Below are positions 1 through 64,000 of a DNA stretch of 64,000 nt, piece after piece (the first letter of the stretch is position 1; every line of letters begins with the position of its first letter). Made by a program: the position numbers and the translations under genes. The DNA comes from Desulfogranum japonicum DSM 18378. Lineage in GTDB: Bacteria; Desulfobacterota; Desulfobulbia; Desulfobulbales; Desulfobulbaceae. Under the pieces are notes generated by a model, which worked only from the letters and a program-made list of their open reading frames with translations, was not told the origin of the DNA and ran no database searches. The stretch lies in the NCBI RefSeq assembly GCF_000429945.1, contig NZ_AUCV01000001.1, positions 1 through 64,000 of the forward strand. The letters run 5' to 3'.

Positions 1-729
1 AAACATAAAGACTGCGAGTGGTTTCCTGTGCCTAAGTACTGTAACATAACATGTAAGACTTCGGCAAAAGACGACTGTTATTCTGGAGATCCAGGCTATA
101 AAGAATTTGCTCTGTGCAGGATGCGCAGGCCTAAATGTGAGCTTGTAGCTGGAAGTCATCATTGCATATCTATACAACTAGTTGAGTATGAGATTGAAAA
201 AATCAGAGCTTTGCAAGAAGAAACAGAGATTGTGTATGGTTTAGCTGTGGAAATTGAAAAGAAAACAGGAAGAAAAAATCATGTAACATATGATCATTTT
301 CTTTTTAAAAAAACTCTTGATAATAATAGGATTGCTTTAAAGTATCTACGTAGAGCTATTAAAGTGGCTGAGTTAGGTATTAGAGATATGTCTGAAGGCT
401 CTGGTTGTAAGGCTGAAGAGTTGCAAACTTTTTTTACAATGTGGATTCTTAGTAATGTTTCTTTTGCTCAGTTTTATCAGGATTGGTATAGGCTAGCCGC
501 TTTAAATAATGCAAAGCAAATACATGATTTTGTTAGATCTTCTATAGGTATTCCAGATATAATAAATCCAGGAGAGTTTCCGATATGTACATACATGGGT
601 CAATTATCTTTAAAGGAATCTACTATGGAAAAAGAATCTATAAAATTGTATAAAAAATGTTTGACGTTTCGTGGTTATGTGTATGATAAAATGTCAATGT
701 ATGGATATCATGAATTGCCTTTGGAGTAA
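1..729 (+). CDS. Cys-rich hypothetical protein, open at left edge
   Basis: The function is not recognised. A GTG at 28 gives 233 residues, but the frame is open back to base 1 and already contains another Cys, so the real start probably lies outside the window. The N-terminal third has many Cys and His residues (for example KYCNITCKT, FALCRMRRPKC, SHHC), which suggests a small metal-binding module; this is inference. The rest looks mainly helical and shows no signal peptide or membrane segment. Base composition is clearly more AT-rich than the following genes, as expected for recently acquired DNA. No neighbour helps with function. Confidence 0.6.
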   Translation, partial: KHKDCEWFPVPKYCNITCKTSAKDDCYSGDPGYKEFALCRMRRPKCELVAGSHHCISIQLVEYEIEKIRALQEETEIVYGLAVEIEKKTGRKNHVTYDHFLFKKTLDNNRIALKYLRRAIKVAELGIRDMSEGSGCKAEELQTFFTMWILSNVSFAQFYQDWYRLAALNNAKQIHDFVRSSIGIPDIINPGEFPICTYMGQLSLKESTMEKESIKLYKKCLTFRGYVYDKMSMYGYHELPLE

Positions 730-970
730 AATAATTGAAGAAAGAGGACAGAGCTCTGTTTTAGTAGCATTAACTGCTGTTGTGCTCGTCGCATTGTTAG
801 CTTTTGTTGCTAATATAGTGGAAGAAAGGGGGCAGAGTAAAAATAAATGGGCAGGCATTGTTCCAGAAGGGACCATCAATCTGAAAAATTCCAGGCTAAT
901 GTGGGCTACGAAAGGCTTGGAAAAGGCTGCGGCCAGTAGGGTGCGTCACACGCACCGCACAGGCTGACAG
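730..970. repeat. AT-rich repeat-like tail with a palindrome
   Basis: This stretch follows the orphan gene and contains two near-identical 17-base segments (736-752 and 822-838, each beginning GAAGAAAG). It ends in a perfect hairpin, GGTGCGT at 940-946 and ACGCACC at 950-956 with a 3-base loop. A 98-residue reading frame (671-967) crosses it, but that frame overlaps the previous gene, has no ribosome-binding site and reads straight through the palindrome, so it is not called as a gene. The palindrome resembles REP-like intergenic repeats; that identity is inference. Confidence 0.4.
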
Positions 971-977
971 GGTTTGA

Positions 978-1340
978 TCATGTAAAGTCCTCCGGTGTCT
1001 TAATAAGAGGTATGAATGCATCAAACCCAGATATTTCAAATATTTCTCTAACATGATCCTGGGCGCTGCAAATGGCAAATTTGCAACCTTGATCCTTGAG
1101 TCTGCGGGCAAAATTGAAAATTACCCTGAGGCCGGCACTTGATATGTAATCAAGTTCGGAGAAATCAATAAGCAACGATGTATCTTTCTGGAGTTCAAAT
1201 GTTTCTATCCATTTATCTGCTTCCTCGGATGTTCCTGAATCAAGGCGGCCGGTTATACAAAGGGTAACATGGCCGTTACTTTCTGATGTGGTTATATGCA
1301 TGGTTATTTTTTTAGGCCTGAGCGCCTCTCCTGTGAGCAT
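978..1340 (-). CDS. STAS-domain anti-sigma factor antagonist
   Basis: This is a single STAS domain of the SpoIIAA/RsbV type. Such proteins bind an anti-sigma-type kinase when dephosphorylated and release it when phosphorylated on a conserved Ser. The expected phosphorylation motif is seen as DYISSAGLRV, and the fold begins with a typical GRLDSGT strand-turn. The start is uncertain: the first ATG overlaps the upstream kinase gene by 37 bases, while family members usually start near the second Met (base 1301). Neither has a clear ribosome-binding site. It is the last gene of a minus-strand cluster with kinase, ABC transporter and phosphatase, so the cluster encodes a partner-switching circuit. 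Confidence 0.88.
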   Translation of the reverse strand: MLTGEALRPKKITMHITTSESNGHVTLCITGRLDSGTSEEADKWIETFELQKDTSLLIDFSELDYISSAGLRVIFNFARRLKDQGCKFAICSAQDHVREIFEISGFDAFIPLIKTPEDFT

Positions 1341-1738
1341 TTACTAGTACGTAGTGTCAACCTGAGAATGTTTTTACTTCCCTCTCTACTGTAGATTGAA
1401 CTCTCCGTAAGATGGCGAACCAGGTGTAAACCCAGTCCACCTGCACATCGTTTTTCAAAAGGAAGGTTCAGGTCGGGGGGAGTGACCCGAAGAGGGTTAA
1501 AAGGTGGGCCGCTATCCTTGTACTCAATAATAATTTCCGCGTCTTTTTTTTCCAGGGTTATTTCTACATTATCTGCTGAAGAGTATTTTATGGCGTTGGT
1601 ATACAGTTCTTCGGCAATGAGAACTATTTTGCATACTATTTTAAGCGAAATATTCCAAATGTCAGCCAGTTCTTCGCATTGACAGCGAAGTTTTTCAAAT
1701 GTTTCAGGTGATGAATTCAACAAAAAGTGTGTTTTCAT
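1304..1738 (-). CDS. Anti-sigma-factor-type serine kinase (RsbW-like)
   Basis: A GHKL-type ATPase of the SpoIIAB/RsbW family, which phosphorylates its STAS antagonist and sequesters a target when free. The N box is AEELYTNAIKYS, the Mg2+/adenine loop is DSGPPFNP and the glycine lid is GGLGLHLV. At 144 residues it is a normal length for the family. Its start lies two bases after the stop of the ABC transporter gene, and its 3' end overlaps the longest version of the STAS gene, so all are probably one transcript. No sigma factor gene is adjacent, so the target could be a sigma factor elsewhere or another protein. Confidence 0.88.
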   Translation of the reverse strand: MKTHFLLNSSPETFEKLRCQCEELADIWNISLKIVCKIVLIAEELYTNAIKYSSADNVEITLEKKDAEIIIEYKDSGPPFNPLRVTPPDLNLPFEKRCAGGLGLHLVRHLTESSIYSREGSKNILRLTLRTSKCSQERRSGLKK

Positions 1739-1740
1739 TG

Positions 1741-4275
1741 TTAGTTCGCAACCTTTTGGCCCGTTATAAGCTCATGCAGCATGCCTTTGTTATTCATCAG
1801 CTCATCGTAGGTACCGTACTCCGCCAATTTGCCAGATTTCATGACGCCAACAACATCAAAAGTCTGTATGCTGTCCAGCCTGTGAACAACAGCGATCACC
1901 GTACGTTCTCCTTTCCAGCGAGTCATCAGGCGTTGAATCCTTGCCTGCGAGGCATTGTCCAGTGCAGAAGTGGCTTCATCCATCAGCAGAATTTTCGGGT
2001 CTTTCAACAGAACTCTGGCAATGGCAAGTTTTTGCTTCTGGCCACCTGAGAGTTTATCCCCCATATTGCCGACCTGATACTGCATTCCTGCTTCAGCGAT
2101 ATCTTCCAGGCAATCCTCCTCTATTAATACTCGAATAATTGCCTGATTGATTTGTTCATTGGCCGAGGTGGCATCGGTTTTCATGCGGCCAAAAAGAATG
2201 TTGTTAAAAATTGATTGGCCTTTTACAGGTGCATCATCACATAAAGGGCTTGATGCATCAATGTTTGCTGTCTGCAGGAAGTCCCGGCCATGGGGTCTTG
2301 TAGCCAAAATTTGTTCGGCCAGACCTGGTGGTATGGTGAAAGAAGAATGTTTTCCCGGTGTATAGAGTAGCGCGGGTATAAGCAGAAGTCTTTCCTCTTC
2401 TGTTGATAATTTGTAGCCAGGGGTTGCGTTCAACCGGCTAACCAGCGTGGCAAATTGCAGACTGCTCTCTGCAGAAAGTGGTGTGTTCAATACAGGCGTT
2501 TCATTGCGTTTCGGTGTGAGATAGTATTCCACAGACTCCTTGGCTATCGTGGTTCCAAGCCTGAGCAGAGATGCTTTAAGTTCATGTGCTGTGAGAAAAT
2601 CAATGAAATGCGCACTGCTCAGCAGTGCGGGAATGGTTTGCTCGGGATGCAGCGAACGTGAAAAGGTTATATTATCCAGAAGGTTTGAGTAATACAGAAA
2701 GGCTGCCGGATCATACAGTTCAATGAAAGAATCCAGGGGGGGCATCAAGCTGTCCCTGAATTTTTTTCTCATTGTGATAATTTTGGAACTTACTTTCGGG
2801 ACGGATTGTTCGTAGGGGGTCTCCAGACCGAATCGAATGACGTCCACAAAAAAGCCCGCCTGCTGGAGACTCAGTATCAGCTGATCGAGAGCAGGGGCGA
2901 TATATGATTGTTGCTTTATCGTTTGCTCGTCAACGGTAGATTGTTGCGCGTAAATGAGATTGTCCTGTACTGTTCCTGAGAAAATAAACGGATTTTGAGA
3001 GATATACCCCACGTGTTGTATGAGCTCGTGGTGGGAAATATCTTTAACCTCCACGCCGTCGATTCGTATGGAGCCCGCTGTATACTCAAAGATTTTGGCA
3101 ATACATTGAATAAGCGTTGATTTTCCGCTTCCTGAAAAACCGACCAAGGCCAGGTGCTCTCCCGGTTGCAGGGAGAAGTTTATCTGCTGCATGAGAGTCT
3201 TGCCTTCGGCGACTGTGTATCCGACGTTTGTCAGCTCCAGGGTTCCGTAACCGGGAATGGTAACATCTTTCTGTGCTCCGGTTGATGGCAATGAGGGCAG
3301 GGCAAAGGTCTTCATTGTTCTCTCGTAGCGAACAGAAGCATCCTGGTATACCTGATAAAAATCAATCAATTCTTTCCACGGATCGTACAGTTTTTCCTGG
3401 GCAGAGAGAAAGGCGACCATGGATCCCAGTTCCAACTGCCCATGCATGACCAGATACCCCCCGAAAATAAACACGATAAAGGGACCAAGGCCGACAAAGT
3501 AGTTGTTGGCGGTTTTGATACCGAAACGTAATAACGACCATTTGACGCGTATGGATCGAAGACGCTCGGTGAGTTGGCTGAATTTTTCTTTTTCTATGGA
3601 GTAGGCGCCATGTACATTGACTTCCTGAATGCCGGTAATTGATTCGGTTATGTGACTGGTGACAAGACGGGATTGATCCACTCGTTTTTTGTTGAACCGA
3701 TTGGCTTTTTTCTGCAGATATGGAACGAGAAGGACAACGAGCGGATAAATGGACAGCGTTGAAAGGGCGAGCCGTGGGTTAAGCGAAAGCAGATATCCTG
3801 CAAATACGAGCAGAGTGAGTATGTTGGCAACAGGCACAGCCAGTGCCATGCCGGCAAAGGTACCTGCAGATGCCAGTTCTGTCATGAGGGATGCTACCAC
3901 GACACCAGGCTGGGTATTGCGAAAAAAGGGCATCGGCAGGGAGATGATATGATTATAGAGTGCCTGCCGCATGGAAAGGATGGCCTGTTCACCTATTTTT
4001 GCCTGTAAAAAGTTGACTCCTAATTTACTCAGGCTGGTCAGGGAGACAGCAAAAATATAGATAGCACAGTACACAAAGAGCTGATCTAATTTTTTAAGAA
4101 CTATGGCGTCGTTGATAATTCTTTTCTGCATCTCCAAGGGCACAACCCTTGTCGCGACCATCACGGCAATTACTGCCAGCAGAAGTACCTGTAAGTGCAG
4201 TGTATTGTGAAAAGCCCAGAACAGTATTCTTTTTTCAGTTACCGGACGTTCGGATTGAGAGTTCAATGCATTCAC
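1741..4275 (-). CDS. ABC transporter (TMD-NBD) with large insert in the NBD
   Basis: A fused exporter-type half-transporter of 844 residues; about 580-600 is usual. Six membrane segments fill residues 25-320. The nucleotide-binding domain has Walker A GFSGSGKST (379-387), Q-loop Gln 427, signature LSGGQ (742-746), Walker B ILLMDE (762-767) and H-loop His 798. Q-loop to signature is 315 residues, normally about 70. The extra region repeats the kind of segment that follows a Q-loop: TVQDNLIYAQ (435-444), NLLDNITFSR (531-540) and SIFNNILFGR (688-697). All catalytic motifs are intact, so it is probably active as a homodimer. The substrate is unknown. It lies between the phosphatase and kinase genes of a partner-switching set. 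Confidence 0.88.
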   Translation of the reverse strand: MNALNSQSERPVTEKRILFWAFHNTLHLQVLLLAVIAVMVATRVVPLEMQKRIINDAIVLKKLDQLFVYCAIYIFAVSLTSLSKLGVNFLQAKIGEQAILSMRQALYNHIISLPMPFFRNTQPGVVVASLMTELASAGTFAGMALAVPVANILTLLVFAGYLLSLNPRLALSTLSIYPLVVLLVPYLQKKANRFNKKRVDQSRLVTSHITESITGIQEVNVHGAYSIEKEKFSQLTERLRSIRVKWSLLRFGIKTANNYFVGLGPFIVFIFGGYLVMHGQLELGSMVAFLSAQEKLYDPWKELIDFYQVYQDASVRYERTMKTFALPSLPSTGAQKDVTIPGYGTLELTNVGYTVAEGKTLMQQINFSLQPGEHLALVGFSGSGKSTLIQCIAKIFEYTAGSIRIDGVEVKDISHHELIQHVGYISQNPFIFSGTVQDNLIYAQQSTVDEQTIKQQSYIAPALDQLILSLQQAGFFVDVIRFGLETPYEQSVPKVSSKIITMRKKFRDSLMPPLDSFIELYDPAAFLYYSNLLDNITFSRSLHPEQTIPALLSSAHFIDFLTAHELKASLLRLGTTIAKESVEYYLTPKRNETPVLNTPLSAESSLQFATLVSRLNATPGYKLSTEEERLLLIPALLYTPGKHSSFTIPPGLAEQILATRPHGRDFLQTANIDASSPLCDDAPVKGQSIFNNILFGRMKTDATSANEQINQAIIRVLIEEDCLEDIAEAGMQYQVGNMGDKLSGGQKQKLAIARVLLKDPKILLMDEATSALDNASQARIQRLMTRWKGERTVIAVVHRLDSIQTFDVVGVMKSGKLAEYGTYDELMNNKGMLHELITGQKVAN

Positions 4276-4306
4276 GATATATGTGTCTGTTCAGACGGTT
4301 GAAAAG

Positions 4307-6136
4307 TTATTGACAAAAGTCATGGGCAGTCGGTGCCAGTGCTATGATGACCAGGGTGATATCGTCAATCTGGTCGGCATTGCCTCGGAAAATGTGTATC
4401 TCTTCTGTGATTTTTCTCAGTATCTCCGAAGGCTCGAGGTGCATGTTTTCGCGAAGTATTTCTTTAACTCTTTCTTTGCCAAAAGCTTCCTGTTGTTCAT
4501 TTTCCTGTTCCCAGACACCATCGCTGCCAATGAGAAGAAGATGTCTGGAATGGGTGAGAGGAAAGATGTTTTCAGTGTACTGGGTATCGCTGTCCAGCCC
4601 AAGTACCAGGCCAGTTCCCTTTAATTCCCTGAATGTGTTTTCAGCAGGGGTAAAGAGCAGGGCAGGTTCGTGTCCTGCACGAATCCAGCGGATAGCCTGC
4701 AGATCCGGTTCAACTTCCAGATAGAACAGAGTAGAAAAATTACCGTATTGCAGAGTATCCCAGCAGAGGTACCGATTAATGTCATTGATACATTCTGCAG
4801 CCGAACCAGGAGCCTGGACCCTGGCACGCACAAGGGCGCGTACGGTTGCCATGAGCAGAGCAGCACCTATGCCGTGGCCGACAACATCGCCCACTGCCAC
4901 ATGCAGTTTACCGGGATGTGTTTCGGATTCAATGAAGTCAAAATAATCTCCTCCTGTTTCGTCGCAATAGAGACTGATGCCGCTGGCAACTACGCCATTA
5001 TCCGCATAGTCGGCCTGGGGCAAAAACGTCATTTGCACTTCTTTCGCTATTTGCATAGCTTTTTGAAGTTGCAGTCCCCGCTGAAGTTGTTTGGTCATGG
5101 TATTAAAGCTGTGAAGTAATTCTCCCACTTCATCTTTGCTGGAAACCAGAAAGGGTTGGCTGAATTCGCCGTGTGCCAGTTTTTTTGCCGCTGTTGAAAC
5201 TTGTCTGATGGACTGGGTGGTTTGTTTGAAGCTTGAACGAATAAACCATAACAGTATGACGATGCAGGAGAGTGTAGTCAGGATATACGCCAGTCGGAAT
5301 TTGATCAGTGGTTGAAGAACTTTTTCGCCTGGGGTTATGATAACCATGGTCCATGGGGCTTCGGACAGATGATAAAAGCCGCTTATTTCTTCAGGTGGGA
5401 TTCCTTCACCAAAAACAATACCAGATGAATTTGCCAGCAATGCGGCCAATGTCTTTTTTTCAAGTTCATTGGATACCCCGAACCGCTGGGCGGAACCCTG
5501 GGCCGCCTGTTGTTTGCTATTGATGGTTTGGGTAAGGATATTGCCTTGATTATCTACGATGTAGGCTTTGTAGATATTCCACCATCGAGATTGGATGGTA
5601 GGGGCTATGAGCTGTTCAAAATCGAGTTGTACCTCTATGCTGCCTATGGAAATATCCTGCATATTCACCAGGCGGGTACTGAGAATGACATTTTGCTGAT
5701 TGTATTCCACAGTATATAACGGCGGCGTCACTCCCAATGTTTTATCAGTTGAATCGTAAGTACGTTGTCCCATGTGCGAAAAATGCCGTCTCATCCGGAT
5801 TTCTTGAGTTTTCATCTCACTGGGCCATTGGGTGGTAATTCCGGTGACCCCGGGAACCTGTTCCAGACGGCTTATAATGTACTGGTGGACTCCATTTTCA
5901 AAATCTTTTTTGGACATTCCGTCAAGAAGGGCAAGCAGATGTTTGGGACGATTCAACTCCATATCAATGATGTGCGCTGCTTTCTCTAATTGGGCCAGCG
6001 CAGTTTCTCCCCATTGTTCCACCAGTACCCGGCGAACTGCGAGAAAACCAAACACGCCTGTTACTGTCAGAAACAGGAAGATAGGCAGAATGATAAACAC
6101 CACTGTTCGTTGATTGAGCGATTTGGGTTGGTACAT
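4307..6136 (-). CDS. Membrane PP2C phosphatase (SpoIIE/RsbU type) with sensor and HAMP
   Basis: A sensor phosphatase of 609 residues. A membrane segment at about 14-34 is followed by a periplasmic Cache-like domain (to about 275), a second membrane segment (about 280-298), a HAMP domain (about 300-355) and a PP2C-type domain. The metal-binding motifs are TGGDYFDF, GDVVGHGIGAALL, SDGVWEQ and DDITLVII. Proteins of this design dephosphorylate the STAS antagonist in response to an external signal. It is the first gene of the minus-strand cluster, 31 bases before the ABC transporter, and so the likely input of the circuit. Confidence 0.9.
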   Translation of the reverse strand: MYQPKSLNQRTVVFIILPIFLFLTVTGVFGFLAVRRVLVEQWGETALAQLEKAAHIIDMELNRPKHLLALLDGMSKKDFENGVHQYIISRLEQVPGVTGITTQWPSEMKTQEIRMRRHFSHMGQRTYDSTDKTLGVTPPLYTVEYNQQNVILSTRLVNMQDISIGSIEVQLDFEQLIAPTIQSRWWNIYKAYIVDNQGNILTQTINSKQQAAQGSAQRFGVSNELEKKTLAALLANSSGIVFGEGIPPEEISGFYHLSEAPWTMVIITPGEKVLQPLIKFRLAYILTTLSCIVILLWFIRSSFKQTTQSIRQVSTAAKKLAHGEFSQPFLVSSKDEVGELLHSFNTMTKQLQRGLQLQKAMQIAKEVQMTFLPQADYADNGVVASGISLYCDETGGDYFDFIESETHPGKLHVAVGDVVGHGIGAALLMATVRALVRARVQAPGSAAECINDINRYLCWDTLQYGNFSTLFYLEVEPDLQAIRWIRAGHEPALLFTPAENTFRELKGTGLVLGLDSDTQYTENIFPLTHSRHLLLIGSDGVWEQENEQQEAFGKERVKEILRENMHLEPSEILRKITEEIHIFRGNADQIDDITLVIIALAPTAHDFCQ

Positions 6137-6619
6137 GAACTCGTCTCAAATTAAGGATGGATGGAGAAACCTTGTGACCGGCGGTGCCGCACGTATTGTG
6201 TATTGCTCTCTTTTTTGTACATAGTTTATGAAGTTTTTTGCAGTTTTACCATGATCAGTTGAAAAAATGATGTCATCATCCTTACTTTGTAAACATCTTT
6301 GGCGAGGTGTGGGGGAAATACTAATCTCACCAGAATGTGCAGGATAAAATTGTGTTGAGGGGCAGGTGAGATTGGAGAAGCTGATTTTTCAGTCGCTCTT
6401 CTGACAATAAAGCATATCCATATGATGATTTTTTTTGCAAAACAATGGGTTCATGAAAAGGAGCCTGAATGTTTGAGTTGAATTTCAAGAGGTAGTGTCT
6501 GCCCATAAGTGGTTTTGAGAAGAATGAATAAAAAGAGATGTTTTCGGGAGCATAAAACATGTAAAATTATTCTGGGAATGGCGTGTGATATAGGTTGAAA
6601 AGAGGTAGCTACTCAGATG
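6137..6619. other. Intergenic region with one repeat end and a hairpin
   Basis: No convincing gene. It must hold the promoter of the minus-strand phosphatase cluster. An inverted repeat of 9 bases (6323-6331 and 6365-6373, AATCTCACC and its complement) has a 33-base loop. At 6493 there is a 20-base match to the TAGTGTCTGTCCA-ended repeat family also seen at 38.5, 49.8 and 59.7 kb. Confidence 0.5.
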
Positions 6620-6786
6620 TAAGGGCCACGGGAAAAAATACATCATCCAATCTTGCTTGTCTTTCAACTCGGTAACGTCGTCGCGTCAATGTCTCAATAC
6701 GGCCAGTATGGAACCATTGACGCGACGACGTTATCAAAACGATATTCTACGCAATTTTTGGATATGTATTATTTTCCGCGACCCTA
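6620..6786. repeat. MITE-like element, copy 1 (complete)
   Basis: A unit of about 167 bp. The outer inverted repeats of about 30 bases begin TAAGGGCCACGG on the left and, read on the other strand, TTTAGGGTCGCGG on the right. Inside is a perfect 19-base inverted repeat (6673-6691 and 6715-6733, TAACGTCGTCGCG...), whose loop carries the core CAATACGGCCAGTATGG. Related copies are at 48160-48273 (reverse orientation, one arm missing) and 49591-49757. There is no coding capacity, so a transposase would have to act in trans. Confidence 0.75.
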
Positions 6787-7086
6787 AAGAAAAACAGGAA
6801 TTGTTTTCTCTCAAGGATTACGAAAAAAGAAGACGTTTTTTTTATCAACGAAGAATGTTGATTGTATGGAAATTATAGAGCCAAAATACAAAAACAATGA
6901 GCTTCGTGGTCCATTCAGAAATGAAAATATGTAATCAACCTTAATGTATCGGATCAATCGTATACCATGAATGCTTTCACACATGCCGATTTACGATTAC
7001 CTCCGAAAAAAGCACCTCTGAGCGCAACGTAAAAAATGCTCAAAAAACATTCAGTTCTGGATGTGCCCTGGCTCAGGGAGAAAGGT
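6787..7086. other. Intergenic region upstream of the deaminase-like gene
   Basis: About 300 AT-rich bases between the MITE-like element and the lipoprotein gene. It should hold that gene's promoter. I see no RNA gene, conserved operator or further repeat here. An in-frame ATG at 7036 is possible but less likely than the one at 7087. Confidence 0.4.
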
Positions 7087-8685
7087 ATGCAACATGGATT
7101 GAGATACGGATTGATAATTGCCCTTGTAAGTACGGTCAGTGCCTGCAGTTTAGGTACTCAACATGGCACGTACGATCCGCTTTTCTGGGATTCCGGGCTT
7201 TCTGACATGGAGGCTCGTTTTGAACTTGCCAAGCGTTCTGAGCCCGAACTTATTGCTTTTCTACGCCGTATGCCTAAAGGTTCGGATTTACACAATCACC
7301 TCAGCGGAGCCACCTATAGCGATTATTTACTTGATTCTGCAAAAGCAAACGGGCTGAACTATAATCTTGCCAATGACCGTTTTACCGACGAAAAGGTCGA
7401 TGGACAGGTTATTGCGTTTGATACACTGGTTTCTAATAGTACCTACTATGCCCATTTTCTCGATACCTATAGTATGCGTGGCTGGTATTCTAATACGACC
7501 AATGGGCACGATCATTTTTTCAATACCTTTAATTATATGTCCAGCGCTCGTCGTTCAGGGGCGGAACAACTGGCAGAAGTAATACGCAGAAATCTGTATC
7601 AAAATATCGAGTACGCAGAGTTTATGACATCCACTGCTCCGCAAGAGCTCAGTGATGCCCTGGATAAAGCCATGGCCTCCTTTGATTCGGACGATTTCGG
7701 ATTAGAACAACTGGAAGCCTGTTTTACCGCCACAGAGACAGTTCGCAAAGACCCTCATTGGAGCAAAGCAATCCGCGACTACATCGGAAAGCGTCAAGAT
7801 GATTCGTATGCCTTGCTCGATGAGGCAACCCGACAACGGGTGACTGGTAAAAATCCAGAGTTGATCATACGCTATATACCTCAGCTTTATCGAACAGTTC
7901 CCCTTAAACGTTTTTTTCGCGACGCCGTGGCTGCAATGATGTCTGTCGAGGCAGATCCAAGGATTGTAGCGGTAAATATGGTTCAGGCAGAAGACGATCC
8001 GCATTCACGCTGGCAGTTCGATGCACAGATGAAAATTCTGGATTTTCTGTGGACACGCATGGGAAAACCGAACATAGCTCTTCACGCTGGCGAATTAGTT
8101 CTACAAGGTTCACCCGTGGAGCCTATGTGGAATAGGATACGAGACAGTATTGAAATCGGGCATGCCAAACGAATTGGACACGGAGTAGCTATTGCATGGT
8201 CTCGAGATGTTGTTGGCTTACTGGAAGAAATGCGCAGACGTCATGTTCTGGTGGAAATCTGTCTGTCAAGTAACGAATCTATATTGGGAGTAGCAGGTAA
8301 GGCCCACCCTTTTATGCTTTATCGGCGTGCTGGCGTGCCGGTGAGTCTCAATACAGATGACGAAGGTGTCTCGCGGAGCACACTCACAGAGGAATTCGTC
8401 AAAGCGGTAGAACGCTATCCTTTGAGTTACAGGGATCTTAAAGATCTGGCACGCAATAGTATTGAATATGCTTTTCTTCCCGGAACAGGCTTATATGAAA
8501 ATCATGACTATACCAGATTACGACCTGAATTCCTTGATGTACGAAATCCTGAGTGGCAAAGCACTTCTTTGCAAAAGGAGTTATTAGCTGCTGATCCTAA
8601 ACTTGAGCGAGAAGTCAGGCTTGAGCGGGCGTTTATTGATTTCGAGCGCAACCTTGCTCAGGGATTCCGTGAACCTGCTAATTGA
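7087..8685 (+). CDS. Adenosine-deaminase-family lipoprotein
   Basis: A metal-dependent adenosine/AMP deaminase-fold protein predicted to be exported and lipid-anchored. The start at 7087 is preferred because it has an AGGGAG ribosome-binding site and gives a clean signal peptide ending in the lipobox VSAC (Cys 20). The deaminase signatures are all present: the HxH metal site in SDLHNHLSG (His 69 and 71), IALHAGE with the proton-shuttle Glu, RIGHG, and the metal-binding NTDDEG near the end. At about 530 residues it is longer than cytoplasmic adenosine deaminase and resembles the secreted ADGF-like branch. A role in scavenging extracellular nucleosides is inference. It stands alone and is followed by a terminator. 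Confidence 0.85.
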   Translation: MQHGLRYGLIIALVSTVSACSLGTQHGTYDPLFWDSGLSDMEARFELAKRSEPELIAFLRRMPKGSDLHNHLSGATYSDYLLDSAKANGLNYNLANDRFTDEKVDGQVIAFDTLVSNSTYYAHFLDTYSMRGWYSNTTNGHDHFFNTFNYMSSARRSGAEQLAEVIRRNLYQNIEYAEFMTSTAPQELSDALDKAMASFDSDDFGLEQLEACFTATETVRKDPHWSKAIRDYIGKRQDDSYALLDEATRQRVTGKNPELIIRYIPQLYRTVPLKRFFRDAVAAMMSVEADPRIVAVNMVQAEDDPHSRWQFDAQMKILDFLWTRMGKPNIALHAGELVLQGSPVEPMWNRIRDSIEIGHAKRIGHGVAIAWSRDVVGLLEEMRRRHVLVEICLSSNESILGVAGKAHPFMLYRRAGVPVSLNTDDEGVSRSTLTEEFVKAVERYPLSYRDLKDLARNSIEYAFLPGTGLYENHDYTRLRPEFLDVRNPEWQSTSLQKELLAADPKLEREVRLERAFIDFERNLAQGFREPAN

Positions 8686-8706
8686 TATGTACCTGTAATT
8701 ATTATG

Positions 8707-8746
8707 AAGAGTTACAGGGGGCTGTGTTTTTTCTTCTGTAACTCTT
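8707..8746 (+). terminator. Terminator hairpin after the deaminase-like gene
   Basis: A perfect 11-base stem (AAGAGTTACAG at 8707-8717 and its complement at 8736-8746) lies 21 bases after the stop codon. T-rich sequence is inside the loop and just after the stem. It lies between convergent genes and may serve both directions. Confidence 0.65.
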
Positions 8747-8820
8747 TGTATGTTGCTTTTGTTGACCAAGCTGAAATACAACTCATATCGTAGGCAATTT
8801 TATGTTGAGTTGAAATTCTC

Positions 8821-9201
8821 TTACATTTTTGCACCCAACAGGCCGACTGTATACCCACGTTTTTGTAGATAGGATGTTGCTTTCCCATTGATACGAAGCA
8901 GCACGAGGAGGTTTATTACCGGAATAAAAAAGAGCAACACCAGTAAGATGATTGCTGTTGTAGAATATTTCATTCCTTTTGACATTTGGATGAGCCCTGC
9001 AGTCGATAAACCAATTGCAAATAAATTTACGAGCGCGGCAATCTGTCCGATATATATCTGTAAAATATATGCAAGGATATTCACTAAAATGGCGTAGATG
9101 ACCTTTTTTTGGCCCTTGGCAATTTTCAATGTTTCTTCATTGGCTGTATCTCTTGTCAGTAAGTCAGATTTTGGCGTTTGGTATGGGTTGTTTGTGTCCA
9201 T
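8821..9201 (-). CDS. Small multi-spanning membrane protein
   Basis: The function is unknown. The 126-residue protein starts with a NPYQTP motif on a polar tail of about 30 residues. Hydrophobic segments follow at about 33-52, 55-72 and 83-102, and a short conserved-looking tail (LRINGKATSYLQKRGY) ends it. Small inner-membrane proteins with an N-terminal NPYxxP motif and this kind of tail are common in proteobacteria and mostly uncharacterised; that assignment is from memory of the pattern. It precedes an ABC export operon on the same strand but reads away from it, so co-function is not implied. Confidence 0.7.
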   Translation of the reverse strand: MDTNNPYQTPKSDLLTRDTANEETLKIAKGQKKVIYAILVNILAYILQIYIGQIAALVNLFAIGLSTAGLIQMSKGMKYSTTAIILLVLLFFIPVINLLVLLRINGKATSYLQKRGYTVGLLGAKM

Positions 9202-9273
9202 GGGTTTCTCTGTTTTGAATTATGCTACAAGCTGAATCTTTGAGCATTCAGGTGCGGCTCTAAAGCATCAATG

Positions 9274-10383
9274 TTAATACATCCTGTGTCGAAAAAGCCA
9301 GGTCGCTGCAGTCAGAGTGAGGGCTGCGATAATGGTCATGGGCCAGAGCTGGTGGCCGAATTCTGTAAGAACTGCTCCCTCCAGATAGACCCTGCGCACA
9401 ATGATCAGGAAATAACGCATTGGGTCCAGGTAGGTCATGGTTTGCATAAATTTGGGCATATTGGCAATGGGTGTGGCAAAACCGGAGAGGATGACCGCAG
9501 GAACAATGAAGAGAAACGCGCCAAGTAAGGCCTGCTGGAGCGTGGTTGACATGGAGGAGATCATCAACCCCACCCCGATGATGGCCAGAATATAGATGGT
9601 TAGCCCTGCATACAGTGCTGCAAGGCTGCCGAGTAATGGCACCTTGAACCAATAGACCGTAATCAGAATAATCAGGCTGGACTCGGCGACTCCCACAACC
9701 AGGCCGGGCATTGCCTTGCCTATGAGTATTTCCCACAGTCGCAGCGGGGTAACCAGGAGTTGATCAAAGGTACCGGCCTCACGCTCTCTGGCAACGGACA
9801 GGGAGGTGACCAGCAAGGTGACGATCATGCCAAGCAGGGCAACAATGCCGGGTACTATAAACCAGCGGCTTACCAGGTTAGGGTTGAACCTGGCACGCAT
9901 TTCCAACTGAACCGGGAGAATGCGATTGGGAAGTTCTTCGAGAAGGTCTGCGTTATACGTGGAAATGATATCACGGACGTAATTTAAGGCCAGCATGGCA
10001 GTGTTTGAGTTTCTACCATCTATCAGAATCTGCACAGGGCAACTTTCTCCCTGGTGGTAGCTTTGAGAACATTGGGGACTGATATGCAAGACCAGCAAGG
10101 CCTGGGTCGTATTGATGAGTGTGGATGCCTCCTGGCCGTTGTCAACATGACCGACCAGCTCAAAGGCCGTGGAGTTGCTGAATCGAGCTGACAGCTCCCG
10201 CGATATGGGGCTGTGATCTTCATCCCAGATAGCCAGGTTGACATGTTCAAGGTCAAAAGTGGCAGCATAGCCAAAAACAAGCAGCTGGACAATGGGAGGA
10301 ATGATAATGGCAAGACGACTTTTTTTGTCCCGGAAAAGGGCCAGGAATTCCTTGATGATAAGTGCATGCAGGCGGGCTGACAT
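9274..10383 (-). CDS. ABC-2 type permease (YhhJ/YbhR-like)
   Basis: A 369-residue inner-membrane permease. One N-terminal membrane helix is followed by a periplasmic domain of about 130 residues and five to six C-terminal helices from about residue 170. This is the ABC2_membrane_3 layout used by YhhJ/YbhS/YbhR. Its start overlaps the stop of the second permease (TAATG). With that permease, the double ATPase and the HlyD-like adaptor it forms a four-gene export operon. Such systems export drugs or other hydrophobic compounds through an outer-membrane partner, which is not encoded here. Confidence 0.9.
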   Translation of the reverse strand: MSARLHALIIKEFLALFRDKKSRLAIIIPPIVQLLVFGYAATFDLEHVNLAIWDEDHSPISRELSARFSNSTAFELVGHVDNGQEASTLINTTQALLVLHISPQCSQSYHQGESCPVQILIDGRNSNTAMLALNYVRDIISTYNADLLEELPNRILPVQLEMRARFNPNLVSRWFIVPGIVALLGMIVTLLVTSLSVAREREAGTFDQLLVTPLRLWEILIGKAMPGLVVGVAESSLIILITVYWFKVPLLGSLAALYAGLTIYILAIIGVGLMISSMSTTLQQALLGAFLFIVPAVILSGFATPIANMPKFMQTMTYLDPMRYFLIIVRRVYLEGAVLTEFGHQLWPMTIIAALTLTAATWLFRHRMY

Positions 10384-11513
10384 TACTGTTGTTCCAGGTT
10401 TCTGTTGGTTTTCAGTATTACCAGGGTGAAAAAAAGTACTCCCATAAAGAGCAGGGCGGCACTGTTTTTCAGCACGACCGGCCAGATATCTCCGGCAAGG
10501 AAAAGTGTCTGAAGAATCGCAACATAATATCTGGCTGCGATAAGATGCGTGAGTCCTTGTACAAGGGGTGGCATGGATCGGATATCAAAAATGAATCCTG
10601 AGAGAATAAAAGCCGGTAAAAAGGTGCCGATCATGGCTGCCAGGGCTGCAACGAACTGAGAACGTGCGATGGTGGAAATAAACAGGCCCATGGCCAGGGC
10701 AACCAGCAGATAGAGCACGCTGGCTGCGAGGATGATGGTCAGGGAACCCCGCATGGGAACTTCAAAAACAAACCTTCCCATGAGCAGTGAAATGGTCAAG
10801 CCTGTTATACCTAATCCAAAATAGGGGATCAGCTTGCCAAGCAACATTTCAATAACAGTCATTCTGGTTACCAGCAGGGTTTCCATGGTTCCCCGCTCCC
10901 ATTCGCGGGCAATGATCAGGGCCGTGAGCAGGGAACCTATAAGAGTCATGATGACAGCAATAACCCCCGGTACCAGGAACTCCGTGGAACGTACCCCCGG
11001 ATTGAACCAGATTCGCTGCTCCAGTTGCAAAGGGCTGTTCATTTTTCTGCCTGACAATCTGGCCTCCTGATTCAGCCAGTTGGCCCAGATACCCTGCACA
11101 TATCCCTCTACAAGACGGGCTGTGTTGGCGTCCCCACCGTTGACAATCAGGTGTACAGGGGGAGACTGGTGAGCCAGATACTCCTGTTCAAAGGTGTGTT
11201 GTAGCCAGACAATGCCGTCGACCTCAGCGTTTTTCAGGGCATTCTCGGCCTCTTGTATGGAGCCCATATGTCTGGGAGTGAAATATGGGTTGGCCCCGAA
11301 ACTGCCAATAAAACTGTCAGTAGCCTGACCATGCTGCTCCACAACAATGGCCAGGGGAACCTCTTTGGCATCCAGGGAAATACCATAACCGAAAATGAGG
11401 AGCAAAAAAATCGGCAGAAAAACTGCAATGGCGATGGCGGAAGGGTCACGGATGATCTGTAGCCACTCTTTGCGAATCATTCCTTTAAGCCTGAACAGGG
11501 ATTCGATCTTCAC
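10383..11513 (-). CDS. ABC-2 type permease (second subunit)
   Basis: A 376-residue paralogue of the adjacent permease with the same plan: a membrane helix at about 23-43, a large periplasmic domain, and a cluster of helices from about residue 175. The cytoplasmic segment AREWERGTMETLLVT is typical of the family, and the other permease has the equivalent AREREAGTFDQLLVT. Two different permeases with one tandem ATPase suggest a heterodimeric channel. It overlaps the ATPase gene by four bases (ATGA), so the genes are translationally coupled. Confidence 0.9.
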   Translation of the reverse strand: MKIESLFRLKGMIRKEWLQIIRDPSAIAIAVFLPIFLLLIFGYGISLDAKEVPLAIVVEQHGQATDSFIGSFGANPYFTPRHMGSIQEAENALKNAEVDGIVWLQHTFEQEYLAHQSPPVHLIVNGGDANTARLVEGYVQGIWANWLNQEARLSGRKMNSPLQLEQRIWFNPGVRSTEFLVPGVIAVIMTLIGSLLTALIIAREWERGTMETLLVTRMTVIEMLLGKLIPYFGLGITGLTISLLMGRFVFEVPMRGSLTIILAASVLYLLVALAMGLFISTIARSQFVAALAAMIGTFLPAFILSGFIFDIRSMPPLVQGLTHLIAARYYVAILQTLFLAGDIWPVVLKNSAALLFMGVLFFTLVILKTNRNLEQQ

Positions 11514-13282
11514 TGTGCGGCTCCGTTGTGTTCCAGGAGGTGGATAAACGCATCTTCCATGGTGGCTCCCTCTCTGTCACTGTTGTCCGCTTTGATTTCC
11601 TCTGGTGTACCCTGAGCAAGCAGGTTGCCTTCTGCCATGATAACCAGTCGATCGCAATATTCAGCCTCTTCCATGAAATGGGTGGTGACCAGAACCGTGA
11701 CTCCCTGCTCAGCCAGGCTGTTGATGTGGGTCCAGAATTCACGTCTTGCCAGGGGGTCTACCCCGGAGGTGGGTTCGTCTAAAAACAAGACGTCCGGTTC
11801 ATGCATCAGGGCAACGGCCAGGGCCAGTCGTTGTTTATATCCCAGGGGAAGCATGCCGCTCTCTGTTTTGAGATATTGATCCAGATCAAAAGTTGATATC
11901 GCCCATTGCATTTGTCTTTTCTGATGTTTGCCTCGCAGGCCATAGGCACTGGCAAAGAATTTCAGATTCTGGCCAACGGTCAGGTTGCCGTACAGGGAAA
12001 ATTTTTGAGCCATATAACCAATCCTCGATCTTGCCTGGGCTGATGCGGTACGCAGGTCCATGCCTGCCACCCGGCAACTGCCAGATGAGATGGGCAGTAG
12101 CCCGCAGAGCATGCGGAAGGTGGTTGTTTTTCCCGCTCCATTGGCACCAAGCAGACCGAAAATTTCACCTGTATTGACATGGAAGGAGACGTGATCCACG
12201 GCCGTAAAACTCCCGAATGTACGCACAAGATCCTGGACCTGTATAACGGCACTGTCCGATTCCTGTATTGCTGTGTGCAGGGTTATGGCCTGGCCGCCTT
12301 TCTGGTGTTTTGTTTTGAGGGTGGCTACAAAGTAGTCTTCAAAACGAGGAGGAACGGCGTGAACCTGCACGTCATGCCCGGGAAAGTCCTTGCTGTCCAG
12401 GGTTTGGCCTTTTTCGGTGACCACCCGCAGGGATTTGCCGAGTATAAGGGCGTCCTGAACCTGGTTCATCCGGGCAAGCTTTTTTTGCATGACCCGTTTA
12501 TGTTCCCCTTCCGCCTGTACCTGAAAAGTACGGCCTTGTACCTGGTTGCTGAAAGAGGATGGGGTCCCCTGGCCTATAACTTTGCCCTGGTGGAGCAGGA
12601 TCACTTCTCTGCACCGTTCCGCTTCATCCAGGTAGGCGGTGGACAGCATGACAGCCATGCCTTCTTCCTCAACCAGGTGATAGACGATATTCCAGAGTTC
12701 TCTTCGGCTGACCGGGTCGACACCCACCGTTGGTTCATCAAGGAGCAGGAGTTGTGGCGGGCGGATCATGGTACATACCAGACCGAGTTTTTGTTTCATA
12801 CCTCCGGAAAGGTTACCGGCAAGTCGCCTGGTAAACGGAGTCAGGCCGGACATGTCCAGTAATTGTGCATAACGCTCACCCCGCTGTTGCAGCGCAACCC
12901 CCTGGAGATCGGCGTAGAGGTCCATATTCTCCTGGACCGTGAGATCCTGGTACAGCCCAAAGCGTTGGGGCATGTACCCCACTTTGGCAAGCACTGTGTT
13001 TCGGTCCCGAAGGGGATCAAAACCGAGCACGGACAGGGAGCCTGCAGATGTCTTCAGCAGCCCCATGCAGAGGCGCATGAGAGTAGTTTTACCTGCACCA
13101 TCAGGCCCGATAAGGCCGGTAACCATATTTTTTTTGAGCGTGAAGGATACCTGTTCAAGGGCCTTGATACCACGTGCCTCAACAGTAAACTCTTTACTTA
13201 CACCTGTACACTCCAGTGGGGCAACAGTCTGTTTTGAACTATTTTCAGCTGGCATGGAATCTGACAGCTTATTGGTGGCCAC
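11510..13282 (-). CDS. Tandem ABC ATPase (RbbA/YhiH-like)
   Basis: A 590-residue protein made of two complete ABC ATPase domains. The first has Walker A GPDGAGKTT (59-67), signature LSGGMKQK and Walker B LLLLDEPTVG. The second has Walker A GANGAGKTT, Walker B VLFLDEPTSG and the degenerate signature LPLGYKQR. A linker of about 60 residues joins them. It energises the two ABC-2 permeases downstream. Unlike full-length RbbA it carries no membrane domain, matching the YbhF-type arrangement. The second site has LGYKQ in place of SGGQ, so the two ATP sites may be unequal. Confidence 0.9.
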   Translation of the reverse strand: MATNKLSDSMPAENSSKQTVAPLECTGVSKEFTVEARGIKALEQVSFTLKKNMVTGLIGPDGAGKTTLMRLCMGLLKTSAGSLSVLGFDPLRDRNTVLAKVGYMPQRFGLYQDLTVQENMDLYADLQGVALQQRGERYAQLLDMSGLTPFTRRLAGNLSGGMKQKLGLVCTMIRPPQLLLLDEPTVGVDPVSRRELWNIVYHLVEEEGMAVMLSTAYLDEAERCREVILLHQGKVIGQGTPSSFSNQVQGRTFQVQAEGEHKRVMQKKLARMNQVQDALILGKSLRVVTEKGQTLDSKDFPGHDVQVHAVPPRFEDYFVATLKTKHQKGGQAITLHTAIQESDSAVIQVQDLVRTFGSFTAVDHVSFHVNTGEIFGLLGANGAGKTTTFRMLCGLLPISSGSCRVAGMDLRTASAQARSRIGYMAQKFSLYGNLTVGQNLKFFASAYGLRGKHQKRQMQWAISTFDLDQYLKTESGMLPLGYKQRLALAVALMHEPDVLFLDEPTSGVDPLARREFWTHINSLAEQGVTVLVTTHFMEEAEYCDRLVIMAEGNLLAQGTPEEIKADNSDREGATMEDAFIHLLEHNGAAQ

Positions 13283-14318
13283 TGCAGAAAGATTGCGGAT
13301 CTGTAACGACGCTATTCCCCAGTGTGACGGTGACCGGCATGCCTAAGCGAAGTTCCTGGTTGTCGTTACATGCAAAGATTCTTGTCCTGTAGACCAGCTT
13401 GGTACGCAATTCAGTGGTTTCAACGGTTTTAGGGGTGAATTCAGCTGTGGGAGATATAAAGCCAACCCATCCGGTGTAGACTTTATCGGGAAAACTGTCG
13501 CTGTGGATTCTGGCTTCCTGTCCCTGCTGTATTTTACCAAGATCAGGTTCGCTGATATACGCTCTCACCCATAAGGGATTGCTGAGGGCCAGGGTCAAAA
13601 CAGGTGAACCGGCTGTGGCCATTGCGCCGGGCTGGAGTATGCGATTACGGATGATTCCGTCATCAGGGGCCACGAGTCTGGTGTCTTGCAGTTTCTGCTT
13701 TGCCAGTTCCAGGGAAGCGTTCAGGGCGCGCAGCCCAGCTTCTGCCTGGGCAATGTCTTCTTTACGCGGTCCCTCCTTGGCCAGGGAAAGTTGTTGTTCA
13801 GCTTCCTGCAGGGCAGCCCTGGCAGACTCGGCTTTGGTCTGGGCATTTTCAACTTCCTGTTCTGATATGCGGACGGTTTTGATGAGCGTACGTTTACGTG
13901 CCAGCTCGCTTTCTGCAAAACGCAGGTCTGCCCTGGCCGCTTCCACAGCAGCCTGTGCCATGCGAATTTCCTGTGGCCTGCTACCCTGGCGGAGACGCAG
14001 TACATTTTGTTCCTGGGCAGCATGTTCAGCTTCCAGTTGTCTGACAGCCAGTGCATACCGGGTAGGGTCAAGCTCTGCCAGCAGATCACCCTGTTTTACG
14101 TGGCTTCCTTCTTCCACGTTAATCCGGGCAATACGTCCTCCATCCTGGAATGCCATCTGCACTTCACGGATATCCACATTACCGTAGAGCGAAATATCTT
14201 TGTTCGCGTCATTTTTCTGCTTACATGCAGAAAGAAACAGAGGAAAGAAGAGAATACACAGGACAAATGCTGTGCGCAAGAGGTTGGCGAAAGGCAGGTA
14301 TTTGCAGGGGACTTTCAT
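13269..14318 (-). CDS. HlyD-family periplasmic adaptor lipoprotein
   Basis: The membrane-fusion component of the ABC exporter. The start at 14318 gives a signal peptide ending in the lipobox LSAC (a TTG at 14366 gives a longer, less likely form). A biotinyl-lipoyl half-motif (AFQDGGRIARINVEEGSHVKQGD) is split by a long Glu/Ala/Arg-rich coiled coil of about 120 residues, then closes with RLVAPDDGIIRNRI and a beta-barrel domain. It overlaps the tandem ATPase gene by 14 bases and is the first gene of the operon. The adaptor would link the permeases to an outer-membrane channel encoded elsewhere. Confidence 0.9.
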   Translation of the reverse strand: MKVPCKYLPFANLLRTAFVLCILFFPLFLSACKQKNDANKDISLYGNVDIREVQMAFQDGGRIARINVEEGSHVKQGDLLAELDPTRYALAVRQLEAEHAAQEQNVLRLRQGSRPQEIRMAQAAVEAARADLRFAESELARKRTLIKTVRISEQEVENAQTKAESARAALQEAEQQLSLAKEGPRKEDIAQAEAGLRALNASLELAKQKLQDTRLVAPDDGIIRNRILQPGAMATAGSPVLTLALSNPLWVRAYISEPDLGKIQQGQEARIHSDSFPDKVYTGWVGFISPTAEFTPKTVETTELRTKLVYRTRIFACNDNQELRLGMPVTVTLGNSVVTDPQSFCSGHQ

Positions 14319-14630
14319 AAGATATTTACCCATGGGGTGTTGTATTAGGCGATATCTGCATCTCAACTGTACGTGTTTGCAGGTGCTCCAGGACTATCCT
14401 GGGCCTATCGTTCTGATGGTTGAAGAATCTGTATGATATCCAATACCTTTTACACAGTAACACCGTTGGAAGGCAGCTGTCAAATGGAGCTTTGAGCTCT
14501 CCTGGTATTTATGGCGGCCAGCCGTATCGCCTGCAGGGTGACACGTGAATTCTCTGTAAATTCTTTATTAGTGTTGAACCCTGGATCAAATCGCTATATA
14601 TCATGGGAAGTTATAGTATTGATTGAAAGT
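14319..14630. other. Divergent intergenic region
   Basis: It separates the minus-strand exporter operon from the plus-strand cobalamin operon and should contain both promoters. I searched it for a cobalamin riboswitch (B12-box-like core and the usual paired elements) and saw nothing convincing. No ORF has a ribosome-binding site here. Confidence 0.45.
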
Positions 14631-14688
14631 AACTACTCACAGGGGAGACGGATACAGCTTAAAAGTGTTCGTTTTTGTAACTGGTTAC
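14631..14688 (+). repeat. AACTRCTCACAGG repeat, short copy
   Basis: This segment begins AACTACTCACAGGGGAGACG and ends in the palindrome GTAACTGGTTAC (14677-14688). It matches, in the same order and at the same spacing, the reverse complement of 41576-41632. In both copies the middle can form a small AT-rich hairpin. It lies 58 bases upstream of the cobyric acid synthase start, so it may carry or interrupt regulatory sequence. Confidence 0.6.
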
Positions 14689-14746
14689 GATTGAAAAATA
14701 TATCTGGCTGCCTAAAATCGGCTTGTTTTAACAGAAAAGGGGATTC

Positions 14747-16258
14747 ATGGGGAAGCGAGGAGTATGCCTGGCCATTCTCGGCACAGGCTCTGACGTGGGG
14801 AAATCAATTGTGACGACAGCTGTCTGCCGTCTTCTGCTTAATAGAGGCTTGCGGGTGGCTCCGTTCAAGGCCCAGAACATGTCCAATAACTCAGGGGTCA
14901 CTCCCGAAGGACTTGAGATGGGAAGGGCGCAGATTGTCCAGGCGGAGGCCTGTCGTATTCCACCGCACGTGGATATGAATCCGGTGCTTCTCAAACCTAC
15001 CAGTGATGTAGGTTCCCAGGTGGTGCTGAATGGCAAGGCCTGGCTGGAAGCTTCCTCCCGTGGATACTATCAGAAAAAAGAGTACCTGTTTAAACAGAGT
15101 TGTGCCGCTCTGGACAGGCTGCGTGAGCAATACGACGTCATTGTCATGGAGGGTGCCGGATCCTGCGCAGAGGTAAACCTCATGGACAATGATATTGTGA
15201 ATCTGCGTGCAGCCAAATATGCGGAGGCACCTGTTATTCTGGTGGCAGATATCGACAGGGGAGGAGTTTTTGCACAGATTGTAGGTACGCTGGCCTGTGT
15301 CAGTCCTGAGCAACAGGAGCAGATCAGTGGATTCATCATCAACCGATTCAGGGGAGATCTTTCTCTGTTCAGGAGTGGGGTGGACTGGATTGAAGAGAAA
15401 ACCGGCAAAAAAGTGTACGGAGTACTCCCCTGGTTCAAGCATTTTCACATTGAAGCAGAAGATGCCGTGGTTATTGAGAAAGCTCCAGGCTATCGTCCAG
15501 CCACGGGAGGAAAACCGGCGATTGCGGTGGTAAAACTTCCTCACATATCGAATTTTACTGATTTTGATCCTCTGCTGCACTGCGACGATCTTGAACTGGT
15601 CTATCTTTCCCAGCCCCAGAGTCTGAAAAATTTTCAGGCGGTGATATTACCCGGATCCAAAAGTACCTGCAGCGACCTGGAGTGGCTTGAAAGCACAGGC
15701 TGGAAGAAAGAAATAACGACTTTTGCCGAGGCAGGAGGCCATGTGCTTGGCGTGTGTGGCGGATACCAGATGCTTGGTTCCCATGTGCATGATCCCGATG
15801 GCATAGAGGGGGCACCCGGTTCAACCAGGGGACTTGATCTGTTGCCGGTTGAAACCATTCTCAAGGCTCCCAAGACTACCACCCTAACTGATTTTAACTG
15901 GCAGGGAATCAAAGGAAGGGGGTATGAGATTCACATGGGCCAGACCCATCACAGTGGAGGTGCACCATTGGTGCAGGTCGAGCAACGCAATCAGCAGGCC
16001 TGTGAGGATACCGATGGATGCATCAGTGAGAATCACCGGGTGATCGGGACCTATATGCATGGTTTGTTCGATACACCGGCCATCACTGAAAAATGGTTGC
16101 AGTCCATTGACTTGAGCCATGTGAAAGTTGACCAGATTTACGGGCCGGTAGCCCGGGATAAAGCCTATGATCAGCTTGCCGAACATGCCGCCGCCAATCT
16201 GGATGTGGAGGCAATTTTTCAGCTGCTGGAGCAGCTCAGAAAGGAGCAGACGAAATGA
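14747..16258 (+). CDS. cbiP: Cobyric acid synthase
   Basis: CobQ/CbiP amidates four side chains of adenosylcobyrinic acid a,c-diamide, using glutamine and ATP. The 503-residue protein has the expected two domains. The N-terminal dethiobiotin-synthetase-like ATPase has P-loop GTGSDVGKS (12-20) and KAQNMSNNSG. The C-terminal class I glutaminase has its nucleophile in GVCGGYQ (Cys 337) and a catalytic His in YMHGLFD. An AAAAGGGG ribosome-binding site precedes the ATG. It is the first gene of a three-gene cobalamin operon and overlaps the next start by four bases. Confidence 0.95.
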   Translation: MGKRGVCLAILGTGSDVGKSIVTTAVCRLLLNRGLRVAPFKAQNMSNNSGVTPEGLEMGRAQIVQAEACRIPPHVDMNPVLLKPTSDVGSQVVLNGKAWLEASSRGYYQKKEYLFKQSCAALDRLREQYDVIVMEGAGSCAEVNLMDNDIVNLRAAKYAEAPVILVADIDRGGVFAQIVGTLACVSPEQQEQISGFIINRFRGDLSLFRSGVDWIEEKTGKKVYGVLPWFKHFHIEAEDAVVIEKAPGYRPATGGKPAIAVVKLPHISNFTDFDPLLHCDDLELVYLSQPQSLKNFQAVILPGSKSTCSDLEWLESTGWKKEITTFAEAGGHVLGVCGGYQMLGSHVHDPDGIEGAPGSTRGLDLLPVETILKAPKTTTLTDFNWQGIKGRGYEIHMGQTHHSGGAPLVQVEQRNQQACEDTDGCISENHRVIGTYMHGLFDTPAITEKWLQSIDLSHVKVDQIYGPVARDKAYDQLAEHAAANLDVEAIFQLLEQLRKEQTK

Positions 16259-17346
16259 TTATCGGTCACGGCGGCAATAAAGTAGCTGCAGCCAGCAAAC
16301 TTGGATGCAGGCCTGAGGATATTGTTGACATGAGCAGCAATATTAATCCGTTGGGTATGGTTCCGGGCCTGATGGAACATCTCGGGCAACGCCTGGAGCA
16401 GGTCATGTCCCTCCCCGAGGTCGATGCCGGAGAAGCTATTGCATCCATGGCACATCTGCTGGATATTGATCCATCCCGGATGCTCATGGGCACTGGTACC
16501 ACCCAGTTCATTTATACTGTCTGTCCAGCCTTGCAACCTGAACGCGTGCTGGTCGTCGGGCCAACCTATGCCGATTACTCTTCTGCCTGCACCATGCACC
16601 AGGTGGAGCAGAAATATTTTCTGGCAGGTTCGGAGGATGGATTCAGGCTGGATTGCCAGCAATTAGCCATACAGGCCAGAGAATATGATGTGGTGTTTCT
16701 CTGCAATTCCAACAATCCCACCGGTCAATGTGTTCCCCACGATGATCTGGTCCAATTGTGCCGTTCTCTACCAGATACAACTTTTGTGATTGATGAATCG
16801 TATCTGCCTTTTGCTCCAAAACAATATGCTCGCAGTATGACTGCGTCAGGTCTGGAAAATGTAGTGGTCTTGTGGTCTATTTCCAAAATTTTCGGGATTC
16901 CCGGACTCAGGGCAGGTTTTTTGGTTGCAGAACAGCCGGTGTTGGAACGCTTCCGTGCCTTCATGCAGCCCTGGTCTGCCAATAGCCTGGCCCAGGAGGC
17001 AGCTGTTTTTCTTGGTGCGCATAAAAAGGAAACATTGGAATTCATAGAGCAAAGTGCAGATTTTGTTCGCTTGCAGGTGGATGTTTTCCAAAGCAGCCTG
17101 GAAGATCTTCCTTTGCAGATATATCCAACCCTTACCCCCTATATGCTCATTGGACTACCGGAAAACCTGCGTGCAGAATCCCTGTGTGAAGCTATGTTGC
17201 AGGAACGTCTGTTGATCCGTAACTGCAGTAATTTTTACGGGCTAAACGATCAGTATGTGCGTATTGCATTAAAAAACTCAGATATCAACGAGAAGGCTGC
17301 ACAACAGTTGCGAAATGTTATGATACGCTACAGAGAAGAGGGGTAA
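16255..17346 (+). CDS. Threonine-phosphate decarboxylase-like PLP enzyme
   Basis: A 363-residue fold-type I PLP enzyme of the histidinol-phosphate aminotransferase group. Its N-terminus, HGGNKVAAASKLG followed by DMSSNINPLG, is typical of CobD (Salmonella nomenclature), which makes (R)-1-amino-2-propanol phosphate for the nucleotide loop of B12. Further signatures are CNSNNPTGQ, DESYLPF and the PLP lysine in WSISKIFGIPGLRAGF. Its place between cobyric acid synthase and CbiB supports that role over histidine biosynthesis, but the distinction is partly inferred from context. Confidence 0.88.
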   Translation: MIIGHGGNKVAAASKLGCRPEDIVDMSSNINPLGMVPGLMEHLGQRLEQVMSLPEVDAGEAIASMAHLLDIDPSRMLMGTGTTQFIYTVCPALQPERVLVVGPTYADYSSACTMHQVEQKYFLAGSEDGFRLDCQQLAIQAREYDVVFLCNSNNPTGQCVPHDDLVQLCRSLPDTTFVIDESYLPFAPKQYARSMTASGLENVVVLWSISKIFGIPGLRAGFLVAEQPVLERFRAFMQPWSANSLAQEAAVFLGAHKKETLEFIEQSADFVRLQVDVFQSSLEDLPLQIYPTLTPYMLIGLPENLRAESLCEAMLQERLLIRNCSNFYGLNDQYVRIALKNSDINEKAAQQLRNVMIRYREEG

Positions 17347-17353
17347 ACGGGAA

Positions 17354-18331
17354 ATGGAATGGCAGCTGTGGCTTACTTCTATCATTATACCGCTCGGATT
17401 TCTGCTGGACCGTTTGATCGGAGACCCGCTCTGGCTGCCCCATCCCATTCGATGGATGGGGAATGCCATTATGTGGAGCGAGCCCAGGTTCAGGCGCTAT
17501 ATCTCCCGTGAATTGCTTGCAGGGGGATGTTTTGCTCTTTTTCTTATTTTTTCCTGCTGGCTCCTTTGTTTCCTTGCCTTAAAAATTGCAGCGACAATCT
17601 CTCCATTGCTGGCTCTTGTGCTGGAAATAGTTATGGTGTTTTACTGCCTGTCAATTCAGTCTTTGAAACAGGCTGCCATGGATATCTACAAAGAATTGCA
17701 GCGCGGAGATACTGATCAGGCCAGGGAACAGGTCGCCATGATTGTCGGGCGTGATGTGCAATCCTATCAGGGCAAGGATATTGCCCGGGCAACGGTTGAG
17801 ACTGTTGCAGAGAATTTTGTGGATGGAGTGGTTTCGCCGCTTTTTTATGCAGCGCTTGGAGGCGGGCCTTTGATGCTCACCTATAAGATGGTAAATACCC
17901 TGGATTCCATGGTAGGATATAAGAACGACAAGTATCTTTATTTTGGCCGTGCTGCAGCAAAAATAGATGATCTGGCTAATTGGATTCCTGCCAGGTTGTC
18001 TGTCGGCATTATTGCCCTGGCAGCAGCTATCCCGCCTTTTACAACCAGTGGGCGTGCCTGGAAATTGGCACTGCAGGAAGGACGGGAACATGCCAGCCCC
18101 AATGCAGGTTATCCTGAGGCTGCCTTTGCCGGTGCCTTGGGGGTGAGGTTGAATGGACCTAATTATTATGGCGGTATCCTGGTGGAAAAACCTTATATCG
18201 GGAGACAGTTTGAGCCGCCAAAAGTCGAACATATCGAGTTGGCCTGCAATCTTATGGTACGTTCTGCCCAGTTGGCAGTTTTTCTGGCCTGGGTGGTGTG
18301 CTTGATACTTCTTTTTTGTAAGTTATTGTAA
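17354..18331 (+). CDS. cbiB: Adenosylcobinamide-phosphate synthase
   Basis: CbiB attaches aminopropanol phosphate to adenosylcobyric acid at the inner membrane. The 325-residue protein begins with a membrane segment running into LDRLIGDPLWLPHPIRWMG. It also contains ARATVETVAENFVDG, MVNTLDSMVGYK and ASPNAGYPEAAFAGAL, all strong family signatures. Several further hydrophobic segments and a C-terminal membrane helix fit an integral membrane enzyme. It starts seven bases after the decarboxylase-like gene; the three genes together cover the assembly step of the B12 side chain. Confidence 0.95.
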   Translation: MEWQLWLTSIIIPLGFLLDRLIGDPLWLPHPIRWMGNAIMWSEPRFRRYISRELLAGGCFALFLIFSCWLLCFLALKIAATISPLLALVLEIVMVFYCLSIQSLKQAAMDIYKELQRGDTDQAREQVAMIVGRDVQSYQGKDIARATVETVAENFVDGVVSPLFYAALGGGPLMLTYKMVNTLDSMVGYKNDKYLYFGRAAAKIDDLANWIPARLSVGIIALAAAIPPFTTSGRAWKLALQEGREHASPNAGYPEAAFAGALGVRLNGPNYYGGILVEKPYIGRQFEPPKVEHIELACNLMVRSAQLAVFLAWVVCLILLFCKLL

Positions 18332-18521
18332 ATATTGAATAACTGTTAACTTTAATCATTTCTCCACGAGCAGGTGCTTTGTGAAAAGCTATCACTGAAA
18401 ACCATGTTTTTTGTAGGAAAGCTTGCACGTCTGCTGTGGATAATTTATGTAATATGAGTTGGTTATCTGAATTTTGATCTTGATTCTATACTGATTCAGG
18501 TCATAACATGCAAGGTGACAT

Positions 18522-18722
18522 ATGCGTAAGGTACCCTGTGAACTGACCCTGGGAAATGGTGGGGATGTTATTGCCATGGTTGAACTGGATGATGACGGAA
18601 CTCTAAAAGTGCCGAGAAAAGGTATGTATGGAACTTTTCAGGAAGGGGTTATCTCCTATAGGGTAATGAAGCCGGAGGATCAGAAAGATGTGGTTCGTGA
18701 GGTGTGGGTGGATGTAGATTAG
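18522..18722 (+). CDS. Small acidic hypothetical protein (66 aa)
   Basis: The function is unknown. The gene is likely real: an AAGGTGA ribosome-binding site lies about five bases before the ATG and codon use matches the surroundings. The sequence alternates short strands with glycine turns (LGNGGDVIAMVELDDDG, MYGTFQEGVISYRVM) and ends in an acidic tail, which suggests a compact beta-rich cytoplasmic domain. It has no signal peptide, Cys or recognisable motif. It is 190 bases after cbiB and probably transcribed separately. Confidence 0.6.
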   Translation: MRKVPCELTLGNGGDVIAMVELDDDGTLKVPRKGMYGTFQEGVISYRVMKPEDQKDVVREVWVDVD

Positions 18723-19032
18723 TCCGTGCCTGCCCTACATTGTCTGTTCGGAGTTTTTGTTGCCCTGCTCTCGAGTGTAACTTTTCATATATGGACTGAC
18801 TCTATCCCGCATTTCCAGTGATTTTTTAAAGCAATGTTTATCCACTGAAATAATAGGGTACCTTGAAAAAATAAAAGATTTGTTCAAGTTCGAGGCGCAC
18901 GATACATTTTGCCGCAGGTATTTAATATTCCAAGGATAAAATTTGAATGCAACGATGAAGTTGAACAACTTAGCAAATTTTCAAGGTGGCCGGTAGTTTA
19001 TCGTCGAGCATACATACCATAAGGAGCCTGCC
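18723..19032. other. Intergenic region with nested palindromes
   Basis: About 310 bases with no supported gene. A minus-strand reading frame (18735-18968) has no usual start codon or ribosome-binding site. The notable feature is a nested inverted repeat: AAAATTTG (18938-18945) with CAAATTTT (18974-18981), enclosing the 14-base palindrome AAGTTGAACAACTT (18958-18971). It lies just upstream of the exported-protein gene and could be an operator or a repeat fragment. Confidence 0.45.
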
Positions 19033-19470
19033 ATGTTTAAAAAAAGTATTTTGTTGGTTTTGACAGTTGTTTGTCTGATTACTGCTGAACAGGGGTGGGC
19101 ATCGGTTCGATCGCCAATAAGTCGAGACAGTGTAACTGCTCCTGTTGTGATACAAAATCAGGGACTGTACAACCTGGTTATAGGCATACAGTTTCTTGAC
19201 GCTCCTTCAGGGGCCATGGTCTATCATTCTGAAGAATATGAAGATCTTATGCAGAGGTTGAAGGTGGAATGGGCTGGTTTGGCCAGTGGGATGGTGCTGC
19301 AGAGCAAGGAACATAGCATCAGTGATCTTGCAGCCCTGAAAAATAAAATGGAAAAGGCGATACAGGCGTTGGCGGAAAACCTGAAGCCACAATATGGCTT
19401 GGACGCAAATGTTGATGTCGTATTTTCCCTCACAGATTTTTTCCTTCTTGATCCCCATGAAGAGGATTGA
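19033..19470 (+). CDS. Small exported protein, FliL-like C-terminus
   Basis: A 145-residue protein with a cleavable signal peptide (about 1-23, ending WASV) and a strong AAGGAG ribosome-binding site. The mature part is helix-rich. Its end (LKNKMEKAIQALAENL, then VDVVFSLTDFFLL) resembles the last segment of FliL-type periplasmic domains. That is only a pattern resemblance: the protein lacks FliL's N-terminal membrane anchor and no flagellar gene is nearby. A periplasmic role is the most that can be supported. It is 51 bases upstream of the NifX-like gene and may share its transcript. Confidence 0.6.
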   Translation: MFKKSILLVLTVVCLITAEQGWASVRSPISRDSVTAPVVIQNQGLYNLVIGIQFLDAPSGAMVYHSEEYEDLMQRLKVEWAGLASGMVLQSKEHSISDLAALKNKMEKAIQALAENLKPQYGLDANVDVVFSLTDFFLLDPHEED

Positions 19471-19521
19471 GAAGGGCTGCTGTTCCACATGTGCTTGCGT
19501 TTTTGCCAAAAAGGAAAAAAT

Positions 19522-19887
19522 ATGAATATTGCGTTGTCATCCACTGATTCAAGTCTTGATAGTTCTGTTTATCATGAGTTTGCCCAAACCCCCTGGTTGC
19601 TGATTGTTAATTTTGAGAACATGGAATGTCTGCCCATTGCCCATACCTGTGCTCCGGAATCTGATCAGGAACTTGCCCGTATCATTGTGGAACACCGGTG
19701 TGAAGCGGTCATAACAGGAAAGTTGGCTGAAAAAGCCTTTGATATTTTGGCTGATGATGGAATTACCCGCTATGCAGGCCCGGATATGGGGATCCGGGAG
19801 GCTCTGGATGCCATGGACAAGAAACTGCTGCAGGTTATTCGTAATCCTGAAGGCTCGGACACCTGTTCAGGGGACCATCATCATTGA
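19522..19887 (+). CDS. NifX/NifB-type Fe-Mo cofactor family protein
   Basis: A single dinitrogenase iron-molybdenum cofactor domain protein of 121 residues. The ATG at 19522 is preferred to an earlier one because an AAAAGG site precedes it and the domain starts there (MNIALSSTDSSLDSSVYHEF). Typical segments are ELARIIVEHRCEAVITGKL and AGPDMGIREALDAM. The C-terminus carries a short Cys/His cluster (DTCSGDHHH) that could bind metal. Proteins of this small type in anaerobes are usually not part of nitrogenase and may handle Fe-S or other metal clusters. No nif genes are nearby. Confidence 0.82.
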   Translation: MNIALSSTDSSLDSSVYHEFAQTPWLLIVNFENMECLPIAHTCAPESDQELARIIVEHRCEAVITGKLAEKAFDILADDGITRYAGPDMGIREALDAMDKKLLQVIRNPEGSDTCSGDHHH

Positions 19888-19943
19888 TTTGAATGCCAAA
19901 AGAAATGAAAAAACGTTTCCGAAAGGTAACAGCTGTTAACCTG

Positions 19944-20618
19944 TTATAAAGGTAGTGTGACGTTCCTTATTATTTCCTTTTTTTTGAGTAGCTCGATGAC
20001 TTCATCTGCAAGTATATCAGGGCTTTTTTCTCCTCCTGAAAGGGTCAGTTCCGGAGACAAAGGAGGTTCGTAGGGAGCGTCAATACCGGTAAAACTTTTA
20101 AGTTCACCTGCTCTTGCCTTTTTATACAAACCCTTTGGATCTCTTTCTTCACATACTTCTAATGGGGTATCCACAAAGACTTCTATGAATTCTTCCGGGA
20201 GAAGTGTCTCCCGAACACGCTCCCGGTCCCTGCGATAGGGACTGATACATGCCGTAATAGCTATGATTCCATTCTGCGAGAATAATCGGGCAACCGTGCC
20301 TATGCGTCTAATATTCTCTTCGCGCTCAATTGCAGAAAAGCCCAATCCGAAACGATGGGCAAAATCATCACCGTGCGTTTTTCGAAGTATCTGAGGACTT
20401 GCATTGAGTCCATGACGGATGTTATCACCGTCCAAAACAGCAATGTGGGCACTGTATTTGTGATAAAGCTTGTGATCAAGTAGGGCTGCAATGGTGCTCT
20501 TTCCCGATGCGCTTAATCCGGTAAACCAAATCACGCAACCTTTATGTCCGGTTAATGACTCCCTTTGTGCACGTGATACTATATGATCGTGCCAGTATAC
20601 ATGTATCTCTTTCTGCAT
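19944..20618 (-). CDS. cysC: Adenylyl-sulfate kinase
   Basis: APS kinase phosphorylates adenosine 5'-phosphosulfate to PAPS. The chosen ATG at 20618 has a GGGAG ribosome-binding site and gives 224 residues, near the family length; the frame extends 50 residues further upstream without family similarity. P-loop GLSASGKST (34-42), LDGDNIRHGLN, FSQNGIIAITACISPYRRDR and FVDTPLEVCEERD are all diagnostic. No sulfurylase, APS reductase or sulfotransferase gene adjoins it, so it may feed PAPS into sulfation rather than into sulfate respiration; that is inference. Confidence 0.95.
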   Translation of the reverse strand: MQKEIHVYWHDHIVSRAQRESLTGHKGCVIWFTGLSASGKSTIAALLDHKLYHKYSAHIAVLDGDNIRHGLNASPQILRKTHGDDFAHRFGLGFSAIEREENIRRIGTVARLFSQNGIIAITACISPYRRDRERVRETLLPEEFIEVFVDTPLEVCEERDPKGLYKKARAGELKSFTGIDAPYEPPLSPELTLSGGEKSPDILADEVIELLKKKEIIRNVTLPL

Positions 20619-21134
20619 CTTTTTCTCCCTGTTCCTGTTTGATGGGGTGAACAATTTTTTGGGTTCAATGTCACCCAGGGGAGGCTGTCCGAGAAAACCC
20701 TTTTTCCCCAGTTCACTGGTATTTCGGCGAAATAATACTCGTGATGTTAGGTATATGACGGTGTTCATATTCTCTGGAATATCTTGACCTGAGAAAAAAT
20801 GTCTATGTTCGGAGATCTTCCTGGGTTTTCTTTTGAATAACGGTCACCTAAAAGGTTTAGGAATATAGGTCTATTATATAAATAAAAGTGAACATTTTAA
20901 ACAATTTTATTTATAAATTGGTGTGCAGTTTTTTAGCCTAGGGGGCGTAGCAGGTTTTGCAGGTGCTGAAACTATGGAATATCTTTGAACCTGAATGAAA
21001 ATGCCGGCTTGTATATTGTCAAAAGCCGTGACGAGGTACATTGGGAAAATTGTTTTTAGAGGTCCGTATTTGCAGGGTAGCTTTGTAGCTATTTATTTTA
21101 TCATGGTATTTCAAGACAAACAGTAGGAGTTCGT
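20619..21134. other. AT-rich divergent intergenic region
   Basis: About 515 bases between cysC and the beta-lactamase-fold gene, strongly AT-rich at 20860-20935. Both promoters should be here. I see no RNA gene or long inverted repeat. The first 150 bases upstream of the chosen cysC start remain open in the cysC frame but look non-coding. Confidence 0.4.
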
Positions 21135-21878
21135 ATGATTTATACAATTCATCCATTGGTTGTGGGTACCAAAGTGTTTGACAAAAGCATGATGACATAT
21201 CAGCACGGAGGGGGGCAGACCTATACCATCCCAATATATTGCTGGTATATCAAAGGTGGAGATAAGAACATCCTCGTTGATACCGGGGAATTGAGCCCTA
21301 TTCAATCTGAGGCACGGGAAAAGGCAATTGGTGGTAAGATTTATACATTTGAACAGGGATTGAATACGTACGGCTTGACACCCGAAGATATTGATATCGT
21401 CATCCATACCCATTTACATAATGATCACTGCGAGAATGATTTCAAGTGCAGTAATGCCAAGATCTATGTTCACGAAAAAGAATTACAGCGAATTCACAAC
21501 CCCCATCCCCTAGATTTTCGATACTTGGCTGATTTTATTGAGGAGGTGGAACAGAATGGCCAGATTACCATAATGACTGACGATACAGAGATTGTTCCTG
21601 GAATTACCTGTATTCATACCCCTGCACATACCGATGGAGGGATGAGTGTGGCCATTGCGACGGAGAAAGGAACAGCCGTGATCACCGGATTCTGTGTAAT
21701 CAGAGAAAATTTTGAACCGTCCATTGAAGTTCGGGCTATGGAAATGGAGGTTATTCCACCTGGAACAGTGGTTAATACCTTTGACGCCTATGATATCATG
21801 CTGAAAATCCGAGATATGGCAGATATTCTTTTGCCTCTTCATGAGCCGGAGTTTGCGTCAATAGATTGCATTCCATGA
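21135..21878 (+). CDS. Metallo-beta-lactamase-fold hydrolase (AHL-lactonase family)
   Basis: A 247-residue cytoplasmic hydrolase with the order and spacing of the N-acyl-homoserine lactonase group. The metal motif is HTHLHNDHCEND (His 93, His 95, Asp 97, His 98) and a further metal-ligand candidate lies in HTPAHTDGG (161-169). Where many relatives have a metal-bridging Asp before an ENF segment, this protein reads ITGFCVIRENF (184-193) with no Asp, so it may hold one metal or use another ligand. The substrate is therefore uncertain, and lactonase activity is not established. A TAGGAG site precedes the start. Confidence 0.8.
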   Translation: MIYTIHPLVVGTKVFDKSMMTYQHGGGQTYTIPIYCWYIKGGDKNILVDTGELSPIQSEAREKAIGGKIYTFEQGLNTYGLTPEDIDIVIHTHLHNDHCENDFKCSNAKIYVHEKELQRIHNPHPLDFRYLADFIEEVEQNGQITIMTDDTEIVPGITCIHTPAHTDGGMSVAIATEKGTAVITGFCVIRENFEPSIEVRAMEMEVIPPGTVVNTFDAYDIMLKIRDMADILLPLHEPEFASIDCIP

Positions 21879-22328
21879 TATAAGGGGTATTGCTTACAGG
21901 TGCCAGATCAACCTCGGTGCACTTCTCAGGTTCACTGGGTTTGATCGTACCTGATGAACCTGAGAGACGATATACTTAAGAGAGTATAAATGGAGTAACT
22001 TTTCATCCCGCCGCACACATTTTTTCTATGTCTAATGATAATACAATGAGGAGCTGTCCTGCTACGCAGGATCAGGTCTCTATTTCAACACCATAACACA
22101 ATATCTCTTCCCATCTCTGCTCCAGGACATACAAAGGTGGGAAGCTTAAAAAAAGTTTTACCTTGCAGGCATACGAGCACAGGGCTTGTGCTATAATGCA
22201 TTATAACTTGATATTTCTTGATCATATATCCCCTGTGTCTGCACGATTGAAGTTTGGCTCGAAGTGTATTCTCATTTTGTTGAGAACGGTTTCTGTCTGC
22301 AGATTCTTGAAAGAAGAGACTGTTACCT
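21879..22328. other. Intergenic region with hairpins
   Basis: About 450 bases. It contains a perfect 11-base inverted repeat (21924-21934 and 21955-21965, TCTCAGGTTCA) just after the hydrolase gene without a T-run, so it is at most a weak terminator. Closer to the kinase gene, AGCACA/TGTGCT forms a small hairpin and is followed by the 14-base palindrome TATAATGCATTATA (22192-22205), a possible operator or promoter element of the kinase. No gene is supported. Confidence 0.5.
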
Positions 22329-24281
22329 ATGAATACCGTATCCCTGTTTTCCATAGGCATCATACTTGGCGGTGCCGTTGTCATGGTGTACAGCCTGACC
22401 TACAGTATCAAGTCCTATCGTATTTTTAACGAATTCACCAGGGATGAACTGACAACACTTAATCGATTCAAGAATGTCCATAACGTATTGATGGTGTTTT
22501 TTCTCCTTGGATATCTGAGTGTTGCCTGGGCGATATATGAACAGATAGATTTTGTCAGTGATCTTTTTGTCAGTCTTATTTTTTTCTTTGGTGCCATTTT
22601 TGTTCTCCTTGGACTTCGTCTGCAGAATGCCATGAATAACATGCTTCGAGATCGCTATTATATAGCACGTGAAGCCGCTGATGCCCTGGTAAACGAACAA
22701 CAGGAACTTCTGACAACCAATACACTTCTTGCCGCAGAGGTCAAAGATCGCGAACAGGCTGAAATTCTAGCCAGTGAGCGGGAGAAAAATCTCCAGCAGA
22801 TTTTAGGTAATCTTCCCATTGGAGTACTCATTGTTGATGGGGAGTCTCTGCGGATTAAAGAGATCAATTCCATGGCGGAAGTCATGATCGGAGCGTCAAA
22901 AGGAGATATCGTCCACTGTCCATGCCAGAAGTTTATCTGTGGTTCAAGCAGGGAAACATGTCCCATGTTGTTGGAGCCAGGAAAACAACGTCATCAGGGA
23001 GAACATGTTCTCATGCGTGGAGATGGTACTGAATTACCGATTTTAAAAACCGTCAGTCGAATAGAGTTGGAAGGCAGGCCGCATTTTCTGGAGGCTTTCC
23101 TGGATGTGAGTGAGAAAAAACGGCTTGAGGAACAGTTGTTGCGGTCTCAAAGCATGGAGGCAATAGGTATTTTAGCAGGTGGAGTAGCCCATGATCTGAA
23201 TAATATTCTGGCAGGACTTTTAAGTTATCCTGAACTGATTCTTATGAAAGTGGATGAGTCTGATCCGCTGCGTAAGCCCCTGGAGACGATTAAACGTTCC
23301 GGTGAGAAGGCCGCTGTAATAGTGCAGGATCTCCTGACTCTGGCCAGGCAGAATGTCGCTTCAAAAGAGACTCTCAACCTTCGTGTAATTGTGGAGGAGT
23401 TTTTAGAGAGTCCTGAATTCGAACGATTACATGCCAGTTATCCGGATGTCAAATTAACCACATTGTATGAAAAAAATCTCAAACTCATTGAGGGGGCACC
23501 TGTTCATTTAAGCAAAGTAGTGATGAATCTGGTATCAAATGCCGTCGAAGCCGTTTCTGGAACAGGGCTTGTGCAGGTCACCATTGAAAATGCATATGTG
23601 GACACCCCCATCGCCGGGTATGAAAGCTTTGTTGAGGGTGAATATGTGGTGCTTTCCATTCAGGATGATGGCTCAGGCATATCCCCTGAGGACATTACTC
23701 GAATATTTGAGCCGTTTTATTCTCAAAAATCTCTGGGCCATAGTGGGTCTGGGTTGGGGATGGCCATAGTCTGGAATACAGTCAAAAGCCATAATGGATA
23801 TATACAGGTTGAAAGCACTTTGGGAACAGGTACCCTGTTTAAGGTATATTTCCCGGCAACCAGAAGGCAACTCCGTCAGATCGAGAAACACAAGCAGGCT
23901 GATTATTCAAAGGGTCACGGTGAACGGGTACTGGTTGTGGATGATATTGAAGAACAACGGGAAATTGCCGGTTCAATGCTGGAATACCTGAATTATATCC
24001 CTGAAATTGCAGCAAGTGGAGAAGCTGCCATCGATATATTGCAGCGCAGGCAATTTGATCTTGTCATCCTGGACATGATCATGGAACCGGGAATGGATGG
24101 TTTGGAAACGTTTACTAAAATTATGAAAATAGACCAGAAGCAAAAGGTGATTATTGCTTCTGGGTATACAGATCCAGATCGTCTGGATGCTCTTGAAGAA
24201 CAAGGCGTGGAGAATTATATAAAGAAACCATATACCTTGAATACTCTTTCAGAAAAGGTATTTCTTGCCCTGAATACATAA
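22329..24281 (+). CDS. Hybrid histidine kinase with Cys-containing PAS domain
   Basis: A 650-residue membrane kinase. Three hydrophobic segments (about 5-25, 50-70, 78-97) and a coiled coil lead to a PAS domain (about 155-262) with an unusual Cys cluster, HCPCQKFICG then CP (Cys 197, 199, 204, 211). A HisKA domain follows with the phosphoacceptor in GGVAHDLNN (His 288), then a GHKL ATPase (IQDDGSGIS, GSGLGMAI) and a receiver domain with Asp 582 in LDMIM. The kinase core closely parallels that of the protein at 31340-33793. No cognate regulator is adjacent. The Cys cluster suggests metal or redox sensing (inference). Confidence 0.9.
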   Translation: MNTVSLFSIGIILGGAVVMVYSLTYSIKSYRIFNEFTRDELTTLNRFKNVHNVLMVFFLLGYLSVAWAIYEQIDFVSDLFVSLIFFFGAIFVLLGLRLQNAMNNMLRDRYYIAREAADALVNEQQELLTTNTLLAAEVKDREQAEILASEREKNLQQILGNLPIGVLIVDGESLRIKEINSMAEVMIGASKGDIVHCPCQKFICGSSRETCPMLLEPGKQRHQGEHVLMRGDGTELPILKTVSRIELEGRPHFLEAFLDVSEKKRLEEQLLRSQSMEAIGILAGGVAHDLNNILAGLLSYPELILMKVDESDPLRKPLETIKRSGEKAAVIVQDLLTLARQNVASKETLNLRVIVEEFLESPEFERLHASYPDVKLTTLYEKNLKLIEGAPVHLSKVVMNLVSNAVEAVSGTGLVQVTIENAYVDTPIAGYESFVEGEYVVLSIQDDGSGISPEDITRIFEPFYSQKSLGHSGSGLGMAIVWNTVKSHNGYIQVESTLGTGTLFKVYFPATRRQLRQIEKHKQADYSKGHGERVLVVDDIEEQREIAGSMLEYLNYIPEIAASGEAAIDILQRRQFDLVILDMIMEPGMDGLETFTKIMKIDQKQKVIIASGYTDPDRLDALEEQGVENYIKKPYTLNTLSEKVFLALNT

Positions 24282-24308
24282 TTCTGATTATCTTTGGATG
24301 ATACATTC

Positions 24309-24370
24309 GGTAACTGATCACGGGGTCAACAATACTGATATTACAATTGGTTCTGAGTAGTAACTGATCA
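24309..24370 (+). repeat. GTAACTGATCA pair, 50 bp apart
   Basis: The 11-mer GTAACTGATCA occurs at 24310-24320 and again at 24360-24370, exactly 50 bases apart, between the kinase gene and the sugar kinase gene. Inverted, direct and paired copies recur at 26073 and 39.7-39.84 kb. It contains the palindrome TGATCA and could be a protein-binding half-site or a repeat end. Confidence 0.6.
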
Positions 24371-24414
24371 ACGTTACTACATTCGTGTTAAATCTGAGCA
24401 AATGAAAAACGCAC

Positions 24415-25317
24415 ATGATACAAACGAAGAATACTCCCCCTGTTATAGCTGGAATTGGCGAAATTTTATGGGATATAGTGGAAGATTCTGAGGAATTGGG
24501 TGGTGCTCCGGTCAATTTTGCCTACCATGCCGGTGCATTGGGTGCTGAAGCGTATGCCATCTCCAGCATCGGTGACGATGAAAGAGGGACTGCCACTCTG
24601 AAAGAGCTTGCAAAACGTGGCATGTCGACAGCTCATATTTCAATACTTCCCGGTGCCGTGACAGGGTACGTGAAAGCGGAGGTCGACGTACAGGGGATTG
24701 CCACGTATACATTCCCCGATAATGTTGCCTGGGATACCCTGTCTGTAAGCCGGGAAACCATGACCTTTGGCCAACAGCTCGATGCCGTCTGCTTTGGCAG
24801 CCTGGCTCAGAGAGCGGAAAAATCCCGGGAAACCATATTGGATTTTTTACAGAACAGAGCTCCTGATGCCTTGAAGGTCTTTGACGTGAACATCCGTCAG
24901 CAATTTTATACCAAAGAGATTATTCGTACATCCCTGGAATGTGCGGATGTGCTGAAATTAAATGATGAAGAAATTGTGTTGCTGGCAGAAATGGAAAATC
25001 TGAGTGGCCCAAATGAAGAGCAATTAAAGGCATTGGTCAATCGGTATCAACTGAATCTCGCTGTTCTTACATGCGGTGACAAAGGCAGTATTCTGGTCAC
25101 TGCCAACGAAGTCTCAAGGCACCCAGGATATGCAAGCCAGGTTGTTACCACCATCGGTGCAGGTGATTCCTTTACTGCAACTACTGTTCTCGGATTGCTT
25201 GGAGGACACAGTCTTGATTCCATCAACGAACATGCAAACCGGGTGGCGGCTTATGTGTGCTCCCAACAAGGCGCCATGCCGCCATTGCCAGAGAATGTAT
25301 CCCCAGGATTTTTTTGA
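24415..25317 (+). CDS. PfkB-family sugar kinase (fructokinase-like)
   Basis: A 300-residue ribokinase-family kinase. The N-terminal GIGEILWDIVEDSEELGGAP and SIGDDERG motifs are typical of bacterial fructokinases. The catalytic base and anion hole are seen in TTIGAGDSFTAT, and VFDVNIRQQFY fits the family. The likely reaction is ATP-dependent phosphorylation of fructose, but specificity for related sugars cannot be excluded. No transporter or sugar-utilisation genes adjoin it. The pair of GTAACTGATCA motifs sits 45-105 bases upstream. Confidence 0.88.
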   Translation: MIQTKNTPPVIAGIGEILWDIVEDSEELGGAPVNFAYHAGALGAEAYAISSIGDDERGTATLKELAKRGMSTAHISILPGAVTGYVKAEVDVQGIATYTFPDNVAWDTLSVSRETMTFGQQLDAVCFGSLAQRAEKSRETILDFLQNRAPDALKVFDVNIRQQFYTKEIIRTSLECADVLKLNDEEIVLLAEMENLSGPNEEQLKALVNRYQLNLAVLTCGDKGSILVTANEVSRHPGYASQVVTTIGAGDSFTATTVLGLLGGHSLDSINEHANRVAAYVCSQQGAMPPLPENVSPGFF

Positions 25318-25391
25318 TGTATCGTTGAAAAGCCTGCGTAATACATTTTACCGCGTATATCGTGACTATTGCATGTTACAGGTGCCCACCC

Positions 25392-26033
25392 ATGTCTGAA
25401 ATACGAACAGGCCGGCAGCGGTATTATACGATTTTTTCTCATTTTTATGATTTTTTTATAAAAATCCACTCAGGCAGTCATGGTGCTGAAACGCGTCAAT
25501 TTCTGGTAGACGCAGCCCAGACGGTTCGAGGTCGCCACATCAGGATATTGGATATTTGTTGTGGGACAGGGTCTGTTATTCTCGCTTTTGCCAAAAAGTA
25601 TCCGGAAGCATTGGTAACCGGCTATGATTTTTCCGGAGGTATGTTACGCAAGGCAAAGCAAAAAGACGGAGAAAACAGGGTCGCTTTTGTTTTAGGTGAT
25701 GCTGCCCGCTTGTCCTATGCTGATGATTGTTTTGATATTGTCTGTTGTTCCCACGCTTTGTACGAATTGAAAGGGCAGGTGCGGATACAAGCTCTCGCTG
25801 AGATGAAGCGGGTGGTCAAGCCAGACGGCCTGGTATTCATTATGGAGCATGAAGTACCCCGACATCCCCTTATAAAAATATTATTTCACATAAGGATGCT
25901 CATGATGGGCTCATCCGATGCCCGTGAATTTGTGGAACAGGATCTCCAGCCATATGAAAAACTCTTTACCAAGGTAGCGTTATCGCATACCCCTTCAGGA
26001 AAAAGTAAACTGATTACGTGTCAAAAGAGCTGA
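25392..26033 (+). CDS. Class I SAM-dependent methyltransferase
   Basis: A 213-residue methyltransferase of the UbiE/MenG-like type. The ATG at 25392 is preferred over one 30 bases earlier because an ACAGGTG site precedes it. SAM motif I is LDICCGTGS (53-61), motif II is in VTGYDFSGGML, and DAARLSYADDCFDIV forms motif III. The C-terminal half contains a short hydrophobic segment (ILFHIRMLMMG). The acceptor is unknown. It follows the sugar kinase by 74 bases and may share its transcript. Two Cys directly in motif I are unusual but not disqualifying. Confidence 0.82.
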   Translation: MSEIRTGRQRYYTIFSHFYDFFIKIHSGSHGAETRQFLVDAAQTVRGRHIRILDICCGTGSVILAFAKKYPEALVTGYDFSGGMLRKAKQKDGENRVAFVLGDAARLSYADDCFDIVCCSHALYELKGQVRIQALAEMKRVVKPDGLVFIMEHEVPRHPLIKILFHIRMLMMGSSDAREFVEQDLQPYEKLFTKVALSHTPSGKSKLITCQKS

Positions 26034-26071
26034 AAATTATACTTTAATACAGGCGATTGGTTACATTTCCT

Positions 26072-26084
26072 GTGATCAGTTACC
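26072..26084 (-). repeat. GTAACTGATCAC motif, inverted copy
   Basis: GTGATCAGTTACC at this position is the exact reverse complement of 24309-24321. The two copies therefore bracket the sugar kinase and methyltransferase genes as a 13-base inverted repeat 1.75 kb apart. The motif overlaps the last codons and stop of the TrkA-like gene. Confidence 0.55.
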
Positions 26085-26750
26085 CTCTGCCTTGGTAGTG
26101 TCTGCATTTTGTTTGCAGTATTCCTGCAATAGATGCACGTTTTTGCTATGTGTTATAAGAACGATCTCGTCACCAGCACGAAAGAGTGTTTCTCCATCTG
26201 CAAGGGAAAATTTACCTTCTCGATAGTAGCAGACAACCCTGGATTCCGCTGGAAGTTGTAAATCTCTGGGCAGGACAGGGGTGTTTTTCTGAAAGACAAA
26301 GGAAAAGAGACGTGCTTCATCTTTGATTATTCCTGAAAGTTCAACGCTTTCGCCCACATCAACCATATCTGCCAGATAACGGCTGATGGTCTGGAAGGGA
26401 ATAATGGTGTCTTTGAGTCCAAGTTCGTGGCAGATACTTTCATACTGGGGATCAGCAATGCTGGTTACGATGCGGGTAAATCCCAGTGAACGACCGACAA
26501 GACTTGCGATGACATTTGCCTGGTCGCTGTCGGTCAGGCAGAAAAGAAAATCTGTTTTAGGCGGATTCACCTCATTGAGCAGTTTCGGGTGACTGCCATC
26601 ACCAAGCAGAAAGCTGCAATCCATGTCTTTGGACAATTCATCTATTTTGAGCTTGTTACGTTCGATAATGATTACCTCGTGGCCTTTGTTGATGAGCTCG
26701 CGTGCTGTGCCGATGCTCACTTTTCCGGCTCCGATAAACACAATCCTCAT
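26076..26750 (-). CDS. trkA: K+ uptake regulatory subunit (TrkA/KtrA-like)
   Basis: A 224-residue protein with one RCK unit: an N-terminal Rossmann NAD-binding domain (GAGKVSIG, then the acidic residue in IIIERN, and DSDQAN) and a C-terminal TrkA_C domain (LFRAGDEIVLITHS). Full TrkA has two such units, so in size this is closer to KtrA. It gates the membrane subunit encoded just upstream, with which it overlaps by four bases. Its stop codon lies inside a dispersed repeat motif, so the last two residues are encoded by the repeat. Confidence 0.9.
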   Translation of the reverse strand: MRIVFIGAGKVSIGTARELINKGHEVIIIERNKLKIDELSKDMDCSFLLGDGSHPKLLNEVNPPKTDFLFCLTDSDQANVIASLVGRSLGFTRIVTSIADPQYESICHELGLKDTIIPFQTISRYLADMVDVGESVELSGIIKDEARLFSFVFQKNTPVLPRDLQLPAESRVVCYYREGKFSLADGETLFRAGDEIVLITHSKNVHLLQEYCKQNADTTKAEGN

Positions 26751-28210
26751 GTGCCCTCCATTCTTCTGCCAATCCAGGTTTTCGGATAGAGTAAAACCAA
26801 CCAGGCAATTATTTCAAGCCTTCCCATCAGCATATCAATACATAATACCCCCTTGAGCAGCGAGGGGAGAGTAGAACTCGTAATTCCTGTGGACAGCCCC
26901 ACCGTTCCAGTTGCAGAGGCAACTTCAAACAGAGAATCAATGGGGTCAAAACCCATGGCCACAAAAGGTATCCAGGAGACTGCTACAATACCAATGAACA
27001 AGACAATGAGCAAAAATGCGTTGCGGATTTCCTCTTCGTGAAGTGGATGGTCAGCCAGTCTGTGATCAATGACTGCATGTTTTGGCAGACTGCTTCGCAG
27101 GAGCAGCAGTTGAAAAACATGGGCAGCTATCAACAGGCGCAGAAGTTTGAATCCGCCGGCTGTTGATTCCATATCTCCACCAATGAGCATGGAAAAGGTG
27201 AGTAAAAGTTTTGAAGTTGAGTCAAGTTCTGCAGGTGACAAAGATGAAAATCCCGCTGTTGTCTGGGCTGAAAATGCAAGCAATGGAGCGTGATGCAATA
27301 TCTGAGACCATGCCATTCCTCCGCAGATGCGCATGGAGGTGGCCACTGCCAGGGAAACAACAACGCAGGCAATGATAATGGCTTTCAGTTGGAAAATTCC
27401 CAACCCTGCTTTATTTCTTTTTGAAAATATTCGGGAATAGAAGGTCAGGGGGACTGCTGCTGTCAGGCTGGCAAGGGTAATCCAGCCTTGGGCAGGTACT
27501 CCTAAGTTGGCAATACTGGAATCATATGGGGCAAATCCACCGGTTGAGACAGCTGATAGGGAGAACAGCAAGGATTCGAAAAAAGATACCCCAGCCAGCA
27601 GTGATCCGATAATGCCAAGAAAAGTCAATATACAATAAATACGAAAGACTTTTCGGGCACGTGCACGTGTGCCTCCAACCAGATCATCTGTTTCTACTCC
27701 GCTACCCGCCAGGCTTTTGGCTGCCAGTCCAGGCCGCAGGACGAACGCCAGAGAGAGAACTACGATACCCAGTCCTCCGTACCATTGCATCCAGGCACGC
27801 GCAAAAAGAAAATTTACAGATGCGTTGTTCAGCGTTTCTCTGGTGCTCAATCCCGTGGTTGTTATCCCTGAAACAGCTTCAAAAAACGCATCCAGAAATC
27901 CTGATCCTGGATACATCATTGGATAGGCCATGACAAGGGGGGTGAATAAAAAGATAAGGGCAGCCAGAACCAGACCTTCGTTATTCTGCATATCAGCAGG
28001 AGCACGTACTCGGATTGTGCTGAACCAGAAGATCAGAAGGGCGCAGAGCACGATGCAATACCGCAGAGATGCCAAAAACTCCCCAAACAGCAGTGATACG
28101 CCTAAGGGGGCTATGGTTAAAATGGCGAGTATGAGATTCAATTGCCCGAAGTACTTCAGAAGTACGTTGGGCCGCACGGCATATCTAAGTCCGCTTGCCT
28201 GGAGAGCCAC
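26747..28210 (-). CDS. trkH: K+ uptake membrane subunit (TrkH family)
   Basis: A 487-residue potassium-translocating subunit with four pore-loop repeats. Selectivity-filter-like segments are SGITTTGLST, AVSTGGFAPYD, QTTAGFSSL and SATGTVGLSTG, each followed by a hydrophobic helix. The predicted start is a GTG at 28210. It precedes the trkA-like gene with a four-base overlap, so the pair forms one K+ uptake system. In a marine or brackish organism it would serve osmotic and K+ homeostasis (inference). Confidence 0.93.
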   Translation of the reverse strand: MALQASGLRYAVRPNVLLKYFGQLNLILAILTIAPLGVSLLFGEFLASLRYCIVLCALLIFWFSTIRVRAPADMQNNEGLVLAALIFLFTPLVMAYPMMYPGSGFLDAFFEAVSGITTTGLSTRETLNNASVNFLFARAWMQWYGGLGIVVLSLAFVLRPGLAAKSLAGSGVETDDLVGGTRARARKVFRIYCILTFLGIIGSLLAGVSFFESLLFSLSAVSTGGFAPYDSSIANLGVPAQGWITLASLTAAVPLTFYSRIFSKRNKAGLGIFQLKAIIIACVVVSLAVATSMRICGGMAWSQILHHAPLLAFSAQTTAGFSSLSPAELDSTSKLLLTFSMLIGGDMESTAGGFKLLRLLIAAHVFQLLLLRSSLPKHAVIDHRLADHPLHEEEIRNAFLLIVLFIGIVAVSWIPFVAMGFDPIDSLFEVASATGTVGLSTGITSSTLPSLLKGVLCIDMLMGRLEIIAWLVLLYPKTWIGRRMEGT

Positions 28211-28570
28211 AATAAAAACCTTTTGTTTGGTATATGTTGGCTATTGTCTGTTCAAAAGGCCACCTTGAGTAATTGCTTTTTTGTTCAATTTCGGCGTTAT
28301 GCTCAAAAAAATATCATCGAAATATCAACGATATGTCTGCGGTAATTTTTCTCACATGCCTTGACCTTGAACGAAAAATCTCATTATGCAAGATACCCCA
28401 AAAGTATTATACGGCAGTCTCAATTGTTCGCTGGAATATTTTATTCAGGAAACGTAGGTGTTTTTCAATATTTTTTTAGATTTCATTACATTGTGGGAGT
28501 AAAGTGATCCATCACGATTGTTTTTCTTTATCAATTTACCGTAATTGTTTTTTTATAGGGGAGAAAACCT
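28211..28570. other. Divergent intergenic region (K+ uptake / thiamine genes)
   Basis: About 360 AT-rich bases that should carry promoters for both directions. I looked for a TPP riboswitch because of the thiamine genes downstream and did not see its conserved core. No small ORF has a good ribosome-binding site. Confidence 0.4.
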
Positions 28571-28873
28571 ATGAGTTGTGTAGCAACCTTTGCAATTTTT
28601 CCGTTGAAACAGAGTGGGGAAGACAGTCTCGCTCCCTATGTTGCCCGGGCCCTGCAGATAGTCAAGGATTCCGGGGTTCCGTATCAGTTGGGTCCCATGG
28701 GGACAGCTCTGGAGGGCGACTATGTTGAAATCATGGACGTGATCAGGCAATGTCATGATGAGTTGCGAAAGGATTGTGACCGGGTCTATCTGACCGTTGC
28801 CATAGACTCCAAAGCCGGAGAAGGCGGAAGAATACAGCAAAAAGTGAGTCATGTCGGAGAATTGTTGAAATGA
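28571..28873 (+). CDS. MTH1187-family thiamine-binding protein
   Basis: A 100-residue protein of the MTH1187/YkoF fold. The N-terminal ATFAIFPLKQSGEDSLAPYVARAL, the YQLGPMGTALEGD turn and a C-terminal strand with RVYLTVAID match the small thiamine-binding family. It is translationally coupled (ATGA) to hydroxyethylthiazole kinase, which supports a role in thiamine or thiazole salvage. A GGGGAG site precedes the start. The ligand has not been shown for this protein. Confidence 0.85.
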   Translation: MSCVATFAIFPLKQSGEDSLAPYVARALQIVKDSGVPYQLGPMGTALEGDYVEIMDVIRQCHDELRKDCDRVYLTVAIDSKAGEGGRIQQKVSHVGELLK

Positions 28874-29682
28874 ACAGTAACAGAGAAGTGACGGCGCAGA
28901 TCTGGCAGGACATACTCATGCTACGACAGGAAGCACCATTGATCATCAATATAACCAACTATGTGGTGACCAATAATACTGCCAACGCCCTCCTTGCCCT
29001 TGGCGCCTCTCCAGCCATGAGTCATGTTGCGGAGGATCTCCCAGGTATGATTGAGTTGGGTGGCGCCCTGGTTGTTAACCTGGGAACACTTGCTGATGAT
29101 TATATTGAGGGTATGCGTGTGGCCATGACCAGGGCAAACGAACTGGGGCGGCCCATTGTCCTGGACCCGGTGGCTGCCGGGGTCAACAGGCTCCGTACCG
29201 AGCTCGCGCGTGAGTTCCTTGAAAAATACCGGCCTTTTATCCTGCGTGGTAATGCTTCTGAAATCATGGCAGTGGCAGGAGAAGCTGGAAAACCCAAAGG
29301 TGTGGACACTGCGAACAGTGTGGAGGAAGCCGGAGCTGCGGCAAGGTTGCTCTGTGATCGGTACGGCTGCAGTGTTCTTATCAGCGGTGCTACGGATCTG
29401 GTTATTTCCGGAGGCCGTGAAGCTCGTTTGCAAGGCGGCTCGGAAATGATGCCCCGGGTAACCGGTCTTGGCTGCACCAGCACAGCCCTTGCTGGAGCCT
29501 TTGCCGCTGTGCAGAAAGATTCATTCCAGGCGGCAGTGGATACGGCAGCTGTAATGAATGTTGCAGGAGAACTTGCTGCCCGGCAGTCTCCCGGGCCGGG
29601 GAGTTTGCAGATGCATTTTCTTGATGCTCTGTATACTCTTGACGAAGCGACTGTATGGGATCTGTGTAACTGTAAATGCTGA
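28870..29682 (+). CDS. thiM: Hydroxyethylthiazole kinase
   Basis: ThiM phosphorylates 4-methyl-5-(2-hydroxyethyl)thiazole in thiamine salvage. The 270-residue protein shows PLIINITNYVVTNNTANALLALGASPAMSH near the N-terminus (read as adjoining short motifs), PIVLDPVAAG, LRGNASEIMAVAGE and the catalytic Cys in VTGLGCTSTAL. Length and motif order are typical. It overlaps the thiamine-binding gene by four bases and ends one base from the convergent aldehyde dehydrogenase gene. Confidence 0.95.
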   Translation: MNSNREVTAQIWQDILMLRQEAPLIINITNYVVTNNTANALLALGASPAMSHVAEDLPGMIELGGALVVNLGTLADDYIEGMRVAMTRANELGRPIVLDPVAAGVNRLRTELAREFLEKYRPFILRGNASEIMAVAGEAGKPKGVDTANSVEEAGAAARLLCDRYGCSVLISGATDLVISGGREARLQGGSEMMPRVTGLGCTSTALAGAFAAVQKDSFQAAVDTAAVMNVAGELAARQSPGPGSLQMHFLDALYTLDEATVWDLCNCKC

Positions 29683-31104
29683 TTACAGCATAATTCCTGC
29701 ACACTTGGTTTCCAGGTATTCCATGATACCTTCACGGGCACCTTCTCTTCCCAGGCCACTGTTTTTCATACCCCCAAAAGGGACGGCTGCGCTGGTAGGG
29801 TTGATGTCGTTGATGCCAATTATTCCGAAATGGAGCAGGTCAAAAGTCTTCATGGCCCGGCTCAGGGACTGGGTATAGATATATGCCGCCAGCCCGTATT
29901 CTGTGTCATTGGCCATGGAGATGATGTCATCCTGGTCGTTAAAAGTAATGATAGGTGCCACCGGGCCAAAGGTTTCTTCTTTGTATATGAGCATATCAGG
30001 TGTTACCTCTGTAAGCAGAGTGGGCGCATAAAAATATCCTTTGTCCATCCCTGCTTCCATGAGCCGTTGCCCACCGCAAAGACATTTCGCTCCACGGGAA
30101 ACCGCGTCTTCTACCTGTTGCTGCACCTTGTCGAGAGCTTCAGCATTGACAAGGGGGCCTATGTTCACACCTGGCTTCAGGCCATTTCCTGGCTGCATTG
30201 TTTCAATGCGCTGTTTCAGGGTATCTATAAATGGCTGAGCAATGGTTTCGTGTACAAAAATACGGTTAGGGCTGATACATGCCTGGCCGGTATTGAGGAA
30301 TTTAACCAGGCTGACTCCTTTGGCAGCGCGCACCGGATCTGCATCTTCAAAGACAAGAAAGGGCGCGTGTCCGCCCAGTTCCATGGATACCCGTTTAAAT
30401 GACGGTGCTGCATCTGTGGCCAATAATCTTCCTGTTGCAGTGGAACCGGTGAATGTCAGTTTGTTCACCTGGGGATTTGTGCAGAATTCTTTTCCCGTTG
30501 GTCGTGGATTCTGTACAGTAATCAGGTTCACCACTCCAGCGGGGATCCCGACCTGTTCGAAAATTTTGAACAGGGCTATGGCACACAGCGGGGTTGCTTC
30601 GGCCGGTTTGAGGACAATGGTGCATCCCGCCGCAAGAGCAGGAGCTATTTTTCTGGTAATCATGGAGATGGGGTAATTCCAGGGGGTAATAGCTGCTACT
30701 ACACCAACGGGTTGGTACTGAACCAGAAAGCGATGGTCAGGACGTGCTGAGGGAATGGTTTCACCATAGATGCGTTTGCCTTCTTCAGCAAACCAGAGAA
30801 GAAAATCAGCTGCGTATTGCACTTCATTTTTCGCTGCAGCAAGTGGCTTTCCCTGTTCTCTGGTCATGAGTATGGCCAGTTCCTCTTTCTGTTGCAGTAC
30901 GCATTCATGTGCGGCATGCAGCAACCCGGAACGTTGATATGCCGTGGTGGAAGACCATGCTGGAAGCGCATCGCTGGCGGCATGAATAGCTGATTGTACA
31001 TCCTGTAAACTGGCATTGCAGACATTGCCAAGATGTTCTCCGGTGGCAGGATTATATACGGGAAACTGTTCGCAATATGAAAGCCAACGACCATTGATGA
31101 ACAT
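29683..31104 (-). CDS. gabD: NAD(P)-dependent aldehyde dehydrogenase (SSADH-like)
   Basis: A 473-residue aldehyde dehydrogenase closest in pattern to succinate-semialdehyde dehydrogenase. The start at 31104 is set by an AGGAGGT site five bases upstream; an upstream in-frame codon adds nine residues without support. Family motifs are TPWNYPISM, LKPAEATPL, TFTGSTATGR, the catalytic Glu in MELGGHAP and the nucleophile in NTGQACISPNR. PFGGMKNSGLGREG near the end supports the SSADH group. It converges on thiM with almost no spacer. No GABA genes adjoin it, so the physiological substrate is unproven. Confidence 0.88.
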   Translation of the reverse strand: MFINGRWLSYCEQFPVYNPATGEHLGNVCNASLQDVQSAIHAASDALPAWSSTTAYQRSGLLHAAHECVLQQKEELAILMTREQGKPLAAAKNEVQYAADFLLWFAEEGKRIYGETIPSARPDHRFLVQYQPVGVVAAITPWNYPISMITRKIAPALAAGCTIVLKPAEATPLCAIALFKIFEQVGIPAGVVNLITVQNPRPTGKEFCTNPQVNKLTFTGSTATGRLLATDAAPSFKRVSMELGGHAPFLVFEDADPVRAAKGVSLVKFLNTGQACISPNRIFVHETIAQPFIDTLKQRIETMQPGNGLKPGVNIGPLVNAEALDKVQQQVEDAVSRGAKCLCGGQRLMEAGMDKGYFYAPTLLTEVTPDMLIYKEETFGPVAPIITFNDQDDIISMANDTEYGLAAYIYTQSLSRAMKTFDLLHFGIIGINDINPTSAAVPFGGMKNSGLGREGAREGIMEYLETKCAGIML

Positions 31105-31339
31105 GGATAACCTCCTGGGGACTTGTGGCATAGTATGGGAAGAAAGCGTGTTTTTTCTCTATCCATTCGTTACTATGAATACTCTGGAAAGGCTACAGGT
31201 GACAGGAAAAAGAGGAATATTCGACAAATAGTATTATTTCAGTCAGTTAATTATGTATTCAAACAAATCATGAGAAATGCGGGGTAGGGGGATACATGTG
31301 GGTAATTATGGTGCAGTTTGTTCGATATAAGGATTTCCC

Positions 31340-33793
31340 ATGAGAATTTTTCAGAGTTTCAGAAAAACAATCACTGTAAGTATGCTTGGTGTCGCCATAC
31401 TTGCGGTGCTTCTTGTGGGAACGATTTGGGTTTGTCAGGAGTATTTACGATTTGATGCCATGTCAACCTCGCTGAAAGATGAGTATATGCAGCGCCAGCG
31501 AGACCTGATAAAGGACGAAGTTGATCGTGTTTTGCAATACATAAGCTATAAGCGTGCTCAGACCGAGAGCCAGCTGCGGGCCAATCTGCAGTCAAAAGTG
31601 CGGGAGGCCATAGCCATAGCTACACATATGTATGAGATCCATCAAGGCAAAGCCAGTGAAGAGGAGATATCCCGATTGATAGTAGAGGCTCTGCGGCCTA
31701 TACGTTTTAATGAAGATCGTGGATATTACTTCATTTATCGTACTGACGGAACCAACGTGATGCTACCGTTCTCTCCTGAGCTGGAGGGAACTAACCTGCT
31801 GCATTTACAGGACAGCAAGGGCAACTATACCCTCAAACGTGCACAGAAAATCATTGAAGAGAGCGGCGAAGGCTTTTTGACCTGGTATTGGTATAAGCCC
31901 GAAGATGAGTTGCAGATGCGAAAGAAAGTGGGTTTTATCCAGGAGTTTAAGCCGTTGGGCTGGTGGATTGGAACAGGAGAGTATGTGGATGATTTTGAAA
32001 AGACCATCCAAAATGAAATCCTGGGCTGGATAAACAATATCCACTATGGGGAAGATGGGTATATTTTTGTGTACGATTACCAGGCTAACACGCTGGCTCA
32101 TTATAAAAAGGAGAGAATCGGTCAGAATCAGTGGCAATTTCGCGATACCAATAATATGGCTGTGGTTCAGGAATTGATCGAAATAGCCAGAGAAGACAAA
32201 GGGCAGTATCTCGAATATGTGGGAACCGTCCGTCCCTCCACGGGCATGCCTGCCGAAAAAATTGGCTATGCCAGAGGAATACAGGATTGGCAATGGATGA
32301 TCGGGACAGGTGTTTATGTAGACTCCATCACTGACCAGCTCGCTATCATGCGTGTCGATCTGGAACGAAAGATACGAAAAAATGTGTTGATCATCTGTCT
32401 GGTCCTACTTGCTTGTGTGGTCATCATTGGGGTGCTGTCCAGGGTTCTGGCCCGTAAGATATCAAACGATCTGGTGCTGTTTACCAACTTTTTTAAGGAT
32501 GCCGCCAGCTCTGGCAGAAAGATCCGCACCAGGGATATCTATTTCACCGAGCTTCAGGGATTGGCAGAAGCTGCAAACAATATGGTGGATGAAAGAACGC
32601 GAATAGAAACCGAGCTTGGCAAGGTGCAGAATCAGTTGCTGCAGAGCAGGAAGATGGAGGCGCTCGGATTACTCGCCGGAGGAGTGGCCCATGACTTAAA
32701 TAATGTCCTTTCTGCCATGGTCGGCTATCCGGATCTTCTACTCAATGCATTGCCTGAAGAGAGCAGGCAGCGGAAATTTATAGAAATAATCAAGGAATCC
32801 GGCCAAAAAGCGGCAAATATTGTGGATGACTTGCTCACATTGGCCAGGCGGGGAGTGGCGCAACGCCATGTATTGGACCTGAACGCCTTGATTGAGCATT
32901 ACCTGCTGTCTCCGGAATATGAGCGGACCTTTGAAGAATACCCCAACATTACAGTGGAAACCCAACTCGATCCTAACTTATTGAAGATCAAGGGATCGCA
33001 GGTGCATCTTCAAAAAACCATCATGAACCTGGTGAATAACGGAGCCGAAGCACAGCCCCGTGGAGGCCACATTCTCATCGCTACGGAAAATGCCTATGTG
33101 GATACACCGATTATGGGGTATCAGAAAATTGAACAGGGAGAGTATGTGCTGCTTACTGTGAGCGATAATGGTGTGGGGATTGCCCGAGAAGATTTAGATC
33201 GTATTTTTGAACCATTTTTTTCCAAGAAAAAACTGGGAAGGAGCGGCACAGGATTGGGCATGGCTGTAGTCTGGGGCACCGTGCAGGACCACGAAGGTTT
33301 TGTGAATGTCACTACAAGTGAAGGAGGGGGAACGACTTTTGAGCTGTATTTCCCTGCTACAAGGGAGAATATACTTGAAGAGGTGAAACGGAGGGACCAG
33401 ATTGAATATCTCGGTCAAGGTGAGCATATTCTGATTGTGGATGATATTGCTGAGCAGCGGGAACTCGCCGGAGCGATCCTGCAACGTCTCGGATATACAA
33501 CCACCAGCGTTAAAAGCGGCCATGAAGCAGTCGTTTACCTCAAGAGCAATCATACGGACCTGGTTATGCTCGATATGGTCATGGATGATACTGATATGGA
33601 TGGACTGGAAACGTATAAGCAGATTATCCGTTTCCGACCGCAGCAGAAAGCTGTAATTGCCAGTGGCTATGCGGAAACCGACAGGGTTAAGGCTGCCTTG
33701 CTGCTCGGTGTTGGCCAATACGTGAAGAAACCATATACGGTTGAAAAGATTGGGGTGGCAATACGCCAGGTGTTGGACGGCGATAATGGCTGA
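31340..33793 (+). CDS. Hybrid histidine kinase with two Cache domains
   Basis: An 817-residue kinase. A signal-anchor (about 12-32) and a second membrane segment (about 348-366) bracket a periplasmic region with two Cache-type units, one around DRGYYFIYRTDGTNVM and one around GEDGYIFVYDYQANTLAH, each followed by a GWWIGTGEYVD- or WMIGTGVYVD-type strand. A HisKA domain (GGVAHDLNN, His 451), GHKL ATPase (VSDNGVGIA, GTGLGMAV) and a receiver (Asp in MLDMVMDD) follow. The kinase-receiver half parallels the protein at 22329-24281, so the two share an output but sense different signals. Confidence 0.92.
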   Translation: MRIFQSFRKTITVSMLGVAILAVLLVGTIWVCQEYLRFDAMSTSLKDEYMQRQRDLIKDEVDRVLQYISYKRAQTESQLRANLQSKVREAIAIATHMYEIHQGKASEEEISRLIVEALRPIRFNEDRGYYFIYRTDGTNVMLPFSPELEGTNLLHLQDSKGNYTLKRAQKIIEESGEGFLTWYWYKPEDELQMRKKVGFIQEFKPLGWWIGTGEYVDDFEKTIQNEILGWINNIHYGEDGYIFVYDYQANTLAHYKKERIGQNQWQFRDTNNMAVVQELIEIAREDKGQYLEYVGTVRPSTGMPAEKIGYARGIQDWQWMIGTGVYVDSITDQLAIMRVDLERKIRKNVLIICLVLLACVVIIGVLSRVLARKISNDLVLFTNFFKDAASSGRKIRTRDIYFTELQGLAEAANNMVDERTRIETELGKVQNQLLQSRKMEALGLLAGGVAHDLNNVLSAMVGYPDLLLNALPEESRQRKFIEIIKESGQKAANIVDDLLTLARRGVAQRHVLDLNALIEHYLLSPEYERTFEEYPNITVETQLDPNLLKIKGSQVHLQKTIMNLVNNGAEAQPRGGHILIATENAYVDTPIMGYQKIEQGEYVLLTVSDNGVGIAREDLDRIFEPFFSKKKLGRSGTGLGMAVVWGTVQDHEGFVNVTTSEGGGTTFELYFPATRENILEEVKRRDQIEYLGQGEHILIVDDIAEQRELAGAILQRLGYTTTSVKSGHEAVVYLKSNHTDLVMLDMVMDDTDMDGLETYKQIIRFRPQQKAVIASGYAETDRVKAALLLGVGQYVKKPYTVEKIGVAIRQVLDGDNG

Positions 33794-33811
33794 AAGGAGT
33801 CTCTGGAAATC

Positions 33812-33840
33812 CCCTGCACGGGGTAACTTACCGTGCAGGG
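33812..33840. terminator. Bidirectional terminator between kinase and RND genes
   Basis: A 10-base GC-rich stem, CCCTGCACGG (33812-33821) with its complement (33831-33840), is flanked by further pairing bases. It lies 18 bases after the kinase stop and 18 bases before the end of the convergent RND gene, so it can serve both. Confidence 0.7.
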
Positions 33841-33857
33841 AGATTCCATGAAAAAGG

Positions 33858-36800
33858 CTATTGATCCTCTGTTCTCGGCTTTTCCCAGAGTATTACAAAA
33901 GAGAGCAGAGACGGGATAACAAAAAGAGTAAACAGGGTGGATATCGCCAGTCCTCCAAGAAGGATGGAGCCCAGCCCCCTGTATAATTCACTGCCTGCTC
34001 CTGTGGCAATTACCAGGGGAGACATGGCCAGAACACTGGTGGTGGCGCTCATGAAAATAGGACGGATTCTGGTTCGTACAGCATCGGAGATGGCCTCCAG
34101 TCCTATAAGATTGTTATAGCGGACATTATTCAACGACTGGTGAACGATGAGAATGGCATTGTTCACCACTGTACCGATAAGGATGATAAAACCCAGCATA
34201 CTGAGTATATCCAGAGGCTGTTGCGCAATGAGTGCGTCAACGGAGCGCAGTCCTATCAGTCCACCGGCAGCCGCCAGTGGTACGGTGAAAAGAATGATCA
34301 GAGGATAGAAAAAATTCTCAAACAATGCTGCCATGAGCAGGTAGGTGATGACCACAGCCAGCAGCATGTTCCACTGCAGTGCCTGTCTGGTTTCTGTGAG
34401 TTTATCAGCATTACCGCCCACGCGTACGGAGAGCCCTGCCAGCTTACCTGCCTGCTGCATAGGCGCAATGATTTCCTGTTGAATGGTATCCATGGCTGTC
34501 TGCAGGGCCACTTCGCGGGGAGGTGTAACCTGCAGGGTGATGGTCCTGTTGCGCTCCAGGTGATTGATCTGGGGCATTCCCTGGGTATAGACCAGTTCTG
34601 CCACATCCCCGATTCGTATCAGGTCGTTGTTGCCGGAAACAATGGTGGCATTGAGGATATCTTCCGGAGATGTGAATACCGCCTCATCCCCTTTGATTAT
34701 CAGATCGACCTGCTTGGTTCCTTCCGGACGATAGTCATCTATTTTACGCCCGTCCATGAGAATATCCACATACACGCCCAGGTCGGACTCTGTGAGTCCG
34801 TTGGCCCGCAATTTTTCTTTGTCCGGGATAATTTTCACCTCAGGATAACTGGTTTCAAGGGAAGGTACCGGCCTGATTTGACTGCCTGCTATTTTTTGAC
34901 TGGTGACGCCATACAGGGTACGTGCCGTGTCAACAATGGCATTGATATCATTGCCAGAGATGTTGATCTCAACAGTTCGGCCTTCGCCAATGCCTGATTC
35001 AAAAATACCTGCCTGGGTGCTGACGCCGAAAATACCAGGGATGGAGTGCATAATCCGGCTGAACATGGGCATCATCTCCCTGGCTCTTGTTTCATGGGTA
35101 CTGATACCGCCGAACAGCGTGATGCGATCCGCACCAACATAAAACATCTGTTTCACCTGGGGTATGCCGTCTTTATTGTCCTCTTTAATGTATGGTTCAG
35201 CCTGGGCATATATGTACCGGCCCATTTCCTTTTGTTTTTCCACAGAATAACCAGGTGGTGGAATAATAATATTGAGGATCAGGTTTCTGTTACCTTGGGG
35301 CAGGTATTCGGCACTGGGCATCAGTGCAAATACGAGCACTACGGCAAGACTTGTAAAAGCAACTACTGAAACTATCCTGGAGACCACGGTTTTCATGCAT
35401 ACGTCTGAAAAGTTCATGATCAGGTCAGCCAGTTTGGGTCCGATGACAGACTTTTGAAATCGTCCGGTTTCTTTTTTCCCTTTGGAGTTGCGGTACAACA
35501 GGTTGATCAGGGTTGGGATGACTGTAATGGAGACAATCAGACTGAGAACAATGGAAGAGGTGATGGCTATGGCGATATCCCGGAAGAGCTGACCAGCTTC
35601 CTCCTGGATGAAAACCACGGGCAAAAATACAGCTACGGTGGTTGCAGTTGATGCGAGAACTGCTCCCCACACTTCCCTGGTTCCCTCGTAGGCGGCTTTG
35701 AAGGCTGTTTTGCCCATGGCACGGTGCCTGTCGATATTTTCCAGAACAACGATGGAGTTATCCACCAGCATGCCCACAGCAAAAGAGATACCTGCCAGGC
35801 TGACAACATTCAGGTTGCGGTTGGTGAGCCATAGCAGGATAAAGGCACCGATGGCGGAAATAGGGATGGCCAGGGCAACCGTAGCAGTGGAGCGAGCACT
35901 ACGCAGAAAAAGCAGCAGGACGATAATAGCCAGTATCCCACCCACCAGTACATTTTGTTTTACCAGTGATATGGAGGTGTTGATGTAAGGGCGCTGGTCA
36001 TACACCCAGTCAATGAACAACCCCTGGCTGGCAAGCAGATCTGTATTCAAGCGATTTACTTCCTGTTCCAGTTCATCGCTCATTTTCAGAACATTGGCAC
36101 CCTGTTCCCGGCGTACGCCGATAACGATAACCTGTTTGCCATTGTGCAGCACCGACACATCTTCCTTGGCATGACCAAGATTGACCGTAGCCACATCTCG
36201 CAGATAGACGCGTCGAAGACCGTCATCAAAAATGACCACGGATAATGCGTCTTCAGGTTTCTGGAACTGACTGACAGTCCGGATTCGATAATTCTTCCGG
36301 TCAATGCCCAAAACCCCGGCAGAAATATTACTGTTAGCCTGTTGCACGGCACCTACAATCTGATTGATGGAAACATCAAATCTTGCCATTTTTTGGGGAT
36401 CAATGATAATTTCCAGCTGGTCTTCAGTGCCACCGAAGACAAACAGCGATCCCACCCCATTCACCCGCTCAATGTGTTGGCGCACATTGTCCTCAAAGTA
36501 GGTCTTGTAATGATTGATGGGTGTGGTGTTCTCAGGTTTGGGCCTGAGCATCATCCAGATTACAGGTGAACTCTGGGCACCCGCCGCCTCAATGACGGGT
36601 TCGTCTGCAGTGTCAGGATAATCAGCGACTTCATTGAGCTTGTTGGATACGCGAAGCAGTGCGTCTTCCAGGTCAGTGCCGACCTGAAAGGAAAGAGTGA
36701 TCTCTCCCAGGGAGTTATAGCTTGAGCTTTCCATTTCTGTAAGCCCTTGTAGCCCTTTGAGTGTATCTTCCTGCTTCTCAATGATTTCTTTTTCTACCTC

Positions 36801-36971
36801 ATAGGGAGTTGCTCCGTTCCAACGTGTGCTGACCGTAATCTGCGGGGTTTCCACATCCGGGGTCAATTGAACCGGAAGCTTATTGAGGCCTATGAGGCCG
36901 AAAATGATAACCAGAATAACACCAACAGCAATGCTGACAGGTTTGGTAAGGGCGTAGCGGATAATATCCAT
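33858..36971 (-). CDS. RND-family multidrug efflux transporter (AcrB-like)
   Basis: A 1037-residue proton-driven inner-membrane pump. The N-terminus MDIIRYALTKPVS leads to the first of twelve expected membrane helices, with two large periplasmic loops. Characteristic segments are ISFAVGMLVDNSIVVLENIDR in the fourth-helix region (two Asp-bearing stretches) and LGFIILIGTVVNNAILIV in the tenth. It matches the hydrophobe/amphiphile efflux branch more than the heavy-metal branch. The adaptor gene lies five bases upstream; no outer-membrane channel is encoded nearby. Confidence 0.93.
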   Translation of the reverse strand: MDIIRYALTKPVSIAVGVILVIIFGLIGLNKLPVQLTPDVETPQITVSTRWNGATPYEVEKEIIEKQEDTLKGLQGLTEMESSSYNSLGEITLSFQVGTDLEDALLRVSNKLNEVADYPDTADEPVIEAAGAQSSPVIWMMLRPKPENTTPINHYKTYFEDNVRQHIERVNGVGSLFVFGGTEDQLEIIIDPQKMARFDVSINQIVGAVQQANSNISAGVLGIDRKNYRIRTVSQFQKPEDALSVVIFDDGLRRVYLRDVATVNLGHAKEDVSVLHNGKQVIVIGVRREQGANVLKMSDELEQEVNRLNTDLLASQGLFIDWVYDQRPYINTSISLVKQNVLVGGILAIIVLLLFLRSARSTATVALAIPISAIGAFILLWLTNRNLNVVSLAGISFAVGMLVDNSIVVLENIDRHRAMGKTAFKAAYEGTREVWGAVLASTATTVAVFLPVVFIQEEAGQLFRDIAIAITSSIVLSLIVSITVIPTLINLLYRNSKGKKETGRFQKSVIGPKLADLIMNFSDVCMKTVVSRIVSVVAFTSLAVVLVFALMPSAEYLPQGNRNLILNIIIPPPGYSVEKQKEMGRYIYAQAEPYIKEDNKDGIPQVKQMFYVGADRITLFGGISTHETRAREMMPMFSRIMHSIPGIFGVSTQAGIFESGIGEGRTVEINISGNDINAIVDTARTLYGVTSQKIAGSQIRPVPSLETSYPEVKIIPDKEKLRANGLTESDLGVYVDILMDGRKIDDYRPEGTKQVDLIIKGDEAVFTSPEDILNATIVSGNNDLIRIGDVAELVYTQGMPQINHLERNRTITLQVTPPREVALQTAMDTIQQEIIAPMQQAGKLAGLSVRVGGNADKLTETRQALQWNMLLAVVITYLLMAALFENFFYPLIILFTVPLAAAGGLIGLRSVDALIAQQPLDILSMLGFIILIGTVVNNAILIVHQSLNNVRYNNLIGLEAISDAVRTRIRPIFMSATTSVLAMSPLVIATGAGSELYRGLGSILLGGLAISTLFTLFVIPSLLSFVILWEKPRTEDQ

Positions 36972-36976
36972 GATCT

Positions 36977-38026
36977 TTACTCTTGACCTAAGGTGACTGG
37001 TTGGTCGGGCCGTAACCGTTCGTTACCCTCAATGATTACTGGCATGCCCGGGGCAAGGTAGGGGTTATCTGCGGCGATTTTGTCTCCAAGGTATGTGACA
37101 ATATTTACCGGCAGGATGGTTGCCTTGCCATCTTTGATGGTATAAACAAAATCCTTGCCCTGATGTTTGATCAGTGCAGCTCTGGGAAGAATGGAAAGTT
37201 TTTGTTTTTTGCTAATGGGCAGATAGACTGTGGCGCTCATGTTTTCGGCAACGTTTTCCTGTGCCGGAACGCGTATTTTAATAAAAATGTTTTTAGTCCG
37301 CTCGTCGGCACGAGGGTCAATGGTAGCAACGGTGCCCGTAATTTCTTTGTTAAAGGCGGTGATAACGATATTGACCTGCTGGCCTTCAGCGATAAACTGG
37401 AGCAAGGTCTCTCCCACAGGCACTTTGATAAAGAGATCATTGGTGGAGCCCACTGTCATTACAGGATTTCCCTGTTGTACCCAGTCGCCTACCTCCACTT
37501 GTTTTTCCAGTACTATCCCGTCAAAAGGCGCAGTGATGGTGCTTTTTTCCTTTTGCAGGTTGAGCTTTGCCAGTGTCTGTCGCGACGCCTGTTTTTCCAT
37601 GCGTGCGTTACTGAGACTAAAGGAGGCGTCATCATAGTTTTTCTGACTGGCGCCGCGCTTTTTGAGAAGGCTTTCCTGACGTTCAAAGTCCTTTGCAGCC
37701 AGTTCTGCTTCCAGGTCACTCTGTTTGATCCGGGTGTGAGCCAGTTGGATATCTGTCTCAAGTAAATCTGTATTGAGACGAACCAGAGGCTGTCCTTTTT
37801 GAATGCGGTCTCCGAGCTGTGCTTCAATGGTCGCAGCCAGACCTGCAACCTCGCTGGAGACCTGACTGACCCTGTCATAGTAAAACAGCCCGATAAAGGG
37901 TTTGTTTTTGGCAACATCCTCCTGAATGATCTGGGTGGTTTTTACCAGAGCAGGAGGTTGATCTTGGGCAAAGGCCTGGGAAAAAATGAGAAAGATGAAC
38001 GCGAAAACAACAGGTAGTGCACGCAT
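36977..38026 (-). CDS. RND periplasmic adaptor (HlyD/AcrA-like)
   Basis: The membrane-fusion partner of the adjacent RND pump. The start at 38026 has a GAGGTA site; a TTG twelve bases earlier is also in frame. A signal peptide ends near AQAFAQ. The lipoyl half-motifs (LAATIEAQLGDRIQKGQPLV and ITAPFDGIVLEKQVEVGDWV) flank a short coiled-coil hairpin, and a beta-barrel plus membrane-proximal domain follow. At about 350 residues it is a normal length. It is the first gene of the two-gene operon. Confidence 0.92.
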   Translation of the reverse strand: MRALPVVFAFIFLIFSQAFAQDQPPALVKTTQIIQEDVAKNKPFIGLFYYDRVSQVSSEVAGLAATIEAQLGDRIQKGQPLVRLNTDLLETDIQLAHTRIKQSDLEAELAAKDFERQESLLKKRGASQKNYDDASFSLSNARMEKQASRQTLAKLNLQKEKSTITAPFDGIVLEKQVEVGDWVQQGNPVMTVGSTNDLFIKVPVGETLLQFIAEGQQVNIVITAFNKEITGTVATIDPRADERTKNIFIKIRVPAQENVAENMSATVYLPISKKQKLSILPRAALIKHQGKDFVYTIKDGKATILPVNIVTYLGDKIAADNPYLAPGMPVIIEGNERLRPDQPVTLGQE

Positions 38027-38038
38027 TGTGTACCTCAA

Positions 38039-38811
38039 CAGGTTATTCGTGACCTTCCGGGGAGAGATTGGCTGTGCTTGCTTCGCAACGAGGACGTTCG
38101 CCCATGCAAGCTGAAGCCTTATTTCCGGATAGATACGGATTGCAGGGAATAGGTTATTGTTGAGTTGCTGTGAAAGATACTTTTCAGTCGGATTGTGTAT
38201 CAGGATCCGTAAAGAAGTGAAACACTAATATGGCAGTGAAACAATCTCAATTGTTTTTTCTGAAAAATAGGGCTGATGATAAAAAATGGTTCTTTGTCAT
38301 AGGTGGCGGAAGAATTTTCCCAAAAGTAGAATTGAGTTCAGCCGTTTGTTCTACGCTCAACCTCTTCTCGTGATTAAGCATGAAAGATTGAGCGATAAAC
38401 AATCTAGTCAGAGAATACACTCTTGGGCAAATACGGAAACTATATAGCCTCAACTTTGATTCTTATCTGTTTGTAAATACCAATAAAGGCGCTGGCTGGT
38501 TAGTCCATACCTGTCCATAAATGGATTTTTCGGAGTTTCGTTCCTCCCTTACCTGCCCAATTTTTGCGTTATCCTCGAAGGAAAGCGAAGACGCCGATAT
38601 TACCTTTATGTTTGTGGTAAAAGTTATCGCATGTCTCGTGATGAAGTATGTTTTTTTCAATCTTGATCAGGGGGTGAAACTTGCTTACTTGACAATCATT
38701 CCTAAAAAGTATTATGTTTAAGTTTCCTGAGATTGATATTTGGGTATTTAATGTGTTTTATATCTATGTTATTAATATACTATCTGTTTTAGTAGTAATG
38801 AGGTCCAATGT
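38039..38811. other. Long intergenic region with one dispersed repeat
   Basis: About 770 bases between the RND operon and the PEP-CTERM gene. At 38501-38580 there is a copy of the TAGTGTCTGTCCA-family repeat: the run from CTGTCCATAAATGG through GTTTCGTTCCTCCCTTACCT aligns closely with 49764-49808. The remainder, including the very AT-rich last 90 bases, should hold promoters for both sides. No gene or RNA is supported. Confidence 0.5.
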
Positions 38812-39585
38812 ATGAAGAAAATTTTGTCAACAGTATTTTTTGCTGTAATGATAGGGGTATTTGATACAGCATCTGCTGATGTTATCTTATATGATCAAGA
38901 CTTTGAAAACCCTAACGGCTTTGTCAACAATGGTCATGATGTTAATATTTACAACACTGTAAATAGTCTTTATGGTAACCAACCTGTTGGATTTAGTTTT
39001 GCACAGGCATATACAGTGGAAACTCTTCTTGTAACAGGTTCCGAGGCCTTTGGTACAGGCTATTCTGATCCTGCAGGAACAGCAGGTAATTATAGTTTGG
39101 GTATGTTGGGCAGCAGACAGAATGATTTGCTTGGCCTGTCTTTCAATGTCGGGGACTATGATTATTTTAATGTCAGTATAGACATTTCAAGTATTGACCT
39201 TAGTTCCTATGGGGGGACATTTATAAGTGATGGTGAAGTACCCACCTTTAAATTCACACTCTATGATAACCCCACAGGAACTGTAAATACAGGATATGGA
39301 ACAATTCTAGATTCTTTTGAACTGCAGGGTACTGCATCAGCACAATCTGTGTTTGATTGGTTAACTGGGGAGTTTTCACTTAATACAGCAGGAAACACAA
39401 ATGGAAGTGTGACACTGCAAATAGATCTGTTGGTAGGCTCATATGCTGCCCTGGACAATCTTCTTATAGTAGCGTCAAACAATCAGGTAGGCTCTACTCC
39501 CGCTCCTGTTCCTGAACCAACTACTATGGTTCTTTTCGGCTGCGGCATCGCTGGTCTCGCTGCAGTACACAGAAGAAGAAAATAA
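38812..39585 (+). CDS. PEP-CTERM sorting-domain protein
   Basis: An exported protein of 257 residues. A Sec signal peptide ends at about TASA (residues 1-22). The C-terminus carries the full sorting signal: VPEPTT, a hydrophobic helix MVLFGCGIAGLAAVH and a basic RRRK end. Such proteins are processed by an exosortase and sent to the surface or into exopolysaccharide. The mature region is rich in Asp, Asn, Gly, Ser and Thr and is predicted to be beta-rich, with no other recognised domain. No exosortase gene is in the window. Base composition is more AT-rich than in the neighbouring operons. Confidence 0.9.
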   Translation: MKKILSTVFFAVMIGVFDTASADVILYDQDFENPNGFVNNGHDVNIYNTVNSLYGNQPVGFSFAQAYTVETLLVTGSEAFGTGYSDPAGTAGNYSLGMLGSRQNDLLGLSFNVGDYDYFNVSIDISSIDLSSYGGTFISDGEVPTFKFTLYDNPTGTVNTGYGTILDSFELQGTASAQSVFDWLTGEFSLNTAGNTNGSVTLQIDLLVGSYAALDNLLIVASNNQVGSTPAPVPEPTTMVLFGCGIAGLAAVHRRRK

Positions 39586-39923
39586 TTGTCATTAACGGGA
39601 GCACGTGGCGGACATGATTTTTTGTAACCGTTTTTTTTCAAGAGGAGACGGTAGAAAAAGGATTGCTACTTTCTCGTGACTCCCGATTTCTTCAACGTAA
39701 CTGATCATGGAGCATGTGGCACCTTGCTTCAGTTTTCATTATATCTGTAACTGATCACAGACTCCCCATGGAGTTTCCCACTGGTCGCTTACCTGCTTAC
39801 AATCGCGCTTGTTCGGATATGAAGCACCAGTGATCAGTTACAGTCCGGAAGTGAGTGAAACCAAGAATATACAGACCCGTGATGAGCTACAAAGAATGTA
39901 TAATATACATGCTATGCTAATCT
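39586..39923. repeat. Convergent intergenic region with three GTAACTGATCA copies
   Basis: The 11-mer GTAACTGATCA occurs at 39697-39707 and 39747-39757 (again exactly 50 bases apart) and inverted at 39831-39841. The second and third form a perfect 14-base inverted repeat, CTGTAACTGATCAC at 39745-39758 with its complement at 39829-39842, enclosing 70 bases. As both flanking genes end here, these sites are unlikely to be promoters. No gene is supported. Confidence 0.6.
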
Positions 39924-41342
39924 TCAATAGTATTCGGCTAGGCCTTCTCGCATATATTCAAAATCGAGCATTTTCTCAGGCAAATCAACCGTTTCTAACG
40001 ACTGTAAAGCGTGATTATTACCGGGAGCCATAATTACGGACAAGAGGAACGCAATTTGCTCAGGAGAAAGGTCAAAACGGTATGGAGAGGTTTCCCGTTC
40101 AATAACGATGCTCATTTTGTTGGAAATAGCAACTTTAGAAAACGGATTGCGATACCCGGATGACTGGCGTTGATATGCAGAACTGTAGAAAACCTGTAAA
40201 CCGATGTTCGCGAAATCAATGTGCGGCAAAAGGTCAAGGTGGATATACAGTTTTTCTGGACCGTTCATATTCCACAGGGTTGCATTGAAACCTGCGCGTT
40301 CAAAAGCTGTGAGGTACTGTGCCAGTACTTCATGGTTTCCGATAAGCAGCAAGGTCCTGATAAAACCGTTCTCTGTCAGCGATTCGTAACTTTTCAGGAT
40401 AAATGAAGCATTACGACGACGTGCTGCCAGGGCTTGGAATTGGTTTTTGTACGGAAAAGAGCAGTAATTGATTGGAAGTTTTATATTATTTTTTTTGCCA
40501 TGCAGGAGAAGTTCAAGGGCGGTTAATTCAGAGTCAAGCACAGTTACTTTCTTCCCATGCAGGAACCGATAATTACGGATGACCATCTTTTCAAAATTAT
40601 ATGGTGTGAGCCGCAATTGATGAAGATTAAGATGCTGGACTCCGCAATCATACAGGGTTGGCAGCAAACATTTCATTCGCTCGTTTTCTTCTGGAACGGC
40701 GGGGATTTCCACCGTTACTGTAGGGATAACCCCTACTGCATGCTCTAGGTGCCGCATACTGTAGCCTGTGGCTCCAATATCGAAACGTATTTCATCCAAA
40801 CCGGCACCAGCCAATCTTTTCATGATATCCCTGGTAGCAAGAATTCCATTCGTGTACAGCCAGACGTAGATATTCTCGCCAAAATGTTTTTTGATCGATC
40901 GGATAAAACGAACAGATTTATCAAGCGTCAGCAGTGGTTCGCCACCGCTGATACTTGCCCCCTTGAACCCGAAAAGACGCAGGTAGGCAATATAATCTTT
41001 GGAATCTTGGAAAGATACGGTGTTTGTCGTTGGCGACCCGACTTCGTCCTGACTGGTAGGACAATAAAAACAATTACCGTTACATTTGCCATTTATAAAG
41101 AGGCAGGACCATAGCCCCTCGACGCAGAGCCGACACCCAGGGGAAAGATTTGTCATATCGAGTTTGGTGCCAAGGCAACCGATGGATACGCTTGTGCCCA
41201 AATCCAGCAAAATATCTTGGCGTCGTTTGTCCGCCTCAAGCAGTGCTTTTTCATCTGGAAAAAAAAGCCGTTCATAACGATCTTTAAATTCCTGCCTGTT
41301 GCCGCTCGTGAAATTGTTTTTTTGTTGTAACGACAGCGCCAT
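39924..41342 (-). CDS. Radical SAM protein with extra N-terminal Cys cluster
   Basis: A 472-residue protein (start at 41342; a TTG gives 24 more residues). The canonical SAM 4Fe-4S motif CNGNCFYC (Cys 87, 91, 94) is preceded by CRLCVEGLWSC (Cys 70, 73, 80), which could help bind a second cluster. SISGGEPLLT and WLYTNG are typical radical SAM strands. The C-terminal 200 residues match nothing I recognise and lack a Cys-rich SPASM end. The product is unknown. It converges on the PEP-CTERM gene, but nothing shows that the two cooperate. Confidence 0.82.
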   Translation of the reverse strand: MALSLQQKNNFTSGNRQEFKDRYERLFFPDEKALLEADKRRQDILLDLGTSVSIGCLGTKLDMTNLSPGCRLCVEGLWSCLFINGKCNGNCFYCPTSQDEVGSPTTNTVSFQDSKDYIAYLRLFGFKGASISGGEPLLTLDKSVRFIRSIKKHFGENIYVWLYTNGILATRDIMKRLAGAGLDEIRFDIGATGYSMRHLEHAVGVIPTVTVEIPAVPEENERMKCLLPTLYDCGVQHLNLHQLRLTPYNFEKMVIRNYRFLHGKKVTVLDSELTALELLLHGKKNNIKLPINYCSFPYKNQFQALAARRRNASFILKSYESLTENGFIRTLLLIGNHEVLAQYLTAFERAGFNATLWNMNGPEKLYIHLDLLPHIDFANIGLQVFYSSAYQRQSSGYRNPFSKVAISNKMSIVIERETSPYRFDLSPEQIAFLLSVIMAPGNNHALQSLETVDLPEKMLDFEYMREGLAEYY

Positions 41343-41477
41343 GATGAAGAGTCCCGATAATATGAGGTGAAGGGTAAAAGACACTGATGCACAGAAAAGC
41401 GGCGCAATGTACAATGAAATTTTGCAAAAGAAAATCTTTTCCTGTCAGGGGGGAGGTACAAAACAAAGAAAAATGGT

Positions 41478-41632
41478 TAACTGCTCACAGGGCACCTGAT
41501 CTTTCCGCGATCAGCCTGGTTTACGTATGACTCAATACGCTGCACCAGCCTGCTTGCGAAAACCTCAGGCGCCCTGTAACCAGTTTAAATATGGGAGATA
41601 TTTAAGCTTGTCCGTCTCTCCTGTGAGTAGTT
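41478..41632. repeat. AACTRCTCACAGG-ended MITE-like element
   Basis: The left end AACTGCTCACAGG (41478-41490) is matched, inverted, by CCTGTGAGTAGTT at the right end. Inside are a 13-base inverted repeat with one mismatch (41487-41499 and 41565-41577) and an 8-base AT hairpin (41585-41592 with 41598-41605). The right part (41576-41632) is repeated in reverse at 14631-14688. It has no coding capacity. Confidence 0.6.
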
Positions 41633-41739
41633 GCAAAAATGGTTAGCTAGTTGATTTTATTGAAAAAACAGGAGATTATGTCCAATTTTGATATTAGGGA
41701 TAAATGTGTCCTGGTGCCGGCAAACCCATAAGGCTGAAG

Positions 41740-41771
41740 AGCCGGATGCGGTTTAATGAATGTATCCGGCT
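41740..41771 (-). terminator. Hairpin after the aspartate ammonia-lyase gene
   Basis: An 8-base GC-rich stem, AGCCGGAT (41740-41747) with ATCCGGCT (41764-41771), lies 15 bases beyond the lyase stop codon. It lacks a clear T-run on the minus strand, so its strength as a terminator is uncertain. Confidence 0.45.
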
Positions 41772-41785
41772 TCACTTCAATTTTG

Positions 41786-43525
41786 CTACTGGTTTGGGAT
41801 TTCCCGAGGGTCGGTCATGTTTTCAGGTTTCAGCATTTCATCCAGTTGTTCTTTTGAGAGCAAGCCTTTCTCAAGGACGAGTTCGTAAACACTTCCCCCT
41901 GTTTGCAATGCTTCTTTGGCTATGGCTGCTGATTGTTCATACCCTATAACAGGAACGAGTGCCGTGACCAGACCGATACTGTTTTCCACATAGCCTCGGC
42001 AAATATCGCGATTTGCCTGGATATCGACGATGCAGCGTGAGGTCAGCGTTACGCAGGCATTTTTCAGGATCATCATACCGTGCAGAAGATCGTAGGCGAT
42101 AATGGGTTCAGCCATGCAGAGTTCAAGCTCACTTGCCTCTGCCGCCATTGAGACTACGGCGTCGTACCCCATGACCTGGTAGCAGACCTGGTTGACGAGT
42201 TCCGGAATTACTGGGTTCACTTTTCCCGGCATGATGGATGAACCAGGCTGCATTGGAGGCAGGTTAATCTCATTGAGGCCGCAACGTGGCCCTGAAGACA
42301 TCCAGCGAAGATCATTGCAAATTTTGGAGATTTGTACAGCAGCTCTTTTCAGGGTTGCCGACATATGGACGAAGGTCCCTGCATTCTGCGTCGCTTCGAC
42401 GAGATTTTTAGCTCGACGCAACTCAAGACCGCTTACTTCAGATAGCTTTTTCGTTACCAGGTTGGCATAACCTGCAGGACTATTGATTCCTGTGCCGATG
42501 GCTGTTGCTCCCATGTTGATATCACCGAAGTCGTATGCTGCTCGCTCAATGGCCTTGATTGCACTGTCAATCATCATCGCATAAGCGCTGAATTCTTGGC
42601 CAAGTGTCATGGGAACCGCATCCTGGTTTTCAGTACGTCCCATTTTCAAAACGTCGGCAAACTCAGCTCCTTTTTTTTCCAACGATACCTTAAGATCTTC
42701 CATGGCACGAACAAGATTTTTGGAAGAAATGAGAACAGAGAGTTTGATTGCTGTCGGGTATGCGTCGTTAGTGGATTGCGAACAGTTTACATGATCATTG
42801 GGATGGAGATGCTCGTATTCTCCCTTGCTGTACCCCATCAGCTCCAGACCACGGTTGGCGATTACTTCATTGGCGTTCATATTTGTGGATGTGCCTGCGC
42901 CTCCTTGAAACATATCAACCGTAAAATTTTCATGAAGGTTACCTGCCAGGAGTTCATCACAGGCCTTGCAGATCGCGTCTTTTTTGTCTGTGGCCAGTCT
43001 GCCGAGCTCACAGTTTGCAAGTGCCGCAGCCTTTTTTACCATGGCAAGGCCCTGGATAAGGTGCTCGAAGTTGCTTACAAATATGCCGGATATCGCAAAA
43101 TTTTCCATGGCCCGCTGGGTTTGCACACCATAATATACGTGATCAGATATTTCACGCTGGCCAAGTGAGTCGTGCTCAAGACGAAAACCGCTCACATCTA
43201 CTTTTGCCTGTTCATGTGTTCTGTGCAGTTCTTTAGAGAGAACCCTGAGGCGCCTGTTAATCCCGACGGCAATCCTTGAGACTATCCTGTAGAAAATATC
43301 TGGTTGGTTTTCCCTGTATGCGTTGATTTTTTCTTTGGAAATCTGCCAGATTGTGGTGCCGTTTTTGGTGTATGCACCGTTTGAGTGTGAATCACCATCA
43401 AGAAAGGCGCCTTCACTTATTAACGCGCCGGCTGACATCGTCCCAATATGACGTGAAGATCCATGGAGTCCGCGCACGAGCTCCACATCACCTTTGAGGA
43501 TGATACCCGCCCACTGTCGTGGCAT
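41786..43525 (-). CDS. aspA: Aspartate ammonia-lyase fused to a cNMP-binding-like domain
   Basis: The C-terminal 460 residues are a complete aspartase, which deaminates aspartate to fumarate: DHVNCSQSTNDAYPTA, ATAIGTGINSPAGY and the signature GSSIMPGKVNP are present. The first 100 residues are a cyclic-nucleotide-binding-type beta-roll (WAGIILKGDVELVRG, GALISEGAFLDGDSHSNGA). The ATG at 43525 lies inside that roll and has no ribosome-binding site. The missing first strands are encoded upstream in the same frame to about 43654, but without a start codon, so a frameshift is likely (see 43526-43658). The fusion suggests control of aspartate/fumarate metabolism by a nucleotide ligand. Confidence 0.88.
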   Translation of the reverse strand: MPRQWAGIILKGDVELVRGLHGSSRHIGTMSAGALISEGAFLDGDSHSNGAYTKNGTTIWQISKEKINAYRENQPDIFYRIVSRIAVGINRRLRVLSKELHRTHEQAKVDVSGFRLEHDSLGQREISDHVYYGVQTQRAMENFAISGIFVSNFEHLIQGLAMVKKAAALANCELGRLATDKKDAICKACDELLAGNLHENFTVDMFQGGAGTSTNMNANEVIANRGLELMGYSKGEYEHLHPNDHVNCSQSTNDAYPTAIKLSVLISSKNLVRAMEDLKVSLEKKGAEFADVLKMGRTENQDAVPMTLGQEFSAYAMMIDSAIKAIERAAYDFGDINMGATAIGTGINSPAGYANLVTKKLSEVSGLELRRAKNLVEATQNAGTFVHMSATLKRAAVQISKICNDLRWMSSGPRCGLNEINLPPMQPGSSIMPGKVNPVIPELVNQVCYQVMGYDAVVSMAAEASELELCMAEPIIAYDLLHGMMILKNACVTLTSRCIVDIQANRDICRGYVENSIGLVTALVPVIGYEQSAAIAKEALQTGGSVYELVLEKGLLSKEQLDEMLKPENMTDPREIPNQ

Positions 43526-43658
43526 TGATTGCTGAAATAACCATTCGTTGGGTTTATACGTTTTCTGCTCTCCCTGTTCGAAGAAAGCCGTCAGATCATT
43601 GATACTTATCCCTGAGGCTTTTGACGCCTGCTTGAGAATGGTGTGCCATGATATTCAT
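43526..43658 (-). pseudogene. Frameshifted N-terminus of the cNMP-aspartase
   Basis: Upstream of the ATG at 43525 the same frame stays open for 43 codons and encodes the natural beginning of the beta-roll (…LTAFFEQGEQKTYKPNE). The frame has a stop at 43655-43657 and no usual start. One base off frame, an AAGAGGAAACC ribosome-binding site (43660-43670) precedes ATG at 43658 and another ATG at 43649; this frame ends after 20 codons. Removing one base near 43640-43646 would join the two. Either the gene is mutated or the sequence has an error here. Confidence 0.7.
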
Positions 43659-43869
43659 GGGGTTTCCTCTTGATGGGCTTTTTTAAAGAATACTACCGCT
43701 AGAAAACCGAACACTACTGGAGCTGCAATGCTTAGAGATATGGTTATCGATTATAGCCGATTGAGTGCCACGAATTCGATGTAACTGGTCTCTGAGGATG
43801 TATGTCTTTGATTTCGTTTGCTTATGGATGGTGATTCACTACAGCCTTTTCTGCTTTTCGTAAGCATAA

Positions 43870-44559
43870 TTATTCTGTACATGGACGGGCATTCTTTTCT
43901 AAATACTTCATAATACTGCCGGATGTTAGCTTAAATACAGGTTGAATTTCCAAACCAGCACTTTTCAACGCTTTTGCAATCCATTTATTACATGTGTTGA
44001 GAAGATAATAGCGTCCTTGGGCTGTATAAAATTGACTATTCCCATAAATACCGGTTCTTAGTGGAACTGTTGAATGTGTTGGTGTGTAAAGGAAGCTTGA
44101 TTGAAGAAATATTTTCAGCGAGTCAAGTTCGTTGTCTGAGAGACATGTTGAAATAACAGGCTCACCGTTAAAATATTGTGCAGGCAGGGTAGAAATAGCA
44201 ACGAGATGAAGCACAGCACCTTCGGACCAGAACATGGCCTGTAATGTGAGACCAGTCGTGATTTGCTGAGCCTGGTAAAATCCTTTATCTCCCCAGCCAA
44301 TCTCATAAAAATCTGGCATCCCGAAACGTCTTTCCAGTCCCGGAACAGCTTCATTGAGAATTGCTCCGGAAATAATAAGTCCGGTATGCCAACCATGACT
44401 TACAATATAAACAAGGTGCGATCTAACAGGCTGGGCTTCTGGTATTGGCTGTACGGCGTATGGCTTTGCCGAGCATGCGGATAGCAACGCGGTTAAACAT
44501 GTATAAAGTAAAAACAGTCGTAACTGGTTACTTGCAACCAGCTTTGTTTTCATTGGCAA
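43870..44559 (-). CDS. DUF2459 / TIGR02117-type lipoprotein
   Basis: A 229-residue predicted lipoprotein: the signal peptide ends in the lipobox LLSAC. The mature part holds the motifs SHGWHTGLIIS and FYEIGWGDKGFYQ, a conserved LRTGIYGNSQFY segment and YYLLNTCNKWIAKALKSAGL. These match the family of unknown function first noted near urease genes; the His and Cys residues in those motifs recall NlpC/P60- or CHAP-like hydrolases, which is inference. It has no operon partner; the nearest genes are phoR and the aspartase. Confidence 0.82.
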   Translation of the reverse strand: MPMKTKLVASNQLRLFLLYTCLTALLSACSAKPYAVQPIPEAQPVRSHLVYIVSHGWHTGLIISGAILNEAVPGLERRFGMPDFYEIGWGDKGFYQAQQITTGLTLQAMFWSEGAVLHLVAISTLPAQYFNGEPVISTCLSDNELDSLKIFLQSSFLYTPTHSTVPLRTGIYGNSQFYTAQGRYYLLNTCNKWIAKALKSAGLEIQPVFKLTSGSIMKYLEKNARPCTE

Positions 44560-44652
44560 CTATAATGTTCATATGTGGTTTCATTCATCAGGCAGCTGTT
44601 GACTGGCAATGGGTCACTGTGCGGGTAACCAGTTGCTTTCACTTGTAATTAG

Positions 44653-46467
44653 TTAGGCAGACTGTGCCTTTGCTTCCTCAATCGGGATAGATATCGTAAA
44701 GGTGGAACCCTTGCCAACTGTACTTTTTACATCTACATGACCCTTGTGGGCATTGGCAATATGCTTGACGATGGACAAACCTAAGCCTGTGCCCCCCTGA
44801 TCACGCCCTCGACCCTTGTCGCAGCGATAAAAACGCTCAAACAGTCTTGAAAGATGTTCTCTGGCAATTCCCGGCCCTTGATCGACAACACTGATATTGG
44901 CATATTTTCTTCCTTCCATGGTTTCACTGCAGTAGGAACGCAATGTTACAGGGGTATTCTCAGAACTGTAGCGAATGGCATTGATTAGCAGGTTGATAAG
45001 AGCCTGCTCCAGCAGCGGCTGGTTTAAAGGTGCTTCCAGTTCCGGATCATCCTCAATGTTGACAGCGATCTGTTTCTTCTCTGCAGCTTCTTTGCAGCGC
45101 TGTTTTACCGATGTCAATAACTCGGTAATGGAGACCGGAGTGAGGTCTATACTTTCTGTATTCACAGGGTTTTCAACCCTGGAAAGCACCAGAAGATCAT
45201 CAATAATGTCATCGAGCTTGTTGCTTTGCTTGGCTACCACCTGCAGGAATTTGAGTGACTGTTCCTTGTCTTCCAGGCCGTCATCGAGAATAGTTTCCAC
45301 ATACCCTTTAATTGCCGTAATCGGGGTTTTCAGTTCATGGCTGACATTGGCTACAAAATCCTGGCGTATGTTTTCCAGACGATTGAGTTTGGTTAAATCG
45401 TGCATAACCAGCAATGCGCCGATGGTCTCATTTTCAGCGCACAGGGGAACTGCGTGAGTCTGTAACTCAAGGCGTGTACTTTTATCATATATGGATACCT
45501 GTTCTTTTTGCAGGTTATTCTCCGTCAGCGCCCGGTCAAGCAGTTCCAGAAGCTGCTGGTTGCGTATGATACCTTGCACCATCTTTCCTTGTACCGATTC
45601 AGCAGAAAGAGAAAACATATCAGAAGCAGCCTTGTTCATGCGCAGGATTTTTTTATCTTTGTCTATGGCAACCACGGCATCTGCCATACTGGAAAACACA
45701 GCTTCAAGTTCATTACGTTGCTGTATAATCACCCGCACCCGACGGTTGATCTCTTCCACCATCTTATTGAGCGCGCCTGCCAGGCCCGCAAGTTCAACAG
45801 ACATATAATCACTGTTGATTTTTACCATCTGATCAATGCGGCCTTTGGTAAGCTGCTCGGCACCTCGCTTCATTTCCTCAATGGGACGGCTGATCATACG
45901 GGCCAGCTGATACGCAAGAAGTGCAGCTATGATCATAATAGCAATACCCACCCAAATCATTTTTTTAAATGCCTTGTTAAGCATGGCGTTATAAGGCGTG
46001 GTGGGCAAGGATAAGCGAAGAACAGCATTTCCGCTTTTTCCAAGTTGTGTCGGGATAGCCACATAGAGCATTGATTGGCCAAGGGTGTTGCTGTATCTCT
46101 GCGATGCTCCTATCCTCCCTTTAAGTGCCTCTGCCACTTCAGGTCGAGTGGCATGGTTCTCCATAACTCTGTAATCTTCATTGGAATCGCTGAGTACAAC
46201 GCCTTTTGTATCTATCAGTGTGATTCGAGTCCCTGCGCTACGACCTGCCTGTCTGACATATTGATGTAATGTTTCGCGATCATGCTGGTACAGATATTTA
46301 ATGGGAGGTTCAATGAGACGGGTTCTCGATTCTATTCCGGCCTGCAGCCGTTCAATATAGAATTCCCTTCCCTGCTCAGTGGAATACCAGCCGATAAAGA
46401 GGATAGCAACCAGGGTGATGAGCACAGTGCCGGGGAAGATCTGCCAGAAAATTTTTGTATTACGCAT
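44653..46467 (-). CDS. phoR: Phosphate-regulon sensor histidine kinase
   Basis: A 604-residue sensor kinase. Membrane segments at about 8-27 and 168-187 enclose a periplasmic domain of about 140 residues, unlike the short loop of the E. coli protein. A HAMP domain (about 190-245), a PAS domain (about 250-360), HisKA (FVANVSHELKTP, His 377) and GHKL ATPase (VDQGPGIA, GGTGLGLSIV) follow. It lies 133 bases after phoB on the same strand and near phoU and pst, so PhoR is the best assignment. Confidence 0.92.
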   Translation of the reverse strand: MRNTKIFWQIFPGTVLITLVAILFIGWYSTEQGREFYIERLQAGIESRTRLIEPPIKYLYQHDRETLHQYVRQAGRSAGTRITLIDTKGVVLSDSNEDYRVMENHATRPEVAEALKGRIGASQRYSNTLGQSMLYVAIPTQLGKSGNAVLRLSLPTTPYNAMLNKAFKKMIWVGIAIMIIAALLAYQLARMISRPIEEMKRGAEQLTKGRIDQMVKINSDYMSVELAGLAGALNKMVEEINRRVRVIIQQRNELEAVFSSMADAVVAIDKDKKILRMNKAASDMFSLSAESVQGKMVQGIIRNQQLLELLDRALTENNLQKEQVSIYDKSTRLELQTHAVPLCAENETIGALLVMHDLTKLNRLENIRQDFVANVSHELKTPITAIKGYVETILDDGLEDKEQSLKFLQVVAKQSNKLDDIIDDLLVLSRVENPVNTESIDLTPVSITELLTSVKQRCKEAAEKKQIAVNIEDDPELEAPLNQPLLEQALINLLINAIRYSSENTPVTLRSYCSETMEGRKYANISVVDQGPGIAREHLSRLFERFYRCDKGRGRDQGGTGLGLSIVKHIANAHKGHVDVKSTVGKGSTFTISIPIEEAKAQSA

Positions 46468-46600
46468 GTGCTATGTTATATGTGAAGGTTCAGGATGCAC
46501 ACAGACTTCAGAATATGCGCAAGGTGTTACCGCAGGTATGAAGATGGTCGTGTAGCTCAGAGACGATGACAGGATAGAGTGTATAGGTCTGTCAGAAGTT

Positions 46601-47308
46601 TCAGTCAGTTTCTTTCATTCTATATCCAATGCCACGAACTGTTTCTATGTAATCGCCTGTATCTTCGAGTTTTTTACGTAGCCCAAAAATCTGTACATCC
46701 ACAGCTCGAGGTGTGATCATGTAGTCATATCCACGCACATGGTCAATGATCTGTTGTCTGGAAAACACCCAGCCAGGTCTGGCTGCAAGCAGGGAGAGGA
46801 TAGTAAACTCAGTAATGGTTAAGTGGACTTTTTCGCCATTGACCCGGACTTCATGTCTGCCTGGATGAATTTCCATGCCATGCAGACGAATGATTCCGTG
46901 CTGGTCTTCGGTTGCCTGATCAGTTGAAGGGGCAGGTTTCCTTCTCAGAATAGCCTCTATACGGGCAAGCAGGACCCGGGGGCTGAAAGGTTTGGTGACA
47001 TAGTCATCGGCACCGGATCCCAGACCGCCTACAATATCGTCTTCTTCACTTTTCGCCGTCAGCATGACGATGGGGATGGAACAAATTTTTTCCTGACTGC
47101 GTATTATGTTACATATTTCAACGCCATCTTTGCCCGGTAGCATCAAATCCAGTACAATGGCATCAATAGGTTCTTTATCAAGGTACTGGAGTGCTTCTTC
47201 TCCACTGTCAGCACAACTGACGTTGTAACCGGCCTTAATCAGGTTGTAACTTACTAATTGTTGAATATCTGCATCATCCTCAACAACCAGGATGCGATTC
47301 TTTCCCAC
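46601..47308 (-). CDS. phoB: Phosphate-regulon response regulator
   Basis: A 235-residue OmpR/PhoB-family regulator. The receiver has the acidic pocket in VVEDDAD, the phosphoacceptor Asp 54 in VLDLMLPGKDG and the conserved Lys in VTKPFSP. The C-terminal winged helix has the ITEFTILSLLAARPGWVFSR-type helix and RAVDVQIFGLRKKL. It is divergent from phoU across 180 bases that carry a candidate PHO box, so both genes are probably controlled from there. A GGAG site precedes the ATG. Confidence 0.94.
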   Translation of the reverse strand: MGKNRILVVEDDADIQQLVSYNLIKAGYNVSCADSGEEALQYLDKEPIDAIVLDLMLPGKDGVEICNIIRSQEKICSIPIVMLTAKSEEDDIVGGLGSGADDYVTKPFSPRVLLARIEAILRRKPAPSTDQATEDQHGIIRLHGMEIHPGRHEVRVNGEKVHLTITEFTILSLLAARPGWVFSRQQIIDHVRGYDYMITPRAVDVQIFGLRKKLEDTGDYIETVRGIGYRMKETD

Positions 47309-47390
47309 TTTTTTCTCCTTATTACAGGGTGATTATTTCATAGAACAGATTACCCTGTGGTCAGGCTGTTGCAACAAAAAAGAAATAGAT

Positions 47391-47416
47391 TAATGATATC
47401 CTAACGTAAAACTAAC
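47391..47416. promoter_or_regulatory. Candidate PHO box (phoB/phoU)
   Basis: TAATGATATCCTAAC (47391-47405) is followed by a second CTAAC at 47412-47416, giving CTAAC twice with an 11-base period, the spacing PhoB uses. A sequence matching 14 of the first 15 bases lies upstream of pstC at 50000-50014. Assignment rests on position and repetition only. Confidence 0.55.
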
Positions 47417-47490
47417 GGCGGGGCAATGGATTACGGCTTATATATATGCTGCGATAGTATCTTTAATGATTCAGCTAAAGGAGGCTGTGC

Positions 47491-48162
47491 GTGAGTCGGC
47501 ATATGTTTTTCCACAGGGAAATCGACAAACTGAAAAAGGGAATACTCAACCTTGGCGGAATGGTTGAAGTACAGGTGCGTAACGCCTGTGCATTGCTTGG
47601 AAAATATGATGAACAGGCAGCCCGGGAGCTGATGAATTCCGATTGGAAGATTGATGATGCGGAAATTGCAGTAGAAGAAGAATGTCTGAAAGTTCTTGCG
47701 CTCCATCAACCTGTTGCCCGTGATCTGCGTCTGATTATTGCCATTATTAAAATCAACAATGAGCTGGAGCGGATAGCTGATATTGCCATTAATATTACCA
47801 AGCGTTTAATCACCATTCAGAAACATACCCCTGTCAATTTCAGTTTTGATTATCAGCCAATGGCTGAGCAAGTCCTGGAAATGCTAAAAATCAGCCTTGA
47901 CGCGCTGGTGACAGAGGATGCCACCCTGGCTCGCAAATTATTTGTAATGGATGAAGAGGTAGACAGTATGCGTAATATGGTATACCGGGAGGTTATTGCA
48001 GAAATTCAAGGCGGAAATACTGCAGGTGCAACAGGCCTGGTCAACCTCTACCTTATTGCCCGGCATTTGGAGCGTATAGGGGACAGAACCAATAACATTG
48101 CGGAAGAGATAATTTACCTGGTGGAGGGAGAAATTGTTCGTGGAGGGGGAGAAGCTGTTTAA
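47491..48162 (+). CDS. phoU: Phosphate transport regulator PhoU
   Basis: A 223-residue all-helical protein with two PhoU repeats; the metal-binding-type motifs ELERIADIAINI and HLERIGDRTNNIAE are both present. PhoU links the Pst transporter to PhoR and keeps the regulon off when phosphate is ample. The start is a GTG at 47491 (GTG AGT CGG) after an AAAGGAGG site. Here phoU stands apart from pstSCAB and is divergent from phoB. The stop codon is fused to the end of a MITE-like repeat. Confidence 0.94.
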   Translation: MSRHMFFHREIDKLKKGILNLGGMVEVQVRNACALLGKYDEQAARELMNSDWKIDDAEIAVEEECLKVLALHQPVARDLRLIIAIIKINNELERIADIAINITKRLITIQKHTPVNFSFDYQPMAEQVLEMLKISLDALVTEDATLARKLFVMDEEVDSMRNMVYREVIAEIQGGNTAGATGLVNLYLIARHLERIGDRTNNIAEEIIYLVEGEIVRGGGEAV

Positions 48163-48273
48163 GGGTCGCTGAAAATAATAAATATCCAAAAAATGCGTGG
48201 GATAATGGTTTGGTAACGTCGTCGCGTCAATGGTTCCATGCTGCCGTATTGAGCCATTGATGCGACGACGTTA
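48160..48273. repeat. MITE-like element, copy 2 (one arm missing)
   Basis: In reverse orientation to copy 1. The outer end TAAGGGTCGCTG begins at the phoU stop codon. The internal hairpin is TAACGTCGTCGCGTCAATG (48214-48232) with CATTGATGCGACGACGTTA (48255-48273), differing by one G·T pair. The far outer arm is absent; pfkA coding sequence starts 13 bases on. It fills the space between convergent phoU and pfkA and may act as their shared terminator. Confidence 0.72.
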
Positions 48274-48285
48274 GTACAGGGCGGT

Positions 48286-49425
48286 TTATTTTGTTTCCTG
48301 ACCGAGACAGGTACCTGTCTCCAGTGCTGATTTGACCCAGGGATGATTCTGGGGAATGAGTTTACGAACTCCAACTACTTTCTCCAGAGGAACCAGCTGT
48401 GTTGTTTCCCCGCGAACTGCGACCATGCAGCCAAATTTTTTTGCTGCAATGGCATCCACACAAGCTGTCCCCAGACGTGTAGCCAGAATACGATCTGCGG
48501 CTGTTGGCGTGCCTCCTCTCTGCAGGTGTCCCAGTATGGTGAGCCGGCTTTCCAGGCCCGTCAACTCTTCCAGCATGCTTGTCAGACGCAGGGTGTTGTT
48601 GGTTTGTGAGGATTTGAACTGTTGGAGTAATTCTGCTATTTTACCGAGTTTTTTTTCATCCTGATTCTTTTTGGCTTTTTGTTTCTTTTCAAGCAGTTCA
48701 TTGTATTTATTGGCGTTTTCTTTTGAGAGCGCTCCTTCTGAAACAGCCACAATGGAAAAGTTTTTACCACGATGGCGGCGTCGACGGATTGCTTCAGCCA
48801 CTACATTGATATCATAGGGGATTTCCGGAATCAGGATAACGTCTGCCCCACTGGCCAGTCCGGCACCGAGTCCCAGCCAGCCCGTGTTGTGCCCCATGAT
48901 TTCAACAACGATGATGCGATGATGGCTGTGTGCTGTTGAATGAAGCCTGTCAATGGCGTCCGTAGCAATTGACAGGGCAGTATCAAAACCAAATGTGATA
49001 TCGGTTTGTGCGACATCATTGTCAATGGTTTTGGGCAGGGTAATAATGTTCATGCCTGACTTGGACAATCGGTAGGCATTTTTTTGAGTTCCTCCACCGC
49101 CAATGCAGATGAGTGCATCCAGGTGATGACGTTCGTAATTATCCATCATCACTTCGGTCATATCCTGCATTTTTGAGCCCACGGGCATTTTGTGAGGCTT
49201 ATCTCTGCTGGTACCGAGTATTGTTCCGCCAAGGGTCAGAATGCCGGAAAGAATGTCGCCTTCAAGTTGGACTGTCCTGTTCTCCATAAGACCACGAAAG
49301 CCGTCGCGAAAACCTATCACCCTCATACCGTATGTGCTGAGGGCACTTTTTCCTATGGCTCGAATGGCTGCATTTAAACCAGGGCTGTCACCGCCGGCTG
49401 TGAGAACACCAATACATTTTCCCAT
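48286..49425 (-). CDS. pfkA: 6-phosphofructokinase with atypical donor site
   Basis: A 379-residue phosphofructokinase. GGDSPGLNA (11-19), the catalytic loop PKTIDND (131-137), MGHNTGW and HLQRGGTP are intact. The phosphoryl-donor loop reads GGGGT (109-113) where ATP enzymes have GGDGS: the Mg2+-binding Asp is Gly, the Gly usual in ATP enzymes is kept, and the loop Lys of PKTIDND is typical of PPi-using enzymes. Donor specificity is therefore unclear. A Lys-rich insertion (about 236-275) is also present. It sits inside the phosphate-gene region but on the opposite strand to phoU and pst. Confidence 0.9.
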
Positions 49426-49590
49426 AACTTTCTCTCCGCACTATGCATATTTGTTTTCCAGGGTATGCGCATGGCATACATCCTGATATAATCATTTTTT
49501 TGTTTCTTACTATGCAGTGTATCATAACTCTATACAATACAGAAAAGAGCATATGTGTTTCCTGTAGCATGAAGCACCAGGCATTCCAGA

Positions 49591-49757
49591 TAAGGGGCTC
49601 GGAAAAAAGATATTCTCCAACCTTGTTGGTTTGTTATCTAATTCTCATGACTGTCTCCGCGGATCAATACGGTCAGTGCGGAACCAATGAGAAAGTCATG
49701 AGAATGGGTCTGTATCCTGCGCAATTTTGGGAGAGGTGTTATTTCCCGCGACCTTAA
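49591..49757. repeat. MITE-like element, copy 3 (divergent stem)
   Basis: It has the same length and outer ends as copy 1 (TAAGGGGCTCGG on the left; complement of the right end TTAAGGTCGCGGG) and the same apical core CAATACGGTCAGTGCGGAACC. The inner stem is wholly different: ATTCTCATGACT (49641-49652) pairs with AGTCATGAGAAT (49694-49705), and TCCGC/GCGGA pairs nearer the loop. The hairpin is thus kept while the stem sequence changed. Confidence 0.72.
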
Positions 49758-49758
49758 C

Positions 49759-49846
49759 GAATGTCTGTCCATCAATGGTCTTTTCCGAGCCTCGTTCCTC
49801 GCTTACCTAAACTTGAGCAAAAATCCTCATTTCTGGACAGACACTA
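49759..49846. repeat. TAGTGTCTGTCCA-family element
   Basis: TGTCTGTCCA (49762-49771) is matched by its complement (49834-49843), which continues outward as ACTA, giving an 82-bp unit with inverted ends. The segment CATCAATGGTCTTTTCCGAG and the following CTCGTTCCTCGCTTACCT align with 38514-38560. Single ends recur at 6493 and 59670. It directly follows the third MITE-like copy. Confidence 0.6.
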
Positions 49847-50089
49847 ACCACTGTTCATAATGCCAGAGGCATCGCTCAGTTATGGATTCGGGGCAAGGCC
49901 GGTCTATTCATTCATGCTGTCACTGATGTTGTAGGTGCTGTTAACACTCTGTACAGAAATAATACAATAAGCATATTCTTTCCGGGCTGACAACCGGTCT
50001 AATGAAATCCTAACTTCTTTCGAATAGTCGTTTAATACTGGCTCCATACTATGTAGTTTCATTAAGACACCATGCATGGAGAGTTTATT
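49847..50089. promoter_or_regulatory. pst operon upstream region with PHO-box candidate
   Basis: The region carries TAATGAAATCCTAAC at 50000-50014, which differs at one position from the motif between phoB and phoU. It lies about 75 bases before the pstC start, a suitable place for PhoB activation. No other feature is evident. Confidence 0.55.
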
Positions 50090-51472
50090 ATGTCACCAAA
50101 CCTGTTCTTAGTCGTTTTGCTGGGGATATCAGCCCTGGCCTATAGGCAGGGAAAGAAAAAGGCCTTTGCCTCTGTTACCGAAAAGAGTCAGAGACTCCAC
50201 TCGCTTCCCAATTATTATGGAGTTCTCACAGCATTGTGGTGTTTTATACCGGCTATTCTCATTTTTTTGCTGTGGCAGTTATTTTCCGATTTCATTCTTA
50301 CTGGCATTGCCATGCAGGATGTTTTTGCCAATACTCCCCATCTCAGTCCTGCAGAACAGAATTTGTTGATTAATGACATGCGCAATATGGTGGCGGGTGT
50401 CGTTAGTCGTGTTGATGCAAACCCGTTGGTTGAGCAGGCTGTTGAGCGCTATCTGAATATACGTGTCATAAGCCATATGGCTCTGGGGGTAATCATGCTG
50501 ATTGCTGCCCTGATCCCCGGATGTTGGATTTATACCCGCATTAAACCTGAGTTTCGGGCGAGAAACCACGTAGAACAAATTGTGGAAATTCTTCTTATTC
50601 TTTGCTCCACCGTTGCCATACTGACCACTGTAGGCATTGTCCTGTCCGTACTGTTTGAATCCATTCGTTTTTTTCAGCAGGTTCCTTTGTGGGATTTTCT
50701 GTTCGGCTTGAAATGGAGTCCGCAGATGGCTATCAGGGCTGATCAGGCTGGAAGTTCCGGCAGCTTCGGCGCTGTGCCTGTCTTTGCCGGGACATTTATG
50801 ATATCAGGTATTGCCCTGGCCGTAGCCGTTCCCATTGGGCTGATGTCTGCTATATACCTTTCCGAATATGCAGGCAAGAAGCTGCGGGCTGTTGTCAAAC
50901 CTCTGCTTGAGATCCTTGCCGGTGTTCCCACCGTTGTCTATGGCTTTTTTGCAGCATTGGTTGTAGCTCCTCTTATCCGGGATATGGGCCTAACCATGGG
51001 AATGTCTGTGTCTTCAGAAAGCGCACTGGCCGCAGGTCTGGTTATGGGCATCATGATTATTCCCTTTGTCTCTTCCCTTTCAGATGATGTGATCAATGCC
51101 GTACCACAGTCTTTACGTGATGGTTCGTATGGTCTCGGTGCAACAAAAAGTGAAACTATTAAAAACGTTATCATACCCGCCGCACTGCCCGGAATAGTAG
51201 GTTCCATTCTCCTGGCAGCTTCCCGGGCCATCGGTGAGACTATGATCGTGGTTATGGCAGCAGGTCTGTCTGCAAATCTTACGGCCAATCCTCTGGAGGC
51301 TGTGACCACGGTAACCGTACAGATCGTAACCTTGCTGGTAGGGGATCAGGAGTTTGACAGTCCCAAGACACTGGCGGCCTTTGCTCTTGGTCTATTGCTT
51401 TTTGTCACTACTCTCATGTTGAATGTGGTCGCCCTGTATGTTGTACGCAAGTACCGCGAAGAATACGAATAA
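50090..51472 (+). CDS. pstC: Phosphate ABC transporter permease PstC
   Basis: A 460-residue permease; the ATG at 50090 follows a GGAGAG site, and an earlier Met adds six residues. The C-terminal 250 residues are the usual BPD transport domain (KPLLEILAGVPTVVYGFFA, and the EAA loop around LGATKSETIKNVI). The N-terminal 200 residues are an extra region with two to three membrane helices and a periplasmic loop of about 70 residues, as in the long PstC form of some proteobacteria. It heads the pst operon and is followed by pstA. Confidence 0.94.
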   Translation: MSPNLFLVVLLGISALAYRQGKKKAFASVTEKSQRLHSLPNYYGVLTALWCFIPAILIFLLWQLFSDFILTGIAMQDVFANTPHLSPAEQNLLINDMRNMVAGVVSRVDANPLVEQAVERYLNIRVISHMALGVIMLIAALIPGCWIYTRIKPEFRARNHVEQIVEILLILCSTVAILTTVGIVLSVLFESIRFFQQVPLWDFLFGLKWSPQMAIRADQAGSSGSFGAVPVFAGTFMISGIALAVAVPIGLMSAIYLSEYAGKKLRAVVKPLLEILAGVPTVVYGFFAALVVAPLIRDMGLTMGMSVSSESALAAGLVMGIMIIPFVSSLSDDVINAVPQSLRDGSYGLGATKSETIKNVIIPAALPGIVGSILLAASRAIGETMIVVMAAGLSANLTANPLEAVTTVTVQIVTLLVGDQEFDSPKTLAAFALGLLLFVTTLMLNVVALYVVRKYREEYE

Positions 51473-51497
51473 CCTTCATGGGAAACGGAATAGAATC

Positions 51498-52769
51498 ATG
51501 AAAACAGAAAATACTTCAACCATGCAGGTGGTGAACAGCGGGCTGGCCAAACGATACGCCAAAGAAAAGCGCTTCAGGATGCTTGGTATCGGAGCGGTAG
51601 TCATCAGCCTCCTGTTTTTGGTAATCCTGTTCAGTTCCATTGTGGGGAATGGTTATACTGCATTTCGTCAGTCAGTTATTGTGCTTGATATTCATTTTGA
51701 TAAACAGATTCTGGATGTCAGTAATCTGCGCTCTGCAAATTATGCCAAACTGGTCAAGGATGCCATGTCCGGTTTGTTCCCCGATGTTACAGGCCGAAGC
51801 GACAAACGTATGCTGCATCGTCTTGTGAGTTCAGGGGCGGCGTTTCAACTGCAGAAAATGATTATTAAGGACCCCAGCCTTATTGGCCGGACCGTAGAGG
51901 TGCGAGTGCCGGCAGACGATGAAGTTGACATGTTTATCAAGGGATATATTCCTAGAAATGTGCCGGAATCCGAGCGCAGGATATCCGATCAGCAGATGGC
52001 CTGGATTGATCGCCTGGTGGACTCAGATCGTCTGGAGCGAAGGTTTAACACGACCTTTTTCACTGCTGGTGATTCCAGAGAGCCTGAGCTATCCGGCATC
52101 AAAGGTGCTGTGACCGGATCTTTTTTTACCTTGTTGGTCACCCTTGTTCTTTCATTTCCCATCGGGGTTGCAGCAGCTGTCTATCTTGAAGAGTTTGCCC
52201 CTGTAAACAGATGGACAGATTTTGTGGAAGTAAATATCAACAATCTGGCAGCTGTACCTTCCATTGTTTTTGGACTCCTTGGCCTGGCAGTGTTTTTAAA
52301 CTTTTTCGGATTTCCCAGGTCAGCACCTTTGGTCGGCGGCATGGTTCTTACCCTCATGACATTGCCCACCATAATTATTGCCAGCCGGGCTTCCTTAAAA
52401 TCTGTACCGCCATCCATCCGTGAAGCTGCACTGGGGATTGGAGCGTCAAAATTGCAAACAATAACCCACCATGTGCTCCCTTTGGCAATGCCCGGCATGA
52501 TGACAGGAACCATTATCGGCATGGCCCAGGCCTTGGGTGAGACGGCTCCTCTGCTGATGATTGGTATGGTGGCATTTATCGTTGATATACCTGGTGGAAT
52601 AACTGATCCGGCCACAGTACTTCCCGTACAGATTTATTTATGGGCAGATTCTCCTGAACGGGCCTTTGTGGAGAGGACATCCGCTGCCATCATGATTTTG
52701 CTTGCCTTTCTTATTTTGATGAATGGTACTGCTGTGCTTCTGCGTAGAAAGTTTGAGCGTCGTTGGTAG
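51498..52769 (+). CDS. pstA: Phosphate ABC transporter permease PstA (long form)
   Basis: A 423-residue permease. After a first membrane helix (about 30-50) comes a periplasmic insert of about 130 residues (DUF3333-like: VIVLDIHFDKQILD ... DRLERRFNTTFF), then the standard permease domain with VNINNLAAVPSIVFGLLGL and the EAA loop LGIGASKLQTITHHVLP. E. coli PstA lacks this insert. The start at 51498 follows the pstC stop by 25 bases and has only a weak GGAAAC site. With PstC it forms the phosphate channel. Confidence 0.94.
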   Translation: MKTENTSTMQVVNSGLAKRYAKEKRFRMLGIGAVVISLLFLVILFSSIVGNGYTAFRQSVIVLDIHFDKQILDVSNLRSANYAKLVKDAMSGLFPDVTGRSDKRMLHRLVSSGAAFQLQKMIIKDPSLIGRTVEVRVPADDEVDMFIKGYIPRNVPESERRISDQQMAWIDRLVDSDRLERRFNTTFFTAGDSREPELSGIKGAVTGSFFTLLVTLVLSFPIGVAAAVYLEEFAPVNRWTDFVEVNINNLAAVPSIVFGLLGLAVFLNFFGFPRSAPLVGGMVLTLMTLPTIIIASRASLKSVPPSIREAALGIGASKLQTITHHVLPLAMPGMMTGTIIGMAQALGETAPLLMIGMVAFIVDIPGGITDPATVLPVQIYLWADSPERAFVERTSAAIMILLAFLILMNGTAVLLRRKFERRW

Positions 52770-52777
52770 TTGTTGGA

Positions 52778-52798
52778 GATTATTGGAAAACAATAATC
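52778..52798 (+). terminator. Hairpin between pstA and pstS
   Basis: A perfect 8-base stem, GATTATTG and its complement, with a GAAAA loop lies 9 bases after pstA. The sequence after it is only moderately T-rich. It may attenuate readthrough or protect mRNA ends rather than stop transcription. Confidence 0.5.
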
Positions 52799-52893
52799 AT
52801 ACCTATTCTTAACATTGTTCAAATAGAGCCGGGCTATACATTGTATCTTGTTATGATCAATTGTATCTCTATTTATCTTTACAGGAGCGAGTT

Positions 52894-53943
52894 ATGTTGA
52901 AGAAAACATGTATTTTTGCAGTGGCAACTCTACTGGTTGGTACTGCAGCGGGTAGTTCTATGGCTGCCGGACGTGATTACATTTCCATTGTTGGATCTTC
53001 CACCGTCTATCCTTTTGCCACCACCGTTGCCGAACAGTTTGGTAAAACGAGCAAGTTTAAAACGCCTAAAATTGAGTCTACAGGATCAGGCGGTGGTATG
53101 AAACTTTTTTGCGCCGGTGTGGGGGTAGATACTCCGGATATCACCAACGCTTCGCGAAGGATTAAAAAATCCGAGTTTGAGAGCTGTCAGAAGAATGGTG
53201 TGAAGGACATTGTTGAGATTAAGGTCGGATATGACGGCATTGTTGTGGCCAACGCAAAGAGTGCTCCCCAGTTGAAACTGACCAGAAAGGAATTGTTCCT
53301 GGCCCTCGCCAAACAGGTTCCTGATCCACAAGGTGGAGAGCAGCTGGTTGCAAATCCTTACAAGACCTGGAAGGAAGTCAACAGCGAACTGCCTGATACC
53401 GCTATCGAGGTACTTGGTCCTCCGCCAACTTCCGGTACTCGCGATGCCTTTGTGGAACTCGTTATGGAGAAAGGGTGTTCCGAATATGGGTTTATCAAAT
53501 CTCTTAAAAAGTCTGATAAGAGTGAATTCAAGGCAGTGTGTCACACTGTACGGGAAGATGGAGCGTATATAGAAGCTGGTGAAAACGATAACCTGATCGT
53601 ACAGAAGCTTGAGGCAAATCCTGCAAGCCTTGGTATCTTCGGTTTCAGTTTTCTGGATCAGAATACGGACAAAATCCAAGGGTCTCTGGTTGAAGGTGAA
53701 GCACCGACTTTTGAAAATATTGCAGATGGCAAATATCCCGTCTCCCGGCCATTGTATTTTTATGTAAAAAAGGCCCATGTTGGTGTGATTCCCGGGATGG
53801 AAGAGTATCTTGCTGAATTCACGGCAGATCGCGCCTGGGGTGAAGACGGATATCTTGCAGAAAAAGGATTGATTCCTGCACCTGCTGAAGAACGGAAATC
53901 TTTTGCTGAAGCAGCAAAAGAACTGGCTCCGTTGAACATGTAA
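52894..53943 (+). CDS. pstS: Phosphate-binding periplasmic protein PstS
   Basis: A 349-residue substrate-binding protein. The start at 52894 has an AGGAGCGA site and gives a signal peptide ending SSMAAG. Phosphate-binding segments typical of PstS are IVGSSTVYPFA, ESTGSGGGMKLF, TPDITNASRRIK and PPTSGTRDAFVELV. It delivers phosphate to PstCA. Its position third in the operon, with hairpins before and after it, would allow its mRNA level to differ from that of the permeases. Confidence 0.95.
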   Translation: MLKKTCIFAVATLLVGTAAGSSMAAGRDYISIVGSSTVYPFATTVAEQFGKTSKFKTPKIESTGSGGGMKLFCAGVGVDTPDITNASRRIKKSEFESCQKNGVKDIVEIKVGYDGIVVANAKSAPQLKLTRKELFLALAKQVPDPQGGEQLVANPYKTWKEVNSELPDTAIEVLGPPPTSGTRDAFVELVMEKGCSEYGFIKSLKKSDKSEFKAVCHTVREDGAYIEAGENDNLIVQKLEANPASLGIFGFSFLDQNTDKIQGSLVEGEAPTFENIADGKYPVSRPLYFYVKKAHVGVIPGMEEYLAEFTADRAWGEDGYLAEKGLIPAPAEERKSFAEAAKELAPLNM

Positions 53944-53997
53944 TAACTTTCTACTGATGATGTGATCAACCTGCGTTATAGTAGATATTGATAATAT

Positions 53998-54028
53998 GCC
54001 GGATCCTTCCGTACAGGAAAGATCCGGC
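53998..54028 (+). terminator. Strong hairpin between pstS and pstB
   Basis: A 13-base stem with a single mismatch, GCCGGATCCTTCC (53998-54010) and GGAAAGATCCGGC (54016-54028), has a 5-base loop. No T-run follows, so partial termination or protection of the pstS mRNA is more likely than full termination. pstB starts 23 bases later. Confidence 0.6.
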
Positions 54029-54051
54029 GATGCATATGGCAAGGTTTGAAA

Positions 54052-54936
54052 ATGGCGATGGATACGGTAATTGATATGGCAGATACCTTTGGAGTTGGCA
54101 AACAGGTACATGAGCAGGAAGTGACAAAGGCTCTCTCCCGTGAGGATGATAGTCAGACCGTTGGCGCTCCGTTTGTCGATGCCCCCCGTATGGTTTGCCG
54201 CGATGTCAATGTATACTATGGTGAGAAACAGGCCATCAGCAACGTCTCTCTGGATGTGGCTGAACATGAAGTCCTTGCCATGATTGGGCCATCAGGTTGC
54301 GGCAAATCCACTTTTCTTCGCTGTTTGAACAGAATGAATGATACTGTAGATATCTGCCGGGTAACCGGAGAAATTCTGCTGGATGGACGAAATATATACG
54401 ATAAAAGTGTAGATGTCGTGCCGTTGCGAGCACAGGTCGGCATGGTGTTTCAAAAACCTAATCCTTTTCCCAAGTCAATTTTTGAAAATGTTGCCTATGG
54501 ACCTAAAATCCACGGACTGACCAACAGCAGGTTTGAGCTGCAGGATATTGTGGAAGATTCTTTGAAAAAAGCGGGTTTATGGGATGAGGTCAGTGACCGC
54601 CTGGATCAGCCGGGGACAGGACTGTCAGGAGGGCAGCAGCAACGTCTGTGCATCGCACGGGCAGTGGCTGTCCGGCCTGAGGTGATTCTTATGGATGAGC
54701 CCTGTTCTGCGCTGGATCCCATTGCCACTGCAACAGTTGAGGATTTGATAACTGAACTACGGGAACATTACACAATTGTGATTGTAACTCACAATATGCA
54801 ACAGGCTGCACGCATTTCCCAGCGCACAGCGTATTTTCATTTGGGAAGGTTAATAGAAGTGAACCCGACTGACCAGGTTTTCACCAATCCAAGGCATCGG
54901 TTGACGGAAGATTATATTACCGGGCGTTTCGGTTGA
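54052..54936 (+). CDS. pstB: Phosphate ABC transporter ATPase PstB
   Basis: A 294-residue ATPase. About 40 non-conserved residues precede the ABC domain with Walker [11 protein letters not shown]-loop [20 protein letters not shown], signature LSGGQQQR and Walker [14 protein letters not shown]; the phosphate-specific pattern [12 protein letters not shown] is clear. The C-terminus has [18 protein letters not shown], typical of PstB. It ends the pst operon, which here lacks phoU. Confidence 0.96.
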
Positions 54937-55036
54937 ATATGCCTATTTTTAAGGTGTTGCGCGCTCTGTGAGCGGCATGAGCGGCAAGGATGGGTGCAAG
55001 GCATTTCCCGGATGTGCTGTCGTCTCTCAGCCAGTG

Positions 55037-55071
55037 AAGGACCGGTAATACCTCGTGTGTCACCGGTCCTT
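55037..55071. terminator. Terminator after pstB and after the 62-aa gene
   Basis: A perfect 10-base GC-rich stem (AAGGACCGGT at 55037-55046 and its complement at 55062-55071) is followed by TGTTCTT on the plus strand. It lies between pstB and the convergent small gene and can act for both. Confidence 0.75.
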
Positions 55072-55076
55072 TGTTC

Positions 55077-55265
55077 TTATGCATAGGTGTCAATTCGCTG
55101 GGTCCCCACACCGGTTACCCTCTCTGTCTCAGGACGCTCCGGGCTTTTCCCCTGCTCACGTGACATATCAGCTTTTTCCTCGGTTCTCTGGAGGTTTTGC
55201 TGGCTGTCTTCAGCTCTATTCATGATAATTTCACGTCCTGCTGACGTTGCACTGTTTATTTCCAT
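55077..55265 (-). CDS. Small polar protein (62 aa)
   Basis: The function is unknown. A near-perfect GGAGGT site six bases before the ATG and a terminator just past the stop make this a credible gene. The protein is highly polar, rich in Glu, Arg and Gln, probably helical in its middle (EDSQQNLQRTEEKADMSREQ), and ends VTGVGTQRIDTYA. Short proteins with a MEINS-type start and a G-x-x-I-[DN]-x-x-A type end are found in many proteobacteria with no assigned function; that comparison is from memory. No Cys, signal peptide or membrane segment. Confidence 0.6.
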   Translation of the reverse strand: MEINSATSAGREIIMNRAEDSQQNLQRTEEKADMSREQGKSPERPETERVTGVGTQRIDTYA

Positions 55266-55447
55266 CAGGTACCTCCATGTATCCTTCTTGCTCCATACCC
55301 GAATCCGTGACTACCCGGTGCGCGAATGTTGGTAAGTATTTCTTCTTACCCCTAATTTTTGCATGAGGTGCAGCCTCAGAACTTTCGAACCGCCCCAATG
55401 GACGTTCAGGTATATATATAGAATATCGCATGAAAGGAGGCTGGTCA
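55266..55447. other. Intergenic region between two small genes
   Basis: Divergent upstream sequence for the 62-aa gene (minus) and the 38-codon ORF (plus). A TATATATATA stretch at 55411-55420 lies about 30 bases before the small ORF. A minus-strand frame crosses this region (55231-55557) but overlaps both small genes and has no ribosome-binding site. Confidence 0.35.
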
Positions 55448-55564
55448 ATGGGTGATTCTGCTTTATGTGTAGCATGCCGATGGCTTGATAATGAAGGAAT
55501 CGTAGTGATTTCTGTTACATGTTCTCCCTTTGTGCAAAAACATATCGCCTGGTGCAAATTGTAA
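55448..55564 (+). CDS. Very small Cys-rich ORF (38 aa)
   Basis: The ORF is supported mainly by an exact AAAGGAGG ribosome-binding site seven bases before the ATG. The 38 residues include four Cys, two in CVAC near the start, and a hydrophobic middle (EGIVVISVTCSPF). An in-frame ATG 18 bases upstream is possible. It could be a metal-binding micropeptide or a leader peptide, but nothing downstream on this strand is close enough to be attenuated by it. No relative is recognised. Confidence 0.4.
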   Translation: MGDSALCVACRWLDNEGIVVISVTCSPFVQKHIAWCKL

Positions 55565-55642
55565 AAAAATATTTACCCCAGGCAGGTTGTCAGCCGGAAT
55601 TTTTCATGTGTCAATTCTAATGTATCTTTACGCTGCCCCTTA

Positions 55643-56473
55643 TCAAAAAGCAGTGACTTTCCGAATACCCACTGTGTCTCGCTGTACAGTGCGATGATAC
55701 TTGACAGCCGGTTTGCCAAACAGCATGACATATCCGAGCATGTGGTCATCGGGTATACCCAGTTTTGCAGGGGTTTCCGGAAGAATTGAAGTAAAAGCCC
55801 ACTTGGCAAGGCCGTCCCACAGCGTTCCAACGCCCATTGAGGCCGCCATAATTTCAAAATACGTCAGGGCTATGTAACAGTCCGCCTCAGGAGAAGGACC
55901 GTTTTTTGGGGAAGAAATAATCAACATGTGCGGGGCCTTACGGAAGAGAATGTCATTGCCACTGTCCCATGCCCGGATAATACCTGCGAAAAATTCCAAC
56001 CCCTGGGGGAGTTGTTCTGCTTCCGCCTGTTTACGAATTCCTGCAATGGTCTGCTGTCTGATCTGTTCCATCACAGCCTGATCCTCGACCAGAGTAAACA
56101 GAAACTGGCGGTTATTGACTCCTGTGGGGGCATTGCCTGCCACTGTCAGGAGTTTTTGTATTGTTGCCTGTGACAGTGGACGGGAAGAGTACCTGCGAAC
56201 CGATCGTCTGCCCCGAAGCAAGGTTTCAACCTGCATGGGTGTTGGCAGGTTGTTGTGAAGATCTATGGAATCGTCAGGGGATATACCAAAGACAGATAAC
56301 GCACCAGTAGGACAGATGGCAAGGCAGTGCTGGCACCTGATACATTGATCAGCCTTCTCCTCATCCACACAGGGTTGTTCATTCATCATCTGTAATATGG
56401 CATAGGGACAGTCGTCAACACACATGCCACACCCTGTACAACGATCTTGGTCGATTTGCAGTTGTAAATCCAT
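55643..56473 (-). CDS. Ferredoxin-nitroreductase fusion protein
   Basis: A 276-residue cytoplasmic flavoprotein. The N-terminus is a 2[4Fe-4S] ferredoxin with CTGCGMCVDDCP and CIRCQHCLAICP. The rest is a nitroreductase domain that should bind FMN (RGRRSVRRYSSRPL, NAPTGVNNRQF, and a late segment with MLGYVMLFGKP). Such fusions are frequent in strict anaerobes and reduce unknown acceptors with ferredoxin electrons. An AGGAG site precedes the start. It has no operon partner. Confidence 0.92.
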   Translation of the reverse strand: MDLQLQIDQDRCTGCGMCVDDCPYAILQMMNEQPCVDEEKADQCIRCQHCLAICPTGALSVFGISPDDSIDLHNNLPTPMQVETLLRGRRSVRRYSSRPLSQATIQKLLTVAGNAPTGVNNRQFLFTLVEDQAVMEQIRQQTIAGIRKQAEAEQLPQGLEFFAGIIRAWDSGNDILFRKAPHMLIISSPKNGPSPEADCYIALTYFEIMAASMGVGTLWDGLAKWAFTSILPETPAKLGIPDDHMLGYVMLFGKPAVKYHRTVQRDTVGIRKVTAF

Positions 56474-56562
56474 GGCAACTCCTGAAAAAAATGAATAATA
56501 AAATAGCGTTGAAATACAAGTTACTCTATAGTACTACGTATCATATAACGGCATGACACCCA

Positions 56563-57105
56563 ATGAATATTGATTTGACCATTCAAGAGCTCAAAGAATT
56601 CGATGGAGGAGTCGTGGACACATCCAGTCTTATTTATCTGCAAAGATTGTTCTTGTTAGCGCTCACAGCTTCTCGAACGAAGTTGTATGTCCTCCCGCAG
56701 GTATGTAAAGAGTTTTTCCTTCCACTTCCTGTAGCAGTACGTAGATTGGACGTTGTCGCTGCAGATACTGACAATGCTGTTCTAATCGCAGCACAAACTC
56801 ATGGTCTGGCTGTTATCTCAGAAGATAAGTATATTCTACGTCAGGCTAAAAAAACGCACATACCCCATTTCAACACATTGATGCTGGTGTTGTTTCTACG
56901 CTTCAAGAATGCCATAAACGAACAACAATACCTTGAATCTGTCGAAAAGCTTCGAGAATTTGCACATTATGGTGCTCCTGTATTCGCTTTTGCCGAATCC
57001 GTCTTTACAACAATGAAATCACATGGTGAACTCTCCGCCTGTTTTACAGGTATTGTGGAGAAATCGGAACACCACTTGCATGGCAGTATAGAGAGAAGAA
57101 AATAA
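56563..57105 (+). CDS. Orphan PIN-domain protein
   Basis: A 180-residue protein with the four acidic positions of a PIN-type nuclease: Asp 19 in VVDTSSLIYL, Glu 50 in QVCKEFF, Asp 70 in ADTDNAVLIAAQTHGL, and Asp 88 in VISEDKYILRQAKK. An additional 70-residue helical tail follows the PIN fold. PIN proteins are usually RNases, often toxins, but no antitoxin-like gene adjoins this one on either side. A housekeeping or solitary role is possible. No good ribosome-binding site is visible before the ATG. Confidence 0.72.
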   Translation: MNIDLTIQELKEFDGGVVDTSSLIYLQRLFLLALTASRTKLYVLPQVCKEFFLPLPVAVRRLDVVAADTDNAVLIAAQTHGLAVISEDKYILRQAKKTHIPHFNTLMLVLFLRFKNAINEQQYLESVEKLREFAHYGAPVFAFAESVFTTMKSHGELSACFTGIVEKSEHHLHGSIERRK

Positions 57106-57267
57106 CTATCTTTTACCTGGAATGCCGAATATAACGGTATTTCCGCTAAAAAGCCTGTTGCAACAGTATATATTTGTTTTTGTAAGCTATCTGTTTTGTA
57201 TTTTTAATGTGTCACGTGGTGGTTTTGTATAACAGATACGACATGTTCATATAAGAGGTGTTATCAG

Positions 57268-58284
57268 ATGGAAAAGCCTATATCGCAAAGAGTCCGCTAT
57301 ACCAGACGTACTTTTTTACAGATTGCTGCAGTGGCAGGGACTGCCGGTGCAGTATGCGGCTGGACATTTATACCGCATGACGCCAGGGCGCATGTTGTCA
57401 GAGAAGTCAGAACATTAATGGGAACGCAAATCAGCCTGATAGTCTGCGGACCTGACCGGGATGCCTGTTATAATGGCATTGAAAAGACGCTTGATCGCAT
57501 GGAGCAGATAGAGGGCTTTCTTAGCCGGTTCATGGATGGCAGCGATTTATCACGGTTAAATAGTTCTGGAGTTATTGACCATCCTGGCATGGACCTGCGA
57601 GAAGTACTCTCCCTGGCGGCGGATATTTCAGGGCTTACCGAAGGTGCTTTTGACGTAACCGTACTCCCACTTTTGCAATTGTACCAGAGTAAACAGCCCG
57701 TGAATACTTCAGCTTTTCAGAAAGCCCTTGAGCTGGTGGGATACCACCGGGTGGTAAGTTCGTCAGAACAGATACGTTTTTCCAAACCTGGAATGGGGAT
57801 AACTCTGGATGGCATTGGCAAGGGGTATATTGTTGATCAGGGCGTTGCCACTCTGCAGGCCGCAGGCTTTAGCAACATTTATGTGGAGGCTGGTGGTGAT
57901 CTCATGGTATCTGGGCAAAAACCAGGCAGACGACCATGGCGTATCGGAGTTCGAAACCCAAGGCCTGAACATCCGGGAAAAATGGTGGCCATCGAAACAA
58001 ACCGATCTCTTGCCGTGGCTACTTCAGGGGATTATATGCAGTATTTCAGCAAAGATATGAGGCATCATCATATTCTGGATCCCCGTACGGGTATTTCACC
58101 TCCTGAACTTGCCAGTGCAACAGTTACCGCTCCTTCGGTGGCCAAGGCTGACGCTCTGGCAACAGCTGCCATGGTCATGGGTCCGGAAAGAAGTATGGAT
58201 ATCCTCGCCTCCCTCCCAGATTGCGAGGCCTTGCTGATAGGAAAAGATCTCCGTCAATATCGTACAACTGGTTTCCAGGCATGA
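57268..58284 (+). CDS. apbE: FAD:protein FMN transferase
   Basis: ApbE attaches FMN covalently to Thr residues of NqrB and NqrC. The 338-residue protein starts with a Tat-type leader (RRTFLQ followed by a hydrophobic stretch), so it is exported folded. Family signatures are LMGTQISL, FMDGSDLSRLN, LDGIGKGYIVD, VEAGGDLMVSG and ATSGDYMQYF. A one-base gap to nqrA and the whole operon context give its targets directly. A GAGG site precedes the start. Confidence 0.95.
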   Translation: MEKPISQRVRYTRRTFLQIAAVAGTAGAVCGWTFIPHDARAHVVREVRTLMGTQISLIVCGPDRDACYNGIEKTLDRMEQIEGFLSRFMDGSDLSRLNSSGVIDHPGMDLREVLSLAADISGLTEGAFDVTVLPLLQLYQSKQPVNTSAFQKALELVGYHRVVSSSEQIRFSKPGMGITLDGIGKGYIVDQGVATLQAAGFSNIYVEAGGDLMVSGQKPGRRPWRIGVRNPRPEHPGKMVAIETNRSLAVATSGDYMQYFSKDMRHHHILDPRTGISPPELASATVTAPSVAKADALATAAMVMGPERSMDILASLPDCEALLIGKDLRQYRTTGFQA

Positions 58285-58285
58285 T

Positions 58286-59641
58286 ATGAATACCATTACC
58301 ATCACAAAAGGCGTGGATTTGCCCCTGGAGGGGGCTCCCCGTCAGGAAATTCGCGAAGGGAACCGGATTGCTCATGTTGCCCTGGTAGGGGATGATTTTA
58401 TTGACCTGAAGCCTTCTATGCTTGTGCGGGAAGGTGATCGGGTACAACTTGGGCAACCCGTTTTTACAGATAAGAAAAATCCTGGTTTTTCGTTTACAGC
58501 CCCAGGGTGTGGGGTTGTGCAATCCATTCATCGTGGTGCCAAACGTAAGTTTGAAAGCCTGGTTATTGAATTGGATGGTGAGGATGCCGTATCTTTCAGC
58601 CATCTTACCGAAAAACAACCTGCAGGGATGAGTCCTGAAGAAATTCGTCAGGCATTGTTTGATTCAGGTCTGTGGACCGCTTTCAGAACCAGGCCGTATG
58701 GAAAGATACCTGCTTGTACAGCCACACCGTCGTCGGTTTTTGTAAATAGTATGGACAGCCAGCCATTGGGCGTAGATCCGGCAGTGGTTGTATCCGGGCA
58801 TGAAGAAGAGTTCCGTCTAGGATTAGAGGTACTTGTGGCGATGCTTGGGGTGCCGGTACATATCTGCAGTTCGGAAAAGACTTCCGCGGCTGTTACCGAG
58901 ACGGAGCTGATAAGCTGTTGGCAGTTCAGCGGACCACACCCTGCCGGTCTCCCTTCAACCCATATTCATTACATTGATCCTGTTCATGAGGGAAAAGAGG
59001 TTTGGCTTTTGGATTATCACGATGTCATATCCTTGGGGCATCTGTTTTTGAAGGGGGAGATTCGTACTGAAATAATCGTTGCTCTGGGAGGTGAGAACTT
59101 CAGCAATCCATCTCTGGTGAGAACCTTTCAGGGTGCCTGTCTGCAGGAGTTATGCATGGACGAGCTTGTGGACAAACAGGGACAACGCCTTCTGTCCGGT
59201 TCTGTCCTGGACGGTCGGCCAGACAGTGTGTACACCGGCTACCTGGGGAGGTATCATCGTCAGGTCTCTGTGGTGAAAGAAGGCAGCGGAAGGTCACTCT
59301 TTGGCTGGATGGCACCTGGAACAAAGAGATTTTCCGTCACACGGCTGTTTGCTTCAGCCTTTTCCCGACAGGCAAAGATGTTGCCTTTTATCACGGCGGT
59401 CTGGGGAGGGGACAGGGCGATTTATCCCCTGGATGTATATGACCGGGTCATGCCTCTGGATATCATGGCATTACCCTTGCTGAAGAGTCTCGCTATTCGG
59501 GATACCGAAAAATCTGCAGCATTGGGATGCCTGGAACTTGTTGAAGAGGACCTGGCGCTTTGTTCCTTTGTGTGTCCTGGAAAAAATGAGTTTGGTCCCA
59601 TGCTCAGGGAGGTACTTCGTTCCATTGAGCGTGGAGAATAA
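58286..59641 (+). CDS. nqrA: Na+-NQR subunit A
   Basis: The peripheral, quinone-interacting subunit of the Na+-translocating NADH:quinone oxidoreductase. The 451-residue protein has no membrane segment. It shows a biotin/lipoyl-like N-terminal region (GDRVQLGQPVF, APGCGVVQSIHRGAKR), the segment GLWTAFRTRPYGKIP and, near the end, SLAIRDTEKSAALGCLELVEEDLALCSFVCPGKNEFG (read as adjoining motifs). Gene order and length are standard. Confidence 0.95.
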   Translation: MNTITITKGVDLPLEGAPRQEIREGNRIAHVALVGDDFIDLKPSMLVREGDRVQLGQPVFTDKKNPGFSFTAPGCGVVQSIHRGAKRKFESLVIELDGEDAVSFSHLTEKQPAGMSPEEIRQALFDSGLWTAFRTRPYGKIPACTATPSSVFVNSMDSQPLGVDPAVVVSGHEEEFRLGLEVLVAMLGVPVHICSSEKTSAAVTETELISCWQFSGPHPAGLPSTHIHYIDPVHEGKEVWLLDYHDVISLGHLFLKGEIRTEIIVALGGENFSNPSLVRTFQGACLQELCMDELVDKQGQRLLSGSVLDGRPDSVYTGYLGRYHRQVSVVKEGSGRSLFGWMAPGTKRFSVTRLFASAFSRQAKMLPFITAVWGGDRAIYPLDVYDRVMPLDIMALPLLKSLAIRDTEKSAALGCLELVEEDLALCSFVCPGKNEFGPMLREVLRSIERGE

Positions 59642-59736
59642 CGTGTACTTTGAAGAGCGCTTCACTGGCTAGTGTCTGTCCAGTGTCCTTAGCGTAAGAT
59701 ACCTGTAATACACACGGGTTTGCAAAAGAGTGTCCC
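59642..59736. other. nqrA-nqrB spacer with a repeat end
   Basis: A 95-base gap in an otherwise tight operon. It contains TAGTGTCTGTCCA at 59670-59682, one end of the dispersed repeat family seen at 49.8 kb. The second end is not present, so this is a remnant. Confidence 0.5.
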
Positions 59737-60948
59737 ATGAAAATACTGAGTAATCTGTTAGAAAAATTCGGAAGCAGGTTCACAAAAGGCGGCCCCCTTG
59801 AACGATGGTATCCTTTTTATGAGGCCATTGACTCCTTTCTGTTTCACAGCAGTAGAACGACAAAGACAGCACCGCACATACGGGATGCTGTGGATTATAA
59901 GCGTATAATGATCACCGTGCTCATTGCCTTGATTCCCTGTACGTTTATGGCCCTCTGGAATACAGGCTACCAGGCTAATCTTGGTTTGCAGCAGATGGGC
60001 ATATCCTCACCTGAAGGCTGGCGGGGTGTGATTATGGAATGGGCGGGAGGTTGCGACGCTCAGTCCCTCTTCTCCAACTGCATCCACGGCGCACTGTATT
60101 TTCTGCCAATATATCTGGTAACCCTTGTGGTGGGAAGCATCTGGGAGTCTCTTTTCAACATCATCCGGGGGCATGAATTTTCAGAGGCTTTTCTGGTCAC
60201 GAGCCTGTTGTTTCCCCTGACGCTTCCTCCTACCGTACCTCTATGGCAGGTAGCCCTTGGCATTAGTTTTGGTATCGTCTTTGCCAAGGAGGTGTTTGGC
60301 GGAGTAGGGCGTAACTTTATGAATCCTGCTCTGGTTTCCAGGGCTTTTCTCTTTTTTGCCTATCCTGCCCAGCTGACCGGTGACAAGGTCTGGACAGCCG
60401 TGGACGGATTTACCGGGGCGACACCGATCAGCGCAGCAGCTGGCGGAATTGTTCAGCAGGGGACGGAGAGTGCCGGATATGGTTTCTGGCAGCTCTTTCT
60501 TGGTAATATACCGGGTTCCATGGGAGAGACATCCACCCTGGCCTGTTTGCTCGGAGTCGCCATTCTGCTTGTAGCAGGTATTGCCTCCTGGCGGATCATG
60601 CTTTCCATGTTTCTCGGTGGGATAGTGATGGCCAGTGTCCTCTTTGTGCTACCTTCAGGCTCAAATCCTCTGTTGGAGATTCCTCCTCATTATCATATGG
60701 TTATGGGAGGATTTGCCTTTGGACTCACCTTTATGGCCACTGACCCTGTCTCCGCTTCACAGACACAGGTCGGGCAATGGTTATATGGTGCCTTTATAGG
60801 AATTATGGCCATTCTCATCCGGGTACTTAACCCGGCGTATCCTGAAGGCGTTATGTTGGCTATTTTACTTGGTAATGTGTTGGCCCCACTCCTTGACTAT
60901 TGTGTGATTCAAGCTCATATACAACGAAGGGCGGTACGTCATGGCTGA
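59737..60948 (+). CDS. nqrB: Na+-NQR subunit B
   Basis: A 403-residue membrane subunit that carries covalent FMN and takes part in Na+ transfer. The flavin attachment site is seen in DGFTGATP (Thr 229), a known position in this family. Other signatures are RNFMNPALVSRAFLFF and FGLTFMATDPVSAS. Around ten membrane helices are predicted. It overlaps nqrC by eight bases. Confidence 0.96.
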   Translation: MKILSNLLEKFGSRFTKGGPLERWYPFYEAIDSFLFHSSRTTKTAPHIRDAVDYKRIMITVLIALIPCTFMALWNTGYQANLGLQQMGISSPEGWRGVIMEWAGGCDAQSLFSNCIHGALYFLPIYLVTLVVGSIWESLFNIIRGHEFSEAFLVTSLLFPLTLPPTVPLWQVALGISFGIVFAKEVFGGVGRNFMNPALVSRAFLFFAYPAQLTGDKVWTAVDGFTGATPISAAAGGIVQQGTESAGYGFWQLFLGNIPGSMGETSTLACLLGVAILLVAGIASWRIMLSMFLGGIVMASVLFVLPSGSNPLLEIPPHYHMVMGGFAFGLTFMATDPVSASQTQVGQWLYGAFIGIMAILIRVLNPAYPEGVMLAILLGNVLAPLLDYCVIQAHIQRRAVRHG

Positions 60949-61726
60949 AGAACATCCTTTAAAACCCTTTTACTCCGTGCTTGTCTTGGCTTTTTTCTGT
61001 TCATTGCTGGTCAGCGGTGCTGCGGTGGGTTTAAGGCCTTTTCAAGAGGCAAACAAGCAGTTGGATCAGCGAAAAAATATTTTGCGGGCAGCTGGGATTT
61101 ATTCAGCTGAAATTCCTGTGGATAAACAGTTTGAGAAGGTGGAAACCAGGATTGTTGACCTGGTTAGTGGTGAGTTTGTCAGTGAACAGGTGCTTGCTCC
61201 CGGTGAGTATAATCAGAGAAAAGCTGCCTTTACAGAAGAATATGGTCGTCAATTATCCCCCGGAACAGACAAGGCTGGGCTGTCCAGGATTGAAAAATAT
61301 TCTCTGGTATATCTGATTAAGGATGGGCAGAACATACAGCAGGTGGTCTTGCCGGTACGCGGAAAAGGGCTCTGGTCAACCATGTTTGCCTATGTGGCCC
61401 TGGATGCTGATCTCAATACCATACAGGGTATCAGCTTTTATGAACATGGAGAAACGCCGGGGCTTGGCGGTGAAATTGAAAATCCAAAATGGCAGGCTAG
61501 CTGGTCTGGAAAGAAAGTCTATGATAAAAGCGATACCGTTCGTTTCAGCGTGCTCAAGGGTGAATCAACGGCTACAGGGGAAGAAGCTGCATTTGAGGTG
61601 GATGGTCTGTCAGGTGCAACCATGACATCGATGGGAGTAAACGACCTCATGCACTTCTGGTTTGGAGAACATGGTTTCAAGCCGTTTATTGACAGAATTC
61701 AGGCACAGGGAGGTTTTAATGGCTGA
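60941..61726 (+). CDS. nqrC: Na+-NQR subunit C
   Basis: A 261-residue subunit with one N-terminal membrane helix and a periplasmic domain that holds the second covalent FMN at Thr 227 in SGATMTS. The segments [13 protein letters not shown] and [11 protein letters not shown] are characteristic. Overlaps with nqrB and nqrD indicate translational coupling. ApbE, encoded in the same operon, would modify this Thr after export. Confidence 0.96.
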
Positions 61727-62342
61727 TAGAAAACGAGATCTTCTGCTTCGCTCCATTATTGAGCGCAATCCCATTGCACTGCTGGTCTTGGGAATATGTT
61801 CGGCGCTGGCCGTTACATCACAAATGGCGACAGCTCTGGTCATGTCTATCTGTGTTACCCTGGTTGTTGCCTGCTCAAGCTGTATCATCTCAATTGTCCG
61901 GCATCAAATTCCAAACTCTGTGCGCATTGGCCTGCAAATTACTGTTATCGCTACTTTGGTTATCCTGGTTGACCAGGTACTCAAAGCATTTTTCTATGAC
62001 CTCTCCAAGCAGCTCTCAATTTTTGTAGGCCTGATTATCACCAACTGCATTGTTATGGGACGTGCAGAAGGCTTTGCCATGTCCAATCCTCCAATGAGCA
62101 GTTTCCTGGACGGCATAGGTAATGGATTGGGGTACAGCTTTGTACTGATGAGCGTTGCCTTTGTACGAGAACTGTTTGGGTCCGGTACGCTGTTCGGCTA
62201 TGAGGTGTTGCCGTTGGTTTCAAACGGGGGCTGGTACATTCGTAATGGACTGTTTATTTTACCTGTAAGCGCGTTTTTTCTGATCGCAATACTTATCTGG
62301 ATACTACGGACAATAGATCCCGTTCAGGTGGAGAAAGACTGA
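61719..62342 (+). CDS. nqrD: Na+-NQR subunit D
   Basis: A 207-residue membrane subunit with six predicted helices. The start at 61719 has a GGAGG site and overlaps the end of nqrC. Family motifs include [19 protein letters not shown] and, in the third-helix region, [19 protein letters not shown], where the conserved Cys helps bind an intramembrane Fe centre together with NqrE. Upstream in-frame codons add 19 residues inside nqrC and are less likely. Confidence 0.95.
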
Positions 62343-62944
62343 TGGCGCACTACTTTGAGATAATTATCCGTTCTTTGTTTATTGAAAATCTGCCTCTGAG
62401 CTTTTTTCTGGGAATGTGCACCTTTCTGGCCATTTCTAAAAAGGTGAAATCAGCTGTGGGACTTGGCAGTGCAGTAATGTTTCTCATGGTCATTACTGTT
62501 CCGGTAAATAACCTGCTGCTCAATACAGTGCTTAAACAGGGTGCTCTGGCGTGGGCTGGGCAACCGGATCTTGATTTGGCTTTCCTCGGGTTATTGACAT
62601 ATATCGGTATAATAGCAGCTATCGTACAGATTTTGGAAATGGTCCTGGACAGATTTATTCCCGCCTTGCACGCAACATTGGGAATTTTTTTGCCATTGCT
62701 GACAGTGAACTGTGCAATCCTTGGCGGAACCTTATTTATGGTGGAACGTGATTATACGTTTGCTGAAAGTGTAGCCTATGGCTTTGGAGCCGGAGGAGGC
62801 TTTTTTCTGGCGGTTGTATTATTGGCAGGGGTGCGGGAAAAGCTGGAGTATGCTGATCCGCCTGCAGCGTTGAGAGGCCTTGGCACAACCTTTATCTGTG
62901 CAGGGCTTATTGCATTGGCATTTATGGGGTTGGCGGGCTTTTAA
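62342..62944 (+). CDS. nqrE: Na+-NQR subunit E
   Basis: A 200-residue membrane subunit, paralogous and inverted in topology to Nqr[16 protein letters not shown] and [14 protein letters not shown] carry the Cys residues that with NqrD coordinate the membrane Fe centre. The start shares one base with the nqrD stop. It is followed after 82 bases by nqrF. Confidence 0.96.
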
Positions 62945-63026
62945 TCCGGGCTAATAGACTGTATGCAAGCATACGGATACAGAACAGCTCTGTTGCTCTT
63001 TCCTGATTGGACCGGGAGAATGTGTT

Positions 63027-64000
63027 ATGGTTGAAATCATTTTTGCTGTGCTCTGTTTTCTGAGCATTCAACTTGTTTTGGTAACTTTGATTGTTACGGC
63101 TAAGAAGGTTCTTTTACCCAGTGGTCAGATTACCATAACAGTGAATGGAGAAAAGGAACTGGAAGTGCAACCCGGGGGTAAACTGCTTTCCACTCTTGCC
63201 GAGCAGGGAATTTTTCTTTCCTCTGCATGCGGTGGTGGCGGCAGTTGCGGGCAGTGTCGCTGCATGGTCGAGGATGGAGGCGGTCAGATTCTGCCAACTG
63301 AACTGAATGCCATCAGCAGGGCTGAGGCAAAAAAAGGTATGCGTTTGTCCTGCCAGGTACCGGTAAAAAGAGATTTAACAATCAAGGTACCCACCGAAAT
63401 GTTGGAGACCAGAAAATGGGAGTGCGTGGTGGCCTCCAACCGCAATGTGGCAACATTTATCAAAGAGCTGGTGTTGCAACTGCCGGAGGGGGAGAAGGTA
63501 GATTTTAAGCCCGGCGGATACATTCAGATTGAGGTCCCTCCTTATGAATTGTCGTACAAGACTTTTGACATAGATGAAAAATTCCTGGGAGACTGGACTA
63601 AATTCAAAATGTTTCAATACAAGTCCAATGTCAGTGTTCCTGTGACACGCGCCTACTCCATGGCAAACTATCCGGGGGAAGAAGGGATCATAAAACTCAA
63701 TGTCCGTATTGCCAGTCCTCCACCCCGTGGACCTCTTGGGATTCCTCCCGGGCAGGCTTCTTCCTATATCTTTAATTTAAAAGAAGGTGATGCGGTAACC
63801 ATATCAGGACCATATGGTGATTTTTTCATTGAAGAGAGTGATTCGGAGATGATTTATATCGGTGGCGGCGCCGGAATGGCACCACTGCGGTCGCATATTT
63901 TTGAGCTTTTTAAAGCCCGCAACACCAAACGGAAGGTCTCTTTTTGGTACGGCGGTCGCAGTATGCAGGAAGTTTTTTATGCAGAAGAATTCGAAGAAAT
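63027..64000 (+). CDS. nqrF: Na+-NQR subunit F (3' end outside window)
   Basis: The NADH-oxidising subunit, seen for 324 codons and cut by the window edge. An N-terminal membrane helix precedes a 2Fe-2S ferredoxin domain with [14 protein letters not shown] and a later Cys in RLSCQVPV. An FAD-binding domain follows ([10 protein letters not shown], then [11 protein letters not shown]), and the NADH-binding domain begins ([21 protein letters not shown]). A GGGAG site precedes the ATG at 63027. About 80 residues are expected beyond the window. Confidence 0.95.

Follow-up and report, generated by a model that had tools for sequence, protein, structure and literature searches.

Why does an ABC exporter carry, in the middle of its nucleotide-binding domain (NBD), a large insert that resembles copies of its own coupling module? 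The question is raised by a gene at 1741-4275 (minus strand, GTG start at 4275) of the window, by which we mean the whole 64,000-nucleotide stretch of DNA analysed here. The 844-residue product is a half-transporter of the type IV (ABCB-like) ABC exporters: a transmembrane domain at residues 14-335 (3271-4236, minus strand; placed by the Pfam ABC_membrane match at 32-292 and the structure model) is followed by an ABC ATPase with all its motifs. These are, on the same strand, Walker A (GFSGSGKST, residues 379-387; 3115-3141), the signature (LSGGQ, residues 742-746; 2038-2052, placed by a 74-row alignment), Walker B (ILLMDEATSALD, with E767; 1957-1992) and the H-loop (H798; 1882-1884), the first and the last two placed by motif alignment. 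The exporter is presumably a homodimer, and we infer that its gene sits in an operon with its neighbours; promoter-like sites were no more frequent than in shuffled sequences. The protein is not the lipid A exporter MsbA (TIGR02203 scores 311 bits, the curated equivalog cut-off being 602), nor is it a peptidase-containing exporter such as HetC or PCAT, since the 844 residues have no C39 or other peptidase Pfam match at E ≤ 1. Elsewhere in the window, at 9274-14366, the translations reveal by eye a separate efflux cluster with an HlyD-like protein, a protein with two ATPase domains and two permeases.

The Pfam ABC_tran match of the exporter is split into two stretches. Gln427 and Leu742 are 315 residues apart, as a preliminary description of this DNA had it, and the excess, then put at about 240 residues, is larger. 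Walker A and signature are separated by 104 residues in ordinary exporters of the same genome (L005, L007 and L008; the search pattern missed L004 and L006) and by 357-385 in 110 insert-bearing open reading frames, a set in which the same gene recurs; the insert is thus about 253-281 residues by motif spacing. When the TAP1 NBD is laid on the model, 246 residues align across residues 336-839 and about 258 are left over. Other ABC proteins (ABCF, eEF3, UvrA, SMC) have insertions in their ATPases, so the fold tolerates them; we know of no other ABC protein with a repeated Q-loop module.

The insert defines a family. Its limits are clear, as all 36 matches of a search with profile A3 reach E 1.1e-68 or lower. 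Searches with the window insert and with profile A3 agree in placing it in 28 of the 395 genomes searched within the phylum, the own genome counted. A second copy in the own genome encodes 875 amino acids (L009:8172-10799), with a gene for a cNMP-binding-fold protein next to it. From a second collection covering many phyla, scanned with short peptides of the window protein such that distant relatives would escape, 80 loci were kept of 87 relatives; 79 are distinct (L062 repeats L021) and a few are partial. They are filed as 66 Thermodesulfobacteriota, nine Myxococcota (titled Deltaproteobacteria), three Pseudomonadota metagenome-assembled genomes and two unplaced. We call these 80 loci, together with the window copy and its paralogue, the window's group; L021, L062, L075, L076, L078, L079, L086, L087 and L090, being repeats or partial, are not in the tree or in the 73 rows used below. 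In L086 (333-2925) the exporter is split across two frames, by a frameshift or a sequencing error. An assembly or frame artefact in the window itself is rejected: the gene is a single open frame, and the insert recurs in the 28 genomes and 80 loci. Literature searches turned up no paper that, by its title or abstract start, describes the insert or the family, which is weak evidence of novelty, subscription papers being mostly uncovered.

Alignment A1 joins the window exporter to 73 relatives at 34-55% identity. Walker A, Q-loop, signature, Walker B and H-loop had been described as intact, and the 74 rows bear this out with invariant columns at Walker A K385, Q427, the SGGQ of the signature, D766/E767 and H798. 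All ATPase motif residues are found in 72/73 rows of the window's group, the other row (L040) being cut by a contig end.

Along the protein (all on the minus strand) the Q-loop-to-signature region reads as follows. Repeat 1 (residues 422-484; 2824-3012) has a strand, the true Q-loop with Q427, the stretch TVQDNLIYA and helices; a long helix with the invariant R503 and the next short helix follow it (residues 493-517; 2725-2799). Repeat 2 (residues 518-575; 2551-2724) has IELYDPAAFLYYSNLLDNITFS and helices and lacks the Q-loop Gln. The helices at 576-649 (2329-2550), between repeats 2 and 3, are unlike the ordinary helical subdomain. A second long helix (residues 650-674; 2254-2328), with the invariant R660 and a weaker similarity to 493-517, leads to repeat 3 (residues 675-735; 2071-2253), where QSIFNNILFGR and helices run to the signature. 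Residues 422-445, 518-541 and 675-698 are three gapless versions of a pre-Q-loop strand, a Q-loop stretch and a 'TIxxNhhFG' turn, of which the first alone has the Q-loop Gln.

The likeness of these three stretches is real by two measures. Among 317,206 pairs of 24-residue windows scored in a 73-row profile, the 25 top scores all fall in the repeat register (offsets 96, 157 and 253); the pairs 518/675, 422/518 and 422/675 reach z 7.7, 6.1 and 5.9, which are not probabilities because the windows overlap. For the same pairs a profile of alphaproteobacterial relatives gives z 8.3, 5.8 and 6.2, with the best 25 again in repeat registers, offset 96 missing and 422/518 ranking 28th. HHalign between the repeat segments gave 90, 97 and 91% (the 97% is a second match, the first being a stretch common to both segments), and reversed controls were below 1% in 6/6. 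Compared with the Q-loop-to-signature segment of ordinary exporters, a profile of three sequences, repeat 2 scored 78% and repeat 3 97%, with reversed controls at 0.1%; repeat 3 includes the normal signature end, so repeat 2 is the stricter test. No such similarity was found for the stretch 576-650 (0.2%). Taken alone, the pairing of the R503 and R660 long helices is weaker: it ranks 175th of 320,400 (z 3.9) in the profile of the window's group and 49th (z 5.4) in the alphaproteobacterial one. These comparisons uphold the proposal that in the insert the Q-loop and the segment behind it look duplicated, and the coupling module (strand, Q-loop and 'TIxxNhhFG' turn) is, as judged from sequence, present three times.

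A structure model had been proposed as a check, and the predicted insert is an ordered helical domain rather than disorder. AlphaFold gave a mean pLDDT of 83.9 for the whole protein and, for the insert alone, 91.1 with a pTM of 0.86; residues 431-741 are predicted to fold by themselves. Modelled secondary structure repeats at equal spacing, with strands at 422, 518 and 675 and helices at 436, 532 and 689; the repeats were compared by sequence and assigned secondary structure. Both domains share their fold with MsbA, Sav1866, TAP and ABCB1 (best Z about 32; the 246 residues of the TAP1 NBD fit at 1.6 Å), and the window exporter differs from these in its about 258 extra Q-loop-to-signature residues, largely repeated coupling module. 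Foldseek matched the insert-only model to no PDB entry at E ≤ 0.001, a result that falls short of proving a new fold; about 52 residues from the two ends of that model align to ABC helical subdomains (best Z 5.4). A known domain in the insert is rejected, as the window row has no Pfam family there and scattered matches occur in at most 2/74 rows.

Relatives with the insert are also found on plasmids of Rhizobium, Sinorhizobium, Ensifer, Ruegeria, Azospirillum and other Alphaproteobacteria: 64 plasmid records match the window insert and 263 a Ruegeria insert, and no phage matched a Rhizobium insert. Our alphaproteobacterial sample is of plasmids only, and 16 regions on 15 of them were read. The exporter gene is in one open frame in 15/16 (the other, L134, was left out of the motif table), and the full set of ATPase motifs is present in 0/15. 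L125 keeps the Walker A Lys and the Walker B Glu, and L121 has LTGGQ; in the 14 well-aligned rows, from which L129 was left out for its very long branch, K385, Q427, S743, E767 and H798 are kept in 1, 0, 0, 1 and 0. Chromosomes of Alphaproteobacteria may carry copies whose ATPase is live. The plasmid copies are not pseudogenes: whole-gene dN/dS is 0.04-0.26 in four pairs (all Rhizobiaceae, dS 0.56-0.95), indicating purifying selection, and the highest value for any part is 0.44. Exporters of the ABCB11 type have lost a catalytic residue and have a degenerate nucleotide site, according to PMC7544095. The alphaproteobacterial half-transporters differ in that the Walker A Lys, Q-loop Gln, signature Ser, catalytic Glu and H-loop His are lost nearly always together.

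Overall conservation of the insert is unremarkable, and single residues alone stand out. Over the 73 rows the three repeat regions average 35-44% identity, below the 55% of the membrane domain and the 65% of the part beyond the signature. The alphaproteobacterial rows agree with one another at 37-38% in the insert, as against 59% in the membrane domain; a comparison of one group with the other gives 22-28% for the insert and 28% for the membrane domain. Even so, N439, N535, N692, R503 and R660 are invariant in 73/73 rows of the window's group and in the 14/14 alphaproteobacterial rows. Since proteins that have lost the ATPase motifs still have these residues, hydrolysis is unlikely to be all that the repeats serve, and nature offers here a threefold module in which its role can be asked apart from hydrolysis. 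That the insert merely enlarges or stabilises the NBD dimer or the membrane-domain contact, as a fixed structural elaboration on which no regulator docks, we consider unlikely. Such a role would suit an insert that is built from the module that touches the membrane domain (as the Q-loop/helical module does in ABC exporters), is kept without the ATPase motifs and evolves faster than the remaining protein; it leaves unexplained the signalling-type genes alongside, of which at least one of those tested is present in 48/49 loci (L039 has none).

Those neighbours were counted with profiles seeded from the neighbours of the window copy and of its paralogue, which distant versions may escape, in the 49 loci whose sequence extends 3 kb or more to either side, loci with shorter flanks being left out. 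The commonest is a small cNMP-binding-fold protein encoded directly downstream (41/49 loci); counting instead the 72 loci, of 79 distinct, with at least 600 bases on that side, its gene follows immediately in 59. The protein beside the paralogue matches PF00027 at 55.5 bits (cut-off 27.5), and the others were found by a profile seeded from it. In the Alphaproteobacteria a cNMP protein is encoded by a separate gene directly downstream in 10/16 loci and is fused to the exporter C-terminus in 5/16; the fused copies, with degenerate ATPase motifs, are L123:6899-9979, L125:6836-9979, L127:6899-9961, L128:6950-9919 and L135:4399-7623. The window copy lacks the gene and forms a supported trio with L012 and L013, in which the exporter gene is followed directly by those for the kinase and the STAS protein; the absence in all three is most simply read as a loss.

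The cNMP proteins of the two groups differ in their pockets. We take E72 and R82 of CRP to be the acid and Arg of the cNMP phosphate-binding cassette. Of the 61 adjacent cNMP proteins in the window's group (the repeat L021/L062 included), one has both residues, 22 have just the acid, 20 have just the Arg and 18 have none; with the pair incomplete in 60, cAMP itself is an unlikely ligand there. Both residues are present in 2/6 non-adjacent cNMP proteins of the same loci, a small control. In the alphaproteobacterial proteins the acid (Glu, in three cases Asp) and the Arg are both kept in 15/15. By their residues, then, the two groups keep opposite nucleotide sites, ATPase motifs in one and the cNMP pocket pair in the other, and this reciprocity is a ready-made comparison. 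Adenylate/guanylate cyclase genes are annotated near L121, which lacks the ATPase motifs, and near L134.

A further set of neighbours consists of a PqqD-like protein and two proteins without a Pfam family, one of the latter with an apparent signal peptide by eye. They occur singly in 21, 23 and 20 of the 49 loci, with at least two present in 20, and are found with or without partner-switch genes nearby; matches to NCBIfam PqqD chaperone models are below cut-off. The set lies at L009:5495-7621, with similar ones in L024, L026, L044, L045, L047-L049, L058, L070 and L080. PqqD relatives serve peptide maturation, and the presence of this set would suit an insert that is a non-regulatory recruiter of a substrate or partner (for example cargo or a biosynthetic enzyme), with the signalling neighbours acting on transcription. 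Five alphaproteobacterial copies (L121, L122, L124, L126 and L130) adjoin glycosyltransferase genes, a company that hints at an envelope polysaccharide or lipid and would likewise suit a recruiter; L121 and L130 are also near genes for a polysaccharide deacetylase and a nucleotide sugar dehydrogenase. We nevertheless hold recruitment to be improbable, as the neighbours vary by lineage while the insert stays, and the sole neighbour that is ever fused has the fold of a ligand-binding regulator.

In the window the exporter is flanked by a partner-switch module, in the order SpoIIE-ABC-RsbW-STAS and all on the minus strand: a HAMP-SpoIIE phosphatase gene 31 bp upstream (4307-6136; Pfam), an RsbW-like kinase gene 2 bp downstream (1304-1738; Pfam HATPase_c_2) and a STAS antagonist gene that overlaps the kinase gene (978-1340; Pfam). 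By Pfam and alignment each has the residues of its class: six Asp of the phosphatase motifs are kept in 25-26 of 26 aligned rows, the N-box Glu and Asn of the kinase in 41/41 and Ser68 in the YISSAG of the STAS protein in 43/43, residues that presumably are catalytic or phospho-acceptors. The preliminary description had expected homologues with the insert to sit beside such genes. Many do: at least one of the three is present in 30/49 loci (RsbW, STAS and SpoIIE singly in 28, 29 and 16). As a general partner of the insert the module does not hold up, being confined to one clade. In a quick tree built without the insert columns, the window copy belongs to a clade of 41 rows (SH-aLRT 99), of which 40 have partner-switch genes; none were found in the other rows of the window's group in the tree or in the 16 alphaproteobacterial loci. 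The own genome (5.8 Mb) has four SpoIIE and seven HATPase_c_2 proteins over cut-off, the window's included; with such genes so few, their repeated presence beside the exporter is not chance. Since the commonest neighbour has the cNMP fold, and is even fused in Alphaproteobacteria, the insert predates its association with the kinase and STAS genes or is, at the least, independent of it.

RsbW/STAS/SpoIIE modules classically act on sigma factors, and the module next to the exporter, with its active-site residues conserved, might do the same while the exporter is just co-transcribed, an account compatible with a regulatory role for the cNMP proteins. We regard it as somewhat unlikely. No sigma factor was found among 10 flanking proteins from four loci, a small sample in which 4/10 have no Pfam match at all, and the exporter gene is placed between those for phosphatase and kinase in the window and five further loci (L012, L013, L020, L067 and L091). 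Such modules can, moreover, act on enzymes. SiaABCD of Pseudomonas brings together a HAMP-SpoIIE-type phosphatase, a kinase and a STAS-like partner; the window cluster has an ABC exporter where SiaABCD has a diguanylate cyclase, and the window phosphatase matches the SiaA model at E 3e-17 with 62 of 700 bits, far under cut-off. SiaC activates the enzyme SiaD by binding, as PMC8457831 describes.

A signal-gated exporter, in which the triplicated coupling module takes input from a regulator, is the account we prefer, and we judge it about evenly balanced between right and wrong; the triplication, ATPase motifs, gene order, conserved neighbours, fusions and reciprocal nucleotide sites from which it is drawn are all read from the DNA. 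Copy 1 has the real Q-loop and copy 3 runs into the signature, with copy 2 and the further helices forming an added domain between them. This part of the NBD, whose order is predicted, would be a platform on which a regulatory protein docks and sets the NBD, and so transport, on or off; docking and gating are what we infer. In most relatives the regulator would be the small cNMP-fold protein, encoded directly downstream or fused C-terminally. In the clade of the window, the partner switch would provide the input, in addition to that regulator or in its stead: the HAMP-SpoIIE phosphatase would sense, RsbW would phosphorylate the STAS protein and the free partner would act on the exporter. In ABC transporters the helical/Q-loop module links ATP use with transport, and the ligand- or phosphorylation-controlled neighbours, up to fusion, suggest that here it would take a regulatory signal and pass it to the membrane domain. 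Partner switches are usually tied to sigma factors; the gene clusters suggest that one can also be connected to a transporter.

In a bolder extension the family would be no plain pump but a signalling gate of ABC descent, with the triplicated module lasting while the source of energy or signal is swapped between lineages. The window's group would be driven by ATP and steered by a partner switch or by a regulator that no longer reads cyclic nucleotides; in Alphaproteobacteria, with a dead ATPase, a cyclic nucleotide would open the fold by way of the attached cNMP domain, making it a cyclic-nucleotide-gated ABC-fold channel, flippase or sensor without ATPase. Taken jointly these parts are tentative and rather unlikely all to be right, and the alphaproteobacterial relatives may be something else altogether.

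A precedent for an ABC exporter under a cNMP-fold domain is HetC of Nostoc: PMC10986499 describes its cNMP domain as binding ppGpp in vitro and as required in vivo. HetC has the cNMP domain at its N-terminus together with a C39 peptidase; in the present family the domain is separate or C-terminal and no peptidase matched. HetC and SiaC/SiaD provide precedents for a cNMP fold essential to an ABC exporter and for a partner switch that controls an enzyme by binding. A RelA/SpoT-domain protein is encoded near one exporter locus (L020:1246-2325), a single case that is of interest because the HetC cNMP domain binds ppGpp.
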